NCBI RefSeq assembly: GCF_000422785.1
Contig: NZ_AUGS01000001.1
Location: forward strand, 372,001-436,000
From: Pseudovibrio exalbescens DSM 16456
GTDB taxonomy: Bacteria > Pseudomonadota > Alphaproteobacteria > Rhizobiales > Stappiaceae
Length of the DNA: 64,000 nucleotides
Direction of reading: 5' to 3'
In this document: in pieces, positions 1 to 64,000 of the stretch
Position numbering within the stretch: position 1 is the stretch's first letter
Layout of the letters: each line of letters opens with the position of its first letter
Program-made: the position numbers and the translations under genes
Notes under the pieces: generated by a model
What the model saw: only the letters and a program-made list of their open reading frames with translations
Told to the model about the DNA's origin: nothing
Databases searched by the model: none

Positions 1-84
1 GCTGCAAAATGCTTCAGCTTGTTCGCGTGTGGTGATGGCCTCGTTGTCAAAGGCTTCCTGTTGTGTTTCGGAGATATCCGTCAT
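1..84 (-). CDS. Partial gene downstream of flgJ, unidentified
   Basis: An ATG at 84 lies directly after the flgJ stop codon (TAA-ATG), and the frame stays open for 28 codons to the left edge. The visible N-terminus begins MTDISETQQEAF and is acidic and Gln/Glu-rich, with no signal peptide. The tight coupling says it is co-translated with flgI-flgJ. By position it could be a FlgN/FlbY-type flagellar protein, but that is a guess from context; 28 residues are too few to identify it. Confidence 0.55.
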   Translation of the reverse strand, partial: MTDISETQQEAFDNEAITTREQAEAFCS

Positions 85-387
85 TTAGATCTCTTGAAAA
101 TCGAGCAATTGGCGGGTGATGGAATCTGCAAGTCCGATCCCGCCATTGGCCGCCATGCTGGTGGCGTACTCATTGACCATCATTGATTTCCATGCATCCG
201 CGCCAGGTCCGGAGCCGAATGTGCCTCCAGTTTCCAAGCCATTGAACATGGTTTGCATGAGTTGGTTCAGATAAACGGCTTCAAATTCCCGTGCTTTGTC
301 CAGCAGGGCAGACTCTCTAGTTTGCTGGCTGCTGTCTTTGGAGACGACGGGTGGGGTAGAGCGAAGAGCCAAGGCGTCTGGTGTCAT
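85..387 (-). CDS. flgJ: Rod-binding protein, FlgJ N-terminal domain type
   Basis: This 100-residue protein matches only the rod-binding N-terminal domain of FlgJ: a helix with AREFEAVYLNQLMQ (about residues 32-45), then a Gly-rich segment and a conserved MMVNEYA stretch (about 69-75). The C-terminal muramidase domain of enterobacterial FlgJ is absent, as is usual in alphaproteobacteria, so a separate lytic enzyme must open the peptidoglycan for the rod. It has no Sec signal and is expected to leave through the flagellar export apparatus. The start codon directly follows the flgI stop, so the two are translationally coupled and share the sigma-54 promoter upstream of flgI. Confidence 0.88.
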   Translation of the reverse strand: MTPDALALRSTPPVVSKDSSQQTRESALLDKAREFEAVYLNQLMQTMFNGLETGGTFGSGPGADAWKSMMVNEYATSMAANGGIGLADSITRQLLDFQEI

Positions 388-1485
388 TTACAGAACCTCG
401 ATTTCAGCTTGTAGCGCGCCGGAGGCCTTGATGGCCTGCAGAATGGAGATCAGGTCCCGTGGGCCGATGCCGAGGGCATTCAGGCCATCCACCAGTTCCT
501 GCAGGGTGATGGTTTCATCCACCACGGCAAGCTGTGTGCTGTCTTCCGTGACTTCAAGGTCGGTGCGTGGTTGAACGGCGGTCTGGCCGTTGGCAAAGGG
601 GTTGGGCTGGATCACCTCGGGGCTTTCAGAGATGGTTACAGTCAGGTTGCCTTGTGCAACAGCCACTGTTGAAACCTTCACCTGTTGGCCCATCACGATG
701 ATGCCGGAGCTTTCATCAATCACGATCTTCGCGGGCTGGTCCGGTTCCACCAGCAGTTGTTCGATGTCTGTCAGCAGGTCGACAATGTTGCCATTGAAGC
801 CATTGGGCAGGCTCAGTTGCACCGTGCCGGGGTCGAGAGGTTCAGCGGTAGGTAGGCCAATCAACTCGTTGACGGCAATGGCGACACGGCGCGCGGTCGT
901 CAGGTCGGGATTTCGCAGGGCGATGCGTACATTGCGCAGAGTGGCCAGCTTGAAGTCGACTTCGCGTTCGACAAGGGCGCCGTTGGCAATGCGTCCGGCT
1001 GTCGGAACGCCGCGTGTGATCGATGCTGCGTCGCCTTGAGCCTCAAAACCCGCGATAGCCACCGGCCCTTGAGCAATGGCATAGGCTTCTCCGTCCGCAC
1101 CCATGAGCGGGGTTACCAGCAGGGTCCCGCCTTGCAGGCTATCTGCATCACCCAATGCGCTCACTGTTACGTCAATGCGAGTGCCTTGCGTAGCGAAGGG
1201 CGGAAGATTAGCCGTCACCATCACCGCCGCGGTGTTGTCGGTGTTCAGGTCCACTTCATTGGTGTTGACGCCCAGACGTTCAAGCATTGCTTGCAAGCTC
1301 TGCCGGGTGAAAGGCGCGTTGTTCAGCGAGTCGCCTGTGCCTTGAAGGCCGACCACCAGGCCGTAGCCAATCAACTGGTTGTCCCGAATGCCCTCGAAGT
1401 CAGCAATATCCTTGATCCGTGAGGCACTTTGAGCCGGCACGGCGAGCATCACTATACAGGCTATGGTCAGCAAAAAGCGTTGCAT
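388..1485 (-). CDS. flgI: Flagellar P-ring protein FlgI
   Basis: FlgI forms the P-ring around the rod in the peptidoglycan layer. The open frame extends further upstream to 1686, but the ATG at 1485 gives a standard 365-residue protein that starts with a Sec signal (MQRFLLTIACIVMLAVPAQS) and continues into the family signature SRIKDIADFEGIRDNQLIG and GLVVGLQGTGDSLNN. The extra 67 upstream residues lack family similarity and cover the promoter region. The C-terminus ends in the typical LISILQAIKASGALQAEIEV pattern. It is the first gene of a leftward operon with flgJ and is divergent from fliX. Confidence 0.96.
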   Translation of the reverse strand: MQRFLLTIACIVMLAVPAQSASRIKDIADFEGIRDNQLIGYGLVVGLQGTGDSLNNAPFTRQSLQAMLERLGVNTNEVDLNTDNTAAVMVTANLPPFATQGTRIDVTVSALGDADSLQGGTLLVTPLMGADGEAYAIAQGPVAIAGFEAQGDAASITRGVPTAGRIANGALVEREVDFKLATLRNVRIALRNPDLTTARRVAIAVNELIGLPTAEPLDPGTVQLSLPNGFNGNIVDLLTDIEQLLVEPDQPAKIVIDESSGIIVMGQQVKVSTVAVAQGNLTVTISESPEVIQPNPFANGQTAVQPRTDLEVTEDSTQLAVVDETITLQELVDGLNALGIGPRDLISILQAIKASGALQAEIEVL

Positions 1486-1553
1486 CAAATCTGGTCGTGT
1501 CCCAATTGGTTCAAGGAGGGCATGTAGCCCACGAAACGTCTCACGCCCTACAA

Positions 1554-1568
1554 GCGAAAAACGTGCCA
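1554..1568 (-). promoter_or_regulatory. Sigma-54 (-24/-12) promoter of the flgI operon
   Basis: On the minus strand the sequence TGGCACGTTTTTCGC has the invariant GG and GC with exactly ten bases between them; the only departure from TGGCAC-N5-TTGC is TCGC for TTGC. It predicts a start near 1542, about 57 bases before the flgI ATG. Rod and ring genes are sigma-54 dependent in Caulobacter, which fits. Confidence 0.75.
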
Positions 1569-1662
1569 ATCCGGGACGGTGCGAAAGTCCGCGCGTTTCC
1601 TCAGGTTCTCGCAATGCTGCGATATGGGGTGGATAACGATTGCCGGGTTCAAAAAAGTCGGG

Positions 1663-1677
1663 CGGCAAGAGTTGCCG
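1663..1677. promoter_or_regulatory. Candidate FlbD enhancer (ftr-like palindrome)
   Basis: CGGCAA-GAG-TTGCCG is a perfect inverted repeat about 100 bp upstream of the -24 element of the flgI promoter, the usual distance of FlbD-bound ftr enhancers. It also lies about 70 bp upstream of the divergent fliX start. Assignment to FlbD is inferred from position and from the CGGC/GCCG symmetry. Confidence 0.5.
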
Positions 1678-1746
1678 AGCGGGCATGATATCGTCACCCT
1701 AGGGCCAACGCGATTTAATCGAACTGTGCATCAAGGAGAGCTGACT

Positions 1747-2178
1747 GTGCTCATTCGTACGACGCCTGTCTCTGGCTTGTCCTCGACGACCGGGATCCGC
1801 AAAACAAAGAACGACCCGAAGAAGTCGTCCAGTTCCTTCTCAGTGGAGCAGGAAAGCAGCGAAACGCAGACCGCACAAGGCACTGGCCACACTGGAGGCA
1901 TCCAAAACGTGGATGCGCTGCTCATGCTCCAGCAGGTTGATGATCCGATGACGGGCAAGCGCAAGGCGATGAAGTATGGCCTTGATCTGCTGGATCAGTT
2001 GGATTTGCTCAAGATCGACCTGCTGCAGGGGCGGGTATCGCCAGAGCGTTTGGAGCGGATTGTGACCCAATTGGGCAATCGTGTGAAAAGCGGTGACGCC
2101 GGCCTGGATCAGGTGGTGGAAGATATTGAGCTGAGGGCCAGAATCGAGCTGGCAAAACTGGGCCGATTTCCAGATTAA
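1747..2178 (+). CDS. fliX: Flagellar assembly regulator FliX
   Basis: FliX is the alphaproteobacterial trans-acting factor that couples completion of the early flagellar structure to FlbD/sigma-54 transcription of the rod, ring and hook genes. The frame is open from 1579, but the GTG at 1747 is preceded by AAGGAG at 1733-1738 with ideal spacing and yields 143 residues, close to the 139 of Caulobacter FliX. The conserved core is in the C-terminal half: VDALLMLQQVDD, GLDLLDQLDLLKIDLL and RIELAKLGRF. The N-terminal 60 residues are Ser/Thr/Lys-rich and probably disordered. It diverges from flgI, a target of the cascade it controls. Confidence 0.88.
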   Translation: MLIRTTPVSGLSSTTGIRKTKNDPKKSSSSFSVEQESSETQTAQGTGHTGGIQNVDALLMLQQVDDPMTGKRKAMKYGLDLLDQLDLLKIDLLQGRVSPERLERIVTQLGNRVKSGDAGLDQVVEDIELRARIELAKLGRFPD

Positions 2179-2180
2179 AG

Positions 2181-2197
2181 CTATTGATAATCAATAG
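2181..2197. repeat. Perfect 17-bp palindrome between fliX and dksA
   Basis: CTATTGA-TAA-TCAATAG starts right after the fliX stop codon. There is no T-tract, so it is more likely an operator or an mRNA 3' hairpin than an intrinsic terminator. It lies about 140 bp upstream of dksA. Confidence 0.4.
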
Positions 2198-2339
2198 TCT
2201 GCATGTGGATAGCGGTGCGGCTCAAACGTTAAACTTACCTTCATATAGGCGATTAGAACAATTCTGCGTTATCGGGCGTTGTTGTTTTGTTTCCCTGCCG
2301 CTATATTCCCGTCGCCCATATAGGTAGCCGGAGTTGCAA

Positions 2340-2756
2340 ATGGCGGTTGATATCGCAGTTGACTACCGTCCCACAGAGGACGAGGAGTTCATGAATGAAC
2401 GGCAGGTGGAGTACTTCCGTCGGAAGCTTCTCGCCTGGAAGGAAGACATTCTGAAAGAAAGCCTGGAAACGCTTTCCAATTTGCAGGAGGAGAGCCAGAA
2501 CCATCCTGATCTGGCGGATCGGGCTTCTTCTGAAACTGATCGGTCCGTTGAACTTCGTGCACGGGACAGACAGCGCAAGCTCATCGCCAAGATCGACGCT
2601 GCTCTTGCGCGTATCGAAGATGGTTCCTACGGCTATTGTGAGGAGACCGGAGAGCCAATCTCGGTGCGTCGTCTTGATGCTCGCCCAATCGCGACATTGT
2701 CCATCGAGGCGCAGGAAGCCCATGAGCGCCGCGAGAAGATTTATCGCGACGACTAA
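2340..2756 (+). CDS. dksA: DksA-type RNA polymerase-binding regulator (single-cysteine form)
   Basis: DksA inserts its coiled coil into the RNA polymerase secondary channel and works with ppGpp on stable-RNA and amino-acid promoters. The ATG at 2340 has GGAG at 2330-2333 and gives 138 residues; a TTG six bases earlier is too close to that site. The coiled coil covers about residues 20-95, with the acidic tip at DLADRASSETDR. In the globular domain the four zinc cysteines are replaced by C, T, S and A (YCEET...LSIEA), so no zinc site can form. This CTSA form is known from alphaproteobacteria such as Rhodobacter. A terminator follows directly. Confidence 0.93.
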   Translation: MAVDIAVDYRPTEDEEFMNERQVEYFRRKLLAWKEDILKESLETLSNLQEESQNHPDLADRASSETDRSVELRARDRQRKLIAKIDAALARIEDGSYGYCEETGEPISVRRLDARPIATLSIEAQEAHERREKIYRDD

Positions 2757-2778
2757 CAGACTGTTGTGATCAGACTTC

Positions 2779-2825
2779 GGCAGATGCCAGTGTAACCCTA
2801 CCGGTTCTAAAGCATCTGCCTTTTT
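2779..2825 (+). terminator. Rho-independent terminator of dksA
   Basis: Arms GGCAGATGC (2779-2787) and GCATCTGCC (2812-2820) pair perfectly across a 24-base loop and are followed by TTTTT. The long loop is unusual, but the stem and T-run are clear. Confidence 0.8.
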
Positions 2826-2905
2826 ATTTGCGCTCCTGTCATTGCAACTCCAGGATCGCAATCGAAATGAGGGCTGATCCCTCACGTTTTCATTGGATTG
2901 ATCGT

Positions 2906-2953
2906 TAAAATAAAACGGGCACGGTGTGCTGGGGAGCAAAACACCGTGCCCGT
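2906..2953 (-). terminator. Rho-independent terminator of the flgFGAH operon
   Basis: On the minus strand a 13-bp perfect stem, ACGGGCACGGTGT (2915-2927) with ACACCGTGCCCGT (2941-2953), is followed by TTTTATTTT. It lies 41 bases past the flgH stop. Confidence 0.9.
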
Positions 2954-2994
2954 TTGCCGTTTTGAGGCTGGGGAGCCTTACGGCGAAAGACCGT

Positions 2995-3738
2995 TTAGAA
3001 CGGTAAGACGATATCCAGCACCTGACTGCCATAGCGGGGTTGCTGGACCGAGGTAATCTGACCGCGCCCGCCGTAGCCAATGCGCGCTTCCGCGATCTTC
3101 TTGCTGTCGATGGTGTTGTTGGACTGAATGTCCTGTGGTCGCACAACGCCGCCGACCACCAACTCGCGTACTTCGTAGTTAACCCGCACCTCCTGACGCC
3201 CCTCGATGACCAAGTTGCCGTTCGGCAGTACTTGAGTCACCACGGCGGCAACGGTGGTCTTCAATTCTTCCTTGCGGTCTATGGAGCCAGTGCCCTTGAA
3301 GTTGGCGGCGCTGTCCACCGATGCAAGAGCGGTTGACGAAGCGCTGGCGGGTAGGGCGAGCGTATCAATGGCTGTGCCAAGCGCGCCGCCTGCACCCACG
3401 TTGGAGGTGTCACTGCGTGAATGCTCTGATGAATTGTCGAACTCAGCCTGATCCGAGATGGTCACAACGACTGTCAGGATGTCGCCTACCTTCTTGGCGC
3501 GTTGATCCTGGAAGAACGCGCGGTTACCGGACCGCCACAACGAGTTTGCATTGTAGTGTTCAGGCTCCTTCACTGGCATGGGCATTTGAACGGGCCGATA
3601 GCCGGGTTGTGTTCGTGGATCCTGTATCGCAGTCAGTGGTGGCTCTTTTCCAACTTGTGCCAGTCTGTCTGCGGTGGAGCAGCCTGCCAAAAGGGAAGAA
3701 AGCAGGCAGGCAGAGATAATTTTTGCGTAAGGGGTCAT
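2995..3738 (-). CDS. flgH: Flagellar L-ring lipoprotein FlgH
   Basis: FlgH forms the L-ring bushing in the outer membrane. The 247-residue product has a lipoprotein signal with the lipobox LLAGC (Cys20), the family core SLWRSGNRAFFQDQRAKKVGD (about 66-86) and DILTVVVTISDQAEFDN, and the conserved C-terminal DSKKIAEARIGYGGRGQ region. Its ATG overlaps the flgA stop in an ATGA arrangement (3735-3738), so it is translationally coupled. It is the last gene before the strong terminator at 2906-2953. Confidence 0.95.
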   Translation of the reverse strand: MTPYAKIISACLLSSLLAGCSTADRLAQVGKEPPLTAIQDPRTQPGYRPVQMPMPVKEPEHYNANSLWRSGNRAFFQDQRAKKVGDILTVVVTISDQAEFDNSSEHSRSDTSNVGAGGALGTAIDTLALPASASSTALASVDSAANFKGTGSIDRKEELKTTVAAVVTQVLPNGNLVIEGRQEVRVNYEVRELVVGGVVRPQDIQSNNTIDSKKIAEARIGYGGRGQITSVQQPRYGSQVLDIVLPF

Positions 3739-4703
3739 TGGCGGGCCTCATTCAGGCTCGCAACCGATTGCGTCAGGGTGGACACTTCTGCGCGGCCGTT
3801 GCCGGTGACTGTACCCAATACAATCTTGTTGGAACGCATGTTTGCAATTTCGATGATATCGCCCATCGAGCCGTCAGCCTTGGCGCGGCCGATGGTTGTA
3901 AGCTGCATGCCGGGGATGGCGTAGGTCACCATGATCTTTTCGCCCCGCTTGACGAGCAGAGGCGCGGTCACGTCACGGCTGGACAAGATGGAGCCGGCGC
4001 GCAATGTACGCCGGGCCGCCATACCAACAGCCTCTTCTGCGTCCAGAGCAGAGCGGCGGGCCATGCGCTGTGCGGGAATGCGTTCGGTACGCAGGTCCCG
4101 TGAGGAGATGATTTTGCCCCGCTTGATGCGTCGTGCCAGCGTGGTGACTTCTACCATGCGATTGGCATTGCCATTGAACGTCAGGGAATGGGTGCGCCCG
4201 TCCTTGACGATATTGAACGTTGCCGCAAACCGTCCGTTCGACTGCATCCAGTTGAGGTGCGTCAGAGATACCGGGTCTGCAACGCCTGCGTCCGCATGAA
4301 TGCCGGCGGGCAGGGGCGTGGCCCAGCGGATCTCGATGTCCTCATCTTCCGCCAGTGCCTGCGTTGTCATCTTTGATCGAACCATCTGTGTGATCAGGTC
4401 TGCGGTCACTTCCACTGATTTGCGATGAACCGTGACGATATCCAGGCCATCGGTTCCTGCTTCCCAGAAGCCGGCAGCTTGAGCCTGACGTGCGATATCG
4501 CGAGCAGGAACTTTTCCCGTCTCGCCGTGGTCTGGAGAGCGGAAAATCGCTGTGTTCGCAAACTCGCCAGCGCCCTCGTAGAAATCGCCAATTGTCAGGA
4601 CGGCACCTGTCGTGATCACGTGAGGGCGCAGGTGCGGGGCCGCGCTGGCGAGTGAGGCCAGTCCCGTCAAAAATGCCAGCGCCATCAGCAGGCTACGGAT
4701 CAT
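3735..4703 (-). CDS. flgA: Flagellar P-ring assembly chaperone FlgA
   Basis: FlgA is a periplasmic chaperone for P-ring assembly by FlgI. The 322-residue protein starts with a Sec signal (MIRSLLMALAFLTGLASLASA) and ends in the SAF/ChapFlgA domain: RTLRAGSILSSRDVTAPLLV and VKRGEKIMVTYAIPGMQLTT, about residues 225-310. It is longer than the roughly 220-residue enterobacterial protein because of a larger N-terminal part, as in other alphaproteobacteria. It lies 10 bases after flgG and overlaps flgH by four bases. Confidence 0.92.
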   Translation of the reverse strand: MIRSLLMALAFLTGLASLASAAPHLRPHVITTGAVLTIGDFYEGAGEFANTAIFRSPDHGETGKVPARDIARQAQAAGFWEAGTDGLDIVTVHRKSVEVTADLITQMVRSKMTTQALAEDEDIEIRWATPLPAGIHADAGVADPVSLTHLNWMQSNGRFAATFNIVKDGRTHSLTFNGNANRMVEVTTLARRIKRGKIISSRDLRTERIPAQRMARRSALDAEEAVGMAARRTLRAGSILSSRDVTAPLLVKRGEKIMVTYAIPGMQLTTIGRAKADGSMGDIIEIANMRSNKIVLGTVTGNGRAEVSTLTQSVASLNEARQ

Positions 4704-4713
4704 AGCGTGGCTC

Positions 4714-5496
4714 CTAGCGCAGGTTCGACGTTGTTGAGTACATCTGATCAGCGGCCTGAACGATCTTTGAGTTCATTTCATAGGCTCGCTGGGCGGCGAT
4801 CAGGTCTGACAGCTCTCGGACGGCATCCACGTTGGATGCTTCGATAAAGCCCTGTTTGACGCCGCCGAAGCCATCCTGCTCCGGTGTGCCAACCTGTGGT
4901 GCGCCGCTGGCCTCAGTCTCGAGGAACAGGTTGTCACCAATGGCTTCAAGACCGGCCTTGTTCACGAACCGGGCCAATTCAATCTGGCCAAGGTTCACTA
5001 CCTGGCCCGCGTCGTTCATTGCTTGAACGAGGCCTTGGTTGTTGATGGTGATATCCCGTGAGTTCTCCGGAATGACGACCCCAGGCAGGACTGTGTACCC
5101 ATCGTTTGTTACCAACTGGCCTGTGTCGGATCGAGCAAACGAGCCGTCACGAGTGTAACCGGTAGTGCCGTCCGGGCGTTCGATCTGGAAGAAGCCTTCA
5201 CCACGGATGGCAACATCCAGCTCACGGCCTGTCTGGCTGGCCGTGCCCTGCGACATGATCCGGGTTGTTGCGACTGTTTGTACACCTGAGCCGATCTGAA
5301 CACCGTTTGGAACGATTGTGCCAGTGTCGGAGGTTTGGGTGCCCATACGCCGCTGATTTTCGTAGAGCAGGTCCTGAAAGTCTGCGCGCTGACGCTTGTA
5401 GCCCGTGGTCCGCATGTTGGCCACGTTGTTGGAAATCACTTCAACGTTCAGCTCCTGGGCCTTCATGCCGGACGCTGCGATATAAAGTGCCTTCAT
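4714..5496 (-). CDS. flgG: Flagellar distal rod protein FlgG
   Basis: FlgG builds the distal rod. The 260 residues match the family length. The N-terminal rod signature is MKALYIAASGMKAQELNVEV followed by ISNNVANMRTTGYKRQRADF. The FlgG-specific insert containing DTGTIVPNGVQIGSGVQ is present, and the C-terminus carries NVDAVRELSDLIAAQRAYEM, the motif that packs against the N-terminal helix. It is exported by the flagellar apparatus and has no Sec signal. It sits 26 bases after flgF in the flgF-G-A-H operon. Confidence 0.97.
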   Translation of the reverse strand: MKALYIAASGMKAQELNVEVISNNVANMRTTGYKRQRADFQDLLYENQRRMGTQTSDTGTIVPNGVQIGSGVQTVATTRIMSQGTASQTGRELDVAIRGEGFFQIERPDGTTGYTRDGSFARSDTGQLVTNDGYTVLPGVVIPENSRDITINNQGLVQAMNDAGQVVNLGQIELARFVNKAGLEAIGDNLFLETEASGAPQVGTPEQDGFGGVKQGFIEASNVDAVRELSDLIAAQRAYEMNSKIVQAADQMYSTTSNLR

Positions 5497-5522
5497 GTGT
5501 CTGGTCCTTTACTTCGCTTTGT

Positions 5523-6257
5523 TTAAGACACGCGGCCAAGTTCGCGGATAGCGCGTTCTTGCAGTTCATCTCGCTGGGAGATGAGGCGTGAGACAGATGC
5601 GTAATTGCGGGTCACTTCGATCATGCGAGTAATCTCGACGACGCCTTCGACATTGGACATTTCCAGAGCGCCTTGCTGCACCTGCGGGGTGTCCATGGGC
5701 AGAGGATTTTCGCCTGCGTAGGTATTCTTGCCTTGCAGGGTGAGGTTCTGCGGGTTGTCGAAGGTCACCATGGTCAGACGGCCGAGGATCCCTTGATCGT
5801 TGGACAAGGTCCCATCGCGCGCTATGGATAGCGGGCCGTCTTCGGAATTGATTTCGATTGGTCCCCCGTCGACCATCACTGGCAGGCCGTCGGCTGTTTG
5901 CAGCAGGCCATCCGGGCCAATGGCCAGATTGCCGGCGCGGGTGTAAAGTTCACCTTCAGCGCCCTGTACAACCAGAAAGCCTTCGCCTTCAATGGCGACA
6001 TCCAATGGGTTGCCCGTCTGGCGGACAGCGCCTTGGGCGAAGTTGATCGCACTGCCATAATCGTTTGTGTAGGACAGCGGATGATCTGGTGTTTCAAAAG
6101 CCGTCGCTTCGGCCTTTGGCATCAGGTATTCTTCAAAAAGCAGGCTTTGCCCTTTGTACCCGGCAGTATTGATGTTCGCCAGATTGTTGGCCACAACGTC
6201 AAGCTGACGTCTCAGGCCCAATTGGCGCGACAACCCGATAAGTTGTGCGTTTTCCAT
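5523..6257 (-). CDS. flgF: Flagellar proximal rod protein FlgF
   Basis: FlgF is a proximal rod subunit. The frame is open from 6395, but the ATG at 6257 has AAGGA just upstream and gives 244 residues starting MENAQLIGLSRQLGLRRQLD followed by the rod motif ANNLANINTAGYKGQS. The C-terminus has NVEGVVEITRMIEVTRNY, as expected. The longer reading would cover the sigma-54 promoter at 6315-6329. It is the first gene of flgF-flgG-flgA-flgH, with about 46 bases of leader. Confidence 0.95.
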   Translation of the reverse strand: MENAQLIGLSRQLGLRRQLDVVANNLANINTAGYKGQSLLFEEYLMPKAEATAFETPDHPLSYTNDYGSAINFAQGAVRQTGNPLDVAIEGEGFLVVQGAEGELYTRAGNLAIGPDGLLQTADGLPVMVDGGPIEINSEDGPLSIARDGTLSNDQGILGRLTMVTFDNPQNLTLQGKNTYAGENPLPMDTPQVQQGALEMSNVEGVVEITRMIEVTRNYASVSRLISQRDELQERAIRELGRVS

Positions 6258-6314
6258 GTTCGTCGTCCTTGCTCCCCAGCAAGCTGACCCGGCCGGGCCA
6301 GCGGTTAACCATAT

Positions 6315-6329
6315 GCAGGGAGTGTGCCA
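6315..6329 (-). promoter_or_regulatory. Sigma-54 (-24/-12) promoter of flgF-flgG-flgA-flgH
   Basis: TGGCACACTCCCTGC on the minus strand has perfect GG-N10-GC spacing and differs from TGGCAC-N5-TTGC by one base. The predicted start near 6303 is 46 bases before the flgF ATG. No ftr-like palindrome as clear as the one at flgI was found nearby. Confidence 0.75.
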
Positions 6330-6460
6330 ACTGTGGACTTGCCGGGTTTCCCGTCGTTTTTCTGGGTATGGCGCCGTGAAAGTCAGGTTCGGCACCTATC
6401 AACCAGCAATAATGAACTGATAAAAAATGCCAGTGGGCAAAAAGTGCCTAATTGGTTCTG

Positions 6461-6475
6461 TTAACCATCTGTTAA
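6461..6475 (+). promoter_or_regulatory. CtrA box 1 upstream of fliL
   Basis: TTAA-CCATCTG-TTAA, followed by C, is an exact match to the full CtrA site TTAA-N7-TTAA. It ends 71 bases before the fliL ATG. Confidence 0.75.
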
Positions 6476-6488
6476 CCAATCGGGCTGT

Positions 6489-6503
6489 TTAACTGTTTGT
6501 TAA
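6489..6503 (+). promoter_or_regulatory. CtrA box 2 upstream of fliL
   Basis: TTAA-CTGTTTG-TTAA is a second exact CtrA site, 28 bases after the first and ending 43 bases before fliL. Two tandem full sites suggest cooperative control of the rightward operon fliL-fliM-DUF6468-motE. Confidence 0.75.
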
Positions 6504-6546
6504 GAGTTGAACTAAAATCACGTAAAGTTCGTGGGCGGGACGAGCG

Positions 6547-7044
6547 ATGACTGATGCACAGGATCCTGAACTGGAAGAAGCGCAGGAGCCGGAACGGAAA
6601 AGCAAAAAGAAGATTTTGGTCTTTGTTTTTGCGGGGGTGCTTGTTCTGTCCCTGCTGGGCGGAGTTGCGGCCTATATGGGGCTTTTGGACAGCGTGACGC
6701 AGTCTCTGGATCCTGATGCTGCCAATCAGCCTCAACAAAAGCCGGTCGTCTTTTACGATCTGCCGGAAATGACAGTGAACCTGGCAACCGATGATCGCCG
6801 GACGTTCCTTAAGGTGCGCATTGCACTGGAGGTGGAGAGCTCATCGGTTATTGACGACATCGAACCTTATCTGCCGCGCATCATGGATGCTTTTCAGATT
6901 TACTTGCGTGAGCTGCGCCCAGCGGACCTGGAAGGATCTGCCGGGTTGTTCCGCTTGAAGGAGCAACTCCTACGCCGCATCAATCTGGCGATCTATCCGG
7001 CGAAGGTGGACGGTGTTCTGTTCAAAGAAATTCTGATTCAATAG
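6547..7044 (+). CDS. fliL: Flagellar basal-body-associated protein FliL
   Basis: FliL is a single-pass inner-membrane protein that rings the stator and increases motor torque. The 165 residues have a short charged cytoplasmic N-terminus (ERKSKKK), one transmembrane helix (about residues 25-45, FVFAGVLVLSLLGGVAAY) and a periplasmic SPFH-like domain ending VDGVLFKEILIQ. The family patterns MTVNLATDDRRTFLKVRIAL and a basic LRRINLAIYP helix are visible. It starts the CtrA-box-controlled operon, with fliM 12 bases downstream. Confidence 0.93.
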   Translation: MTDAQDPELEEAQEPERKSKKKILVFVFAGVLVLSLLGGVAAYMGLLDSVTQSLDPDAANQPQQKPVVFYDLPEMTVNLATDDRRTFLKVRIALEVESSSVIDDIEPYLPRIMDAFQIYLRELRPADLEGSAGLFRLKEQLLRRINLAIYPAKVDGVLFKEILIQ

Positions 7045-7056
7045 GGGAGGCGTTGC

Positions 7057-8295
7057 ATGGCACAAGACACCAATGCGGCGCCCGGTAGCGCCGGAGGTCA
7101 GGACTGGGACGCGACCAACGCCGGGTTTGATGACGATCTGTCTGATGATGACGAGGATCTTGCGGCCGCGTGGGGTGCTGCGCTTCAGGAGCAGGGCGCG
7201 GCGAACGCTGAGGACATAGCGGCCCAATGGGCGGCGATGATCGATGACAGCGAGCCGGAGCTGGATTCCGCCACGCGCGGCGCTGACCGCATCCTCAATC
7301 AGGAAGAGATCGACAACCTTCTCGGGTTCAGCCTGGATGAATCGATTACCGGCGACAACACCGGCATTCGGGCGCTGATCAACTCCGCCATGGTCTCCTA
7401 TGAGCGTCTGCCGATGCTCGAGATCGTGTTTGACCGTCTTGTTCGCCTGACAACCACATCGCTGCGCAATTTTACGTCGGACAACGTTGAAGTTTCTCTG
7501 GATTCAATCACGTCGGTTCGGTTCGGCGATTATCTCAACTCCATTCCGTTACCGGCCATTCTTGGTGTATTCAAAGCCAGAGAGTGGGACGGCTTCGGGC
7601 TGGTCACCGTCGAGTCGTCACTGATCTATTCCATTATTGACGTTCTGCTTGGCGGTGGACGCGGCATGACACCGCTGCGCGTTGAGGGGCGTCCATACAC
7701 CACGATTGAAACCAACCTCGTGCGCCGGATGATTGAAATCATCCTGATAGATGCCGAGCAGGCGTTTGCCCCCCTGTCTCCCGTACAGTTGCCGTTGGAG
7801 CGTCTGGAGACAAATCCTCGATTTGCAGCAATTTCCCGTCCTGCCAATGCGGCCATTCTGGTCGAGTTGCGTATTGATATGGAAGACCGCGGCGGCAAGG
7901 TCGAGATCATGCTGCCCTACGCCACGCTGGAGCCGATCCGAGATCTTTTGCTTCAGATGTTCATGGGCGAGAAGTTCGGTCGGGATGCGATCTGGGAAGG
8001 CCATCTGGCGACGGAAGTGTACAGCGCTGAGGTGGAGGTCGATGCCGTCCTTTATGAGAACCACATTCCGTTGCAGCGGGTATTGGATCTTCAGGTCGGC
8101 CAAACTCTGCTGTTTGATGTGGGTCCCAAGGACCCGGTGAAGATCAAGTGCGGCGGGATTGAACTTACCGAGGGAACAATGGGACGTGTCGGCGACAACG
8201 TCTCCATCGAGATCGCCAACAAGTTGCGGCAACCGAAAATGTCGTTCGCTGCGTTTGAGCGATCCATGCAAAATAGTAAAATGGAAGGGTCCTGA
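7057..8295 (+). CDS. fliM: Flagellar motor switch protein FliM, extended N-terminus
   Basis: FliM is the C-ring middle protein that binds CheY-P. At 412 residues it is about 75 longer than the enterobacterial protein because of an acidic N-terminal extension. This holds two copies of a D/E-D-L/I-A-A-x-W motif (about 32-43 and 51-62, Trp39 and Trp58). The usual CheY-binding motif comes later, as ILNQEEIDNLLGF (79-91). The middle CheC-like domain (YERLPMLEIVFDRL onward) and the C-terminal SpoA domain (LDLQVGQTLLFDVGPKDPVK) are intact. fliN and fliG are not in this window. Confidence 0.95.
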   Translation: MAQDTNAAPGSAGGQDWDATNAGFDDDLSDDDEDLAAAWGAALQEQGAANAEDIAAQWAAMIDDSEPELDSATRGADRILNQEEIDNLLGFSLDESITGDNTGIRALINSAMVSYERLPMLEIVFDRLVRLTTTSLRNFTSDNVEVSLDSITSVRFGDYLNSIPLPAILGVFKAREWDGFGLVTVESSLIYSIIDVLLGGGRGMTPLRVEGRPYTTIETNLVRRMIEIILIDAEQAFAPLSPVQLPLERLETNPRFAAISRPANAAILVELRIDMEDRGGKVEIMLPYATLEPIRDLLLQMFMGEKFGRDAIWEGHLATEVYSAEVEVDAVLYENHIPLQRVLDLQVGQTLLFDVGPKDPVKIKCGGIELTEGTMGRVGDNVSIEIANKLRQPKMSFAAFERSMQNSKMEGS

Positions 8296-8296
8296 C

Positions 8297-8929
8297 ATGC
8301 CAATTGGGATGATCATCGAGATTGTAGTGGCTATCCTGCTGGTGATTACCATTGGGTATTGCTGGACCTTGAACAGCCGCCTCAAGCGTTTGCGTGCGGA
8401 TGAAGCATCGCTTCGGGCTACGATTTCCGAGCTTATAACTGCTACTGAAATTGCCGAACGCGCCATCCTTGGTCTCAAGTCCACGGCAGGCAATGCTGAC
8501 AAGACCCTGGGCGAGAGACTGGGCGAAGCGGAAGCCTTGTCTCGCAGGCTGTCCAGTCAGTTGGGTGTGGGAACGGAAGTACTGGATCGGGTTGGACAGG
8601 TGGCCGACGCGGCGGTTGCCGGAAAGGCTGTGCCGGGCATCAACAGCTATGAAGCAGCAGCTGCCGAGCTCGCCGCAGAGCAGGCAACAAGCACGGTATC
8701 CGCCTATGATGCCCACGGGACTACTGAGCAAACCACTTCGCATCAGGACTACGGGTATGATCGTGCGCCGGTTGCGGCCGCAGCTTCCGATATGGCACCT
8801 GCACAGGCCAGCGCCCCGGCACCGGCTGAACCCAGACACAGCCGCGCCAAGGATATTTTCAGAGCGGCTCAGGAATCGACTTCGCGGCTTGAAGAATTTC
8901 GTCGCCGGGCTCAGGGGAGAGTGGCTTGA
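8297..8929 (+). CDS. DUF6468-like membrane protein of the flagellar cluster
   Basis: The start is the ATG at 8297, one base after the fliM stop; the frame upstream overlaps fliM and is not needed. The 210-residue protein has one N-terminal membrane helix (about 4-24, GMIIEIVVAILLVITIGYCW), then a predicted coiled helix with NSRLKRLRADEASLRATISE and ITATEIAERAILGLKS (about 27-65), and a Pro/Ala-rich tail ending in a basic segment. The layout matches the DUF6468 family found between fliM and motE in alphaproteobacteria; that assignment is from memory of the family. The function is not known. It shares an operon with fliL-fliM and overlaps the next start codon. Confidence 0.8.
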   Translation: MPIGMIIEIVVAILLVITIGYCWTLNSRLKRLRADEASLRATISELITATEIAERAILGLKSTAGNADKTLGERLGEAEALSRRLSSQLGVGTEVLDRVGQVADAAVAGKAVPGINSYEAAAAELAAEQATSTVSAYDAHGTTEQTTSHQDYGYDRAPVAAAASDMAPAQASAPAPAEPRHSRAKDIFRAAQESTSRLEEFRRRAQGRVA

Positions 8930-9573
8930 AGCTTCGATTGCTACCCATTGTTGTTTTTGCCGTCAGCGCGCTGCTGGTACTCAAGGTCGTGGGCTTCTTT
9001 CTGGATGATCGCTACGACCTGAGTGCCGTGCGTCTTGCCGGTGCCCAGCAAGGGGTGTTGGATCCCTCCAGCGTTGATACCACACCGCCGCCGGGCCTGC
9101 CGGGTACGGAAGGCGCAGCAATGGGCGGTTCCGTTTCCGAACGGGCCGTTCTTTCCAGTTTGAGTGAGCGACGCAAGGAGTTGGAAAAGCGCGAGAAGGA
9201 ATTGGATCTGCGCGAGCAAATGCTGGCTGCAACGGAAGCTCGTGTGGAGAAGCGCATTTCGGAACTTAAGGAAATCGAAGCTAGGATCGAGGCAAACGTT
9301 TCTGCCCAGAACGAGAAAGAAGCTGAAGAAATCAAGGATCTCGTCAAGATCTACGAGAGCATGAAGGCCAAGAATGCTGCGCGTATTTTTGATCGTCTGG
9401 ACATGGATGTGCTTTTGAAGGTCGTCAGTGAAATGCAGCCGCGAAAAATGGCGGATGTGTTGTCTTACATGAGCCCCGATGCAGCCGAACGTTTGACGGT
9501 CGCGATTGCTGTGGGTCGACAGGGCGCGCCGGATCAACCGGAGTCGCTTTTGCCCAAGATTCAAGGCCAGTAA
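8926..9573 (+). CDS. MotE-like flagellar coiled-coil protein
   Basis: The TTG at 8926 overlaps the previous stop (TTGA) and is preceded by AGGGGAG at 8912-8918. The 215 residues comprise an N-terminal signal anchor (about 4-24), a Pro/Gly-rich spacer, a long charged coiled coil (about 80-150, with ERRKELEKREKELDLREQ) and a C-terminal helical domain resembling the intracellular N-domain of MgtE (KNAARIFDRLDMDVLLKV, EMQPRKMADVLSYMSP). This is the architecture of MotE in rhizobia and Rhodobacter, where it acts as a periplasmic chaperone for MotC/MotF. The next gene encodes a giant secreted protein, a plausible client. Confidence 0.8.
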   Translation: MKLRLLPIVVFAVSALLVLKVVGFFLDDRYDLSAVRLAGAQQGVLDPSSVDTTPPPGLPGTEGAAMGGSVSERAVLSSLSERRKELEKREKELDLREQMLAATEARVEKRISELKEIEARIEANVSAQNEKEAEEIKDLVKIYESMKAKNAARIFDRLDMDVLLKVVSEMQPRKMADVLSYMSPDAAERLTVAIAVGRQGAPDQPESLLPKIQGQ

Positions 9574-9644
9574 GGGCTATCGTAAGACGGCGTTAAGAAG
9601 CTGCTTGATAGAAATACGCAATTCTATGTCAGGGGAATCGGGCA

Positions 9645-12600
9645 GTGTTGGCGGGTTCTGAACCAACAGCGAAAAAGAGCTTGTCAGACCGGTGCGATGG
9701 CTTGGCCTTCCGCTGCGTTTTTGCGCGCGTGTTTTGCGCTGTCGCCCTGTCCGTTTTCGCGCTGTTTGCAGGTTACACTCCTGCATTTGCCGTTGGCGAA
9801 CCAGCGACGGTTACAGCCACTCAGGAAGACGGGTTTGCACGCCTCGTCATCAACTTTCCTGAACGAACCCTCCTGCCGGATTATGATGCACTGGTAACGG
9901 CTGGCGTTCTTCGCATCGCCTTTCCCGATGGCATTGATACCAACATTGATGAAGTGCCTGCGCTCTTGAGCGATTACATTTCGGTAGCCCGGCGCGATCC
10001 GGACGGTGCGGCCTTGCGTTTTGCCCTGAAACAACCGGTCAATGTAAACAGCATGGAAGCGGGGGAAAAGCTGTTCGTGGATCTGCTGCCACGCTCGTGG
10101 CAGGGCATGCCGCCCCCGTTGCCGGAAGATGTTGTGGCCGATTTGGCCAAGCGGGCCGAGGCCGCCATGCGCAGGCTGCGAGAGATTGAGCGGGACCAGA
10201 AACAAAAAGAGGTTGAGCAGGCCCAAGTTGATTTGCGGGTTGGAGAGCATCCGACCTTTACGCGTCTGGTGTTTGACTGGTCAGTGCCGTTCGACAGTGC
10301 CTTTGTTCGGCGTAACGATCGCGTGGAAGTTCAATTTGACCGTAAGGCCGAACTGAATCTGGCCCGTATGCTGATTGACCCGCCCGTGGGTGTTCTTGGA
10401 GCTCGTTCTGAGCTGCGTGACGCAGGGCTGTTTGTCGAACTGGCTATTGATCCGGCGGCAGATGTGCGGGCGTTCCGTGAGGGGTCGAGTTACGTGGTGG
10501 ACGTTACTCCGGTCGAAACCACGCCCAGTACCGCACAAAACTCGCTGCTGGATGAAGTAGAAGATGTCTATGTGGATCCGATCCTGAAGCAGGTTGAGGG
10601 AGAGGAGCGAGTTGTTTCGCTGGGAACGCGAGAGGAAGATGCGGGTAGCCAGCCAAGCGAGGCGCCTGTTGAGCGAGTGCAAACACCGGAGCAGAAACCT
10701 GAAGGCGTAGAGACGCCAGAAGTGGCTCCGACCGCAGCAGATACCGCGTCTGATGCAGAGCCTGCCGAAACGGTAAGGTCGGCTGAGCTGGGTCAGGTTG
10801 ACGATCCGATCGCTGCCGTGCTGGCACAAGCGGATGAAGTGACATTGGCGGCACGGGCGTTTGGTCTTCCAGAGGAACCGCTGGTGCAGTTGTCTGCGCC
10901 CCTGAAAGCGGAAGAAGAAGCGCGTATTGCGCTGACGGACGCCCCCTTGCGGGCGCAGCCGAACTTGCCTGAAGCCAAGCCTGGAACAACGAAGCAACCC
11001 GTTGATGATCTGGTGCCGGGGGCGCAAAATCGCGAGCGTCGGCCCAAGGAAAAACCAGAGTTATCGGATAGGGGGAGCGCGGCTGAAGACGTAGAACCAG
11101 CCCCTTCGAAAGTTGACAACACACCTTCGGCGCCCGTTGCAGCCGATCCGCAACAGCCGACACCGAACACAGATGGTTCTGATAGCGGACTGAGCACCCC
11201 GGAGAAGGTGACGACACCAGAAACAGGCGATCAGCCCGAAACGGAAACACGGCCCGATTCACAGTCATCTGCGCCGGGCGCGAACTCGGAGATTTCACCC
11301 GATATGCGCGGAACCGTGTCGGATGAGGGTGAAGCGCCGGCGAAGCCGGTCCGCTCAACGGCGCCGCAAAATGAAGATGGCCTGCCGCGGGTAATCCCGA
11401 TAAACAGCCGCACTACGGTGACTGAACAGCCGCGCCAACAAGCGCGACCTTCCAACCCGGAGGCGGTTCCACCGGAAGCACAAAAAACACCGGCGCCCCT
11501 GATTTCAGTGGAAGTGCGCCGGGTTGGGGATGCTGCGCAGGTGCACTTGCCGTTTGGCAAGAATGTATCGGCCGCGGTGTTTCGGCGTGGGCGCCAGCAC
11601 TGGATGGTATTTGACAGTGCTGTGCCGATTGACGACCGGGCACTGCGTGCTGCTCTTGAGCCGTTCGCAACCGACCTGAGCAACGAGGATCACAAGACCT
11701 ATCAATTGGTTCGCATGCGGCTGCGTCGTGCGGTTCTGGCCAGTGCGAGTGCCGGAAGCGATCGGTGGATCCTGCATGTTGGACCTTCCATCTCTGAGCC
11801 CAGTCAACCGCTCAAGGTGGAGCGCAATGTTCAGGGGGATGGTGCCGCGGTTCTTCGCGTGGCTTTGGGGCGTGGTGGGCGCATTCATGCCCTGAAGGAT
11901 CCAGATGTCGGCGATACGATCTACGCGGTAACGGCGCCGGGACCGGCGCGCGGCGTGATCAAACCTCATCGCTATTCGCAGTTGCAGTTTTTGCAATCAA
12001 TCCATGGCATTGCGGTCACCTTGTTTGCGGATGGGGTGAGTGTGGAAGTCAATGGAGAAGATGTCGTCGTCTCGCGGGATGACGGGCTGGCGGTTTCCAG
12101 CGAAGATCTCTGGCGTACCTTGGAAAAAGGGGCACCGCTCAAGGATCCCACACAGCCTGGCCTGATCGAGTTTGCCAATTTTACCACGCCCAACAAGGTG
12201 GAGTTTCGCGACAAGCTGCGCAAGTTTGAAGCTGCGGTCGCCATGGCCGAGCCCGACAAGATGAAGGGCCCCCGTCTGGATATGGCGCGGTTTTATCTGG
12301 CTCACGGGTTTGCGGAGGAAGCGCTGGGTCTTCTGGAGTTGGCCAAGGATCAAAACCCGACAGTTGCCACGGACGCCACGTTCAACGTGATGATGGGCGC
12401 AGCGCAGATGATGGCGAACCGACCGGAACAGGCGAAGGCCTATCTGGACAGTCAGGAACTGGTACGAAGCCCTGATGCGGCGGTCTGGAAAACACTGGCC
12501 GATGTTGCGTTGGAGGACTGGTCCAGCACGCTGCGTCATCTGACCGAAGCGGGCAAGGTGATCGACAGTTATCCCGACGAGATTCAGGTGGATTTTAACT

Positions 12601-13898
12601 TGGCGGCGGCCAAGGCTCACGTGGAGCTGGAAGACTTCGGAAGTGCTGCGTCTTATCTGGCGCAGGTTGAGCCATCCTCGGTCAGTGATGAGCAGGCGGC
12701 GCGGTATGACTTGTTGCGCGGACGTATTGCTGATGCCTCTGGGCGCACCAAAGAGGCAATGGATGCCTTCGAGTTCGTCATGGATCACTCAGAGGGTCCT
12801 GAGGCTGCAGAGGCCACGTATCGCCACATTGCCCTACGCTACCGCGACGGGTATCTGTCCGAGCAGGACGCCATTGACGAGTTGGCTGACTTGTCCACCA
12901 CATGGCGTGGAGACGAGACGGAACTGCGAACGCTGGACCTTCTGGCCAAGCTTCAGGCCAAGGAAGGGGACTACCGTCAGGCCTTCAAGGCCATGCATCA
13001 GGCCGTCTTGTCAAATCCCGATTCCAACTTGACCCGAAGCCTGCAAACGCAGATGGGAGACGTCTTTACCGATCTGTTTCTGCGCGAGGGGGCGGACAAG
13101 CTGGACGCCATCGATGCGCTGGCCATTTTCTACGACTTTCGCGAGTTGTTGCCGGTTGGCCATGAAGGCGATCAGATGGTCCGGTACATGGCGGATCGCA
13201 TGATTGATCTGGACCTTCTTGATCAGGCTGCACGTGTCCTGCGTCATCAGATCGATCATCGCCTGAAGGGCGCTGCCAAGGCGCAGATCGCAGCGGATCT
13301 GAGCGTTGTCTATCTGCTGGACCGACGTCCGGAGGAAGCCTTGCGGGTCCTCAGTCAAACCCGGCAGGCCCAATTGCCAACGACCTTGCAGCGTCAGCGC
13401 AATCTGGTTGAGGCAAGAGCCCTTACCGAGAGCGGTCGGCCTGATCTGGCTCTGGAGTTGGTGCGAAACATGTCCGGTGTGGATGTGGACCGACTGCGCG
13501 CGGACACCCTATGGGCCGCCAAGAGCTGGCAGAAGGCCGCAGAACAAGTTGAACGCATGCATGCGGGCCGGTGGGCGGATGCCTTCCCGCTCGACGGGCA
13601 GGAGCAAACAGATATCCTGCGCGCAGCCATCGGGTATTCTCTGGCAGGCGACAGTCTCGGGTTGGACCGTTTGAGGCAAAAGTACTCTGAGAAAATGAGC
13701 GAAGGACCCAACGCTGCCGCGTTTGAAGTGGTCACGCGGCCGATTGATGAGCGCGGTGTTGAGTTTCTCGACGTATCGCGCTCCATCGCAGCCACGGATA
13801 GTCTTGATGCGTTTCTGGATGAGTATCGGGCACAGTATCTGACGGCTGGTGGTCCAGAAAGCCCCAGACCGACCCGTGCAGAAGAAAGCGCACTGTAA
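9645..13898 (+). CDS. Giant secreted AMIN-like/TPR protein of the flagellar operon
   Basis: This 1417-residue protein starts with GTG at 9645 (AGGGGA at 9631-9636). A signal peptide follows, with hydrophobic core VFCAVALSVFALFAGYTPAFA, so it should be periplasmic or outer-membrane-facing. About residues 55-150 and 195-290 look like two AMIN-type beta domains, each with a central hydrophobic strand (ARLVINF; TRLVFDW) and a terminal FVDLLP or VVDVTPV strand. About 295-615 is an acidic, Pro/Glu-rich linker. Further AMIN-like beta segments lie at about 620-700 and 735-830, and TPR-type helical repeats at about 880-1360 (AHGFAEEALGLLELA; EDFGSAASYLAQVEP; KEGDYRQAFKAMHQAVLSNP). No catalytic motif is visible. 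It follows motE and ends against the convergent fliP. Function unknown; a peptidoglycan-attached scaffold is inferred. Confidence 0.85.
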   Translation: MLAGSEPTAKKSLSDRCDGLAFRCVFARVFCAVALSVFALFAGYTPAFAVGEPATVTATQEDGFARLVINFPERTLLPDYDALVTAGVLRIAFPDGIDTNIDEVPALLSDYISVARRDPDGAALRFALKQPVNVNSMEAGEKLFVDLLPRSWQGMPPPLPEDVVADLAKRAEAAMRRLREIERDQKQKEVEQAQVDLRVGEHPTFTRLVFDWSVPFDSAFVRRNDRVEVQFDRKAELNLARMLIDPPVGVLGARSELRDAGLFVELAIDPAADVRAFREGSSYVVDVTPVETTPSTAQNSLLDEVEDVYVDPILKQVEGEERVVSLGTREEDAGSQPSEAPVERVQTPEQKPEGVETPEVAPTAADTASDAEPAETVRSAELGQVDDPIAAVLAQADEVTLAARAFGLPEEPLVQLSAPLKAEEEARIALTDAPLRAQPNLPEAKPGTTKQPVDDLVPGAQNRERRPKEKPELSDRGSAAEDVEPAPSKVDNTPSAPVAADPQQPTPNTDGSDSGLSTPEKVTTPETGDQPETETRPDSQSSAPGANSEISPDMRGTVSDEGEAPAKPVRSTAPQNEDGLPRVIPINSRTTVTEQPRQQARPSNPEAVPPEAQKTPAPLISVEVRRVGDAAQVHLPFGKNVSAAVFRRGRQHWMVFDSAVPIDDRALRAALEPFATDLSNEDHKTYQLVRMRLRRAVLASASAGSDRWILHVGPSISEPSQPLKVERNVQGDGAAVLRVALGRGGRIHALKDPDVGDTIYAVTAPGPARGVIKPHRYSQLQFLQSIHGIAVTLFADGVSVEVNGEDVVVSRDDGLAVSSEDLWRTLEKGAPLKDPTQPGLIEFANFTTPNKVEFRDKLRKFEAAVAMAEPDKMKGPRLDMARFYLAHGFAEEALGLLELAKDQNPTVATDATFNVMMGAAQMMANRPEQAKAYLDSQELVRSPDAAVWKTLADVALEDWSSTLRHLTEAGKVIDSYPDEIQVDFNLAAAKAHVELEDFGSAASYLAQVEPSSVSDEQAARYDLLRGRIADASGRTKEAMDAFEFVMDHSEGPEAAEATYRHIALRYRDGYLSEQDAIDELADLSTTWRGDETELRTLDLLAKLQAKEGDYRQAFKAMHQAVLSNPDSNLTRSLQTQMGDVFTDLFLREGADKLDAIDALAIFYDFRELLPVGHEGDQMVRYMADRMIDLDLLDQAARVLRHQIDHRLKGAAKAQIAADLSVVYLLDRRPEEALRVLSQTRQAQLPTTLQRQRNLVEARALTESGRPDLALELVRNMSGVDVDRLRADTLWAAKSWQKAAEQVERMHAGRWADAFPLDGQEQTDILRAAIGYSLAGDSLGLDRLRQKYSEKMSEGPNAAAFEVVTRPIDERGVEFLDVSRSIAATDSLDAFLDEYRAQYLTAGGPESPRPTRAEESAL

Positions 13899-13942
13899 GC
13901 CGTTCGCCTGTTCTCGCCAGCAGGCAGAGCGGGGGCAGGTTG

Positions 13943-14689
13943 CTACCCCACCCCGAAACTGCGCACCAGACTGCCGGCGATCAACTGCCAGCCGTCAACC
14001 AACACGAAGAAAATCAGTTTGAATGGCAAGGAAATGACCACTGGAGGAAGCATCATCATGCCCATGGACATGAGAAGGGATGCGATCACCAGATCGATGA
14101 TGATGAACGGAAGGTAGAGCAGGAAGCCGATTTCAAAGGCCCGGCGCAGTTCCGAAATCATGAAGGCGGGCACCAGTACACGCAGGCTGATTTCCTCCGG
14201 GGTCTCCGGGGCGGGCATGTTGGCCAGATCCTGAAACAGCGCCAGATCGGATTCGCGTACCTGATTGCGCATGAAAACATGAAATGGTTCAGAGGCGCGC
14301 ACGAAGGCCTCTTCCATGTCGATTGTGTCTTCCATCAGTGGCCGCACGCCTGCATCGTAAGCCTCCTGAAAGGTCGGAGCCATGATGAAGGCCGAAAGAA
14401 ACAGGGCGAGCGCAATCATCACCGTATTGGGCGGCGCAGTTTGCAGTCCCAGGGCGGAGCGCAGCAATGACAGGACCACCACAATCCGGGTGAAACTCGT
14501 CACCATGATCAAGATGCTGGGAGCCAGTGACAGGATCGTGAGCAGCGCAACAATCTGCAAAGCCCGCTCGGTCAGCGTGGCGCTGTCGCCCAGATCAAGT
14601 GTCAGGCTTTGCGCCCAGGCACTGCCGCCGGTGGCCCCGCCGATCGCGATGACAAGGGCGAAGCCGATAAAGTATTTCCAAAAACGCAC
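13943..14689 (-). CDS. fliP: Flagellar export gate protein FliP
   Basis: FliP forms the core of the type III export gate with FliQ and FliR. The 248 residues begin with a cleavable signal (to about AWAQS), unusual among export gate proteins but normal for FliP. The family signatures are [19 protein letters not shown] (about 63-81), [20 protein letters not shown], and [18 protein letters not shown] followed by [14 protein letters not shown]. Four membrane helices are expected. It lies 12 bases after fliO on the minus strand and ends 44 bases from the convergent TPR gene. Confidence 0.97.
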
Positions 14690-14701
14690 TGATCCTGCCC
14701 G

Positions 14702-16570
14702 CTATACGGCCTGTGAGCGTGAACCGCCTTCAAGCTCGTCCAGAAGTTCAGCCATGTCATCCTCGAAGGGTTTGAACTCATGGCCCTTGGTCTTGTCAGC
14801 CTTGTCTTCTGTCGGTTTTTCGTCAGTGGTCGCCTCAGGCTTGGTCTTCGCGTCCGCGTCAGGTTGATCTGGCGTTGTTGTATCCGCTGCGCCGTCTTCA
14901 TCGGCACCATCCACCTTGGCTGCGCCTGCATCCTTTTCTGGTGAGGCGGATGTGGCAGCTTTGGGCTCGGCGGGCTTATCAGCGGCCGGAGCAGGTGTTC
15001 CTGCGGCCGTTTTGTCTGTGTCCGGCGTGGGCCCTTCCTGTGCGTCGGGTTTGTCGGTCCCCTCGGCTTGCTTGGGTGTCTTTTCGGCTTCTGCCGACGG
15101 TGCTGCCTTTGCCGAGGCTGAGGTGGCCTTGGTGGGTTCTTCGATTGCGGCTTCCAGGTCTGCTTCCAGACCTTGGGCTACGGCTGCGGTGTCGGCCGGT
15201 TGGGCTGGTGTCTTGGGGTTTGAGGCACCAAAGCGACGTTGATTGGTAGCAGCCTGGCCATTTGCTGTTGTTGAGCCTGTGCCATAGACGCTTCTTGTGC
15301 GTGATGCCGGACCGGAGAGTGGGGGTGTGATCGGTTTGACATAGGCTGGACGCGGCTGCTCTGCCGGTTTGTCAGTCGGTGCTGCGCCTGCCTTGTCATC
15401 GGAACTGTTCTCCGACGCCTGAGAGGCCGCAGGTTTGTGTGCTTGGCGCATGCTGAAAGGCATTGGACGCTGCGCCGGATGTGGGCGCTGGGCAGGCCGT
15501 GCTGAGGCCGCTGGCGCTGGCTTTGCCTCGGGCTTGGCCTCGGGTGCTGCCTGTGCGCTGTCATTCGCCGCTGCGGCGGGGTGATGAGAGGCGGTCTTCG
15601 CTTCATCTTTCTTGGGCGTGTCGGTGGTCTGAAGTGCCGACTTTTCTGCAGGCTTTGCCTGATGATGCGCCCCATGCGAAGCTGTTGCGCGCTCTTGCGG
15701 GCCCTCCTTGGCTGCTGCTACGGGCTGCGCCTTGGCGGCAGGTTCCAGCTTTGCCTGATGATGTGCCGCTGAGCGTGAGGGCGCTGCTGTTGGCGTGGCC
15801 TGTTCTGCCTTGGCCGCAGGTCGCGGCGCTTGATGTCCGGCATTGGCCGAAGGGGCGTTGGACTGGGTGCGTGATTGTCCCTGAGACCGGGTCTGATTAG
15901 CCACGTTGCGAACGGCGGCCGTTGCAGCGCCGAAAATCCGCTTTGGGGCGAGCTTGGCAACGGCTGAATCCGGGTCTGCATGATCCAGATGTGGCGGTTC
16001 GTAGGGGCTGGTCGGCTTGGTGTATTCGGGACGGGCGGGGCGTTGCGCTTGTGGCGCTGTGTGAGCGGCCGGGGCGTGGGCTGGCTGGGCCGATGTGGTC
16101 GCCGAGTTTGCTGGGGCGGGACTTGCAGGCTCACCCGTTGTTGTCGGCGCAGGCTCTGCGTCCTGCAACTCGGTTGCTGTCGGCAACAGGGTTTCGTCGT
16201 AGATTGTCATGGCGGCGTTTGCGTAATGGCCGGGTCGCGTCCGATCGTTAACCGGCTTGCCGTGTGCGGCCGCTTTCACGATGTTCTGCTCTACAACAAT
16301 GTCAGCATTGCCGCCGATGAGAATCAGGTGCTCCACATTATCCCGGCGCACCAGCAACAACCGCCGGCGGGTGTCTACATCTGCTGCATCCATGATGGCA
16401 ATGCGGGGCTGGCGATTGCGTGCGCCCTTGTACGTGGTTCTCGCGTATTTCTTGAGAAGGGGAATGATGATCGCGATCAAGGCCAGAACCGTGATCAGTG
16501 CGATGATTACCGAGAGCAGTAGTGCTGTTTCCGGCGCAAGATTGAAGGTGCTCGCCAGCCAGTCTTTCAT
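14702..16570 (-). CDS. fliO: FliO with very long Ala/Pro-rich tail
   Basis: FliO assists FliP assembly in the export gate. The N-terminus is FliO-like: a membrane helix (about 15-40, LLLSVIIALITVLALIAI), a basic juxtamembrane segment and a small beta domain with DTRRRLLLVRRDNVEHLILI and GGNADIVVEQNIV (about 66-98). Most FliO proteins stop by about 100-150 residues; this one runs to 622. Residues from about 130 on are dominated by Ala, Pro, Lys, Glu, Gln and Thr, with a repeated HHQAK motif, and end in an acidic helix (DDMAELLDELEGG). Downstream fliP is intact, so this is not a frameshift product. The role of the tail is unknown. Confidence 0.85.
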   Translation of the reverse strand: MKDWLASTFNLAPETALLLSVIIALITVLALIAIIIPLLKKYARTTYKGARNRQPRIAIMDAADVDTRRRLLLVRRDNVEHLILIGGNADIVVEQNIVKAAAHGKPVNDRTRPGHYANAAMTIYDETLLPTATELQDAEPAPTTTGEPASPAPANSATTSAQPAHAPAAHTAPQAQRPARPEYTKPTSPYEPPHLDHADPDSAVAKLAPKRIFGAATAAVRNVANQTRSQGQSRTQSNAPSANAGHQAPRPAAKAEQATPTAAPSRSAAHHQAKLEPAAKAQPVAAAKEGPQERATASHGAHHQAKPAEKSALQTTDTPKKDEAKTASHHPAAAANDSAQAAPEAKPEAKPAPAASARPAQRPHPAQRPMPFSMRQAHKPAASQASENSSDDKAGAAPTDKPAEQPRPAYVKPITPPLSGPASRTRSVYGTGSTTANGQAATNQRRFGASNPKTPAQPADTAAVAQGLEADLEAAIEEPTKATSASAKAAPSAEAEKTPKQAEGTDKPDAQEGPTPDTDKTAAGTPAPAADKPAEPKAATSASPEKDAGAAKVDGADEDGAADTTTPDQPDADAKTKPEATTDEKPTEDKADKTKGHEFKPFEDDMAELLDELEGGSRSQAV

Positions 16571-16975
16571 GATTTCCCCACTTCTTCAGGCTCGGATGGC
16601 CCGCCTTGTTATTGCAGCCCGCCCGCATTGGGCGCACCCGAATCCCTAATACCTATTAATTATTGCCCTACATATCGTATGTCGGTCGGCAGATGAACTG
16701 CACAGGTTGCAAACCTTAAGGATTTGCCGGCCCCGCCCACAAGTACCTATCGTTTTTCCCCGGCGAAAGTGCTGGTGGGCAAATTATTCCCTTTGCGCAC
16801 AATGCTGCATTTTGCAAGTGTCCTTCTTGTGGCAGGCCGCACCGTTTTCTGCGGGCAACTGTTATGAATTGGTTAACGTTAACGACTTGTTAACCAAATA
16901 ATAGGCAAATTTTACCTAATCTTTATTCAGGCTCTGACTAGTTAGGGGAGCTCAGCAAAAAGGGCACGCAAACAA
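16571..16975. other. 405-bp intergenic region between fliO and flgB
   Basis: No gene is apparent. It separates divergent fliO (minus) and flgB (plus). The flgB side is AT-rich and holds a CtrA box at 16879-16893 with an additional overlapping TTAAC at 16873. I found no sigma-54 element and no terminator. The fliO side shows no recognisable promoter. Confidence 0.6.
16879..16893 (+). promoter_or_regulatory. CtrA box upstream of flgB-flgC-fliE-fliQ-fliR-flhB
   Basis: TTAA-CGACTTG-TTAA followed by CC is an exact full CtrA site, 83 bases before the flgB ATG. The operon it heads runs colinearly towards cckA, the histidine kinase that activates CtrA. Confidence 0.75.
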
Positions 16976-17383
16976 ATGGCGATGTTCGATCTTCCGGTAT
17001 TTCAGGCACTGCGCGACAAGATGCAATGGCATCAGACCCGGCAGAGCGTTCTGGCGGAAAACATCGCGAATGCGGACATGCCCGGTTATCAGAGTCAGGA
17101 TCTGAAAGAGTTCAAGTTCCAGTCCATGGTGCAATCTGCAAGCGCTACCGCCGCCTCGGGGCCGGCGCGCACGGATCCGCATCACTTGACCTTGTCGGCG
17201 TCGAGCCAGACAGCGTCACCGCAGGACACCTCGAGTTTTGAACGCACACCGGATGGTAATTCCGTGGTTCTGGAAGAGCAGATGATGAAAGTCGCGCAGA
17301 ACCAGATGGATTATCAGCTGGCAACCAATCTTTACACGCGCGGGCTTGGGCTCCTGCGCACGGCAATCAAACGGTCCGGCTAA
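16976..17383 (+). CDS. flgB: Flagellar proximal rod protein FlgB
   Basis: FlgB is the first rod subunit, exported without a Sec signal. The 135 residues carry the rod-family N-terminal motif LAENIANADMPGYQSQDL (about residues 26-43) and the C-terminal packing segment MMKVAQNQMDYQLATNLYTR. The middle is a short, Ser/Thr-rich variable loop, as usual for FlgB. It is the first gene after the CtrA box, and flgC follows 49 bases downstream. Confidence 0.94.
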   Translation: MAMFDLPVFQALRDKMQWHQTRQSVLAENIANADMPGYQSQDLKEFKFQSMVQSASATAASGPARTDPHHLTLSASSQTASPQDTSSFERTPDGNSVVLEEQMMKVAQNQMDYQLATNLYTRGLGLLRTAIKRSG

Positions 17384-17432
17384 GCGCATCGCCAGCGGCG
17401 GCGTGGGGCACTAGCGCAAAAGAGGGCAGGAA

Positions 17433-17843
17433 TTGGATTTTCTGAAGTCAATGTTCATCGCAGCCTCCGGTCTCAAGGCACAGACCGGACGCATGCGCAT
17501 CATCGCGGAAAACGTGGCAAATGCGGATTCGACCGGGCGCACCCCGGATGAGGATCCGTATCGGCGCAAGATACCCACCTTCCAGGCCAGTCTGGACCGG
17601 GAGCTTGGTGTAGATGTGGTGCAACTGGGCAAGGTTCAGTTGGATCAGTCCGATTTCGAAACCCGCTACGAACCGAGCCACCCGGCGGCCGATGCCAACG
17701 GCTACGTGAAGCTGCCCAATGTAAACACGCTGGTTGAAAGTGTGGATATGCGGGAGGCTCAACGGTCCTACGAGGCCAACCTGAACGTGGTGCGCTCGAC
17801 CCGCGCCATGCTGCAACGGACCGTGGACATTTTAAAGGGCTGA
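17433..17843 (+). CDS. flgC: Flagellar proximal rod protein FlgC
   Basis: FlgC is a proximal rod subunit. The TTG at 17433 is chosen because it restores the complete family N-terminus (MDFLKSMFIAASGLKAQTGR, then IIAENVANADSTG); the next ATG, at 17451, would delete the first six residues of the rod helix. A purine-rich GAGGGCAGG lies just upstream. The 136 residues end in NVNTLVESVDMREAQRSYEA, the usual C-terminal motif. It is the second gene of flgBC-fliEQR-flhB. Confidence 0.93.
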   Translation: MDFLKSMFIAASGLKAQTGRMRIIAENVANADSTGRTPDEDPYRRKIPTFQASLDRELGVDVVQLGKVQLDQSDFETRYEPSHPAADANGYVKLPNVNTLVESVDMREAQRSYEANLNVVRSTRAMLQRTVDILKG

Positions 17844-17877
17844 CAGCGCGCCCCAAAGTTTCAAAGGATGACTCGAC

Positions 17878-18192
17878 ATGGCAAATGCATCGATTGCTGC
17901 TAACGCCTATGCCAACATGGCGAAGCTGACACAGAGCGCTCAGAACACCCCGGACGTCTCTGCTGCCGCTGGAAACCAGGATTTTTCCCAGATGGTAAAA
18001 TCTGCGGTGGAAGAGGTGCGTGAAAGCGGTCAGGCCACCGAGACTCAGTCTCTCAATCTGCTAGAAGGCAAAGCCAACGTGGTAGACGTGGTCACTGCGG
18101 TGGCAGAGACCGAAGTGGCGCTGGAAACCATGGTTTCCGTTCGCGACAAGGTGATTTCCGCCTATGAACAGATCATGCGGATGCCCATCTAA
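17878..18192 (+). CDS. fliE: Flagellar MS ring-rod junction protein FliE
   Basis: FliE connects the MS ring to the rod and is the first protein exported through the flagellar gate. The 104-residue all-helical protein shows the family core DFSQMVKSAVEEVRESGQA (about 36-54) and the C-terminal block NVVDVVTAVAETEVALETMV followed by VRDKVISAYEQIMRMPI. It lies 34 bases after flgC and 17 bases before the fliQ start in the same operon. Confidence 0.94.
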   Translation: MANASIAANAYANMAKLTQSAQNTPDVSAAAGNQDFSQMVKSAVEEVRESGQATETQSLNLLEGKANVVDVVTAVAETEVALETMVSVRDKVISAYEQIMRMPI

Positions 18193-18209
18193 CAACAAGG
18201 TTGTTTTTC

Positions 18210-18476
18210 ATGACCGGCCCTGAAGTGCTTGATATAGCCAAGGATGGCATCTGGACACTCATTCTCGTGAGTGCGCCGGTCATGCTGGTCGGTCTGGCGG
18301 TTGGGGTGATTGTTGCGCTGTTTCAAGCGCTAACACAGATCCAGGAAGCCACCCTTGTTTTCGTTCCCAAAATCCTCTCGATCTTTGTTGCGCTGCTGGT
18401 GGCGCTGCCGTTCATGAGCAGCACCATGGCATCGTTTACAACGCAGATCGTGGAGTTGATTGTCAGGGGCTACTAG
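18210..18476 (+). CDS. fliQ: Flagellar export gate protein FliQ
   Basis: FliQ forms the export gate with FliP and FliR. The ATG at 18210 is preferred over an upstream TTG at 18201: AAGG at 18196-18199 is well placed only for the ATG, and the resulting 88 residues equal the usual family length. Two membrane helices are visible (LILVSAPVMLVGLAVGVIVA and SIFVALLVALPFM), separated by the conserved ALTQIQEATLVFVPKIL. It starts 17 bases after fliE. Confidence 0.95.
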   Translation: MTGPEVLDIAKDGIWTLILVSAPVMLVGLAVGVIVALFQALTQIQEATLVFVPKILSIFVALLVALPFMSSTMASFTTQIVELIVRGY

Positions 18477-18495
18477 AGCCGGGGGGACGTCATCC

Positions 18496-19269
18496 ATGAC
18501 AATTGAACTGGGCTTTCTGACCAGTTTTGTGGTGACGTTCATGCTCATGTTCTGTCGGCTTGGCACAATGTTGATGCTGATGCCGGCGTTGGGAGAGGCT
18601 TCATTGCCGACGCGCTACCGGCTCACGTTGGCGCTGGCTCTCACCTACATCATGGCGCCTATCGGCCAGCCGCTTTATCCAGATACCGTGCTGTCGTCCT
18701 TTCCCGCGCTGCTCCTGATGATTTTCGGCGAGATCGCGATCGGTCTTTTCGTCGGGGCGTCTGTCAGACTGGTGACATTTGCACTTCAGACAGCCGGTGC
18801 GATGATTGCCAACCAGATGGGGCTTGCCTTTGCCTTGGGCGGTGACATCACCGCCTCGGGAATGCAGGGGGCCATCATTGGCAACTTCCTGTCCATGCTC
18901 GGTACTGTGCTGATTTTTGCAACCAATCTGCATTATCTGGCGATCGCGGCCATGCATGATTCCTTCACCCTGTTCCCACCGGGAGATCTGGTGGCCATTG
19001 AAGATGTTTCCAGCCATGGTGTTGCTTTGATTGGCCAGATGTTCTCCATTGCCGTTCGGCTTTCGGCGCCGTTCATGGTGGTGGGGCTTGTCTTCTATTT
19101 CGGCATGGGGCTTTTGAACAAGCTGATGCCGCAGCTGCAAATCTTCTTCATCGCCATGCCGGTCAACATCATGATTGGGCTGTTCCTGCTTCTGGCAGTG
19201 CTGTCCACCATGATGGGCTGGTATCTGACACAGGTCGAGGCGGTGTTCCAGCCGTTCATCGTTCAATAG
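18496..19269 (+). CDS. fliR: Flagellar export gate protein FliR
   Basis: FliR completes the FliPQR export gate. The ATG at 18496 (GGGGGG upstream) gives 257 residues, normal for the family; a longer frame from 18460 would overlap fliQ. Family features are RLGTMLMLMPALGEASLPTR near the N-terminus, several hydrophobic helices, the conserved AGAMIANQMGLAFALG segment (about 98-113) and the C-terminal PQLQIFFIAMPVNIMIGL. flhB begins 13 bases later. Confidence 0.95.
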   Translation: MTIELGFLTSFVVTFMLMFCRLGTMLMLMPALGEASLPTRYRLTLALALTYIMAPIGQPLYPDTVLSSFPALLLMIFGEIAIGLFVGASVRLVTFALQTAGAMIANQMGLAFALGGDITASGMQGAIIGNFLSMLGTVLIFATNLHYLAIAAMHDSFTLFPPGDLVAIEDVSSHGVALIGQMFSIAVRLSAPFMVVGLVFYFGMGLLNKLMPQLQIFFIAMPVNIMIGLFLLLAVLSTMMGWYLTQVEAVFQPFIVQ

Positions 19270-19282
19270 GAGCGCATGAAAC

Positions 19283-20359
19283 ATGGCTGATGAAACGGAT
19301 GATTCCGAGAAAACTGAGGACCCCTCCCAAAAACGCTTAACCGATGCGCATGAGAAGGGGGATGTTCCCAAATCGCAAGAAGTCAGCGGCTGGTTTGCCT
19401 TGCTTGGCACTGCGCTTGTCGTGGCTTTTCTTGCCAAGCCCACAGCCGCCAACGTGGCCGGACTGCTCAAGGGGTTTCTGGCGCATGCTGACAGCATTGC
19501 CGTCGATCCGGGCGGGTTGTTGTTTCTGTTTGGCGATACGGGACCGCACTTGCTCCTGTTGTTGGCTTTGCCGCTGCTGGTGCTCATGGTTTTGGCTGTG
19601 CTGGGTAATGTCATTCAGCACAAGCCGGTGTGGACGGCCGAAACGATCCAGCCCAAACTCAACAAGATCTCGCCGCTCAGCGGGGCAAAGCGTCTGTTTT
19701 CCAAGGACAGTTTGATGAACTTCTCCAAAGGGTTGGTGAAGATCATCGTGGTATCGGTCATGATTTACTTCATTGTCTGGCCAGAGAAAGAGCAACTGGA
19801 CATGGCGTTTTTTCATGAGCCGGATCACATTCTTCAGGAAAGCAGGGACTTGTCGCTGAAATTGGTGGGTGCAATCCTAGCCTTCATGACGGTAGTGGCG
19901 GGGCTGGATTTCGCTTGGCAGCGGCAAAAGTGGTTCAACAAGCAGAAGATGACCCAGCGCGAGGTCAAGGAGGAATACAAGCAGGCGGAAGGTGATCCTC
20001 AGGTCAAGTCAAAGATCCGTCAGTTGCGTCAGCAACGTGCGCAACAGCGCATGATGAGTGAAGTGCCCAAGGCCACCGTGGTGGTCACCAACCCGACCCA
20101 CTATGCCGTGGCACTGTATTATGATGACGAGATGCAGGCGCCCAAATGCGTGGCCAAGGGGGTGGATGCATTGGCCTTGCGTATTCGGGACCTGGCCCGC
20201 GAACACGAGGTGCCTGTGGTTGAAAATCCGCCTTTGGCGCGGGCGCTGCATGCCACGATGGAGATTAATGATATGATACCCGAAGAGCATTACGCAGCGG
20301 TTGCGAAGGTCATCGGCTACGTCATGGGGCTGAAGTCCAAGAAAAATTGGCGCGCGTAA
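19283..20359 (+). CDS. flhB: Flagellar export specificity switch FlhB
   Basis: FlhB controls the switch from rod/hook to filament substrates. The 358 residues show the typical charged start (DDSEKTEDPSQKRLTDAHEK), four membrane helices, the linker with MTQREVKEEYKQAEGDPQVK, and the autocleavage site NPTH at residues 270-273 in VVVTNPTHYAVALYY, so self-cleavage should occur. The C-terminal cytoplasmic domain is complete. It is the last flagellar gene of this operon, and cckA follows after 95 bases with no terminator in between. Confidence 0.96.
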   Translation: MADETDDSEKTEDPSQKRLTDAHEKGDVPKSQEVSGWFALLGTALVVAFLAKPTAANVAGLLKGFLAHADSIAVDPGGLLFLFGDTGPHLLLLLALPLLVLMVLAVLGNVIQHKPVWTAETIQPKLNKISPLSGAKRLFSKDSLMNFSKGLVKIIVVSVMIYFIVWPEKEQLDMAFFHEPDHILQESRDLSLKLVGAILAFMTVVAGLDFAWQRQKWFNKQKMTQREVKEEYKQAEGDPQVKSKIRQLRQQRAQQRMMSEVPKATVVVTNPTHYAVALYYDDEMQAPKCVAKGVDALALRIRDLAREHEVPVVENPPLARALHATMEINDMIPEEHYAAVAKVIGYVMGLKSKKNWRA

Positions 20360-20454
20360 CTCGGTCAGGTGCTTGAAAACTGCTAGGCTGCGTTGAATGC
20401 TCTGACCAACGCGAATCCGGGCTCGTAATTGGGGCTGCCCGTGGAGAGAATTGG

Positions 20455-23019
20455 ATGAAAGAAACCGATACCCGCCCGCCGGAACCTGTCATTGACCGCA
20501 GTGGGGGCGGTGGAAGCATCGGAATGTTGATGTTGCTGGCGTTGGGGCTTGCAGCTGCAACGGCCATTATTGCCGTCATGAGCAGGGAACAGGCAGAGCC
20601 ATATATTCTTGGTCTGCTCGGTGTTCTTGCGGTTGTGGGCGTGTTTTCGCTTTTTGCGGGCGCCATCGGCCTCATCCGATTTGCCTCGCGCCGTGATGGC
20701 AATCCACTGGCTGAAGCATTTCTGGATTCTCTTGAAGAAGGTGCGGTGCTCGTGGATGACACGGGCCGCATCGTTTATGCCAACAAGGCCTATGCGGATC
20801 TGACAGGGGCCGTCAGTCCCGGTGATGTGCGCACGGTGGAGCGCGTGTTTTCCGCTGATCCGGAGGCCGCAGACGCCATATTCCGACTTTCGAAAGCGGT
20901 CCGGAATCATCGCCGGGCTCAGGAAGAAGTGCGCTTGCCAGCAGCCATCGGGCGAATTGATGGTGGGTCGCGGTGGTATCGTATCAGCGTTCGTCCCCTT
21001 CAATATGGCGACAAGAACGGCACCACTCCGTCCAACCTGACCGTCTGGCAAATTGCCGATATCTCCCGCGACCGGAAAGAACAGGAAACGTCGTTTCAGG
21101 AACTGCAGCGGGTGATCAATTTCCTTGATCATGCCCCCGCCGGTTTCCTGTCCTGTGATGCTGCCGGTCGCATTGTTTATTTGAATGCGACGCTTGCGGA
21201 TTGGCTCGACTACGATCTGACTCAGTTTGTTGCCGGTGGTTTGACCCTTGCAGACATCATTCGCGGTGATGGTGCCGCTTTGGTTCGTGCCATTGGCGGC
21301 AATGAAGGGGAGGTGAAGACCGAAACCTTTGACATTGATCTGGTCACGCGGGACGGCACAGGCTTGCCGGTGCGCCTTGTGCACCGTGTGCCTTTTGGCG
21401 CGGAAGGTCAGGCGGGCGACAGTCGCACGCTGGTCCTCAATCGCTCTCCCGGTGAGGAGAGCGCCGAAGCGGTTCGCGCAGCTGAAGTCAAATTCTCCCG
21501 GTTCTTCAACAACACGCCAGTGGCTATTGCCTCAGTTGAGAAGGCCGGTCGGATTCGCCGCACCAACGCCCAGTTTGTTCGGTTGTTCGGACAGGAAAAC
21601 GGCCTGAACGAAAAGGCGCGCCTCGTTGATTTTATTGATGAAAGTGGACGGGCGGATCTGGAAGATGCGCTGCGCCGCGCCGCGCAGGGGCAAGGAGAAA
21701 TTCCTCCGGTTGATGTGGTTTTGGGTGTGGGTGACGGCAGTCGGTCCGCCGCATGTTACGTGTCGGCCGTTCTGGATGCGCAGGCGGATGAGGAAGTGGC
21801 CGTCGTCTATGTGTTGGAAACAACACAGCAGCGCGCGCTTGAAGCGCAGTTCGCGCAAAGTCAGAAGATGCAGGCCATTGGCCAGTTGGCCGGCGGCGTG
21901 GCGCATGACTTCAACAACGTGCTCACGGCCATTATCGGCTTTTCTGACTTGCTGCTGGCTAGCCATCGGCCAACGGATCCGGCGTTTCAGGACATCATGA
22001 ACATCAAGCAGAACGCCAACCGAGCGGCCGGACTGGTGCGGCAGTTGCTGGCGTTCTCGCGCCGGCAGACGCTGCGACCCAAGGAACTGGCGCTGACGGA
22101 TGTTCTGGCAGATCTGACCATTTTGCTGGACCGGCTCGTGGGCGAAAAGATCGAGCTGCATGTGGTGCATGGGCGCGATCTTTGGCCAGTCATGGCGGAT
22201 GTGAACCAGCTTGAGCAGGTTATTGTCAACCTTGTGGTCAATGCGCGGGATGCCATGCCGCAAGGGGGGGAAGTCACCATTCGCACCCGCAATGTCAATG
22301 AAGATCAGAGCGAGGAGTTTGACGATACGCGCGGGATGCCCATGGGCGATTATGTGCTCATCGAGGTGGAAGACAATGGCCACGGCATGCCGCCTGAGGT
22401 ACTTGGCAAAATCTTCGAGCCGTTCTTCTCCACCAAGGATGTGGGCAAGGGCACGGGGTTGGGCCTGTCTACCGTCTACGGCATTGTCAAGCAGACTGGC
22501 GGCTATGTTTATGCCACCAGTGAAGTGGATGTAGGCACCACGTTCCGCATCTTCTTGCCGCGTCATGTCACGGCGGAATTGCCGGTGGTCACAGCGAAGG
22601 TGGAAGAAAAGCAGGTTGCGACGGATCTGACCGGATCTGCCACCATTTTGCTGGTTGAAGATGAAGAAGCGGTGCGGGCCTTTGCAGCACGGGCGTTGTC
22701 CTCACGGGGCTACGAGGTGTTTGAGGCTGGGTCCGGTACCGAAGCGTTGGAGATCATGGAAGAAACGGACGGCGGCGTTGACCTTGTGGTTTCTGATGTG
22801 GTGATGCCGGAGATGGATGGGCCGTCGCTGTTGATCGAGCTGCGCAAGACACGGCCGGACCTGAAGATCATTTTCGTTTCGGGTTATGCTGAGGATGCTT
22901 TTGAGAAGAACCTGCCGGCAGATGAGAAGTTCACCTTTCTGCCCAAGCCATTTACCTTGAAACAGCTGGCAACCACCGTGAAGGATGTGTTGGAAAACGG
23001 CCCTTCGCAACGGGTTTGA
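20455..23019 (+). CDS. cckA: Hybrid histidine kinase CckA
   Basis: CckA feeds phosphate through ChpT to CtrA and CpdR in alphaproteobacterial cell-cycle and motility control. The 854 residues contain two membrane helices (about 22-42 and 51-74), three PAS-like sensor segments (about 88-190, 217-330 and 345-455), the HisKA motif [20 protein letters not shown] with His484, an ATPase domain with Asn596 in [12 protein letters not shown] and a GKGTGLGLS lid, and a C-terminal receiver with phospho-acceptor Asp781 ([12 protein letters not shown]). This order and the VAHDFNN signature are typical of CckA. The location directly after flhB is seen in several alphaproteobacterial orders. No terminator separates it from flhB. 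Confidence 0.94.
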
Positions 23020-23065
23020 GCGGCGTTGTAGCCGCCGGGATGTTCTCGGCGGCTTTGACATCATC

Positions 23066-23081
23066 GGGAGTGATCTCAAAA
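23066..23081 (+). repeat. Upstream copy of a 16-bp element shared with the ORF6N coding region
   Basis: GGGAGTGATCTCAAAA lies just before the ribosome-binding site of the ORF6N gene. It matches 15 of 16 bases of GGGAGTGATCCCAAAA at 23332-23347 inside that gene. It could be an operator or translational control site. Confidence 0.45.
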
Positions 23082-23098
23082 AGCCGGGAGGGGGACGG

Positions 23099-23995
23099 AT
23101 GACCAAAAACACACCTGTGGACACGCCAGAACTTGAGGAAGAGCTGCAGGCTGATGGGCCTCATGTATTCGAGTTGCGTGGTCAACATGTCATGTTGGCA
23201 GCTCATGTGGCGCGGGTGTTTGAGGTCGAAACCCGTCAGATCACCCAGAACATCAAGAACAATCTGGACAAGTTCCCCCACAGTTATGCGTTCGAAGTTA
23301 CAGAAGAGGAACGCGATGCCTTGAGATCACTGGGAGTGATCCCAAAACCCGGACGGGGCGGAAGCCGTGCCTTGCCGTGGGTGGTCAGTCAGAAGGGCGC
23401 TATCCGTCTGGCAACAATCATGGACAGTCCCAAGGCCATTGAGGCTGCGGATGTGTTTGTTGACGTGTTTACGGAGGTTTTGCGTCAGGTCTATGCGGGC
23501 AAGCAGCAGGTCGAGATCCCGCAGCCGTCGCGATTGAAGCCCAGTGCGGCGCTTCAACAGCGGATCGAGACAGTGCGGGACAAGTTGTTTGCTGCCATCA
23601 ACGACTTGCTGGAGACCAAGGTGGACAGCGCCTCGCAAACCACAGTGAAGGATGAGTTGGGACAGGTGGCGGACGGTATACGTGAGCATTATCGCGAATG
23701 GTTGAAGTCGAAGCGCATCAGCAACGACAAGATCGAAGCCGAAACCCTGCTGTTGCTGGAAAAGGTTCAGGATTTGCGTGAACGGCGGGCGGCGGATCTG
23801 GATGGTGCCGCGCTGGCGCGCGAAAGTCAGGCGCTGGAGAACATGAAGCAGAAGATCGTCATCATCAAGGACCTGATCGACCTTCATGACAAGCTGGAGC
23901 CGAACGCTGTTGTCAAAATGGTTGGTGATTACAGCACTCTGGCACTGACTGAGGCTGCATCATCCGGGTCGGTCACAGAGCCTGCGAAGGACTGA
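23099..23995 (+). CDS. ORF6N-domain DNA-binding protein
   Basis: The ATG at 23099 follows a GGGAGGGGG ribosome-binding site. The 298-residue protein begins with an ORF6N (KilA-N-like) domain at about residues 20-110: FELRGQHVMLAAHVARVFEV, TRQITQNIKNNLDKFP, YAFEVTEEE, ALPWVVSQKGAIRLATIM. This domain is typical of phage antirepressors and Rha-like regulators. The remaining 180 residues are mostly helical and charged (LRERRAADLDGAALARESQA), with no second known domain. It lies 79 bases after cckA on the same strand and ends in a terminator. No other phage gene is nearby, so this appears to be a domesticated or orphan regulator. Confidence 0.8.
   Translation: MTKNTPVDTPELEEELQADGPHVFELRGQHVMLAAHVARVFEVETRQITQNIKNNLDKFPHSYAFEVTEEERDALRSLGVIPKPGRGGSRALPWVVSQKGAIRLATIMDSPKAIEAADVFVDVFTEVLRQVYAGKQQVEIPQPSRLKPSAALQQRIETVRDKLFAAINDLLETKVDSASQTTVKDELGQVADGIREHYREWLKSKRISNDKIEAETLLLLEKVQDLRERRAADLDGAALARESQALENMKQKIVIIKDLIDLHDKLEPNAVVKMVGDYSTLALTEAASSGSVTEPAKD
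23325..23347. repeat. Palindrome inside the ORF6N gene
   Basis: GATCACT-GGG-AGTGATC (23325-23341) is a perfect 17-bp inverted repeat in the coding region. Its right half plus the following CCAAAA is repeated upstream of the gene at 23066-23081. The symmetry and duplication suggest protein binding. Confidence 0.5.
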
Positions 23996-24019
23996 ACGAG
24001 CGCGACGCCACGCGCCATG

Positions 24020-24056
24020 AAAAAACCACCCGAGGGGAAACCGCCGCGGGTGGTTT
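24020..24056 (-). terminator. Intrinsic terminator, best on minus strand
   Basis: Arms AAACCACCCG (24023-24032) and CGGGTGGTTT (24047-24056) pair perfectly; the minus strand continues into a T6 run. It serves the lipoprotein gene at 24091 and probably also ends the convergent ORF6N transcript. Confidence 0.8.
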
Positions 24057-24090
24057 GAAACGCATTTTCAAATGTGCTGTTGATACAAAC

Positions 24091-24561
24091 TCAGATGCAC
24101 TGAGCTTGTGATTCTGCACGCTTCTTCAGGCCGATGAGGCTCTGCATGGTGTTGGGGTCACCTGGCAACTGGTAGGATTGCTCAAGGGCCGTATGGGCGT
24201 TGTTGAGCAAGGCCAGATCCTGCACCACGAAGGTGTTGCACTGACTGCCGGAAAAGCGCACACGCACCCGGATCACGCGGTCGCCATTGTTCGAGGGGCC
24301 GAATTCCTCATCCAGCACAGGGTTCTTGCGACGCAGAACGTTTTCGATGATCACCATGTTGGGATCATCCTGTATCACGAGCGTGCCTTTTTCTGCCGCG
24401 CTAGCCTTGAGGGTTTGGCGCACCTGTTCGGGGGAGGCGCTGACTGTAATCGACTGGCTGCCGGCCTCGGCCCGCAGAACTGGCTGGTTGCTGCCCCGTG
24501 GGCCGCCGGACTGACACGCGGCGAGCGCCACTGTGAGCGCGACTAAAGCAAGGATCCGCAT
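24091..24561 (-). CDS. Small hypothetical lipoprotein
   Basis: The 156-residue product has a lipoprotein signal (MRILALVALTVALAAC, lipobox LAAC, Cys16), so it should be anchored in the inner or outer membrane. After a Gly/Ser/Asn-rich linker comes a compact domain with QSITVSASPEQVRQTLKASA, then TLVIQDDPNMVIIENVL and RVIRVRVRFSGSQCNTFVVQ. Two more cysteines (one in SGSQC, one two residues from the end) could form a disulphide. I do not recognise the family. It is a single-gene unit with its own terminator; nothing in the neighbourhood suggests a job. Confidence 0.75.
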   Translation of the reverse strand: MRILALVALTVALAACQSGGPRGSNQPVLRAEAGSQSITVSASPEQVRQTLKASAAEKGTLVIQDDPNMVIIENVLRRKNPVLDEEFGPSNNGDRVIRVRVRFSGSQCNTFVVQDLALLNNAHTALEQSYQLPGDPNTMQSLIGLKKRAESQAQCI

Positions 24562-24684
24562 TTGACTGGTCCCGTAGTTCTGGTGCGAAAAGTCTCAGAG
24601 CAGCACCAGAGCGCATTGCTGAAAGGTTGCAGATGGGTTGCCGGTCTGCCTTGTGGGCACAACCGGACAACGCTTGAGCTCCCA

Positions 24685-24708
24685 GATCATATACTCATGT
24701 GTATGATC
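24685..24708. promoter_or_regulatory. Imperfect inverted repeat upstream of the lipoprotein gene
   Basis: GATCATATACTC/ATGTGTATGATC pairs at 9 of 12 positions, with GATCATA/TATGATC as the outer arms. It lies about 125-150 bases upstream of the lipoprotein ATG and 110-133 bases past the psuG stop. An operator is possible; no regulator gene is adjacent. Confidence 0.35.
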
Positions 24709-24817
24709 AGGGTCAAATTTGATGGAGAGCGACCGGCGAGAGAATTGCCGGGGTGGGATACCGCCCGCAGGCGCTGGAAGTGGCCTGCGGACTGTGGTCG
24801 TTCGGTTGCAGGTGAGG

Positions 24818-25744
24818 TTAGCCCTTGGCCGCATAAGAAACGGCAATGGCAGAGGCCAGCCGGGCGTTGTTCTTCACCAGCGCAATGTTTGTTGCAAGGC
24901 TTCGTCCCTCGGTCAGCTCAAAAATGTGCTGCAGGATGAAGGGGGTAACGTCCTTGCCCTTGATGTGCTGGCGCTCGGCCTCGGCCAGAGCCTTCTGGAT
25001 GAAGCCGTTGATTTCCTGTGCCGGAATTTCGTCCTCGGCAGGCACGGGGTTGGTGATCAGTTCGCCGCCTTGATCGCCAAAGGTTTCGCGATTGCGCAAC
25101 ATGGCCGCCACATCTTCCGGTGCGTCCAGTCTGAATGGCGTATCCATGTCGCTGGTGCGGGACCAGAAGGCGGGGAGCTTGTCGCACTGATAACCGATGA
25201 CCGGAACGCCCTTGGTCTCCAGAACTTCCAGCGTCTTGGGCAGGTCGAGAAGGGCTTTGGCAAAGGCGGAAACGACGCAGACCGGGGTGCGCCCCAGTTC
25301 TTCCAGGTCTGCGGAAATGTCGAAGCTGGTTTCGGCACCAAAATGCACGCCCCCAATGCCGCCGGTAGCGAACACGCGAATGCCGGCCGCGTGGGCGGCC
25401 ATCATGGTCGCGGCCACCGTGGTGGAAGCGTTGCGGCCCATGGCCAGGGCGATGCTGAGGTCCGCGCGCGATGCTTTCATTACATCCTTGGCATTGGCCA
25501 GCTCTTCCAGACGCGCGTCGGAAAGGCCCACATGCAATTCTCCTTTGAGAACGGCGATCGTTGCTGGAACAGCGCCGTTCTCGCGGATGATGGCTTCCAC
25601 TTCCCGCGCTGTCTCGATGTTCTGCGGGTAAGGCATGCCGTGGGTGATGATGGTGGATTCCAACGCCACAACCGGCTTGCCCTCAGCCAGTGCCTGCGCC
25701 ACTTCATCACTGTGATGGATTGTGATCTTGTTGTTCTGGGTCAT
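24818..25744 (-). CDS. psuG: Pseudouridine-5'-phosphate glycosidase
   Basis: PsuG splits pseudouridine 5'-phosphate (C-C bond) into uracil and ribose 5-phosphate. The 308 residues match family length and signatures: VVALESTIITHGMPYPQN (about 25-42), the catalytic-loop region GAVPATIAVLKGELHVG, ASTTVAATMMAAHAAGI, and FATGGIGGVHFGAETSFDIS. It is 35 bases downstream of a PfkB kinase on the same strand, which is the expected psuK partner that makes its substrate. Cytoplasmic. Confidence 0.96.
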   Translation of the reverse strand: MTQNNKITIHHSDEVAQALAEGKPVVALESTIITHGMPYPQNIETAREVEAIIRENGAVPATIAVLKGELHVGLSDARLEELANAKDVMKASRADLSIALAMGRNASTTVAATMMAAHAAGIRVFATGGIGGVHFGAETSFDISADLEELGRTPVCVVSAFAKALLDLPKTLEVLETKGVPVIGYQCDKLPAFWSRTSDMDTPFRLDAPEDVAAMLRNRETFGDQGGELITNPVPAEDEIPAQEINGFIQKALAEAERQHIKGKDVTPFILQHIFELTEGRSLATNIALVKNNARLASAIAVSYAAKG

Positions 25745-25779
25745 TTCAAACTACCTCTTCAACAAACCCCGCTGCGGGA

Positions 25780-26715
25780 TCAGTGGTTGTTCAGTCGTTG
25801 TTCGATGGCTGAGAGGCTCAGGCTTTCGGGCGCTGCCCCTGTGGCTTCGACAGTGATCGCGGAGGCTGCCAACCCGCGGTAGGCTGCCTCAATGGCGCTC
25901 AAGCCGTGGCTGTAAGCGCTGAGAAATCCGGCTATGAAGGCATCACCGGCCCCGGTGACATCCTTGGGCTTGGCAGGTAGCGGTGTGATAACGCGCTCCT
26001 GGCCGTTGTCCGACAGGATCAAGGGGTGGCTGCCATCGGTAATGGCGATTGTTTTGCAGCCGCGTTCGTGGAGCGCGCGGGCCATGTCAACGCCGGCCGT
26101 GTCGGCTGGCAGGTCCAAAAGAGCGGCGGCTTCCAGTCGGTTGGTGAACAGAACGTCCAACTTGTCCAGAATGGGCAGCAGGCGCTGCGCCTTGGCGCTG
26201 GAAACGGTGTCTGCAGCGAGCAGTCGCTCGCCCTTTGCGGCGGCGATTGCCGCCAACATGGCGGGCTGCAAGTTGCTTTCTGCCAACCAGATACCACAGG
26301 CAGCAAGAGCATCCGGCAGCGCATCCGCCTGCGGATGGGGCAGGGTGCCGGTGATTTCGCTGTCAGAAATGGCGGCGTGAAGGCTGCCATCCGGTTGATG
26401 CAGCGCCAGATAACAGCCGGTGCGCAGGCCGTCGCATACTTCGACCGTGCTGACATTGATACCCACGGCGGCCAGGTGATCGCGCACCCAAAGTCCATCC
26501 GGATCATTGCCAACCCGTCCAATCAGAATGGGCCTACAGTCAAGGCGGGCCAGTGCGCGGGCAATATTGGCCCCCACTCCGCCGGGTTTTCCAGAGATTT
26601 CTCCAGGAGTGGAGGTGTCTGGCTCGATCGGGCGTCCGGCATGGGCAATGCGGTCCACATGGATCGCGCCAATCACGGCCAGCTGGGTCGAATGGGACAT
26701 GCGTTTCACGACCAT
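25780..26715 (-). CDS. psuK: PfkB-family kinase, probably pseudouridine kinase
   Basis: This 311-residue ribokinase-fold enzyme most likely phosphorylates pseudouridine at the 5' position. The N-terminal GG motif region is SGKPGGVGANIARALARL (about 41-58), and the C-terminal PfkB signature with the catalytic Asp is DVTGAGDAFIAGFLSAYSHG (about 249-268). The substrate is inferred from the adjacent psuG; on sequence alone it could be another sugar or nucleoside kinase. An internal ATG five codons in (26700) is an equally good start. It heads the psuK-psuG unit, divergent from recA. Confidence 0.88.
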   Translation of the reverse strand: MVVKRMSHSTQLAVIGAIHVDRIAHAGRPIEPDTSTPGEISGKPGGVGANIARALARLDCRPILIGRVGNDPDGLWVRDHLAAVGINVSTVEVCDGLRTGCYLALHQPDGSLHAAISDSEITGTLPHPQADALPDALAACGIWLAESNLQPAMLAAIAAAKGERLLAADTVSSAKAQRLLPILDKLDVLFTNRLEAAALLDLPADTAGVDMARALHERGCKTIAITDGSHPLILSDNGQERVITPLPAKPKDVTGAGDAFIAGFLSAYSHGLSAIEAAYRGLAASAITVEATGAAPESLSLSAIEQRLNNH

Positions 26716-26823
26716 TGTAACTGTTGAATATCAAGGTGGTAGCAGTGTGCCATGAGCCTTGCAACTGTGCTGATTCCTGTATCCAGAGTCTGTTTAAATG
26801 GTCGTTTCACGTTTTCCAAAGGA

Positions 26824-26838
26824 GAACACTTATAGAAC
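26824..26838 (+). promoter_or_regulatory. LexA (SOS) box of recA, alphaproteobacterial type
   Basis: GAAC-ACTTATA-GAAC is an exact GAAC-N7-GAAC direct repeat, the LexA site of alphaproteobacteria. It lies 124 bases upstream of the recA ATG. A second, mis-spaced GAAC-N5-GAAC occurs about 46 bases downstream. Confidence 0.8.
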
Positions 26839-26961
26839 GTTTCCCCGATATTCCGTTGGAGATCAGCGGGTTAATGGTGGTTGAACTGTGAGAACAAAAA
26901 GAGTACACAGATTTCACCTTTTGAATCTGTCGGTCCGTCATGAAATAAGGAACGGGTACGC

Positions 26962-28029
26962 ATGTCACAAACTTCACTCCGCCTTGTCGAGGGCACACAG
27001 ATGGATAAAAACAAGGCGCTGGATGCAGCGCTTTCACAAATTGAACGGGCCTTCGGTAAAGGCTCCATTATGCGCATGGGGCAAGGTCAGGCGGTTGAGG
27101 TGCAGACCGTCTCTACCGGGTCATTGAGCCTTGATATCGCGTTGGGTATTGGCGGTCTTCCCAAGGGCCGCATCGTTGAAATCTATGGTCCGGAATCGTC
27201 CGGTAAGACAACGCTGGCGCTGCATACTGTGGCCGAAGCGCAGAAGCAGGGCGGTATCTGCGCCTTTGTTGATGCGGAACATGCGCTGGACCCGGTTTAT
27301 GCCCGCAAGCTTGGTGTCAACATTGACGATCTCCTGATTTCTCAGCCGGACGCTGGGGAGCAGGCGCTTGAAATTGCCGACACCCTGGTGCGCTCCGGGG
27401 CGATTGATGTTCTGGTCATCGACTCCGTTGCAGCGCTAACGCCCAAGGCGGAGCTGGAAGGCGAGATGGGCGACAGCTTGCCCGGTCTTCAGGCGCGTCT
27501 GATGAGCCAGGCACTGCGCAAGCTGACCGCATCCATTTCTCGCTCTAACTGTATGGTGATTTTCATCAACCAGATCCGTATGAAGATCGGCGTGATGTTT
27601 GGTTCACCGGAAACCACCACGGGTGGTAATGCCTTGAAGTTCTACGCCTCCGTGCGTCTGGATATTCGCCGCATCGGGTCCATCAAGGATCGTGATGAGA
27701 TTGTTGGCAACCAGACCCGTGTCAAGGTGGTCAAGAACAAGCTGGCACCGCCATTCAAACAGGTGGAGTTTGATATTGTTTACGGCGAAGGCATCTCCAA
27801 GACCGGCGAGTTGCTGGACCTTGGTGTAAAGGGTGGCTTGGTCGAAAAGTCTGGTGCCTGGTTCTCGTATAACAGCCAGCGTTTGGGACAGGGGCGCGAG
27901 AACAGCAAGAACTTCCTCAAGGAAAATCCGGAGATGGCTCAGGAGATTGAACTGGCCATTCGTCAGAATGCCGGCTTGATTGCCGAGGCCATTGCCGACC
28001 CGGAAGCCGGTGCTGGCAACGACGATTGA
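26962..28029 (+). CDS. recA: Recombinase RecA
   Basis: RecA forms the strand-exchange filament and triggers LexA self-cleavage. The 355 residues start at the ATG at 26962 (AAGGAA ten bases upstream); a second ATG at 27001 gives the more usual [20 protein letters not shown] start and cannot be excluded. Walker A is [13 protein letters not shown], Walker B is [12 protein letters not shown], and loop L2 contains [20 protein letters not shown]. The LexA box upstream indicates SOS control. A strong terminator follows. Confidence 0.98.
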
Positions 28030-28066
28030 TCCCAGAGCGTTCTGAAGTACACGCTGATGCAAAAAT

Positions 28067-28092
28067 GCCGGGGGCTTGCCTCCGGCCTTTTT
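28067..28092 (+). terminator. Rho-independent terminator of recA
   Basis: GCCGGGGG-CTTG-CCTCCGGC (28067-28086) is followed by CTTTTT. One G-T pair interrupts an otherwise GC-only 8-bp stem. Confidence 0.88.
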
Positions 28093-28403
28093 GTTGGGGG
28101 ACGAGAGGTGCAGAGTGGGCGAATCCCCTTTTCATCGCGCCGGATTGCCATTCTGTGCTCTTGCGTCACGTCTTTTTTGAGTAATCTGCCTAGGTCAAAG
28201 GGCTCAGGAGAGCGGTGTTTGCGCGGGTTTCCTGCGGGAGAATGCGGCTTGCTTGCCTTAATCCGTAGACAGTTCCCTCATGTATCGATAAAACCGCAAC
28301 AAAGCATTGGGCCGTTCTAGCAAGACGTTGGGCCCCTAAATTCATAAAGGAAGGCGGCGTATCTGCGCCTTCACCTGATGAGAAGAGACGGACATCTAGA
28401 TCT
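28093..28403 (+). other. Long leader region before alaS
   Basis: No gene is seen in these 311 bases. A 7-bp hairpin, GAAGGCG/CGCCTTC (28350-28356 with 28366-28372), lies about 30 bases before the alaS ATG. It has no T-run, so it is not a terminator; a leader role is possible. No known riboswitch consensus was recognised. Confidence 0.4.
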
Positions 28404-31061
28404 ATGAGTGGTGTGAACGAAATTAGGTCGGCTTTCCTCGACTACTTTGCCAAAAACGGGCATGAGGTCGTTCAGTCGAGTCCCCTTGTCCCGCGCAATG
28501 ACCCAACCCTGATGTTTGTGAACGCGGGTATGGTGCCGTTCAAGAACGTTTTTACCGGGCTGGAAAAGCGGGACTATGTCCGCGCCACGTCCTCGCAGAA
28601 ATGTGTGCGTGCTGGCGGCAAACACAACGATCTGGACAATGTTGGCTATACCGCCCGTCACCACACCTTCTTTGAAATGCTGGGCAACTTCTCCTTTGGT
28701 GATTACTTCAAGGAGCAGGCCATCGAGCATGCATGGACGCTGGTGACCAAGGAATTCGGTCTGCCGAAGGATCGCCTCCTGGTGACGGTCTATTCGGAAG
28801 ATCAGGAAGCCTACGATTTCTGGAAGAAGATTGCCGGATTGTCCGATGATCGGATCATCCGCATTTCGACCTCGGACAACTTCTGGGCCATGGGTGATAC
28901 CGGTCCGTGTGGCCCATGCTCCGAGATCTTCTACGATCATGGCGATCACATCTGGGGAGGCCCTCCAGGTTCTGCCGAAGAAGATGGCGACCGCTTCATC
29001 GAGATCTGGAATCTGGTGTTCATGCAGTATGAGCAGCTGGCTGATGAGCGGATCGATCTGCCACGTCCATCCATTGATACGGGCATGGGGCTGGAGCGTA
29101 TTGCCGCGGTGCTTCAGGGCGTACATGACAACTACGACATTGACCTGTTCCGCGCGCTGATTGGTGCTTCTGAAAATCTCACCGGCATTCAGGCGGAAGG
29201 GGATCGTCAGGCGAGTCACCGCGTCATTGCGGATCACCTGCGTTCGACCGCTTTCCTGATTGCTGATGGCGTTCTGCCGTCCAATGAAGGCCGTGGGTAT
29301 GTCTTGCGCCGCATCATGCGCCGCGCCATGCGTCATGCGAACCTGCTTGGTGCGCGCGATCCGATGATCTTCAAGATGGTGCCGACTCTGGTGCGTGAAA
29401 TGGGGCAGGCCTATCCGGAACTGGTACGAGCAGAAAGCCTGATCACCGAAACGCTGCAGCTTGAAGAAAAGCGCTTCATCAAGACGCTTGAACGTGGGCT
29501 GGGCCTTTTGGATGATGCGACTGCCGACATGGGTGAAGGGTCCCGTCTGGACGGCGAAACGGCCTTCAAGCTGTATGATACCTATGGCTTCCCGCTGGAT
29601 TTGACTCAGGACGCGCTGCGCAACCGCAACATCAGCGTGGATACCGAGGGCTTTGATCAGGCCATGGAACGCCAGCGTGCGGAAGCGCGTGCGGCATGGT
29701 CCGGTTCCGGCGAGGCGGCCACGGATGCTGTTTGGTTCACCTTGAAGGAAAAGCATGGCGCCACGGAGTTTCTTGGCTATGAAACCGAGAAGGCGGAAGG
29801 TGTTGCCGTGGCATTCGTCAAGGACGGTGCAGAGGTCGAACGATTGACGGCTGGCGAGAGCGGTTTCATCGTTCTGAACCAGACGCCGTTCTACGGTGAA
29901 TCCGGTGGTCAGGTCGGTGATATCGGCCTCATGATCGGTGAGGGCTTCAAGGCTACGGTCACGGATACCCAGAAGAAGGCCGATGGGCTGTTCGTGCATC
30001 AGGTAGAAGTGACGGACGGCGGCGTAAAGGCTGGCGATGCGCTTGAGCTTGAAGTGGATCACAGCCGCCGCACGGCCATCCGCTCCAACCACTCGGCAAC
30101 TCACCTGGTACATGAGGCGCTGCGCGAAGTTCTTGGCGACCACGTGGCCCAGAAGGGCTCTTTGGTAACGGCTGAGCGTTTGCGCTTTGACTTTTCGCAT
30201 CCCAAGCCGCTGGCGCCCGAAGAACTGAAACAGATCGAGCGGCTGACCAACGAGATCGTGCTTCAGAATGCGCCGGTTGAAACGCGCCTGATGGAAGTTG
30301 ACGAAGCCATTGAAGCCGGTGCCATGGCGCTGTTTGGCGAAAAGTATGGCGACGAGGTGCGTGTGGTCTCCATGGGTGTAGCCACGGAAGGCGAAAAGGC
30401 CGGCAAGCCCTATTCGCTGGAGCTGTGCGGTGGTACCCACGTCAAGCGCACGGGCGATATTGGGCTTGTGACACTGGTAACCGAAGGGGCCGTGGCCGCC
30501 GGTGTGCGCCGTGTTGAGGCCTTGACCGGAACGGAAGCCCGCAAGTATCTGGCCCAGCAGGATCAGATCGCGCGTCAGGCAGCGGGGCTTTTGAAAACCT
30601 CTGCGGCTGATGTGCCTGCACGCATTGAAGCGCTGTTGGACGAACGCAAGAAGCTGGAGCGTGAACTGGCCGAAGCCAAGAAGAAGCTCGCCATGGGCGG
30701 TGGCTCGGGTGGTGATTCCGGCGTTCGCGAGGTTGGTGCCTTCAAGTTGATGGCCCGTGTTGTTGAAGGCATGAATCCGAAAGACCTCAAGGGTGTGGCC
30801 GATGAAGGCAAGACCAGCCTTGGCAGCGGTGTTGTGACCATCATCAACGTGGCTGAAGACGGCAAGGCGGCTATTGTGGTGGGTGTCACCAGCGATCTGA
30901 CGGACAAGGTGTCCGCTGTAGATCTGGTGCGTCTTGGCTCAGAGGCTCTTGGTGGGCGTGGCGGCGGCGGTCGCCCGGACATGGCGCAGGCAGGTGGGCC
31001 GGATGGCTCCAAGGCTGATGCGGCAATCGAAGCCATCGAGGCTGCCCTGAAGAACGCTTGA
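28404..31061 (+). CDS. alaS: Alanyl-tRNA synthetase
   Basis: AlaS charges tRNA-Ala and edits Ser/Gly mischarging. The 885 residues are full length. The class II core includes [15 protein letters not shown] (about 35-49), [20 protein letters not shown] and [18 protein letters not shown]; the editing domain has the zinc motif HxxxH ([14 protein letters not shown]) and the matching CGGTH further on. The C-Ala domain ends in a Gly-rich segment ([16 protein letters not shown]) used in tetramer contacts. The ribosome-binding site is weak (GAAGAGACGG). It sits between recA and an ion channel and has its own terminator. Confidence 0.98.
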
Positions 31062-31091
31062 GACGATCCTTTTGCAGATTGTGATTGAAGG

Positions 31092-31118
31092 GGGAGGGGC
31101 TGATGCCTCTCCCTTTTT
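31092..31118 (+). terminator. Rho-independent terminator of alaS
   Basis: The arms GGGAGGGGC and GCCTCTCCC (31092-31113) close a short TGAT loop and are followed by TTTTT. Confidence 0.88.
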
Positions 31119-31180
31119 GTTTTGGTAGGTGTTTGGCGTTATAAGCCGGATCAGAATTGGCACGATGAAGAAGATGGCCC

Positions 31181-32353
31181 ATGGCGCAGTCGCTCAAACG
31201 CAGAGTCTATAACGTTCTGGAAAAAAAGAGCGTTACCAACCCGGTGGCGCGGCACCTGAACAAACTGATCGTTGCGCTGATCCTCGTCAATGTGGGGCTC
31301 GCGGTGATGGAGACCGAGCCGTGGTTTGGCCGGTCGTGGCCTGTGCTCCTGATGACGCTGGACATGAGCGCCGGACTGATCTTCGCCATCGAGTATGGAT
31401 GCCGGGTGTGGGTTGCGGATTTGCATCCACCGTATCGCCGCATGAGCCCTATACGGGCGCGCCTGCACTACATGATGCAACCTCTGTCCATCATTGATCT
31501 GCTGGCTGTATTGCCGTTCCTCATCGCGTTGGTTTTCGGCTATGCGTCCTGGAAAGCGTTCATCATACTGCGCTTGTTGCGGTTCATGAAGATTGTGCGC
31601 TATTCGCCCGCGATGCGATCCTTGGTGTCTGCGGTGGTTACCGAGCGCAAGGCCATCATGGCCAGTCTGGTGATCATTCTGGGCACTATCCTTGTTGCGG
31701 CGACGACCATGTACGTGGTTGAGCATGAAGCCCAACCGGAAAAGCTCGGCACCATTCCCGATGCCATGTGGTGGGCGTTCGCAACGTTGACCACGGTGGG
31801 ATATGGCGATGTGGTACCGATCACGGCGCTGGGAAAGGTGGTCGCGGCGGTGGTCATGCTCACGGGGTATTGCCTGTTTGCGCTGCCGGTGGGCATTGTC
31901 GGGACCGCGTTCGTGCGTGAAATCAACTCTCGCGATTTTGTGGTGAGCTGGTCCATGGTGGCCGAAGTGCCCATGTTTGAGGATCTGTCCGCCATCGAGA
32001 TCAAGGAGGTCTCCCATCTTCTCAAGTCTCAAAGTGCCATCGAGGGTGAAGAGATCGTACGGCGCGGAGAAAGGGCGGATGCGCTCTATCTCATTGCTGC
32101 GGGTTCTGTCGTCGCCATTACGCCTGAGGGGCAGACCCGGCTGGAGGAGGGGCAGTATTTCGGCGAGATGATGCCTCATGGGGATGGGGAGCGCACGGCT
32201 TCCGTCTATGCCAATGAGGCCTCCCAGCTGCTGGTGTTGCGTCTTGAGGACCTGCGGGACCTGATGCGCCGAACTCCGGAACTTGCCACCAAAATTGCCA
32301 AACGCGCCTTCGAAGGCAGCGCAGCGGCTGCCGATCTCGGACCGGATGAATAA
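31181..32353 (+). CDS. Voltage-gated-type K+ channel with cyclic-nucleotide-binding domain
   Basis: The 390-residue protein has six predicted membrane helices. An S4-like segment carries spaced arginines and a lysine (RLLRFMKIVRY), and the selectivity filter TVGYGD is at residues 205-210 after MWWAFATLT. The C-terminal 120 residues form a cNMP-binding domain (FEDLSAIEIKEVSHLL; GSVVAITPEGQTRLEEGQYF; GEMMPHGDGERTASVYAN). The binding cassette has GE and ERTAS in place of the usual RxA, so ligand binding is plausible but not certain. It resembles MloK1-type channels of Mesorhizobium. Single-gene unit between alaS and a convergent phosphodiesterase. Confidence 0.92.
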   Translation: MAQSLKRRVYNVLEKKSVTNPVARHLNKLIVALILVNVGLAVMETEPWFGRSWPVLLMTLDMSAGLIFAIEYGCRVWVADLHPPYRRMSPIRARLHYMMQPLSIIDLLAVLPFLIALVFGYASWKAFIILRLLRFMKIVRYSPAMRSLVSAVVTERKAIMASLVIILGTILVAATTMYVVEHEAQPEKLGTIPDAMWWAFATLTTVGYGDVVPITALGKVVAAVVMLTGYCLFALPVGIVGTAFVREINSRDFVVSWSMVAEVPMFEDLSAIEIKEVSHLLKSQSAIEGEEIVRRGERADALYLIAAGSVVAITPEGQTRLEEGQYFGEMMPHGDGERTASVYANEASQLLVLRLEDLRDLMRRTPELATKIAKRAFEGSAAAADLGPDE

Positions 32354-32370
32354 CGTCTGGTGGTCTGTTT

Positions 32371-33345
32371 TCAGTCTCTTCCCTTTAAGCTGAGCGGGCC
32401 AAGCACTTCAATCTTGTTGGTCCAGATGTACCCGTCGAAGTGCTGAAGGGCGCGGAAGGCATCTTCGCTGTCCAGACCATCGCTCGCCTGCGTGTCACCG
32501 ACCGGCCCCATGGCAATCACCGTGGACCCTTGGGCCTTCAAGCGGGCTGCAAATCGGTTTGGCCAGCCCCATACCATCCAGGTGTAGTCGCTGGGCACGC
32601 CAATCACCGTTCCCCGGCATTGGCTTGGTACATAGCCTGACCAGCCGAATAGGAAATACTTCTTCAAGCATTGCTTGGTCCGCTGCTTGGTGAAGCTGTG
32701 AAGGTTTGGCACGCGCGCCAGAGTGTAGTTCACTGGTACCGGGTGGCCATAGACACCCCAAACCTGATCAAGCCGTTCTGGTTGTTCTTGGAGAAACGCC
32801 ACAAAATGTTCTGCTTCCAATGCCTGCTTGGATTTGTAGTTGATCAGGAATCTGGCCTCGGGCAGGGCGTCGAACACTTCTGTAAGATCTGGCATCAAGC
32901 CCGTGCCTGTGCCGCGAAATGGGAAGCTCTGGCCATCATCTGCCGTATAGCCCCAACCAATATCGAGTGCCTTGAGTTCGCTCATCGATTTGCTGCGGGT
33001 TTCGCCGCTTCCATTACTCCGGCACTCCAAAGTCCAGTCATGGAACACGGCCAGCTTGCCGTCGGTAGTGGGGTGAATGTCGATCTCCACCACATCAGCT
33101 CCCAGTTCCACTGCCTTCTTCATGGAGGCGATGGTGTTTTCCAGATAGCCGTGTTTGGGTGGGTCAATTCGCGTGGCCGTGCACGTGTCGTCTGCCAGAT
33201 TTTCTCTGTGATAGGTCTGGTGAACACCGCGGTGGGCGATCAGGTGCGCCTCGGTTGTGCTCCCAATACCTGCGATCCACGACGCGTTTGTGAGGTACAG
33301 TGTTGCAGCAAGTCCCCCAAACGCTGCAAGGCCCCATCGCAGCAT
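32371..33345 (-). CDS. Membrane-anchored glycerophosphodiester phosphodiesterase
   Basis: The enzyme should hydrolyse glycerophosphodiesters to glycerol 3-phosphate and an alcohol. The 324 residues start with a signal anchor (about 5-28). Catalytic GDPD motifs are HRG (38-40), EN (69-70), EID (87-89) and FHDW (His102). The HRG-to-EN spacing is about 15 residues longer than usual because of a Cys-containing insert (DDTCTATRIDPPKHG), and there are further cysteines at ECRSNG, KQCLKK and SQCRGT, which may form disulphides in the periplasm. Convergent with the channel gene, 17 bases apart. Confidence 0.88.
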   Translation of the reverse strand: MLRWGLAAFGGLAATLYLTNASWIAGIGSTTEAHLIAHRGVHQTYHRENLADDTCTATRIDPPKHGYLENTIASMKKAVELGADVVEIDIHPTTDGKLAVFHDWTLECRSNGSGETRSKSMSELKALDIGWGYTADDGQSFPFRGTGTGLMPDLTEVFDALPEARFLINYKSKQALEAEHFVAFLQEQPERLDQVWGVYGHPVPVNYTLARVPNLHSFTKQRTKQCLKKYFLFGWSGYVPSQCRGTVIGVPSDYTWMVWGWPNRFAARLKAQGSTVIAMGPVGDTQASDGLDSEDAFRALQHFDGYIWTNKIEVLGPLSLKGRD

Positions 33346-33453
33346 GAACGTTCTCCGCTTCTAAACTCATAAGTGGTAGCCGTTGATTGCTGCAGTTTTT
33401 GGTAGGAATGGGGTCGGTCTGTGGTGATTACATGGCGGTTGCCTTCTGCCAAC

Positions 33454-33483
33454 AAAAAAGGGCGCCCCGACGGGAGCGCCCTT
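33454..33483 (-). terminator. Rho-independent terminator of icd
   Basis: On the minus strand AAGGGCGC and GCGCCCTT arms (33458-33465 with 33476-33483) run into a T6 tract, 31 bases past the icd stop. Confidence 0.88.
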
Positions 33484-33513
33484 GATCGTCAATCAACCAG
33501 ATTCAGCTCTGGC

Positions 33514-34731
33514 TTACTTTGCAGCCATGGCCTTTTGAAGGTTCTCGTCGACCTTGTCCAGGAAGCCGGTGGTGGTGAGCCACTTCTGGTCTGGACCAAC
33601 CAGCAGGGCCAGATCCTTGGTCATGTGGCCGCTTTCCACGGTCTCGATGCAGACGCGCTCCAACGTTTCGGCAAAGGTTTTCAGCTCGGCGTTGTCGTCC
33701 AGCTTGGCGCGGTGGGCCAGACCTCGTGTCCACGCGAAGATGGAGGCGATGGAGTTGGTGGAGGTTTCTTCACCCTTCTGGTGCTGACGGAAGTGGCGGG
33801 TCACCGTGCCGTGCGCGGCTTCCGCTTCAACAGTCTTGCCATCTGGGGTCATAAGAACGGAGGTCATCAGACCCAGAGAGCCAAAGCCCTGTGCAACGGT
33901 GTCGGACTGGACGTCGCCGTCATAGTTCTTACAGGCCCATACATAGCCACCGGACCACTTCATGGCGGCTGCCACCATGTCGTCGATCAGGCGATGCTCG
34001 TACCAGATGTTGGCAGCTTCGAACTTGTCCTTGAACTCGGCTTCGTACACTTCCTGGAACAGGTCCTTGAAGCGGCCGTCATAGGCTTTCAAGATGGTGT
34101 TCTTGGTGGACAGGTAGCACGGTACCTTGCGGTTCAGCGCGTAGTTCATGGAGGCGCGGGCAAAGTCGCGGATGGAATCGTCGAGGTTATACATGGCCAT
34201 GGCCACACCGGCGGACGGTGCATCAAACACTTCGTGTTCGATTTCGGTGCCATCTTCGCCAACAAACTTGACGGTGAGCTTGCCCTTGCCCGGGAACCTG
34301 AAGTCCGTCGCGCGGTACTGGTCACCAAAGGCGTGACGGCCGACGATGATCGGCTGTGTCCAGCCCGGCACCAGACGCGGTACGTTGCTCATGATGATTG
34401 GTTCACGGAAGATGACCCCGCCGAGGATGTTACGGATGGTACCGTTTGGCGAGCGGTACATGCGCTTCAAGCCAAACTCTTCAACGCGGGCTTCATCTGG
34501 AGTGATGGTGGCGCACTTGACGCCAACGCCGTATTCCTTGATGGCGTTCGCCGCATCGACGGTGATCTGGTCGTCGGTCGCATCGCGAGATTCAATGCCG
34601 AGGTCGTAGTACTTCAGATCGATGTCGAGATATGGATGGATCAGCTTGTCTTTGATGAACTGCCAGATGATGCGGGTCATCTCGTCGCCGTCGAGTTCGA
34701 CGACCGGATTGGCAACTTTGATCTTCGCCAT
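33514..34731 (-). CDS. icd: NADP-dependent isocitrate dehydrogenase
   Basis: The enzyme oxidatively decarboxylates isocitrate to 2-oxoglutarate in the TCA cycle. The 405 residues are of the eukaryote-like homodimeric type (start [20 protein letters not shown]), not the E. coli Icd type. Substrate residues are in [20 protein letters not shown] (about 93-112), the metal-binding aspartates in [16 protein letters not shown] and [11 protein letters not shown], and the NADP loop in [18 protein letters not shown]. It is transcribed alone, with a terminator after it. Confidence 0.97.
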
Positions 34732-35035
34732 GATGGTTTGACCTCGTGTTAGAACTTAAATGGATTGGCTCTGGGCCCGAATTCGCTCCGTGTATACACG
34801 TGTGCGCAATCGTGCGCCAGTCGGAAATCCTCGCTTTGGACAGCTGTTGTATAGCACTATGGAAAAACACGGAACAGCATGCGCGAGATCAAACTTGCCC
34901 TGAAAACTGCTCTATTCCTGTGAAAAATCGTCGTTTTGAGGTCTACGTGAAACGACTGACCCTAGGTGAGGGGCAAAAATGGAAAAATCGGAGCCGGTGG
35001 GGAACGGGCTCCGATTCTTGTTCAATAGTCATGCG
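34732..35035. other. 304-bp region between icd and the HdeD gene
   Basis: No gene is seen. It contains the icd leader (next to 34731) and the HdeD terminator at 34983-35016. Nothing else stood out. Confidence 0.5.
34983..35016 (-). terminator. Rho-independent terminator of the HdeD gene
   Basis: AATCGGAGCC and GGCTCCGATT (34986-34995 with 35007-35016) form a perfect 10-bp stem, followed on the minus strand by a T-tract. Confidence 0.88.
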
Positions 35036-35635
35036 TCATGCATGGCCGGGTGTCTGTTGGGCTTTCGATACAGCCCTGGCCGTTAGGGCGATCGCGATGT
35101 AGCTCCAGCCGTTGAAGATGATGGAAATACCCACGATCAGGCCCAATGCCCATGCGGCTGACAGGGGAAACTCGAAGAAGATGCACAGGCCTGCAAGAAG
35201 CGAGATGGTGCCAGCGGTGAGAATCCAGCCCCACCCATCATGCGGCTTGAGCTTCAAAGAGAACATGACCTGCGAAATCCCTTGGATGATGAAGACGGCG
35301 GCCAGCACCAATGTGAGCGCAGCAGTCCCGAAAGCCGGGTTGTAGTAGACAGCGCCGCCGCCGATGATGGCAATCACGCCGGTGATGAGTTGCCACAGGA
35401 AGCCGCTCCACTCCTTGACCGAGAAGGCATGCCACAGCTGGATTGCCCCGCCGATGACCAGCACGGCGGCGATGACCAATGCAATGGCGATGGAGGAGGC
35501 CAGAGGCATGGCAATCACGACCATGCCGCCGATTACCAAAAGCACGCCCAGTGCCAGAAACCGGCCCCACTTGTCGATCACCATTTGTGTCATGCTGGGA
35601 GCCATCATGTGTCCTGCTTGGTTCTGCGTCATCAA
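35036..35635 (-). CDS. HdeD family (DUF308) membrane protein
   Basis: The 199 residues hold six closely spaced hydrophobic helices, in the three two-helix repeats typical of HdeD/DUF308: GRFLALGVLLVIGGMVVIAM, ALVIAAVLVIGGAIQLWHAF, GFLWQLITGVIAIIGGGAVY and so on. Family members are inner-membrane proteins linked to acid stress in E. coli; the biochemical role is unknown. The first three codons contain two ATGs, so the start may be 35632. It is a single-gene unit with a strong terminator, about 250 bases from the divergent trmJ. Confidence 0.87.
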   Translation of the reverse strand: MMTQNQAGHMMAPSMTQMVIDKWGRFLALGVLLVIGGMVVIAMPLASSIAIALVIAAVLVIGGAIQLWHAFSVKEWSGFLWQLITGVIAIIGGGAVYYNPAFGTAALTLVLAAVFIIQGISQVMFSLKLKPHDGWGWILTAGTISLLAGLCIFFEFPLSAAWALGLIVGISIIFNGWSYIAIALTARAVSKAQQTPGHA

Positions 35636-35884
35636 AAACCCTCCTGTTGCTTCGGGTTGGTGTCTTGCTGGCGGCCGGGGTCATTGTGCCGAGCCGCTCC
35701 GATCAATCTTTCATGACCTTACGTCAATATTATTAGCACTCCGATAATATGCAAACTGATACAACTCTAAGGAGATGAGGTGACGAGAATGAGATCACGA
35801 CCCTGCTTGCGCGCAGTTCTTGAAAAATAAACAGGGGCGCGGCTTTTGCTGGAAAACGGGTCGGCTATCGGCTATCTGAGCGGC

Positions 35885-36658
35885 ATGTCTGAGATGGAAC
35901 CCACACCTAAACCCGCCCTTCCGCCGGCCATCATCCTGTGTGAGCCGCAATTGGGCGAAAACATCGGCATGGTTGCCCGTGCCATGGCCAATTTCGGCCT
36001 GAGCGACTTGCGCATCGTCAATCCGCGAGATGATTGGCCCAGTGAGAAGGCGCGAGCGGCTGCAAGCCGCGCAGACCATGTGATCGACGCTGCCCGTGTG
36101 TTCGACCGGGTTGAGGATGCGGTGGCTGATTTGCAGATGCTGTTCGCCACGACCGCCCGCAACCGCGATATTCCCAAGCCGGTTGTCGGACCGGATGAGG
36201 CTGCCGCCGAAGCGGTAAGCTACGGCGCGACGGACCTTGCCACTGGCTACATGTTTGGCCGGGAACGTTGGGGGCTCAACAATGATGAGGTGGCGCTCGC
36301 CAACAAGATTGTCACGCTGCCGGTAGATCCGACCTACGCTTCGTTGAACATTGCTCAGGCTGTTCTTGTATGCGCCTATGAATGGCGCCGGACGGCAACG
36401 GCAGGAGCCTTGCCATTCACGCTGGAGGACCAGGAAGGCGAACCAGCCTCGCAGGAAGCCATTCAGCGAATGTTCGATCATCTGGAGGGCGCTCTGGATG
36501 CGCGCGGTTTCTTCCGCCCGGTGGAAAAGAAGCCGGTTACGGTGCGCCGCCTGCGTAATATCTTCCAGAAAGCTGATCTGACTGACAATGAAGTGCGCAT
36601 TCTGCGCGGTGTCATTGCTTCCTTTGAGAAGTATCCCCCCAAGCCAAGGGGTGAGTAA
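35885..36658 (+). CDS. trmJ: tRNA (cytidine/uridine-32 2'-O) methyltransferase TrmJ
   Basis: TrmJ is a SPOUT-fold methyltransferase that 2'-O-methylates residue 32 of the anticodon loop. The ATG at 35885 gives 257 residues, matching the family; an upstream TTG-led extension has no support. Knot and SAM-binding motifs are CEPQLGENIGMVARAMANFG (about 19-38), LRIVNPRDDWPSEKARAAAS, FGRERWGLNNDEVALAN and TLPVDPTYASLNIAQAVLV. The murI start lies five bases past its stop, so the two are probably co-transcribed. Confidence 0.93.
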   Translation: MSEMEPTPKPALPPAIILCEPQLGENIGMVARAMANFGLSDLRIVNPRDDWPSEKARAAASRADHVIDAARVFDRVEDAVADLQMLFATTARNRDIPKPVVGPDEAAAEAVSYGATDLATGYMFGRERWGLNNDEVALANKIVTLPVDPTYASLNIAQAVLVCAYEWRRTATAGALPFTLEDQEGEPASQEAIQRMFDHLEGALDARGFFRPVEKKPVTVRRLRNIFQKADLTDNEVRILRGVIASFEKYPPKPRGE

Positions 36659-36662
36659 GGCC

Positions 36663-37466
36663 ATGCCTGCTGTCGATCCAGAAAAGATTTCGGTTGGTCG
36701 GTGCGACATGCCGGGCCGCATTCTTGTGTTTGACAGCGGTATTGGCGGGTTGTCGGTGTTGCGCCATATTCGGCGCAATCGCCCTGAGGATGGCCTGCTT
36801 TATCTGGCGGATGATCTCGGCTTTCCCTATGGCGATTGGGAAGAAGAGGCATTGGCCGCGCATATCGAGAGGCTGATTGCTCGTGTCGCCACCGAATGGA
36901 GGCCGTCGGCCTTGGTGGTGGCGTGCAACACGGCTTCCACCTTGGTGCTGCCGCGTTTGCGGGCACGGTTTACGTTTCCCATCGTGGGGACGGTGCCCGC
37001 CATCAAGCCGGCTGCTACCGCGACCCGAAGCGGCATGGTGTCTGTTCTGGCAACGCCCGGTACGGTTCGGCGGGATTATACGAGAGACCTGATTGCCACC
37101 TTTGCCAAGGGAGTCGACGTGACTCTGGTTGGTGCAACGCGCATTGCACAACTAGCGGAAGACAAGCTGGCAGGCCGGTCTGTGGACATGTCGGCGCTCG
37201 CGGACCAAATACACCCCTGTTTCAAGGAATATCAGGGCAAGCGCACGGATTGCATTGTCCTTGCTTGCACACACTATCCGTTCCTCCTAAGAGAGATGAA
37301 AGAGGTCGCGCCGTGGCCCGTCGAGTGGATCGACCCGTCTGCGGCCATTGCCCGCCAACTTGATCGGGTGTTGCCCGTTGGCAATGCGGTTCATCCGGCC
37401 CCTTGTTTGTTTATGTATTCTTCTGGGCACGTGTTCAACGAGCCTGATTTTGAAGCGTTGTCCTGA
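36663..37466 (+). CDS. murI: Glutamate racemase
   Basis: MurI makes D-glutamate for peptidoglycan. The ATG at 36663 gives 267 residues; a frame open further upstream overlaps trmJ. The first active-site region is VFDSGIGGLSVL (Asp24, Ser25), the two catalytic cysteines are Cys88 in ACNTAS and Cys202 in LACTHYPFL. The usual substrate motif is altered to ADDLGFPYGDW (about 49-59). It is the second gene of trmJ-murI; no terminator was recognised after it. Confidence 0.94.
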   Translation: MPAVDPEKISVGRCDMPGRILVFDSGIGGLSVLRHIRRNRPEDGLLYLADDLGFPYGDWEEEALAAHIERLIARVATEWRPSALVVACNTASTLVLPRLRARFTFPIVGTVPAIKPAATATRSGMVSVLATPGTVRRDYTRDLIATFAKGVDVTLVGATRIAQLAEDKLAGRSVDMSALADQIHPCFKEYQGKRTDCIVLACTHYPFLLREMKEVAPWPVEWIDPSAAIARQLDRVLPVGNAVHPAPCLFMYSSGHVFNEPDFEALS

Positions 37467-37643
37467 TCAGGGCAGCTGGTTTTCTTTTATTTCCTTTTCC
37501 TGAGTCTTCCGGCGGTTGCTTCATGCCGCGTTATGCCGCAACGTAAGTTGTGGTGACGCACGGTGTGAAACCCCGCTTGCGTTTCGCCCGTTTTTCTCGC
37601 GAGCGCCAACAACAAGAATACGGTTTGAAAGGAACAGCTGGGT

Positions 37644-39092
37644 TTGATCGATACTGTTATCAACTCCATCAATGGCATATTCTGGAACTACATCCTCGTC
37701 TATGGCTTGCTCGCCGTCGGCCTGTTTTTCACCATTCGCTTGCGCTTCTTGCAGTTCCGGCATTTCGGACAATGCTTCAAGGTGCTGATGACCAGTCGGA
37801 CGGAGGACCGGAGTGGCATTAGTCCGTTTCAGGCTCTGTGCACCAGTCTGGCGTCTCGTGTGGGGACGGGCAACATCGCTGGTGTTGCTGTCGCCCTGAC
37901 GCTGGGCGGGCCGGGCGCCATTTTCTGGATGTGGATGGTGGCGTTGGTGGGCATGGCGACCTCCTACGTGGAAAGTACGCTGGCCCAGCTTTACAAGTAC
38001 GTGGACGAGGATGGCCAGTTGCGCGGCGGTCCGGCGCGTTACATGGCGGTGGGCCTCAAGGCGCCCTTCATGGGCCACATCTTTGCTATTGTGCTCATTT
38101 TCTCGTTTGGTCTGGTGTTCAGCGCCGTTCAGTCCAACTCCATTGCCGAGGCGATGGATAGCGCCTTCTCGTTACCGGAATGGATAACGGGCGTGGCGCT
38201 TGTTCTGGCTGCCGGGCTGGTGATCTTCGGCGGAATTCGCGCCATTTCACGGTTCGCAGAGCTGGTTGTGCCGTTCATGGCTGGAGCGTATGTGTTGATG
38301 ACACTGGTGGTTCTGGTGTTGAACGTGACCGAGATCCCGCAGATGCTTTGGAGCATCATCGCCCATGCCTTCGGGTGGGAGCAAGCCGCTGGGGGTGTGA
38401 CCGGTGGTGTCATGGCCGCCATGCTCAACGGCATCAAGCGCGGCCTGTTTTCCAACGAGGCAGGTATGGGGTCGGCACCCAACATTGCCGCCTCGGCTGT
38501 ACCCGACCCGCATCATCCGGCCAGTCAGGGCTTTGTGCAGGCGCTGGGCGTTTTCATCGACACCATCATCGTGTGCACCGCGACAGCTCTTTTGATCCTG
38601 CTTTCGGGTATCTATCAGTTCAACAGCGAGTTGACGGGTACAGCGCTGACACAGGCCGCGGCAGTGGCTCATATCGGACCGTTCGGAACCTACTTCATTG
38701 CGATTGCAATCCTGTTCTTTGCCTTCACCACCATCGTTGCCAATTACTCCTACGCAGAAAATGCCATGGTTTATCTGGAGCATGGGTGGAAGCCGGGCAT
38801 CACGGTCTTGCGCCTTGCTGCGCTGGGCATGGTGTTCTGGGGAACGCAGCAAAAGGTTCAAACCGTTTTCAATGCGGCCGATGCGGCCATGGCGTTAATG
38901 GCGACAATCAATCTGGTGGCAATCGTGTTGCTATCGCCCAAAGTGGTAGTATTGACCAAGGATTACCTCGCGCAGGTCAAGGCAGGCATGTCGCCGCATT
39001 TTGAAATCAGCGAGCATCCCGATCTGGCCGAAGGTGTTGACGCCACCGTGTGGACAGAAAAACGCCCCCCGTTTCCGCAGCCTGCTGAATAG
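37644..39092 (+). CDS. AGCS-family sodium/alanine (glycine) symporter
   Basis: The 482-residue transporter belongs to the alanine-or-glycine:cation symporter family. The TTG at 37644 (AAAGGAA upstream) gives the normal family start, with NSINGIFWNYILVYGLLAVG. Family signatures include SRVGTGNIAGVAVALTLGGP (about 72-91), GAIFWMWMVALVGMATSYVE, GLFSNEAGMGSAPNIAASA and FFAFTTIVANYSYAENAMVY. About eleven membrane helices are expected. It is monocistronic and convergent with the YhhN gene; the amino acid carried is not decidable here. Confidence 0.93.
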   Translation: MIDTVINSINGIFWNYILVYGLLAVGLFFTIRLRFLQFRHFGQCFKVLMTSRTEDRSGISPFQALCTSLASRVGTGNIAGVAVALTLGGPGAIFWMWMVALVGMATSYVESTLAQLYKYVDEDGQLRGGPARYMAVGLKAPFMGHIFAIVLIFSFGLVFSAVQSNSIAEAMDSAFSLPEWITGVALVLAAGLVIFGGIRAISRFAELVVPFMAGAYVLMTLVVLVLNVTEIPQMLWSIIAHAFGWEQAAGGVTGGVMAAMLNGIKRGLFSNEAGMGSAPNIAASAVPDPHHPASQGFVQALGVFIDTIIVCTATALLILLSGIYQFNSELTGTALTQAAAVAHIGPFGTYFIAIAILFFAFTTIVANYSYAENAMVYLEHGWKPGITVLRLAALGMVFWGTQQKVQTVFNAADAAMALMATINLVAIVLLSPKVVVLTKDYLAQVKAGMSPHFEISEHPDLAEGVDATVWTEKRPPFPQPAE

Positions 39093-39131
39093 GTTTCAGG
39101 CTGAAGGCAAATCAAGCTGGCCGTCGCCGGA

Positions 39132-39764
39132 TCAGGCGACGGTCAACGCCAGAAAGATGGCTAGTTGCCCGCCGTAGTACAGCGCCCACAGCGCCACTGA
39201 TATTGGCAGGGTAATGCTGGAACGCTCTGGCAGACGGAACAACTGCAGGGAGAGCAGGATGTCCGAGGCGACAAAGGCGAGGGCGCCAATCATCACCCAG
39301 CCGCCAATCTGGGTCGCCAAAACACCCATCGCCACTATCAACAGCACGTAGACCGCCACCGGTAGTTTCAAGTCGTCAGTATATGGCAGGAGCCACCATA
39401 CCGTGGAAACGGCCAGAAGCCCGAACACGCCACCTGTCAGGGCCAGACGGGTGAGGTCGAACTCGGCGATCAGGTGCCAAAACAGGATGATGTAAAGGAT
39501 GTGGGCGACGGCAAAGCTGCAAAGGCCGACGAGAAAACGGGTATTGCCCGGCGCAGCCAGAGCCGCGTCTCCAATGCTGGAAGCGGCCAGCGCGGCCACG
39601 AGCAGCCACGGTGCATTCATCCACGCGGCGGCCACGCAGACCACCGCAAGGGAGAGTGTTTTCAGCAGGGTCTTGAGGGCTGAGGCCGGTCGCCAACTGT
39701 AGTACGCACCATAAATGCAGGCTGCGAGCAGGCTGAGAGCCATGTAAGGGGCGGTGATGAGCAT
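39132..39764 (-). CDS. YhhN family (lysoplasmalogenase-like) membrane protein
   Basis: The ATG at 39764 gives 210 residues, the usual length of YhhN/TMEM86 proteins; the frame extends upstream but those residues are neither hydrophobic nor family-like. The protein is almost entirely membrane helices, with conserved small motifs SIGDAALAAPGNTRFLVGLC and FAVAHILYIILF, and a final ASDILLSLQLF and LWALYYGGQLAIF. TMEM86B is a lysoplasmalogenase; activity here is inferred. Its stop codon lies in the loop of a CCGTCGCC/GGCGACGG hairpin (39121-39142), which probably ends both convergent transcripts. Confidence 0.85.
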   Translation of the reverse strand: MLITAPYMALSLLAACIYGAYYSWRPASALKTLLKTLSLAVVCVAAAWMNAPWLLVAALAASSIGDAALAAPGNTRFLVGLCSFAVAHILYIILFWHLIAEFDLTRLALTGGVFGLLAVSTVWWLLPYTDDLKLPVAVYVLLIVAMGVLATQIGGWVMIGALAFVASDILLSLQLFRLPERSSITLPISVALWALYYGGQLAIFLALTVA

Positions 39765-39964
39765 GGGGCACTTTCTCCGGCATGGGGGGATTCCCTTGGT
39801 GTGGAGATGACGCCACGAGATGATGTGCAGCGACAACTGCAACTCTTGGTGGGTTTTGCCGTTACCGATGCCCGGATCGGATCTGAACCCGCTGAAATTC
39901 GGGAGTTTCAAACGCTGGTGAACTGGCCCAGAGTCGAGCCAAGAATTTGCCAGGGCGCCTTTTG

Positions 39965-40762
39965 ATGACATCCATTCCACTGTTTCTCAGTCGCTTTACC
40001 CGGGCGGCTGCAGCTTTCAACATCAGCTTGTGTTGGGTCGAGCGTTTTCTTGGCCTGTTGTTTGATCTGCGGGGCGGGATCTTTGTTACCGAGGGCATGC
40101 GCTTTGAAATCCCAAAGGGGCTGACCACACGCCAGTATCGAGGCCGCTTTATGGTGGGCGCGCATGAATGGAACGAGCGCCGGCTGATCACGCGGTATCT
40201 TTCAGCGGATGCGCAGGTTCTGGAGTTGGGTGGCGGTTGGGGCGTTGTGTCGTGTGTCATCAACAAACGCCTGCGCAATCCCAAGGCGCATGTGGTGCTG
40301 GATGCGGATCCTCGGGCCATATCCGTCCTCACGCGCAATCGAGCCGCCAACGGGGCGGGGTTCGCCGTCGTTCACGGTGTGGTCAGTTCGCGGGCGAAGG
40401 AGCGGGTGTATCTGTCGCCTTCCGTTGGTAGCAGTAGCCTTGTGTGTGGCAAACCCGGCCGGGCGCAGGTCAAGGCACCCGGCTACAGCATTCGCGCTCT
40501 TGAGCAGCAGCACGGGTTGGCCTTTACCTGCTTCGTGGTGGACATTGAAGGTGCGGAGCTGCAATGGGCTCAGGACAATCGGGAGGCATTGAGCCGGGTC
40601 GAGCTGTTGGTGCTGGAAGTTCATCCGCGCAAGTTGTCGGCGCACCAATTGGCCGAGCTTGAGGCGCTGTTGCGAGGGTGTGGGCTGCACCGGATAGACC
40701 GGCTCTACGAAGTGGAGGTGTGGCGGCGTCAACCGTTCATTGGTGACCACGGCCAGCTTTAG
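39965..40762 (+). CDS. FkbM-type methyltransferase
   Basis: The ATG at 39965 gives 265 residues. The SAM-binding glycine loop is VLELGGGWGVVS (about 85-96), followed by the ribose-binding acidic residue in VVLDADPRAISVLTRN, and the FkbM hallmark FVVDIEGAELQWAQDN in the C-terminal half, then VLEVHPRKLS. FkbM enzymes O-methylate sugars or polyketides, often in surface glycan loci. No glycan genes are adjacent, so the substrate is unknown. A terminator follows before rpsD. Confidence 0.85.
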   Translation: MTSIPLFLSRFTRAAAAFNISLCWVERFLGLLFDLRGGIFVTEGMRFEIPKGLTTRQYRGRFMVGAHEWNERRLITRYLSADAQVLELGGGWGVVSCVINKRLRNPKAHVVLDADPRAISVLTRNRAANGAGFAVVHGVVSSRAKERVYLSPSVGSSSLVCGKPGRAQVKAPGYSIRALEQQHGLAFTCFVVDIEGAELQWAQDNREALSRVELLVLEVHPRKLSAHQLAELEALLRGCGLHRIDRLYEVEVWRRQPFIGDHGQL

Positions 40763-40845
40763 GGCAAATCCTGCGCTTTTTCGCGGATTGCTGCGGTTGA
40801 ACACGTTGACTCAGGACCGCGTTTCCAATAGAAACCCGTTGATCT

Positions 40846-40875
40846 GGCGGTGCCGTTTCGGTGCCGCCTTGATTT
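40846..40875 (+). terminator. Rho-independent terminator after the FkbM gene
   Basis: GGCGGTGCCG-TTT-CGGTGCCGCC (40846-40868) forms a 10-bp stem with two G-T pairs, followed by TTGATTTTT. Confidence 0.78.
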
Positions 40876-41004
40876 TTACGCACCCGCGGGGTCCGGCAGG
40901 CGCTTCTTGCCGTGACACCTGTCAGTCTCTCGAGCCGTTGGTTCGGGTGAAAAAGGAGGGCGCGTTTCCTTTAATATGAATTAAGCAACGCAAAGGAAAC
41001 TGCG

Positions 41005-41622
41005 ATGTCTAAGCGCCATAGCGCCAAGTACAAAATTGACCGCCGGATGGGCGAAAACATCTGGGGTCGTCCCAAGTCTCCTGCCAACCGTCGTGAATAC
41101 GGCCCAGGTCAGCACGGTCAGCGCCGCAAGGGCAAGCTGTCTGACTATGGTGTCCAGCTCCGCGCCAAGCAGAAGCTCAAGGGTTACTACGGCAACATCT
41201 CCGAAAAGCAGTTCCACAAGGTTTATGTTGAAGCGTCTCGCCTGAAGGGCGATACCTCCGAAAACCTAATCGGTCTGCTGGAGCGCCGTCTCGACGCTAT
41301 CGTTTATCGTTCGAAGTTCGTACCGACCGTTTTCGCAGCGCGTCAGTTCGTCAGCCACGGTCATGTCAAGGTCAACGGCAAGCGCGTCAACGTTTGCTCC
41401 TACCTGTGCAAGCCAGGCGACGTAATCGAAGTTCGCGAAAAGTCCAAGCAGATGGCTCTGGTTCTGGAAGCTGTTCAGTCCAACGAGCGTGATGTGCCGG
41501 ACTACATCGATCTTGATGGAAACAAGCTGACCGCAACGTTCAACCGCGTTCCGGCGTTCTCTGACGTACCATACCCGGTACAGATGGAACCAAACCTGGT
41601 TGTGGAATTCTATTCCCGCTAA
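41005..41622 (+). CDS. rpsD: 30S ribosomal protein S4
   Basis: S4 nucleates 30S assembly by binding the 5' domain of 16S rRNA. The 205 residues match the alphaproteobacterial form, starting [20 protein letters not shown], with the S4 RNA-binding domain at [14 protein letters not shown] and [18 protein letters not shown] (about 92-132). As in other alphaproteobacteria it is transcribed alone, away from the main ribosomal operons. The upstream gap of 129 bases after the FkbM terminator must hold its promoter. A strong terminator follows. Confidence 0.98.
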
Positions 41623-41647
41623 TAGCCAGCGACAGCTTGAGATTACT

Positions 41648-41673
41648 GGCCGCCCTCTCCGGGCGGCCTTTTT
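41648..41673 (+). terminator. Rho-independent terminator of rpsD
   Basis: GGCCGCCC-TCTCC-GGGCGGCC (41648-41668) is a perfect 8-bp GC stem followed by TTTTT. Confidence 0.92.
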
Positions 41674-41792
41674 CATTTCCGGGCCCCGTTTTGACGCTTG
41701 TTTTTTCTTGTGCCTGAGGGCATGTTGCGCGGCGTTTACTGCCCGTCATCGGGCGCTTGATCCCGGACCAACCAACGTAAAGCCGAAGATCC

Positions 41793-42767
41793 ATGGACGA
41801 CGTCACGCACTTGCCTACCGCCTCAGACCCGGTCACCACAGCTACCGACCCGGAATGCCATCCGCTGTTTCGGCAGGTGCCGAGCACGGTGGAGTTCAAG
41901 AAGCTGCGCAAGCGGTTGCTGCGCGAGACCCGGCAGGCGATTGATGATTACGCCATGGTCGGCCGCGACCCGAATGAGACCCCGCCCAAGTGGCTCATCT
42001 GTCTGTCCGGTGGCAAGGACAGCTACACGCTGCTTGCCGTGCTGATGGATTTGAAATGGCGCGGCTTGTTGCCGGTGGATCTGATTGCCTGCAATCTGGA
42101 CCAGTCCCAGCCCGGGTTCCCCCAGCATATCTTGCCGGAGTTTTTCGAGCGCCATCAGATTCCAAACATCATCGTGCGCGAAGACACCTATTCCATCGTC
42201 ACGGACAAGATCCCTGAGAACCGCACCTATTGCTCTTTGTGTTCGCGTTTGCGCCGCGGCATTCTCTATCGCATCGCGCGCGAGCAGGGCTGCGAGGCGA
42301 TCGTGCTGGGGCATCACCGGGATGATGCGCTGGAGACGTTTTTCATGAACCTGTTCCACGGCGGACGCATGGCCTCCATGCCGCCCAAACTGGTTAATGA
42401 TGACGGCGATCTGATGGTGCTGCGGCCGCTCATCTATTCGTCGGAAGCGGATATCGAGAAGTTTGCCAAGGCCATGGCGTTCCCCATCATTCCGTGCAAC
42501 CTTTGCGGCTCACAGGACGGGTTGCAGCGGGTTGAAGTGAAAAAGATGCTGCAGCAGTGGGAGCGTGAGACGCCGGGCCGTTTGGGGATCATGGCACGGT
42601 CGCTGGCCCATGTGCGCCCCTCCCACCTGCATGATGGCGAGTTGTTCGACTTTGAGAACCTGAGACCAGCATCAACCTCCGACGGGTCAGCCGAAGGGGA
42701 GGCGGAGGAGCCCTGCGCGGCCTCTCTGGCCATGACGGCCAACCTGTTGGATCTGGGCACGAAGTAG
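41793..42767 (+). CDS. ttcA: tRNA 2-thiocytidine biosynthesis protein TtcA
   Basis: TtcA inserts sulphur at cytidine 32 of tRNA, using ATP and an iron-sulphur cluster. The 324 residues contain the PP-loop [10 protein letters not shown] (about 71-80), the cluster-binding CxxC in [11 protein letters not shown], a second CxxC in [20 protein letters not shown], and [16 protein letters not shown]. The last 40 residues are Ser/Glu/Ala-rich and probably disordered. Its neighbour trmJ (6 kb away) modifies the same tRNA position 32 on the ribose. Confidence 0.95.
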
Positions 42768-42897
42768 GGCGGGTACCTGCCGGCCTTAGCAAAAACGACC
42801 CTAAACTATTGAGAGGTAAGCCAGATCCTTGTTTACAAGGTCTAGCTTTCTTGTGTCTTGGCGTTGCGCGCGGATGCCGTTGGGGCAATCTGATGCC

Positions 42898-43626
42898 ATG
42901 ACACAAGCTGGGAATGATTCGCGCGGGCAGGGATGGTCCAGTGGCTGCAGGCGAGCATGTGCGCTCGCTCTGTGCGTCCTTGTTGCGGCCTGCGCAAACG
43001 TCAAGCCCAGCGTTCAGGACTGGTTTCCGAGTTCATCCGTGAATGGTGATCTGCCATGGGGAGAGATTGCGGGCCGAAACCTCAATGGGGTGCAATGGGC
43101 AGGGAGGCGCTTCGAAGGGCAGACCTTTCGCAATCTCAGCTTTGTCGGTGCGGATCTGACTGGCGTGAATTTCAACCGTGCCACTTTGGAAAACGTGGAC
43201 CTGTCCCTGGCCACTTTGAATCGCGCTTCGTTTCGCGGTGCCAAGCTGCGCAACGTCACGTTCTATGCGGGGTCGCTGCGGGGCGTTGATTTTACGGGCG
43301 CGCGTCTGGAAACCGTCATTCTGGATGCGACGGACTTACGGGGCAGTTGTTTTGAAAAATCCGATCTGTGGGAAGTGCCGTTCGAAGGGGCCCGGTTGAG
43401 TGGTGGTTCGTATCCAGAACAACATCCGCCCAATGTTTGGCCCCGGTCCTTTTATGCAGTGGTGGAGCAATTGCCATGTCCCGGTGGGACGGATGCCGCG
43501 ACCGCGCTCTACGGACAATATCAGCCGCCGGTAGAGGTGAAGCCCATCAGCGGGCCGCTCTACAAGCGGGGGCGGTTGCGTGTTCGGCCGGATGATGCAC
43601 CTCGCCGCACGCCAGAAAGCCGCTAG
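42898..43626 (+). CDS. Pentapeptide-repeat lipoprotein
   Basis: The ATG at 42898 gives 242 residues. The N-terminus is a lipoprotein signal with a long polar region, hydrophobic core CALALCVLVAAC and lipobox VAAC (Cys32). From about residue 60 to 165 there are about 18 A/x-(D/N/S)-L/F-x-x pentapeptide repeats (FRNLSFVGADLTGVNFNRAT; LENVDLSLATLNRASFRGAK), predicting a right-handed quadrilateral beta helix. The C-terminal 70 residues are Pro-rich and basic. Pentapeptide proteins can mimic DNA or act as scaffolds; a lipid-anchored one is more likely a scaffold or surface protein. Function unknown. Confidence 0.82.
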   Translation: MTQAGNDSRGQGWSSGCRRACALALCVLVAACANVKPSVQDWFPSSSVNGDLPWGEIAGRNLNGVQWAGRRFEGQTFRNLSFVGADLTGVNFNRATLENVDLSLATLNRASFRGAKLRNVTFYAGSLRGVDFTGARLETVILDATDLRGSCFEKSDLWEVPFEGARLSGGSYPEQHPPNVWPRSFYAVVEQLPCPGGTDAATALYGQYQPPVEVKPISGPLYKRGRLRVRPDDAPRRTPESR

Positions 43627-43638
43627 GGTCAGCCGCGA

Positions 43639-43917
43639 TCAGTCTTGGCTCGCGTAATAGGCTTTGCCCGCAAAGCCGCCCATTGGCTTGTCACGCATCA
43701 GGATCACGAGGTTTTCCTGTGCGGTGGTCCGCGCTTGCGTTGCCAGCCCGCCGTGAGAGCGGCACACGTCTTCAGCGCTCATGGTGAACTGCGGTGTAAA
43801 CACCGTCAGCCGCTCGCACTCAACCTTGCGCAGGTTGGTGGGGGATGCGTTGAGGAAAGAAAAGGCGCCCGCGACGAGAAACAGGGCGGAGATGACCAGA
43901 TATGCCAGCTTTTTCAT
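43639..43917 (-). CDS. Small exported hypothetical protein
   Basis: The ATG at 43917 gives 92 residues. The first 24 residues look like an uncleaved signal or membrane anchor (MKKLAYLVISALFLVAGAFS). The remainder is short, with two cysteines (VECERL, DVCRSHGG) that could form one disulphide, and ends in GFAGKAYYASQD. I do not recognise the family. It is convergent with the pentapeptide gene, whose stop is 12 bases away; the frame extends upstream without added support. Confidence 0.6.
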   Translation of the reverse strand: MKKLAYLVISALFLVAGAFSFLNASPTNLRKVECERLTVFTPQFTMSAEDVCRSHGGLATQARTTAQENLVILMRDKPMGGFAGKAYYASQD

Positions 43918-44112
43918 GGCCTTGCCCCCGGAAAATAAGATTGCAGTTCCGATCATGCCGCGTGTTGCCTGCGCTGCATGATCAGGTTGCACCTTAACCG
44001 TGTTCGCCTGACGTGAGGCTGAATCTCCCGTTCATGGTGCATTCATCTTGCGATGAAACCGACGGGCGATAGTTGCCGCCCGCCGGGAAACCTTGCTGGC
44101 TTACGCGTTCAC

Positions 44113-44454
44113 TCAGGCGTCCTGTGCGGTCTGGATGCCCTTTTCGTTGAACATAGCCTTGAGTTCCTGAGATTGGAACATTTCGCGCACGATGTCGCAA
44201 CCGCCAACAAACTCGCCCTTTACATAAAGCTGCGGAATGGTTGGCCAGTCACTAAAATCCTTGATGCCCTGACGAAGCGCATCGTCTTCCAGCACGTTAT
44301 GGCCGACGTACTTGACGCCGATGTAATCGAGGATCTGCACTACCTGGCCCGAGAACCCGCACTGGGGAAACGACGGTGTGCCTTTCATGAAAACCACAAC
44401 GTCGTTGTTGTCGACCTCGTTCTGGATCCAAGCCTTGATGTCGCTCATACTCAT
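44113..44454 (-). CDS. grxD: Monothiol glutaredoxin, Grx4/GrxD type
   Basis: Monothiol glutaredoxins carry and deliver [2Fe-2S] clusters and partner with BolA. The 113 residues contain the CGFS active site (Cys32-Ser35) after MKGTPSFPQ, and the glutathione-binding features WPTIPQLYVKGEFVGGCDIV (about 69-88). The bolA gene lies immediately upstream on the same strand, consistent with the Grx-BolA complex. This bolA-grxD pair following purL is common in alphaproteobacteria. Confidence 0.97.
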   Translation of the reverse strand: MSMSDIKAWIQNEVDNNDVVVFMKGTPSFPQCGFSGQVVQILDYIGVKYVGHNVLEDDALRQGIKDFSDWPTIPQLYVKGEFVGGCDIVREMFQSQELKAMFNEKGIQTAQDA

Positions 44455-44575
44455 GTGTCCTTTCGTCCGTCCAGGGTCAAAGCCTGGCGACTGATATGGT
44501 CATTATGGGTGACTGCCTAGGGCTTTTAACGGATAAAGCCGTGTCTGTCACATGCTTCGACAGACGGAACCACCG

Positions 44576-44809
44576 TTATTCCGGGGCGGATGTCTGCAGG
44601 GCAAGAGCGTGCAATTCGCCGCCCATGCGGCCCTTCAGGGCCTTGAACACCATCTGGTGCTGCTGCACCCGAGACTTCCCCCGAAAGCTCTCGGAAATCA
44701 CCACAGCGGCGTAGTGATCACCGTCACCGGCGAGATCGCGAATTTCAACATGGGCGTCTGGCAGAGCCTCTTTTATCATGCTCTGAATTTCTCCCGCGTC
44801 CATTGCCAT
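44576..44809 (-). CDS. BolA-family protein
   Basis: The 77-residue protein belongs to the BolA family; the short form is of the IbaG/BolA2-like type that binds a [2Fe-2S] cluster with monothiol glutaredoxin. Family features are MIKEALPDAHVEIRDLAGDG, HYAAVVISESFRGKSRVQQH and the invariant ligand-bearing HQMVFKALKGRMGGELHALA. A second ATG two codons in (44803) is an alternative start. It lies between purL (79 bases upstream) and grxD (121 bases downstream). Confidence 0.93.
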   Translation of the reverse strand: MAMDAGEIQSMIKEALPDAHVEIRDLAGDGDHYAAVVISESFRGKSRVQQHQMVFKALKGRMGGELHALALQTSAPE

Positions 44810-44888
44810 GCGATCGCCTCCTCTCCTGACTAGAGTGCTCCCGGTCGCGTCGTGTCCGGGAGCGTGCCAATTTCCCTGGTTCGCTCAA

Positions 44889-47093
<2,205 letters not shown>

Positions 47094-47516
47094 TTTCTGT
47101 CTGCTTGAAAGGGCGCGGTGCGCCGGACCGAGGTTAGGTGGTTCCTAACAGATTGAGCGCGGAAAGTGAAACCGGCATCTACACATTCGATGGCGAAATT
47201 TCTGGGGTGAGCTGCAAAACAGAGCAGTTACGTCCTCCTGATGTCTGATCTGTCCAACGCCATTAGCCGTGACGCTCCTTAGAGTAAGCGTGATTGATGG
47301 AAAGGAGGATAAGTTTTTATCGAGCAGCCGGGCGTTCGAAGATCGGCCTTGATCATGCCTGGAAACATCTGCGGATGACGGTACAGCCTGCACAACTGAA
47401 ACAGTGAACGACGTTTGTATGCGTTTCTTTCAAACGAACGCATTTTGAACGCAAGGGTATGAACAAAGGTGAGGCGCGTTCGCTGCGAGCGGGTAACGCG
47501 CCTTCAAGATGCCGAG
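47094..47516. other. 423-bp region between purL and the peroxiredoxin gene
   Basis: No supported gene. A perfect stem AGGCGCGTT/AACGCGCCT (47472-47480 with 47495-47503) just past the peroxiredoxin stop probably ends that transcript on the minus strand, although the T-tract is weak. A second inverted repeat, ATGCGTT/AACGCAT, lies at 47419-47425 and 47437-47443. A strong AAAGGAGG (47300-47307) is not followed by any start codon. Confidence 0.55.
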
Positions 47517-48056
47517 TTATGCAACTGACCCGGTGTACTCACCCCGCGCCGGATAGTTGTTGGCCTTTACAAAATCCAGGGCCCCAAGCAGCGGCTTGAA
47601 GTCGGGACGGGCGAACGGCATGGTTTGCACATTGCCATAATACAGCGTTCCATCCGGTTTGATCAGGAACAGCCCCGGCTCCGAGAATTTCGCAGGCTCC
47701 TCGATGCCGATGGAGGTGGTGCCGCGGCCCTCCGAAATATAAAGGCCCCATTCCTTCGCGTTGGACAGGGAAAGGGAATGACCTACGCGCAAGTTATCCG
47801 CGCGGATCTTGGTAGCAAATTCTTCAGCGCGGTCTGCGTCGTCCGAAGACAGCGCGAGAGTTGTTACCCCTTTATCATTGAACTCTGGTGTCAGTCGTTC
47901 CAGCTCCTTCAGGTAGGTCGCGCAGATGGGGCAGTACAGCCCCCGATAAAACACCAGCATGGTGGCGAACTCCGGACTTTCGTTGGCCAGGTCGAAGGTG
48001 CTGCCGCCGACGAGCGGAACACGAAGGGAGGGGACGGGTTGACGAGGAACAAGCAT
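47517..48056 (-). CDS. Peroxiredoxin-like (AhpC/TSA family) protein
   Basis: The 179-residue thioredoxin-fold protein reduces peroxides or thiols by family. The active-site region is LVFYRGLYCPICATYLKELE, with Cys42 and Cys45 in CPIC. This CxxC replaces the single peroxidatic Cys of classical AhpC and places it in the PRX-like 2 group. A conserved LFLIKPDGTLYYGNVQTMPF follows. It is cytoplasmic, divergent from an AraC-type regulator 122 bases away, and probably under its control. Confidence 0.88.
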   Translation of the reverse strand: MLVPRQPVPSLRVPLVGGSTFDLANESPEFATMLVFYRGLYCPICATYLKELERLTPEFNDKGVTTLALSSDDADRAEEFATKIRADNLRVGHSLSLSNAKEWGLYISEGRGTTSIGIEEPAKFSEPGLFLIKPDGTLYYGNVQTMPFARPDFKPLLGALDFVKANNYPARGEYTGSVA

Positions 48057-48124
48057 CGGGACGGTCTCCTGAAGGCGGTTTCTGGGTTGTTGGTCTGGGT
48101 TGCGTAGCTTTGAATTTCAGCTAG

Positions 48125-48135
48125 AGTACCGTACT
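48125..48135. promoter_or_regulatory. Palindrome between the peroxiredoxin and AraC genes
   Basis: AGTAC-C-GTACT is a perfect inverted repeat in the divergent intergenic region. An AGAGTAC copy recurs at about 48168-48174, just before the araC ATG, so the element may be a regulator site with a secondary half-site. Confidence 0.4.
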
Positions 48136-48178
48136 AGAAATAGTTTTTTGTTCAGAAAAACTGATCCAGAGTACAAAA

Positions 48179-48985
48179 ATGACCGAAAGCCAGCCGCTTG
48201 ATCGCCTGTGGGGCATTATCGAGAAGTTTCGTGTGAAGGCCATCATCACTGCGGATCCTTCCCCGCGAACCCCTTCCGGCAACTTCTTCATTTACGACTG
48301 TGATCGCAGCCTCCACCGGCGGTTGGTCTTCTTGCCCCATGAGAGTGGTGAGCGGGCAGGGGCTTTCGAGCTTTGTGAGGACCGGCATTTGCTCCTTGCC
48401 GCGACAGTGACGATTGGAGGTCCGGAATCCTTGATTGCGAGGGCTTTGCCAGAAGAGGTAATGGTCGATTTGGCAGAAACATCGGACTTGGCGGCGGTTG
48501 CCGAGCTGCTGGTCGAGGAAGTCACAATGCCACGCTGTGGGGGCCCTGCGGTTTTTGGCAGGCTTTGTGAGGTGCTTGTCATTCGCCTGTTACGGCATGC
48601 AATTAAGGCGGGTGTCGCTGATGTGGGATTGATCGCCGGACTGGGGCATCCCAAGCTGGCACAAGCCATTGTCGCGATGCATGAGGCACCAGAAAAAAGC
48701 TGGCGTCTTGAAACCCTTGCGGACGTGGCGGGTATGTCCCGCACCCAGTTTGCGACGGGGTTCAAGGAAGTTCTTGGGACAACGCCGGGGGCTTACCTGA
48801 GCCAATGGCGGCTGGCTTTGGCTCATCTGGAGTTGGAAGCGGGACGCCCTTTGAAGGCTGTTGCCGCTCGCGTCGGGTTTGCTTCACCTGTCGCGCTCTC
48901 GCGGGCGTATCGTCGGCACTACGGTGTCTCGCCCCGCGAGGCCCGATCCGACAGCACGCCAGCGGAACTGTCTCGGGTGGCTTGA
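48179..48985 (+). CDS. AraC-family transcriptional regulator
   Basis: The 268 residues have an N-terminal cupin-like sensor domain (about 1-165, cupin_6/AraC-binding type, with ELCEDRHLLLAATVTIGGPE) and a C-terminal double helix-turn-helix (about 170-262): WRLETLADVAGMSRTQFATG, FKEVLGTTPGAYLSQWRLAL, and PLKAVAARVGFASPVALSRA with the AraC signature end YGVSPREAR. It is divergent from the peroxiredoxin gene and is followed 40 bases later by a chromate transporter, so it probably regulates one or both. The inducer is not apparent. Confidence 0.9.
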   Translation: MTESQPLDRLWGIIEKFRVKAIITADPSPRTPSGNFFIYDCDRSLHRRLVFLPHESGERAGAFELCEDRHLLLAATVTIGGPESLIARALPEEVMVDLAETSDLAAVAELLVEEVTMPRCGGPAVFGRLCEVLVIRLLRHAIKAGVADVGLIAGLGHPKLAQAIVAMHEAPEKSWRLETLADVAGMSRTQFATGFKEVLGTTPGAYLSQWRLALAHLELEAGRPLKAVAARVGFASPVALSRAYRRHYGVSPREARSDSTPAELSRVA

Positions 48986-49025
48986 GCTTGTGAGGCCATG
49001 TTTTAACTAGAGTTTTGGGAACTGC

Positions 49026-50264
49026 ATGATGCATGAAGACAAGGCCGAGCCGCAATCTGGTTCGGATGGCAAGCCGGAGGGGACAGCGTCTGAAGTCTTT
49101 TCGGCCTTTCTCAAGCTGGGGGTGACGTCATTCGGTGGGCCTATTGCCCATCTGGGTTATTTCCGAGATGAACTGGTGCAGCGGCGCCAGTGGGTTTCTG
49201 AAGAGCGGTATGCCGATCTCGTGGCGCTTTGTCAGTTCTTGCCCGGTCCTGCCAGCTCGCAGGTGGGGTTTGCGCTGGGCTTGCTTCGGGCCGGGCCGCT
49301 TGGGGCTTTGGCGGCCTTTACGGCGTTCACGTTGCCTTCTGCTCTGATCCTGATCGCCTTTGCGTATGGCGCTGATGCCTTTGGCGGGCCTGTTGGACTT
49401 GGACTTATTCACGGTCTGAAGCTCGTGGCGGTTGCCGTTGTGGCGCAAGCAGTCTGGGGGATGGCGCAAAACCTATGCCCGGACAAGGAAAGGGCTGCCA
49501 TCGCCGTGATTTCGGTTTTCATCGTGACGTTTTTGGCTGGCGCTGGCGGTCAGATTCTGGCGATCCTGTTTGGTGTTGGCGTCGGTTTTGCTGTGTTGCG
49601 GACGCCTTCTCTGAGCGGCGAGCGGCACATGCGGTTTCCGGTTAGTGGCCCGGTCGCTGCAGTGTGTTTCGCCTTGTTTCTGGTCCTGTTGATCGGGGTG
49701 CCCCTTGTTGCGGGCGGCGCAACTGATACAGCGCTGAGCGTTTTCGATGGGTTCTACCGGGCCGGTGCCTTGGTGTTCGGGGGCGGCCACGTGGTTCTTC
49801 CCTTGCTGCAAAGCGAGGTTGTGGCCACAGGCTGGCTGAGCAGTGAGAGTTTTCTGGCCGGATATGGGGCCGCTCAGGCCATGCCGGGCCCGTTGTTTAC
49901 CTTCGCCTCTTACCTCGGTGCGGCCATGTCCGAACCGATTGGCGGGCTTCTGGGGGCCTTGGTGGCAACGATCGCCGTGTTCCTGCCGGGCTTTCTGCTC
50001 TTGATTGCGGCCCTTCCGTTCTGGAACGTCATTGCGCTACGCGCCGACGCGCGCGCCGCCATGCGCGGGGCCAATGCGGCTGTTGTCGGCATTCTGGCGG
50101 CCGCGCTTTACAATCCGGTTTGGACCAGTGCGGTTTTGGGGCCGGCAGACTTTGCCGTCGCGCTGGCGGGCTTCATCTTGTTGGTGCGCTGGAAGCTCGC
50201 TCCGTGGATTGTGGTTGTGCTATTGGGCGCAGCCGGCGTTGCCCTGAAGCTTTTGCTCGGTTGA
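49026..50264 (+). CDS. chrA: Chromate transporter ChrA (long, two-domain form)
   Basis: ChrA exports chromate from the cytoplasm. The 412 residues contain two homologous CHR domains, each starting with the signature: FLKLGVTSFGGPIAHLGYFR (about 27-46) and FYRAGALVFGGGHVVLPLLQ in the second half, and the conserved QFLPGPASSQVGFALGLLRA. About ten to twelve membrane helices are predicted. It is probably co-transcribed with the upstream AraC gene. No chrB is present, so chromate specificity is inferred from family only. Confidence 0.9.
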   Translation: MMHEDKAEPQSGSDGKPEGTASEVFSAFLKLGVTSFGGPIAHLGYFRDELVQRRQWVSEERYADLVALCQFLPGPASSQVGFALGLLRAGPLGALAAFTAFTLPSALILIAFAYGADAFGGPVGLGLIHGLKLVAVAVVAQAVWGMAQNLCPDKERAAIAVISVFIVTFLAGAGGQILAILFGVGVGFAVLRTPSLSGERHMRFPVSGPVAAVCFALFLVLLIGVPLVAGGATDTALSVFDGFYRAGALVFGGGHVVLPLLQSEVVATGWLSSESFLAGYGAAQAMPGPLFTFASYLGAAMSEPIGGLLGALVATIAVFLPGFLLLIAALPFWNVIALRADARAAMRGANAAVVGILAAALYNPVWTSAVLGPADFAVALAGFILLVRWKLAPWIVVVLLGAAGVALKLLLG

Positions 50265-50287
50265 GGGCAAGCTGACACGTGGACATG

Positions 50288-50318
50288 AAAAAAGCTCGCA
50301 CCAAGGTGACGGGCTTTT
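50288..50318 (-). terminator. Rho-independent terminator of purQ
   Basis: On the minus strand an interrupted stem (AAGC/GCTT outside, CACC/GGTG inside, TT loop) ends in a T6 run, 20 bases past the purQ stop. It separates purQ from the genes that split the cluster. Confidence 0.65.
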
Positions 50319-50338
50319 CTTTTGACTTTTCAAGAGGA

Positions 50339-51013
50339 TCAGGCGGCTGCCAGGTTTGTGAACACGCTTTCGAACATGGCGCGGCCTTCCACGCCACCAT
50401 GGAGATCTTCTATCAGATTTTCCGGGTGTGGCATCATGCCGAGGACGTTGCCCTTGGCATTTGTAATGCCGGCAATATCGTTGATCGAGCCGTTCGGATT
50501 GGTCCCGTTCGCATAGCGGAAAGCAACCTGACCGTTGCCTTCGATTTGTGCCAGTGTATCTGCATCTGCAAAGAAGTTGCCATCATGGTGCGCGACCGGA
50601 CAGCGCCATACCGCTCCCTTCTCCATCTTGGAGGTGAAAGCCGTGTTGGTGTTTTCAGTCTTCAGCATCACTTCCTTGCACACGAAGTGCAGTGAGGCAT
50701 TGCGCATCAGGGCGCCCGGCAGAAGACCTGCCTCTGTAAGCATCTGGAAGCCGTTGCAGACGCCCAGAACATGCCGGCCCTTGTCCGCTGCATCCTTGAT
50801 GGCCTGCATGATCGGCGAGCGGGCGGCAATCGCGCCGGAGCGCAAGTAATCCCCATAGGAGAAGCCGCCGGGCAGGACCACAAGGTCCACATCCGGAAGG
50901 GTGGTTTCAGTGTGCCACACTGTGGCGACGGGCTGGCCGGAGATTGTCTCCAATGCCTTGATCATGTCGCGGTCCCGGTTCGAGCCGGGGAAGATGATGA
51001 CTGCGGACTTCAT
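50339..51013 (-). CDS. purQ: Phosphoribosylformylglycinamidine synthase, glutaminase subunit
   Basis: PurQ releases ammonia from glutamine for PurL. The 224 residues have the class I amidotransferase elements: [14 protein letters not shown] at the start, [18 protein letters not shown], the nucleophile Cys in [20 protein letters not shown], and the catalytic His/Glu in [11 protein letters not shown]. It is downstream of purS and the small membrane protein and ends at a terminator, so it is not directly linked to purL here. Confidence 0.97.
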
Positions 51014-51038
51014 AGGACCTTGCTCAGCTTTCTATGAA

Positions 51039-51146
51039 TTACAGGAGTATCAGCACTGCCAGAAGGGAGAGCAGCATGGGAAGCAGGATGAACACCGCCG
51101 CCTTGATGGCCATGAAGCGTATGATCTTCTTGGAGTCGTCCTGCAT
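51039..51146 (-). CDS. 35-residue membrane protein between purS and purQ
   Basis: An ATG at 51146 opens a 35-codon frame ending TAA at 51041-51039. It lies 14 bases after purS and 25 bases before purQ on the same strand. The product has a charged N-terminus (MQDDSKKIIRFMAIK) and one hydrophobic helix (AAVFILLPMLLSLLAVLILL). Small membrane proteins in exactly this position are annotated in other alphaproteobacteria as associated with FGAM synthase; I recall this rather than having tested it. The role is unknown; tethering purine enzymes to the membrane is a speculation. Confidence 0.72.
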   Translation of the reverse strand: MQDDSKKIIRFMAIKAAVFILLPMLLSLLAVLILL

Positions 51147-51160
51147 GCGCTCTTTTCACC

Positions 51161-51400
51161 TTACAGCAGTTCGATGGCGTAGTTTTCAATCACCGTGTTG
51201 GCGAGAAGCTTTTCGCACATGGCTTCAATGTCAGCCTTTGCAGCTTCAGCATCGCGGTCCGTCAGTTCGATGTCGAAAACCTTGCCCTGACGGACACCTT
51301 CAACACCATCAAAACCGAGAGAGCCAAGAGAGCCTTCAATGGCTTTGCCCTGAGGGTCCAGAACGCCGTTCTTTAGGGTAACGGTGACGCGTGCTTTCAT
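51161..51400 (-). CDS. purS: Phosphoribosylformylglycinamidine synthase subunit PurS
   Basis: PurS bridges PurL and PurQ and is needed for ammonia transfer in the three-subunit enzyme. The 79 residues show the family pattern: MKARVTVTLKNGVLDPQGKA, then IEGSLGSLGFDGVEGVRQGK and FDIELTDRDAEAAKADIEAM, ending CEKLLANTVIENYAIELL. The beta-alpha-beta-beta-alpha-beta fold is expected. It is 173 bases downstream of purC, which has its own terminator, so purS may have a separate promoter. Confidence 0.96.
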   Translation of the reverse strand: MKARVTVTLKNGVLDPQGKAIEGSLGSLGFDGVEGVRQGKVFDIELTDRDAEAAKADIEAMCEKLLANTVIENYAIELL

Positions 51401-51502
51401 GGTTTTGTCAGATCCTCTGAGTTAGGTCGGGTCGCAGAGCGCCGCGAAAAATGGCGCCGACTATTCGAGGCGTTCTTACCTCGGACCATTGCAGGATAAA
51501 AG

Positions 51503-51536
51503 GAAAAAATAAGGGGCGATCCCATATGTCGCCCCT
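51503..51536 (-). terminator. Rho-independent terminator of purC
   Basis: AGGGGCGA and TCGCCCCT arms (51512-51519 with 51529-51536) pair perfectly and run into TATTTTTTCC on the minus strand. Confidence 0.85.
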
Positions 51537-51573
51537 GTTCTTCTCTATGATCGGGTCAAGACCGCAGGTACTG

Positions 51574-52338
51574 TTACTTTACAAGTACAGGGCCACTGCC
51601 GGCCGGGCGGTCGTTCTCGATCAGAATGCCAAGACGACGGGCCACCTCTTGATAGGCCTCAACCATGCCGCCCATGTTCTGACGGAAGCGGTCCTTGTCC
51701 ATCTTGTCGTTGGTCTTGGTATCCCACAGACGGCAGCTGTCCGGCGAGATTTCATCCGCCAGAACAATGCGCATCATGTCACCTTCGATCAAGCGGCCAA
51801 GCTCGATCTTGAAGTCCACGAGGCGGATGCCAACACCCATGAACAAGCCCGACAGGAAGTCATTGATGCGGATGCCCATGGCCATCATGTCATCGAGTTC
51901 CTGAGGTGTTGCCCAGCCGAACGCCGTGATGTGTTCTTCGGAGACCAGTGGGTCGCCAAGTTCGTCGTTCTTGTAATAGAACTCGATGATGGAGCGCGGC
52001 AACTGAGTGCCTTCTTCGACACCAAGGCGCTTGGTCAGCGAACCAGCCGCGACATTGCGCACCACAAGCTCAATCGGGATCACGTCCACTTCGCGAATGA
52101 GTTGTTCACGCATATTCAGACGGCGCACGAAGTGCGTCGGAATGCCGAGGTTATTCAGGTTGGTGAAAATATACTCGGAGATTCGATTGTTCAGCACGCC
52201 CTTGCCGTCAATAACCTCATGCTTTTGGTTGTTGAAGGCAGTCGCATCGTCCTTGAAATGCTGAATCAGAGTACCTGGCTCAGGCCCTTCATATAAAATC
52301 TTGGCCTTGCCTTCGTAAATTCGCCTGCGGCGGTTCAT
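51574..52338 (-). CDS. purC: SAICAR synthetase
   Basis: PurC joins CAIR and aspartate to make SAICAR. The 254 residues match the family: [20 protein letters not shown] at the N-terminus, [40 protein letters not shown] (about 91-110) and the C-terminal [17 protein letters not shown]. It is the first gene of the leftward pur block and is divergent from the DUF1476 gene, the common alphaproteobacterial arrangement. Confidence 0.97.
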
Positions 52339-52671
52339 AAGCGCGTACCACTAGAGTTCGAGAGTTTTTTCATTCTTCAGCGGGCTAAGCCGAGTGCTTC
52401 ATTTATGATACCACAGCTTTGTGAGGGACCACAAAAGAGCGCTGGGCAGATCTGGTCCGCCGTGCGCGCGGAAGTTAACCGACTTTTAAAGAAATCACAA
52501 ATCGGCAATTCACGACGGAGTTCAGATCCGCTGAATCTGAAGAAATCGAGCTGTAAAAGCAGGCAAAGATTTTTGACCTTTAAACGCCAGTGACCTAATA
52601 TTTAAAGGGAAATGAAGATCTTGGACATATCGGTCCATGATCCAGAAAATCAGTGGTCTGGGAGGCTGCTC
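52339..52671. other. 333-bp divergent region purC / DUF1476
   Basis: No gene seen. The region is AT-rich and must hold both promoters. A CtrA-like site is present at 52475-52489. The DUF1476 frame is open back to 52612, but residues upstream of 52672 are not family-like. Confidence 0.5.
52475..52489 (+). promoter_or_regulatory. CtrA-like site between purC and DUF1476
   Basis: TTAA-CCGACTT-TTAA matches TTAA-N7-TTAA exactly, 183 bases upstream of DUF1476 and 137 bases upstream of purC. With no flagellar or cell-cycle gene beside it, a chance match is possible. Confidence 0.4.
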
Positions 52672-52995
52672 ATGACAACATTTGACGAACGCAAAGAAGG
52701 TTTCGAGCACGGCTTCGCACTTGGCTCCGAACTGGCGTTCAAGGCGAAAGCCCGGCGCAACCAGATGGTGGGTCTTTGGGCGGCAGAAAAACTGGGGTTG
52801 GATGCCAAGGAGGCGGATGCTTATGCCTCTGAAATGATCGCCCTGCACTTGAAGCCAGATGCCGAGGACAACGTGTTCAAACGTATCGTTGCGGATTTCG
52901 AAAAGGCCGGTGTGCAACAGTCACATCATCAGATCCGTCGCACGATGATGCAGCTTCAGGTTGAGGCTGAAAAGTTGGTGCGGGAATCAGCTTGA
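52672..52995 (+). CDS. ATP synthase inhibitor zeta subunit (DUF1476)
   Basis: In alphaproteobacteria this 104-107-residue helical protein binds F1-ATPase and blocks reverse hydrolysis. The ATG at 52672 gives 107 residues starting MTTFDERKEGFEHGFALGSE, the family hallmark; the first 15 residues are the inhibitory segment in Paracoccus. The LAFKAKARRNQMVGLWAAEK and DAYASEMIALHLKP segments also match. It is divergent from purC, as in many relatives, and monocistronic. Confidence 0.93.
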   Translation: MTTFDERKEGFEHGFALGSELAFKAKARRNQMVGLWAAEKLGLDAKEADAYASEMIALHLKPDAEDNVFKRIVADFEKAGVQQSHHQIRRTMMQLQVEAEKLVRESA

Positions 52996-53091
52996 TTCGA
53001 CACTTGGTATTTTTGAGAGTTATTTTGGATGCGCGGTCGGTCGGGCCGCGCATTCTTTTTTGGGGAGAGGCCCGTTTGGGTGGGAGGCAAA

Positions 53092-53865
53092 ATGTCGTTT
53101 TTCGAAAATTGTATCGCGGCGCGTTTGCGACGCGGTGAAGTCGTGCACAGTGCCTGGAGCAGTCTTGGGGTTCCCGTGGTCTGTGAAACGCTGGTCAAGG
53201 CGGGGTTTTCTGCGGTAACTGTTGACATGCAGCACGGTATGGCGCGAGGCGCAGAAGCACGGGACTGCATCAGCGCCATTGCCTATGCGGGGGGCGCGCC
53301 GGTTCTGCGGGTGTGTGTTGGTGATTTCCAAGACGCCAGTTGGATGCTGGATGTGGGCGCTCAGGCCATCATCGCGCCAATGATCAACAGCGCAGAGGAA
53401 GCGCGGCAGTTGGTCGGGTTCTGCAAATACCCACCCGTTGGAGCACGCAGTTTTGGTCCATTTCGTGCCGGCGGTCTGCATGACATCGACATGATCGAGT
53501 ACCAGCAGAAGGCGAATGAGGTCACTCTTGCACTGGCAATGATCGAGACGCCTGATGCGGTTGAGGCCCTGGATGACATTCTGGCCGTTGATGGTTTGGA
53601 TGGCGTGTTTGTAGGACCGGCTGATTTGTCGCTTACTGTCTCGGCAGGAGAAGAGGTGGCGCCGACCTCTGAAAGTGCGTTAAAGATGCAAGCCGATATC
53701 GCGCGGCGCGTGGCGGTTTACGGCAAGGTGGCCGGTATGTACTGCGTGAGCGAAGCGCATTTTCAGGCTTCGCTCAAGGCAGGTTACAGGTTTTTGGTGT
53801 TTGGGGCTGATGCTCAACTGCTGACGGATTCAGCGGTGAAAACCGCAAGTCTCACCCAGAACTGA
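53092..53865 (+). CDS. HpcH/HpaI-type aldolase
   Basis: The ATG at 53092 has GGGAGG at 53082-53087 and gives 257 residues. Members are class II, metal-dependent aldolases that split 2-keto-3-hydroxy acids such as 4-hydroxy-2-oxoheptanedioate. Conserved parts are AVTVDMQHGMARGAEA (about 42-57), the substrate arginine in APVLRVCVGD, the metal-binding Glu in LAMIETPDAVEALDDILAVD and the Asp in GVFVGPADLSLTV. No aromatic-degradation genes are adjacent, so the substrate is unknown. It is convergent with rpe. Confidence 0.9.
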   Translation: MSFFENCIAARLRRGEVVHSAWSSLGVPVVCETLVKAGFSAVTVDMQHGMARGAEARDCISAIAYAGGAPVLRVCVGDFQDASWMLDVGAQAIIAPMINSAEEARQLVGFCKYPPVGARSFGPFRAGGLHDIDMIEYQQKANEVTLALAMIETPDAVEALDDILAVDGLDGVFVGPADLSLTVSAGEEVAPTSESALKMQADIARRVAVYGKVAGMYCVSEAHFQASLKAGYRFLVFGADAQLLTDSAVKTASLTQN

Positions 53866-53877
53866 CCAATCCTGTTG

Positions 53878-53898
53878 CGCCCCATGCCAAGTGGGGCG
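53878..53898. terminator. Hairpin between the aldolase and rpe genes
   Basis: CGCCCCA-TGCCAAG-TGGGGCG is a perfect 7-bp GC-rich stem between convergent genes. There is no T-run on either strand, so termination efficiency is uncertain. Confidence 0.5.
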
Positions 53899-53927
53899 TC
53901 AAAGGGAAGCGCTCCGGATGGTCGTTG

Positions 53928-54605
53928 CTAGCTTTGTGCTGTGGCGACGGCCTCGCGCAACGCGGAGATGTTCTGGCGGTAAGCATCCTCGGTACCGCCC
54001 TTGAAGACTGCCGAACCTGCTACCAGAGTATCCGCGCCCGCTTGTGTCACCAAAGGAGCCGTTTGCGGGGTAACCCCGCCATCTATCTGGAGGCGAATTG
54101 GACGGTCGCCGATCATCTGTTTGATACGACGCGTTTTATCGATCATGGCAGGAATGAACTTCTGCCCCCCGAACCCTGGATTGACGGTCATGATGAGGAT
54201 CAGATCAAGGCGATCGAGAACATATTCGATGCAGCTTTCCGGCGTTGCCGGATTGAGGGAAACGCCCGCCTTCTTGCCTTGATTACGCACTGCCTGGAGG
54301 GTTCGATCCAAGTGTTTCGTCGCTTCAGCGTGAACTGTGATGTAGTCTGAGCCAGCCTTCGCGAATGCTTCGATGTATGGATCAACGGGCTCAATCATCA
54401 AGTGGGTGTCAAACACCTTGTCTGTCGCCGAGCGGATTGATGCTATTACATCCGGGCCGAACGTGATGTTCGGCACGAAATGCCCATCCATCACGTCCAG
54501 ATGGATCCAGTCCGCGCCCGCTGCTGCGACGTCCCGGACTTCCTGGCCCAGCTTCGAAAAATCGGAAGCCAATACCGATGGTGCGATGACAAGTGGATTG
54601 CTCAT
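53928..54605 (-). CDS. rpe: Ribulose-phosphate 3-epimerase
   Basis: Rpe interconverts ribulose 5-phosphate and xylulose 5-phosphate in the pentose phosphate pathway. The ATG at 54605 gives 225 residues; the frame is open to 54671 but the extension is not family-like. Motifs are [17 protein letters not shown], the metal-binding [17 protein letters not shown] (about 34-50), [25 protein letters not shown] and the phosphate-binding [11 protein letters not shown]. Cytoplasmic; monocistronic. Confidence 0.96.
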
Positions 54606-54848
54606 CTGATGATCTCCAGAGCCTGCATATGTTTGTGACATGCCGCTAGCATGGGGATGCAAACATGGCAAGCTTTTGCCCCTCTGGTGCTGGTGGCAAG
54701 AGCGGGGAAGGCAATCTTGAGGTGGATGCGCCTGGCTAATTTCATCTTGGTCAAGTTCAAGTAAAACAGGATGAATTCCCGCTTTCGTTGCGGGAGGCCG
54801 TCCGACCGCGAGAGCCGCGCCAATGCGGCCCTCACTGTTTAGTCGGGC

Positions 54849-55328
54849 TCAAGTCTCGCGGAGTGGCAGAGCAACGGTTTCTTTGATTGTAGACACCACG
54901 ATCCGGGATTGAACGTCACTCACCAATGCATTGTCCAGCAGCTTAAGCCGCAGGAAATCATCATAGGATTTGATGTCGTCGGTCACCACCTTGATCAGAT
55001 AGTCAACGGCACCCGTGATCCGCTCGCAGGTGACGACTTCAGGCCACCTGGCGACGAGCTTGTCGAATTGCTCCATGTTTTCGCGGCTGGGCAATGATAA
55101 CTTGACGAAAGAGTACGCCAGAAAATTGAGACCAACCGCTTCCCGGTCGACTACAGCGGCGACCTGTTTGATGATTCCCGTCTCTTTCAGCTTCTTGATC
55201 CGGCGCCAGCATGGTGTCTGGCTCATCCCCGCTTCTCGAGCAATATCAGCAATGGACATGGACGCGTCTCGTTGCAGGATTCTCAACACGCGCACGTCCG
55301 AACTATCTAGGAGAGAATTTTCGTTCAT
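54849..55328 (-). CDS. Lrp/AsnC-family transcriptional regulator
   Basis: The 159 residues have the N-terminal AsnC helix-turn-helix (LLDSSDVRVLRILQRDASMS; IADIAREAGMSQTPCWRRIK, about 24-43) and a C-terminal RAM ligand-binding domain (WPEVVTCERITGAVDYLIKV). It resembles the BkdR/Lrp-like activators of amino-acid catabolism. It is divergent from the indolepyruvate ferredoxin oxidoreductase gene with a 167-bp shared region, so it probably responds to an aromatic or branched amino acid and controls that gene. Confidence 0.92.
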   Translation of the reverse strand: MNENSLLDSSDVRVLRILQRDASMSIADIAREAGMSQTPCWRRIKKLKETGIIKQVAAVVDREAVGLNFLAYSFVKLSLPSRENMEQFDKLVARWPEVVTCERITGAVDYLIKVVTDDIKSYDDFLRLKLLDNALVSDVQSRIVVSTIKETVALPLRET

Positions 55329-55495
55329 GTGCCCCCTGGTGAAATTTTTATTTCGATCACCTACGTAATATCAGGTATGTTAGCACAGAAATATCTGGAA
55401 AAAAGGATCATGATGGAGGGAAGAACGTGAGCTGTTCGACATCAGCGGGAGGAGGGATAACCCGTTGATGCTTAAGGGAGGAGGAGCCCCATATA

Positions 55496-58400
55496 ATGAA
55501 TGTTCATGTGCCGACCGTGCACCTAGATGACAAGTATAATCTAACGAGTGGCCGAGTCTACATTTCGGGAATCCAAGCATTGGTTCGGGTTGCGCTGGAC
55601 CGCGCGCGATTGGATCGGGCCGCCGGCTTGAACACCGGTGGGTTCATATCCGGGTATCGCGGTTCTCCGATTGCGGGGTATGACAGCGAACTGCAGCGCT
55701 CCAAGAAGCTTCTTGATCCACTCAACATACAGTTTCAGCCGGGTATCAACGAAGAGTTGGGAGCAACTGCCGTTTGGGGGTCCCAGAAGGTTCGCCAACA
55801 CGGACAAGGTGCTTCTGTCGATGGCGTTTTCGGCATCTGGTATGGCAAGGCCCCTGGTGTCGATCGGGCGGGCGATGTGCTGAAGCAAGCCAACGCCAGT
55901 GGCGTGGACCGCAATGGGGGGGTGCTAGCACTTGCAGGCGATGATCATCTGGCGAAGTCGTCCATCTTGCCGGCGCAGAGCGAATTTTTCTTCGAACACG
56001 CGGAAATCCCGGTCTTGAATCCTGCGGACGTGCAGGAAGTGCTCGACATGGGCCTGCATGGCTTTGAGCTTTCCCGGTTTTCCGGATTGTGGTCCGCCAT
56101 GATCTGTCTGGCGGATACGATGGATGGGTCGTCGACGATCTCCGTCGACATGGATCGCCACCGTTTCATCTGGCCGGAGGACAAGGACCCGCACAAGAGC
56201 GCCGAGTTGAATCGAGTACTCCTGCTGGGCAACAGGCTGGAGACGGAGCGGCTGTTGCGCGATATTCGCCTGCCGGCTGCGCAGGCTTATGCGCGGGCCA
56301 ATCGGCTGGACCGTGTCGGTTATGGCGCGACCAAGCCGCGGCTGGGATTGGTTGCAACCGGTAAGGCCTATCGTGATTTGTGCCAAGCGTTGCAGCTATG
56401 CGGCATCACCGAGGAACGGGCCAAGGAGATGGGGCTTGCGGTCTACAAGGTCGGCATGCCGTATCCGCTTGATCCTGCAGGCTTTGGTGAGTTTGCCCGT
56501 GGTGTTGAACGGATCATGGTCGTTGAACACAAACGGGCGTTTCTCGAACCCCAGATCAAAGAAATCGCCTATGGCTGGTCCGAGGAGCAGCGCCCGCAGG
56601 TGTGGGGGAAAAAGACGCCCCATGGAGAGCCTCTGCTTTCCGACGTGCTTGAATTGTCGATGGACGAGCTTGTCCGGGCGGTCATGACTTTCTTGCCGCG
56701 CGATTTCGTCACCGACGAAATGAAGGCCGTTGCTGATCGCATGATGCGTCAGCAGATGTGGGCGCAGGGGCACGGAGAAAAGGCGTCGCGCGTGCCCTAC
56801 TTCTGTTCCGGCTGTCCGCATTCCTCCTCTACGGTTGTCCCGGAAGGTGCTCGTGCCATGCCCGGCATTGGCTGTCATGCCATGACTGAGGTCGCCGGGC
56901 GGTCTACCGATGGGCAGATCGCCATGGGGGGCGAGGGCGTTCTGTGGGTTGGTCAGGCGCACTTTGCCAAGGATAAGCATGTGTTCGCCAACATGGGCGA
57001 TGGCACCTATGTGCATTCGGGTATTCTGGCGATCCGTCAGGCGGTTGCCGCGGGTGTACCGATTACCTACAAGATCCTGTTCAACGATGCCGTGGCCATG
57101 ACGGGCGGCCAGCAACATGATGACAAGCTGACCGTTCCCGCATTGTTGCGCCAACTGGATGCGGAAGGCGTAGGCAAGATTGCCCTTCTTTCAGAACGAC
57201 CGGAAATCTATGAAGGACGTCACGATTTGCCACTGGCCATGCCGGTGCAGCACCGCGACTACCTGATGGATGTGCAAAAGCAATTTCAGGCTTATGAGGG
57301 TGTGTCCGCGATCGTTTACGACCAGACCTGCGCCGCAGAGAAAAGACGCCGGCGCAAGAAGGGCTTGTATCCTGATCCTGACAAACGACTTTTCATCAAT
57401 GATCGCGTCTGTGAAGGCTGCGGGGACTGCTCTGTTCAATCCAACTGCCTGTCTGTGGAGCCACTACAAACCCCATTTGGAGAGAAGCGGCGCATCAATC
57501 AGTCTTCCTGCAACAAGGACTTCACCTGTGTGAAGGGCTTCTGCCCCTCTTTTGTTTTCGTGGAGGGGAGCGCCCTGCGCAAAGCCACCGCAGTTGACCT
57601 GGATGTAGAGACACTGGTGGCACAGCTGCCTGAGGTAACCCATCCGGACTTGTCGGAAACGCGCAACATGCTCATTGCCGGTATCGGCGGTATGGGCGTG
57701 ACGACGGTGGCCGCAGTTCTGGCCATGGCAGCGCATGTGGACGGTTTGCAGGCGTCGACGTTGGACATGACAGGCTTGGCGCAAAAAGGAGGGCCGGTTA
57801 CTTCCCACATTCGCTTTGCCAGTGCGGATGGATCCATCGAAGGACCGCGTGTGCCTCCGGCTCGGTTGGACACACTGCTGGCCAGCGACATGCTGGTGGC
57901 CACAAAGGCTGAACAGCTGACCATGGCCCATCGCACGCGTACCCGGACATTTGCGAATACACGCGTGGCTCCGACTGCCGAGTTCGCCATGAAGCAGACC
58001 TTGTCCTATGAAGACGCCAAGATGGTCAAAACACTTGAGGAGGCGTCGCTGGAACTCGCGCAGTTTGATGTGGCAACAATTGCAGAAAAGCTCTTTGGAG
58101 ATGCAATCTACACCAACATGATGCTGGTCGGGTTGGCTTATCAGGCCGGAAGCCTGCCGCCGTCGGCGGAAGCAATCGAACAGGCGATTGCCATCAATGG
58201 GGCGGCGGTCAAAGCCAACCTGCAGGCATTCCGTGCTGGACGGATCCTCTATGCCAACTCCGAGGCGATCTTCAAGGCGCTGCCGCGCGAAGATGCCTTG
58301 AAGATGATGAGCCTGGATGAAAAGATGAAGTTCTACGCCAGCGAACTGAGTGCCTATCAGGATGCAGCGTATGCACAGCGTTTCATTGACCGCATTGAAG

Positions 58401-58981
58401 CGGTGCGCGCAAAAGACGCCGAGCATGGGCCGGGTACCTTTGAGTTGACCTCAACTGCAGCGGACATGTTGTATAAGGTCATGGCTTACAAGGATGAGTA
58501 TGAAGTGGCGCGCCTCTATTCTGATCCGGCTTTCAAGCGCAAGTTGGAAGCCCAGTTCGAGAACCCGCGCAAGCTCACCGTCATGTTGGCTCCGCCGTTC
58601 CTGTCCAGAGAGTTGGATCCACGCACAGGTCGCCCCAAGAAACGCGCCTTTGGTCCTTGGATCTTCAAGGCGTTTAAGGTGCTGGCCGCTGGTAAAAAGC
58701 TGCGGGGTACTCGTCTTGATCCGTTCGGCTATACGGAGGAGCGGCGAGAAGAGCGGCAGCTATTGGTTCAATACGAGGCGGATCTATCGCGCGCGATCGG
58801 GCTATTGGGCACCTCCAGCTATGGCCTGTTGACCGAATTCTTGCGGATGCCTGATCTGGTGCGTGGTTTCGGTCCCGTCAAAAAGCAATCTCTCCACCGG
58901 GCGCAAGCGCGGCGCAAGGAGCTTTTGGCGCAACTTGAGGATGATCCTTCAACTGTGCAGTTCAAAACAGCGGCTGAATGA
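55496..58981 (+). CDS. Indolepyruvate:ferredoxin oxidoreductase, fused form
   Basis: The enzyme oxidatively decarboxylates aryl-pyruvates from Trp, Phe and Tyr, giving aryl-acetyl-CoA and reduced ferredoxin. The 1161 residues fuse the IorA-like and IorB-like parts. The pyrimidine-binding domain comes first (GGFISGYRGSPIAGYDSELQ), then a TPP domain (GDGTYVHSGILAIRQAVAAG; LFNDAVAMTGGQ), a [4Fe-4S]-type cysteine cluster (VCEGCGDCSVQSNC near residue 640, then two more cysteines), and the gamma domain (GIGGMGVTTVAAVLAMAAHV). A strong AAGGGAGGAGGAG precedes the ATG. It is divergent from an Lrp regulator and followed by a terminator. Confidence 0.93.
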   Translation: MNVHVPTVHLDDKYNLTSGRVYISGIQALVRVALDRARLDRAAGLNTGGFISGYRGSPIAGYDSELQRSKKLLDPLNIQFQPGINEELGATAVWGSQKVRQHGQGASVDGVFGIWYGKAPGVDRAGDVLKQANASGVDRNGGVLALAGDDHLAKSSILPAQSEFFFEHAEIPVLNPADVQEVLDMGLHGFELSRFSGLWSAMICLADTMDGSSTISVDMDRHRFIWPEDKDPHKSAELNRVLLLGNRLETERLLRDIRLPAAQAYARANRLDRVGYGATKPRLGLVATGKAYRDLCQALQLCGITEERAKEMGLAVYKVGMPYPLDPAGFGEFARGVERIMVVEHKRAFLEPQIKEIAYGWSEEQRPQVWGKKTPHGEPLLSDVLELSMDELVRAVMTFLPRDFVTDEMKAVADRMMRQQMWAQGHGEKASRVPYFCSGCPHSSSTVVPEGARAMPGIGCHAMTEVAGRSTDGQIAMGGEGVLWVGQAHFAKDKHVFANMGDGTYVHSGILAIRQAVAAGVPITYKILFNDAVAMTGGQQHDDKLTVPALLRQLDAEGVGKIALLSERPEIYEGRHDLPLAMPVQHRDYLMDVQKQFQAYEGVSAIVYDQTCAAEKRRRRKKGLYPDPDKRLFINDRVCEGCGDCSVQSNCLSVEPLQTPFGEKRRINQSSCNKDFTCVKGFCPSFVFVEGSALRKATAVDLDVETLVAQLPEVTHPDLSETRNMLIAGIGGMGVTTVAAVLAMAAHVDGLQASTLDMTGLAQKGGPVTSHIRFASADGSIEGPRVPPARLDTLLASDMLVATKAEQLTMAHRTRTRTFANTRVAPTAEFAMKQTLSYEDAKMVKTLEEASLELAQFDVATIAEKLFGDAIYTNMMLVGLAYQAGSLPPSAEAIEQAIAINGAAVKANLQAFRAGRILYANSEAIFKALPREDALKMMSLDEKMKFYASELSAYQDAAYAQRFIDRIEAVRAKDAEHGPGTFELTSTAADMLYKVMAYKDEYEVARLYSDPAFKRKLEAQFENPRKLTVMLAPPFLSRELDPRTGRPKKRAFGPWIFKAFKVLAAGKKLRGTRLDPFGYTEERREERQLLVQYEADLSRAIGLLGTSSYGLLTEFLRMPDLVRGFGPVKKQSLHRAQARRKELLAQLEDDPSTVQFKTAAE

Positions 58982-59021
58982 CGTTAGGTTGGGTGTGATC
59001 AGGATCACTGTATGTTGGAAA

Positions 59022-59053
59022 GTCGGGCCCCCGTGGCCCGGCTTCTTTATTTT
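59022..59053 (+). terminator. Rho-independent terminator of the oxidoreductase gene
   Basis: GTCGGGCC and GGCCCGGC arms (59022-59029 with 59035-59042) close a CCCGT loop and are followed by TTCTTTATTTT. Confidence 0.8.
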
Positions 59054-59133
59054 GCCCTATTAATCTTTGGTCGAGCTTTCTACCTTTACGACACGCCAGC
59101 TACCGCCAGTCACATTTTTGCGCATTCATGCTG

Positions 59134-59163
59134 TTGACAAAAAAACCGTCTAGACGGTATAGA
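59134..59163 (+). promoter_or_regulatory. Sigma-70-type promoter of the TetR-RND operon
   Basis: TTGACA (59134-59139) and TATAGA (59158-59163) are separated by 18 bases. The first TetR operator fills most of the spacer, so repressor binding would block RNA polymerase directly. Confidence 0.75.
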
Positions 59164-59199
59164 AACCGTCCGGACGGTGCAGAATACCGACTGGACGGT
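59145..59199 (+). promoter_or_regulatory. Three tandem palindromic TetR operators
   Basis: ACCGTCTAGACGGT (59145-59158) and ACCGTCCGGACGGT (59165-59178) are perfect 14-bp palindromes, and ACCGACTGGACGGT (59186-59199) is a near copy. Start-to-start distances are 20 and 21 bp, about two helical turns, so all three face the same side of DNA. They lie 41-95 bases upstream of tetR. Confidence 0.85.
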
Positions 59200-59239
59200 A
59201 TAGATATTTGCTGCGGATTTGGTCCGTTGGAGAGCGCAG

Positions 59240-59776
59240 ATGGCAAGCGAGACCCGATCATTGATTTTGGATGCTGTAAGGAGCATCGTGCTGGAGAGTG
59301 GTGTTGGCGCGCTGACCATTGACGGAGTGGCTGCAAGAGCAGGCCTGTCAAAAGGGGGAGTGCTGTACAACTACCGCTCCAAGGATGCATTGGTTGCCGG
59401 TCTTATCGATCACCTCTGCGACCGGTGGTCCAACGAGATCAATGAGCGTACGAAAAAGAATCAGGCGCGCGGACTGAACTATCCGACACTTCGCGCTGTA
59501 CTGTCGTTGGAACATGATGTCCTCGAACGTGTCTTGCCGGTTTGCCTGATCTCCATGTCGGACCGCCGCGCCGAACACATCTCTCCATTTCGGGATCTTT
59601 GTCAGAAATACAGCGATCGCATCTCCAGCGAGATCGCCAATCCGGCGGCCGCAGTGTTGGCCGAGGTGTTTATTGACGGCCTGTATTCAAGACGCGCCTT
59701 TGATGTGGAATTGCGCAAGCCTGAGGAATTGGAAGCAGCCAAGGAACTGCTCTTTGAGCTGCTGGATCGGTGTTGA
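59240..59776 (+). CDS. TetR-family repressor of the RND efflux operon
   Basis: The ATG at 59240 with GGAGAG at 59229-59234 gives 178 residues. The N-terminal helix-turn-helix is SLILDAVRSIVLESGVGALT, then IDGVAARAGLSKGGVLYNYR (about 28-47), followed by SKDALVAGLIDHL. The C-terminal ligand domain has three cysteines and no recognised subfamily. Three palindromes over its own promoter indicate autoregulation and control of the downstream pump genes, whose first start is 43 bases after its stop. Confidence 0.92.
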   Translation: MASETRSLILDAVRSIVLESGVGALTIDGVAARAGLSKGGVLYNYRSKDALVAGLIDHLCDRWSNEINERTKKNQARGLNYPTLRAVLSLEHDVLERVLPVCLISMSDRRAEHISPFRDLCQKYSDRISSEIANPAAAVLAEVFIDGLYSRRAFDVELRKPEELEAAKELLFELLDRC

Positions 59777-59819
59777 ACCAAGACGTGACTGAAGACCAGC
59801 TTTTGTTTGGGAAAGAGCG

Positions 59820-60914
59820 ATGAGAACAACGAACACAAGAAAAGGGTTATCTTGGTGGGGTGGCCCCGTTGCCGTTATGGCGCTGGGCCTCATGCTCGCT
59901 GGTTGCCAGGAAGACAACACGACAGCATCTGCTACTGAAGAGGAGCCGCCGCGCGTTGCGCCGGTGATGACCGTCTCGGCAGAGGAGGGGATGGTTACCC
60001 GCAATTTCACCGGCCGGGTTGAAGCCGTGCAAACGGTCAATCTGGCTTTTCGCGTTGGTGGACAGTTGACGAAACTGCCAGTGCGAGAAAGCCAGTTGGT
60101 CAAAGAAGGTGAGTTGATCGCTGCCTTGGATCCAGCTGATTATGAAGCTGCCGTTCGCGAGGCAGAGGTGAATATCGAACAGCGCAAACTCGATCTTGAT
60201 CGCTATGAAACGCTCAAGGACAAGGAAGTTGTTTCGCAAGGCGCCTACGATAGTGCCAAGACGGCCTACGATCTGGCCGCCGTACAACTGGATAACGCTA
60301 AACGGAACTTGAGCTACACCAAAATATACGCGCCGTATGATGCGATTATCTCCAAAAGATTGGTTGATAATTTTACCATCATTGATGCGGGAACAAGCGT
60401 AATCCGCATTCAGGATGTGCATGAGGTGCAGATTGATATCAATGTACCAGAGCGGCTGTTTGCTCAGGCGCGCGAGCAGAACCTGATCTCCATGACCGCA
60501 GAGTTTCCAGCGCATCCTGGCAAGGAGTATCCGCTGGAGTATCGTGAGCATTCAACTGAAGCTGATCCGATCACGCAAACCTACCGCGTGACACTGGCGA
60601 TGCCGCATCCCGATGACATTCAGGTGTTTCCGGGGATGACAGCCAGTGTCCGCATCAAGGCGCGCCAGTTTGGTATGCAAGGCAGTCCGGGGCTGCTTGT
60701 GCCGACGTCGGCAGTTGCGGCTGATCCCGAACGGGACCCGTATGTTTGGATCTTTGACCCGGACACGAACACGGTCTCCAAGCGAGAAGTTGAAATCGGC
60801 ACGCTTTATGGTCCGTACATACCGGTGGTATCCGGTCTTGAAGAAGGCGACATGATCGTAACGGCTGGTGTTGGCTACCTTCAGGATGGCGAGACCATTC
60901 GACCGATGAAGTAA
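59820..60914 (+). CDS. RND efflux periplasmic adaptor (MFP) lipoprotein
   Basis: The 364-residue adaptor links the RND pump to an outer-membrane channel. It starts with a lipoprotein signal (lipobox LAGC, Cys29). The order is a beta-barrel/lipoyl half (NLAFRVGGQLTKLPVRESQL; VKEGELIAALDPADYEAAVR), a short alpha-hairpin (about 105-165, ERKLDLDRYETLKD-like helix pair), the second lipoyl half (YTKIYAPYDAIISKRLVDNF), and membrane-proximal strands ending YLQDGETIRPMK. The pump gene follows 15 bases downstream. No outer-membrane channel gene is in the window. Confidence 0.94.
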   Translation: MRTTNTRKGLSWWGGPVAVMALGLMLAGCQEDNTTASATEEEPPRVAPVMTVSAEEGMVTRNFTGRVEAVQTVNLAFRVGGQLTKLPVRESQLVKEGELIAALDPADYEAAVREAEVNIEQRKLDLDRYETLKDKEVVSQGAYDSAKTAYDLAAVQLDNAKRNLSYTKIYAPYDAIISKRLVDNFTIIDAGTSVIRIQDVHEVQIDINVPERLFAQAREQNLISMTAEFPAHPGKEYPLEYREHSTEADPITQTYRVTLAMPHPDDIQVFPGMTASVRIKARQFGMQGSPGLLVPTSAVAADPERDPYVWIFDPDTNTVSKREVEIGTLYGPYIPVVSGLEEGDMIVTAGVGYLQDGETIRPMK

Positions 60915-60929
60915 CCGGGAGAGTCCCTC

Positions 60930-63900
60930 ATGGATATTGCACGCTACTCAATTGAGAAGCCGGTCAATGTCTGGATGGTTGTTTTGATCGCCTTGCTTGG
61001 CGGCATATGGGCACTCTCCAGCATTGGTCGTCTTGAAGATCCTGAGTTCACGATCAAATCGGCTCAGGTCATTACGGCCTATCCCGGCGCTACGGCCTCG
61101 GAGGTAGAAGAGGAAGTTACTGAAAAGCTGGAAACGGCCATACAGCAGCTTTCTCAGTTGAATGAACTGACCTCCAATTCGGAGCCCGGACTGTCGCGTA
61201 TTCAGGTGGAGATCAAAGACACCTACGACAAGCACGAGCTGCCGCAGGTGTGGGATGAGCTGCGCCGAAAAGTGAATGACATTCGGAACGACCTTCCGGC
61301 CGGTGTCCGTGATCCTATCGTGTTTGACGATTTTGGTGATGTGTACGGGCTCTACTATGCCTTCACGGCTCAGGGTTATTCCAATCGGGAGTTTCGTGAT
61401 GCGACCCAGGAGTTGCGTCGGGAACTGTTGACCGTCGATGGCGTTGCGAAGGTGGATGTTCTGGGCGAGCCACAGGATGAAATTCGCATCAATGTCTCGC
61501 AGGATCGGTTGGCTCAACTTGGCATCACGCTCAACGATGTCATGGCGGTTCTAGGTGCAGAAAACGCGGTGCAGGAAAACGGCTCCACCATGTCCGGTGA
61601 TGCCCGGCTGCGGATCGTGACCGACTCGGCTTTTCACGATTATCGCAGCATTGCCGATCTGGTAATCGGTCGACCTGGCTCCACTGCCATGGTGCGGCTA
61701 TCAGATGTGGCAACAATCTCGGTCAACGAGCCGGATGATCCCGACGCTATCGTGCGTCACAATGGCATGCGTGCCGTTACGCTGGGGGTTTCAGCTGTTT
61801 CCGGTACAAACATCGTGGACGTCGGTCAGCGGGTAGAGGCGTACATCAACAAGCTGCACAAGGATTTGCCGCTTGGAATGGAAATATGGCCGATCTACCA
61901 ACAGCATGTGGTTGTTGATGCGGCTGTGAGCGACTTCGTGCTCAATCTGGCCATGTCCGTTGCAATCGTGATTGTCGTTCTGGGTATCTTTATGGGCTGG
62001 AGAGCGGCTCTGGTGGTGGGCACATCGTTGTTCCTGACCGTGATGGCTACCGTGTTCTGGATGAAGATATTCGAGCTGCAACTTCAGCGCATCTCGCTGG
62101 GTGCTCTGGTGATTGCCATGGGCATGTTGGTGGACAATGCCATCGTGGTTGCAGAGGGCATGATGATCAACATGCAACGGGGCATGAAACCGTTGCCAGC
62201 CGCTTCGTTGGTGGTGCGGCAAACCAAATGGCCGCTGTTGGGCGCAACCGTAATCGGCATCATGGCGTTCTCCGGCATCGGTCTGTCTCCGGATGCAACC
62301 GGTGAGTTCATGTTCTCACTGTTCGCCGTTGTTGCTATTTCCCTGTTGATGTCATGGGTCTTTGCAATCCTGCTTACCCCCTTGTTCGGCAAGTACTTCT
62401 TCATCACGACCTTGAGCGGTGAGGACAAGGATCCCTATCGCGGGCTCTTGTATGTAACCTTCAAGAAGGTGCTTGTGGTTGCTCTCAAGTTCCGGCCTTT
62501 GACAATCCTGTTGCTCATCGCCACGACCGCTGTGTGCATGTACAGCTTCAAGTATGTGGGTGTTGCGTTCTTCCCGGATTCCTCGACGCCCATGTTCTAT
62601 GTGAACTACTGGGCCCCTCAGGGCGCGGATATTCGCAGTACGGATCGGGATCTGAAAATCCTCGATGAATACATTCGGGGGCTGGATAGCGTTACTGCGA
62701 CGAGTGCTTTTGCCGGTCGTGGTGCGGCGCGCTTCATGCTTACCTACAGCCCTGAAGATGCCACCTCCAACTATGGTCAGATTATTGTCCGAACCAAAAC
62801 AACCGAGACAATTGACGCTTTGGCAGAAAGGGTGCGTGAGTTCGGCTTGCAGACCTTCCCGAATGCCCGGGTGTTCACTGAGCGTCTGGTTTTCGGACCG
62901 CCCAGCGGGGCTTCCATTCAGGCTCGTTTCTCTGGCAAGGATGCAAATGTACTGCGTGGATTGGCTGAGGAAGCTGAACGCATTTTCCGAGATCCTAAGT
63001 ATCGGTTGCACGATGTACGCACTGACTGGCGCGAGCGCGAGTTCGTTCTGACACCTTTGTTTGATGAGGATCGAGCAAGGATTGCCGGCATTACCCGTCA
63101 GGATCTTGCATCAGCGATCCAGTTTTCCTCTGAAGGAATGCGCGCTGGCAGTTATCGTGATGGGGATGAGAATATTCCGATCATGGTGCGCCGTGACCGT
63201 CCGGATGGCATGACCGCCTCTGAAGCTTTGATGGACACGCTCGTTTGGAGCTCGCAACAGAGCGCCTATGTGCCGATTGATCAGGTGACGGATGGCGTGA
63301 AAACTGTTGCCGAGGATACCATTATTCGGCGCCGGGATCGGGTGAAGACCATTACCGTGATGGGTGCCAATGCGGATGATGAACTGGCTTCAACGGCTCA
63401 TGCACGCATACGGGGCGCGATTGAATCCATTCCGTTGCCGGAGGGCTATTCTCTGGAATGGGGCGGAGAGTATGAAAGCTCCAATGATGCGAACGCTTCT
63501 CTTGGGGCGGCCCTGCCAATCGGGTTCCTGACGATGGTGATCATCTCCATTTTGCTGTTCGCCAAGGTACGCGAACCTTTGATGATCTGGTTGATGGTGC
63601 CAATGTCGATCAATGGCGTGACCATTGCTCTGCTTGGAACCGGCTTTCCGCTGGACTTCATGGCGATCCTCGGCGTCTTGTCCCTCTCGGGTATGCTTAT
63701 CAAGAATGCGATTGTTTTGATTGAAGAGATCGCCATTCAGATTGATGAGGGCAAGGAGAAGTTTCAGGCGGTGGTGGATGCCAGTGTCTCACGTTTGAGA
63801 CCGGTTACCATGGCAGCGTTCACAACCATTCTTGGCATGGCGCCACTGGTCATTGATCCGATGTTCCGCAGTATGGCTGTGTCGATCATGGGCGGGCTTG

Positions 63901-64000
63901 CGTTTGCAACTGTGCTGACCCTGATTGCTGCGCCAGCCTTGTACTGCGCCTTCTATCGCATCAAGTACCATCCGCTTGATCAGCACCCTGAAGGCGGGGA
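60930..64000 (+). CDS. RND efflux pump inner-membrane permease (partial)
   Basis: The ATG at 60930 opens a frame that stays open to the right edge (1023 codons); an RND pump is normally about 1020-1060 residues, so only the C-terminal tail is missing. The N-terminal helix is PVNVWMVVLIALLGGIWALS, the first porter domain has VITAYPGATASEVEEEVTEK, and helix 4 carries the motif GMLVDNAIVVAE with Asp402-Asn403, a form seen in RND pumps distinct from AcrB's Asp-Asp. The second half repeats the pattern with LSGMLIKNAIVLIEE and TTILGMAPLVIDP. Twelve membrane helices and two large periplasmic loops are expected. The substrate is unknown. Confidence 0.95.
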   Translation, partial: MDIARYSIEKPVNVWMVVLIALLGGIWALSSIGRLEDPEFTIKSAQVITAYPGATASEVEEEVTEKLETAIQQLSQLNELTSNSEPGLSRIQVEIKDTYDKHELPQVWDELRRKVNDIRNDLPAGVRDPIVFDDFGDVYGLYYAFTAQGYSNREFRDATQELRRELLTVDGVAKVDVLGEPQDEIRINVSQDRLAQLGITLNDVMAVLGAENAVQENGSTMSGDARLRIVTDSAFHDYRSIADLVIGRPGSTAMVRLSDVATISVNEPDDPDAIVRHNGMRAVTLGVSAVSGTNIVDVGQRVEAYINKLHKDLPLGMEIWPIYQQHVVVDAAVSDFVLNLAMSVAIVIVVLGIFMGWRAALVVGTSLFLTVMATVFWMKIFELQLQRISLGALVIAMGMLVDNAIVVAEGMMINMQRGMKPLPAASLVVRQTKWPLLGATVIGIMAFSGIGLSPDATGEFMFSLFAVVAISLLMSWVFAILLTPLFGKYFFITTLSGEDKDPYRGLLYVTFKKVLVVALKFRPLTILLLIATTAVCMYSFKYVGVAFFPDSSTPMFYVNYWAPQGADIRSTDRDLKILDEYIRGLDSVTATSAFAGRGAARFMLTYSPEDATSNYGQIIVRTKTTETIDALAERVREFGLQTFPNARVFTERLVFGPPSGASIQARFSGKDANVLRGLAEEAERIFRDPKYRLHDVRTDWREREFVLTPLFDEDRARIAGITRQDLASAIQFSSEGMRAGSYRDGDENIPIMVRRDRPDGMTASEALMDTLVWSSQQSAYVPIDQVTDGVKTVAEDTIIRRRDRVKTITVMGANADDELASTAHARIRGAIESIPLPEGYSLEWGGEYESSNDANASLGAALPIGFLTMVIISILLFAKVREPLMIWLMVPMSINGVTIALLGTGFPLDFMAILGVLSLSGMLIKNAIVLIEEIAIQIDEGKEKFQAVVDASVSRLRPVTMAAFTTILGMAPLVIDPMFRSMAVSIMGGLAFATVLTLIAAPALYCAFYRIKYHPLDQHPEGG

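Follow-up and report, generated by a model that had tools for sequence, protein, structure and literature searches.

The motE gene of Pseudovibrio exalbescens and the giant gene behind it most probably encode the E-ring and the spokes of the primary (subpolar-type) flagellar motor, that is, a scaffold for its stators, a reading to which we give a probability of about 80%. It is built on the order of the genes, the predicted folds, the AMIN repeats within the giant, a class-wide sequence family and the co-occurrence of that family with one motor type, all of them established here. The giant itself is best read as a large, three-AMIN member of the MotK / CC_2058 (FssB) / PflA kind, published from 2021 to 2026. 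The pair lies in a window of 64,000 nucleotides, the whole stretch of DNA analysed (contig NZ_AUGS01000001.1, 372,001 to 436,000), and the positions given for it are those of the window.

The motE locus

The run of flagellar genes opens on the forward strand with fliL, encoding a stator-associated protein (6547-7044; Pfam PF03748, E 2.4e-20), followed by fliM, encoding a primary-type C-ring protein (7057-8295; PF02154, E 1.7e-62), and by a DUF6468 gene (8297-8929; PF20072, E 9.2e-23, scored on the longer frame 8159-8929), the start of which we placed by eye at the ATG just 3' of the fliM stop. Judging from its operon position, as in PMC10954123, the product of the latter is probably PflI-like. 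The start of motE (8926-9573, forward strand; TTG, 215 residues) overlaps the stop of this gene, and the giant gene comes next (9645-13898, forward strand; GTG, 1417 residues), with a purine-rich, Shine-Dalgarno-like stretch visible by eye 5' of both starts. On the opposite strand, fliP (13943-14689; PF00813, E 9.1e-81) is convergent and closes the run, accompanied by a weak Pfam match to FliO. Both open reading frames and the fliL, fliM and fliP neighbours uphold the original prediction of a motE gene followed by a 1417-residue protein in a flagellar operon. The giant gene is not a chance reading frame, since 89 of 150 genomes in the order have it too, and at the threshold of that order-wide profile search P. 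exalbescens has a single copy.

MotE is of the E-ring (FlgY/FlbB) kind, which is already published and not new. The MgtE_N (ARM-like) head of E-ring proteins is present at its C-terminus (PF03448, residues 137-187, 26.5 bits, barely above the cut-off of 25.9), and residues 77-170 match the NCBIfam model of FlbB, the spirochaete collar protein (E 4.3e-5, far under the curated cut-off of the model). Ahead of the head there is probably a long coiled coil, and the N-terminus carries a hydrophobic helix (most hydrophobic 15-residue windows starting at residues 5-9) with no cleavage site obvious by eye, which would fit an anchor more than a free chaperone.

Domain architecture of the giant protein

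The giant protein, all of whose segments are encoded on the forward strand, begins with a probable signal peptide (residues 1-49; 9645-9791), suggested by hydropathy, with the most hydrophobic windows starting at residues 24-29, and by an AFA motif seen by eye, the putative cleavage site. Two AMIN domains follow, the first at residues about 52-150 (9798-10094) and the second, behind a connecting helix, at about 192-291 (10218-10517); a third (618-717; 11496-11795) lies beyond an acidic, proline-rich linker (301-617; 10545-11495). All three are seen in the predicted models and resemble each other in hhalign (AMIN 1 against AMIN 2, probability 96.8, and against AMIN 3, 94.3; AMIN 3 against AMIN 2, 97.3, E 2.8e-11), and the AMIN-like family PF24837 covers the second domain in 8 of 32 family members at E up to 0.1 (best 5.2e-4). 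Next comes a fourth beta domain (about 720-815; 11802-12089), delimited by the secondary structure of the model and not recognisably AMIN; indeed, we rejected it as a fourth repeat, as its hhalign probabilities against the other three were 0.4-2.5. The C-terminal part is a TPR-type array of 31 helices in about 15 hairpins (851-1399; 12195-13841), matched at E up to 0.1 by PF07719 (TPR_2) in 27 and by PF14559 in 20 of the 32 members. Taken alone, the giant matches Pfam weakly, with 16 bits for the AMIN-like model and 10-16 bits for TPR models.

Both alignment-guided models have high confidence (mean pLDDT 95.4 for the N-terminal part and 88.7 for the C-terminal part), and with the domain matches they bear out the AMIN-like beta domains and TPR helices that had been guessed by eye. 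The long acidic linker of that guess is also real, with a net charge of -33 over residues 301-617, and it is poorly conserved among 31 relatives (occupancy 0.18-0.65 per block over residues 301-600). The first 50 Foldseek matches of the N-terminal model, of which a single one lies under E 0.001, include the AMIN domains of PilQ (3jc8, 4aqz, 4av2) and AmiC (4bin), found over the first two domains. For the C-terminal model, the top solved match is 9hmf_K, from the flagellar periplasmic scaffold of Campylobacter jejuni (E 7.5e-11), a likeness that rests on rank and context because the match has low TM-scores (0.21-0.22) and is followed, from E 5e-8 on, by many unrelated TPR proteins. PflA is about 788 residues long, and we take chain K to be PflA, as its 773 residues fit PflA from residue 16 on. 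With the chain so assigned, and at a TM-score of about 0.2, the giant structurally recovers the PflA-like architecture of AMIN, linker and TPR. Among the sequences of PDB chains, where the presence of PflA is unconfirmed, the giant matched no flagellar scaffold chain. NCBIfam matches to PorW/SprE and SctY (35.6 and 33.2 bits, against cut-offs of 250 and 70) were set aside as generic TPR likeness.

Distribution and linkage

The giant belongs to a class-wide sequence family that co-occurs with one motor type. Its profile matches 211 of 385 alphaproteobacterial genomes, and among the matches listed 140 of 150 lie in open frames of at least 950 residues, as compared with 652 for MotK. Within the order, the giant is found in all 87 genomes with a strong (primary-type) FliM, in none of the 13 with only a divergent, lateral-type FliM, all of which carry MotC, and in one of the 49 without FliM. 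In the class as a whole, FliM is present without a profile match in 20 genomes, and a profile match without FliM in 18.

Linkage with motE, put forward as a check on the original prediction, turned out to be close in most relatives. fliM, pflI, motE and the giant gene are grouped in all 31 relatives of the order examined and are joined by fliL in 30, the remaining stretch ending in fliM at a contig edge; the giant gene is directly 3' of motE in 30 of the 31. Also, among 494 named candidates, the best 80, most of which are Pseudovibrio, Roseibium/Labrenzia, Stappia and other Hyphomicrobiales, include 72 with motE at -200 to 600 nt on the 5' side. Other arrangements exist: in Marinovum and Alloyangia the homologue sits inside the flagellar cluster apart from motE, as it is apart from motE at two further loci (L171 and L059), and in Azospirillum oryzae it is immediately 5' of motA-motB. 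Locus L229 has the gene order published for MotK, fliL-pflI-motE-motA-X; the protein X has 830 residues and, within a set of seven proteins, is matched by two profiles of the family, that of the TPR part (E 2e-19) and that of AMIN 2 (E 1e-6), its best piece having a genome-wide E of 7.6e-8. MotK-sized matches (616 and 629 residues) occur in plasmid flagellar clusters of Roseobacteraceae.

The genome of P. exalbescens encodes both motors, with a separate MotE and partner for each, and has motA-motB pairs on contigs 5 and 6. The rhizobial MotE-MotC pair is that of the other (lateral) flagellum and is carried separately: a MotC-like protein is encoded in the other flagellar system (L243:9979-11208; NCBIfam E 2.3e-57 and 6.1e-77, under the curated cut-offs). 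The giant matches none of the NCBIfam MotC models at E up to 1, and we rejected it as a MotC on that ground.

Of 190 homologues, 186 had sufficient length, and we built an unrooted FastTree phylogeny of the TPR core from 89; it omits the second class sweep (L191-L220), thins the named relatives (L106-L185) to every twelfth, and contains some genomes twice under two locus ids. Large forms mostly cluster together, and small ones mostly have long branches. As the tree is unrooted and has low support at several nodes, and as two large forms (L224, L225) group with the small ones, it does not settle which form is older. With slightly less than even odds, the giant with three AMIN domains and fifteen hairpins may be the standard E-ring spoke of alphaproteobacterial primary motors, MotK and FssB being reduced, fast-evolving versions. 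In this scenario, bacteria with two flagella, P. exalbescens among them, would run MotE1 and the giant on the subpolar motor, and MotE2 and MotC on the lateral one, giving different scaffolds and torque.

Proposed role and alternative explanations

In the arrangement that we propose, MotE dimers would be held by their N-terminal hydrophobic helix, their ARM-like heads forming a ring around the MS-ring and their coiled coils pointing outward. The giant would be exported, its C-terminal TPR superhelix docking on MotE and extending outward as a spoke, and its acidic linker and AMIN domains would reach the peptidoglycan and the stators, placing MotAB around the rotor. Export, ring position, binding to MotE and MotB, stator recruitment and peptidoglycan binding are here attributed to the pair by analogy with its relatives. 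The structural likeness to the Campylobacter scaffold lends support to the motor-scaffold role of the original prediction.

Alternatively, MotE could be a dedicated periplasmic chaperone that folds and protects the giant and has no part in the motor, as proposed for Sinorhizobium MotE-MotC; we find this unlikely. The location of motE directly 5' of the giant gene in most relatives would suit a chaperone, and deletion of motE in S. meliloti leads to degradation of MotC (PMC13023049). Yet the dependence is reversed in Cereibacter sphaeroides, where MotK is stable without MotE, MotE depends on MotK, and MotE localises to the flagellated pole (PMC10954123). FlgY and FlbB homologues are visible as rings (PMC13023049), MotE has the N-terminal helix described above, and the rhizobial pair belongs to the lateral flagellum; the original claim that MotE folds the giant is thus not favoured. 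The same review favours MotE as a ring component, while pointing out that neither S. meliloti nor C. sphaeroides has yet provided direct evidence. In C. jejuni, motility does not require the E-ring (PMC13023049), so MotE may have a minor role. The family bears on whether MotE acts as chaperone or ring part in this group.

Less likely still, the giant could be a peptidoglycan-handling factor for passage of the rod and P-ring, or an activator of a cell-wall enzyme, rather than a stator scaffold. Its three AMIN domains would agree with this, as would the resemblance of the TPR part to LpoA/LppC, which activates a penicillin-binding protein (LppC E 8e-4; LpoA chains 0.003-0.004), but that likeness is weak and one among many generic TPR matches, and Foldseek puts the flagellar scaffold first. 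Also, Caulobacter delta-fssB cells make filaments and do not swim (PMC7885107), which points to rotation rather than assembly. That the giant is a general envelope protein whose gene came to lie in the operon by coincidence might be read from the relatives in which it lies apart from motE (L171, L059, Marinovum, Alloyangia); its presence with primary FliM in 87/87 genomes of the order, and its absence from 13/13 with only divergent FliM and from 48/49 without FliM, bring this idea close to refutation.

Comparison with known systems

The N-terminal domains share the fold of the AMIN domains of PilQ and AmiC, but by Pfam the giant has no secretin or amidase domain. MotE shares the MgtE_N head and FlbB resemblance with the E-ring proteins (COG3334), with which MotE has been grouped by structure (Feng et al., PMC11870540; 2026 E-ring review, PMC13023049); its N-terminal helix without clear cleavage site is like that of FlbB and CC_2059 and unlike Sinorhizobium MotE (PMC13023049). 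MotC of Sinorhizobium and other Rhizobiaceae is a TPR-type periplasmic partner of MotE (PMC13023049), as the giant is predicted to be; the giant differs from it in its MotC-model results and in its flagellar system. Since P. exalbescens has two MotE/partner pairs in one genome, one per motor, comparing them would reveal whether stator number or torque is set by the partner.

PflA of C. jejuni, the likely top Foldseek match, has an AMIN-type beta sandwich, a flexible linker and a TPR part, as the giant does, and its 16-17 TPR motifs form spokes outward from the E-ring (PMC11870540, PMC12222027; 9hmf). It has one beta-sandwich domain, in contrast to the three AMIN domains of the giant, and works with PflB, the other half of the Campylobacter disk; its sequence is not conserved (PMC11870540). 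MotK, MotC and CC_2058 have been grouped with PflA by structure (PMC11870540, PMC13023049). CC_2058/FssB of Caulobacter crescentus, compared here through its published description, is encoded directly 3' of the MotE homologue CC_2059, has an AMIN-like N-terminus and TPRs, and is needed for swimming (PMC7885107, PMC11870540, PMC10954123); its gene falls into the 2-3 kb class (PMC10954123), against 4.25 kb for the giant gene.

MotK of C. sphaeroides, as described in PMC10954123 (Velez-Gonzalez et al., 2024), is periplasmic, needed for rotation and binds MotE and MotB2, and CC_2058 was suggested there as its distant homologue. Like the giant, whose export is predicted, it has an N-terminal AMIN fold and C-terminal TPRs and is encoded with fliL, pflI and motE, 3' of the latter. 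It has 652 residues and one AMIN domain, and follows motA, whereas the giant has 1417 residues, three AMIN domains, a fourth beta domain and a long linker, with no motA between it and motE. The link to MotK and CC_2058 themselves runs through proteins encoded at comparable loci, such as the one that the family profile reaches at a MotK-type locus. With these kinds and FlgY/FlbB already published (PMC10954123, PMC11870540, PMC13023049), the solution is not new, and the original view of it as a parallel one is not supported. The scaffold profiled here was linked across phyla by structure and gene position in published work, and with the family profile one can predict in which alphaproteobacterial motors such a spoke is present.

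Results

The original prediction described a motE gene followed by a giant exported protein with AMIN-like and TPR parts, and this description is real and correct. On the plus strand of the window (bases 372001-436000 of contig 1, in a draft genome of 4.16 Mb) we found both genes where it had placed them: motE as an ORF of 215 residues (8926-9573), and the giant gene as an ORF of 1417 residues (9645-13898). Upstream of motE lie fliL (6547-7044), fliM (7057-8295) and a DUF6468 gene, called pflI from its position; fliP lies downstream of the giant, on the opposite strand. The flagellar region of the window also holds a hybrid histidine kinase gene (20455-23019, plus strand; PAS domains, HisKA, ATPase and receiver) and, on the minus strand, a FliO-like gene of 622 residues (14702-16570), whose short FliO match (17.3 bits versus a cut-off of 22) is followed, by eye, by a long low-complexity tail rich in Ala, Pro and Lys. 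MotE itself has an MgtE_N head (PF03448, 26.5 bits versus a cut-off of 25.9) and shows likeness to FlbB, a collar protein of spirochaetes (E 4.3e-5, 23.4 bits, with a model cut-off of 110). Its N-terminus is hydrophobic, the most hydrophobic windows beginning at residues 5-9, and shows no obvious cleavage site by eye.

Aligned with 31 relatives from its order, the giant is conserved over residues 50-300 and 620-1400, and poorly so over residues 301-617, an acidic linker of net charge -33. We folded the two conserved parts from 32-row alignments. The N-terminal part is modelled as two beta domains linked via a helix (mean pLDDT 95.4), and the C-terminal part as a further pair of beta domains and, after these, 31 helices (mean pLDDT 88.7). 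In Foldseek searches of the PDB, the sole match of the N-terminal part under E 0.001 is PilQ (3jc8_Qa, 4.2e-4); weaker matches to AmiC (4bin, 0.027) and PilQ (4aqz, 0.078; 4av2, 0.17) rank among other hits, small heat-shock beta sandwiches included. The top match of the C-terminal part is 9hmf_K (E 7.5e-11; runner-up 5.1e-8), from the periplasmic scaffold of the Campylobacter jejuni flagellar motor, for which 9HMF gives alpha-carbon coordinates (PMC12222027). Judging from chain length, we infer that chain K is PflA, a protein predicted to combine a beta sandwich and 16 TPR motifs with an unstructured linker (PMC12222027). Because TM-scores are low (0.21-0.22), the argument for this likeness is carried by rank and context. 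Profile-profile comparison shows mutual relatedness of beta domains 1, 2 and 3 (prob 94.3-97.3, E 1e-7 to 3e-11). It finds no relation between these AMIN repeats and the fourth beta domain (prob 0.4-2.5; TPR-stretch control 0.1-0.3), which lies between AMIN 3 and the TPR array (11802-12089, residues 720-815) and is conserved together with the large form of the giant. Pfam lends weak agreement at E up to 0.1, with AMIN-like in 8/32 members, AMIN in 2/32 and TPR_2 in 27/32.

Within the order we surveyed 150 genomes and found the giant in 89 and FliM in 101. Where FliM matches strongly (E below 1e-30, primary type), the giant is always present (87 of 87 genomes); where the only FliM match is weak (1.9e-13 to 6.6e-27), it is missing from all 13. 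One more carrier, G134, has a partial FliM at the edge of a contig (1.5e-19), and among 49 genomes without FliM the giant appears once (G144, 61% complete). In 385 alphaproteobacterial genomes, the C-terminal-part profile matches 211, nine of them weakly (E above 1e-10), and FliM 213; 193 have both, 18 the profile only, 20 FliM only and 154 neither. At class level the link is strong, though not perfect. Among the 150 best matches listed of these 211, 140 lie in open frames of at least 950 residues (median 1147.5).

The giant is directly 3' of motE in 30 of 31 order relatives fetched, the sole break being some 4.5 kb of other sequence in G117 (L059:6733-11215). Among named relatives (best 80 of 494 candidates), the distance from an upstream motE is -200 to 600 nt in 72 and 616-3326 nt in four; motE was not seen in four others, three of which have a frame beginning at a contig edge, the remaining one (L171) offering 6.7 kb of upstream DNA. 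Among the class loci retrieved, a fliL-fliM-pflI-motE run precedes the homologue by 0-2.1 kb at L235-L240, and motE is about 6 kb away at L232 and L233; none of the four genes was seen at L224, L225, L230, L231 and L234, some of them cut by contig ends. In genome G477, where FliM finds no match, locus L229 reads fliL-pflI-motE-motA-X, with no fliM alongside, an arrangement already described for fla2 of C. sphaeroides (PMC10954123). When seven proteins were searched together, X (830 aa) hit both the TPR profile (E 2e-19) and the AMIN 2 profile (E 1e-6); genome-wide, its best piece reaches E 7.6e-8. Homologues on plasmids of Erythrobacter aureus (E 1.7e-71) and Sphingobium sp. V4 (E 1.4e-74) lie within about 1 kb behind motE. 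Three loci count against strict linkage to motE: Azospirillum oryzae, with a homologue (best piece 9.9e-38) just before motA-motB and about 6 kb behind its motE, and the plasmids of Marinovum algicola (629 aa, 6.3e-25) and Alloyangia pacifica (616 aa, 1.3e-27), with homologues in a flagellar cluster, not adjoining motE, matched over profile positions 232-537 of 793. On Marinovum pMaD5 (L187, L252), motE and the TPR homologue stand apart inside one cluster.

In some other alphaproteobacteria, short MotB-plug proteins, one or two per locus and some with a partial OmpA match, lie between motE and the large gene at L236:6029-6898, L237:6615-7331, L239:5105-6531, L232:6043-7557 and L240:10275-10949. 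PF13677 (MotB plug) matches seven of nine such frames, five over cut-off, and in the window's own genome only its two MotB proteins. These short proteins could be stator-linked anchors.

In complete frames, at an AMIN match threshold of 1e-3, three AMIN plus domain 4 occur in 31/31 order members and 72/74 named relatives, the other two having one and none. A first class sweep of 25 best-scoring loci, biased to large forms and counting three order members again, gave three AMIN in 19 and two in six. Among 19 fetched class loci, there were three in seven, two in two, one in four and none found in six; a second sweep of 21 weak matches, several from the same genomes, gave one, two, four and 14, respectively. 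No AMIN was found in 5/5 plasmid members at this threshold, and 'none found' can mean diverged (L189 has one by a more sensitive search); some of the frames counted (L227, L231) are fragmentary. The form with three AMIN is fixed among the members we sampled from the order; across the class it is common without being universal.

The genome carries a second, lateral-type flagellar system on contig 5, outside the window (L067:1192-18699 and L243:311-11208), ordered flgI-motE2-flgH-fliL-fliP and motB2-motC-fliK, names beyond those scanned being given by eye. motE2 (L067:8665-9276) lies between flgI and flgH, as in Sinorhizobium (PMC10954123); the two MotE proteins share 31% identity over 107 residues. 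The MotC-like gene (L243:9979-11208) has NCBIfam matches of E 2.3e-57 and 6.1e-77 (195 and 260 bits versus cut-offs of 462 and 487). Another motA-motB pair, on contig 6, is by elimination taken as that of the primary motor. Within the order MotC occurs in 27/150 genomes: all 13 with divergent FliM only, five of six with both FliM types (the exception, G116, has its second FliM on a 9-kb contig), none of 83 that have the giant but lack a second FliM, and nine without a FliM match. We name the two motors subpolar and lateral by likeness to the systems reported for Labrenzia and Pannonibacter (PMC6406911), in whose main text 'MotC', 'MotE' and 'TPR' were not found.

Discussion

Published work offers close counterparts. 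In C. sphaeroides, MotE and MotK are periplasmic, required for rotation, bind each other and MotB2, and are found at the flagellated pole (PMC10954123). Caulobacter cells lacking fssB (CC_2058) have filaments and do not swim (PMC7885107). FlgY forms the E-ring and PflA the spokes, and structural classes place MotE with FlgY, and MotK, MotC and CC_2058 with PflA (PMC11870540, PMC13023049). That MotE is instead the chaperone of the giant is a minor alternative. On the strength of this published work, the pair is best read as E-ring plus spoke, where MotE would supply the ring, and the giant the spoke, of the subpolar motor.

The pair had been proposed as a candidate new motor scaffold: the scaffold role is plausible, whereas novelty does not hold, the MotK/CC_2058/PflA kind being already published. 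In the open-access papers searched, we recognised no named Hyphomicrobiales member; the supplements to PMC11870540 may list one among flagellar TPR proteins. Published MotK is small, with 652 aa and one AMIN (PMC10954123). What our data add to the known kind is size, three AMIN repeats, a class-wide sequence family and a genome with two motors.
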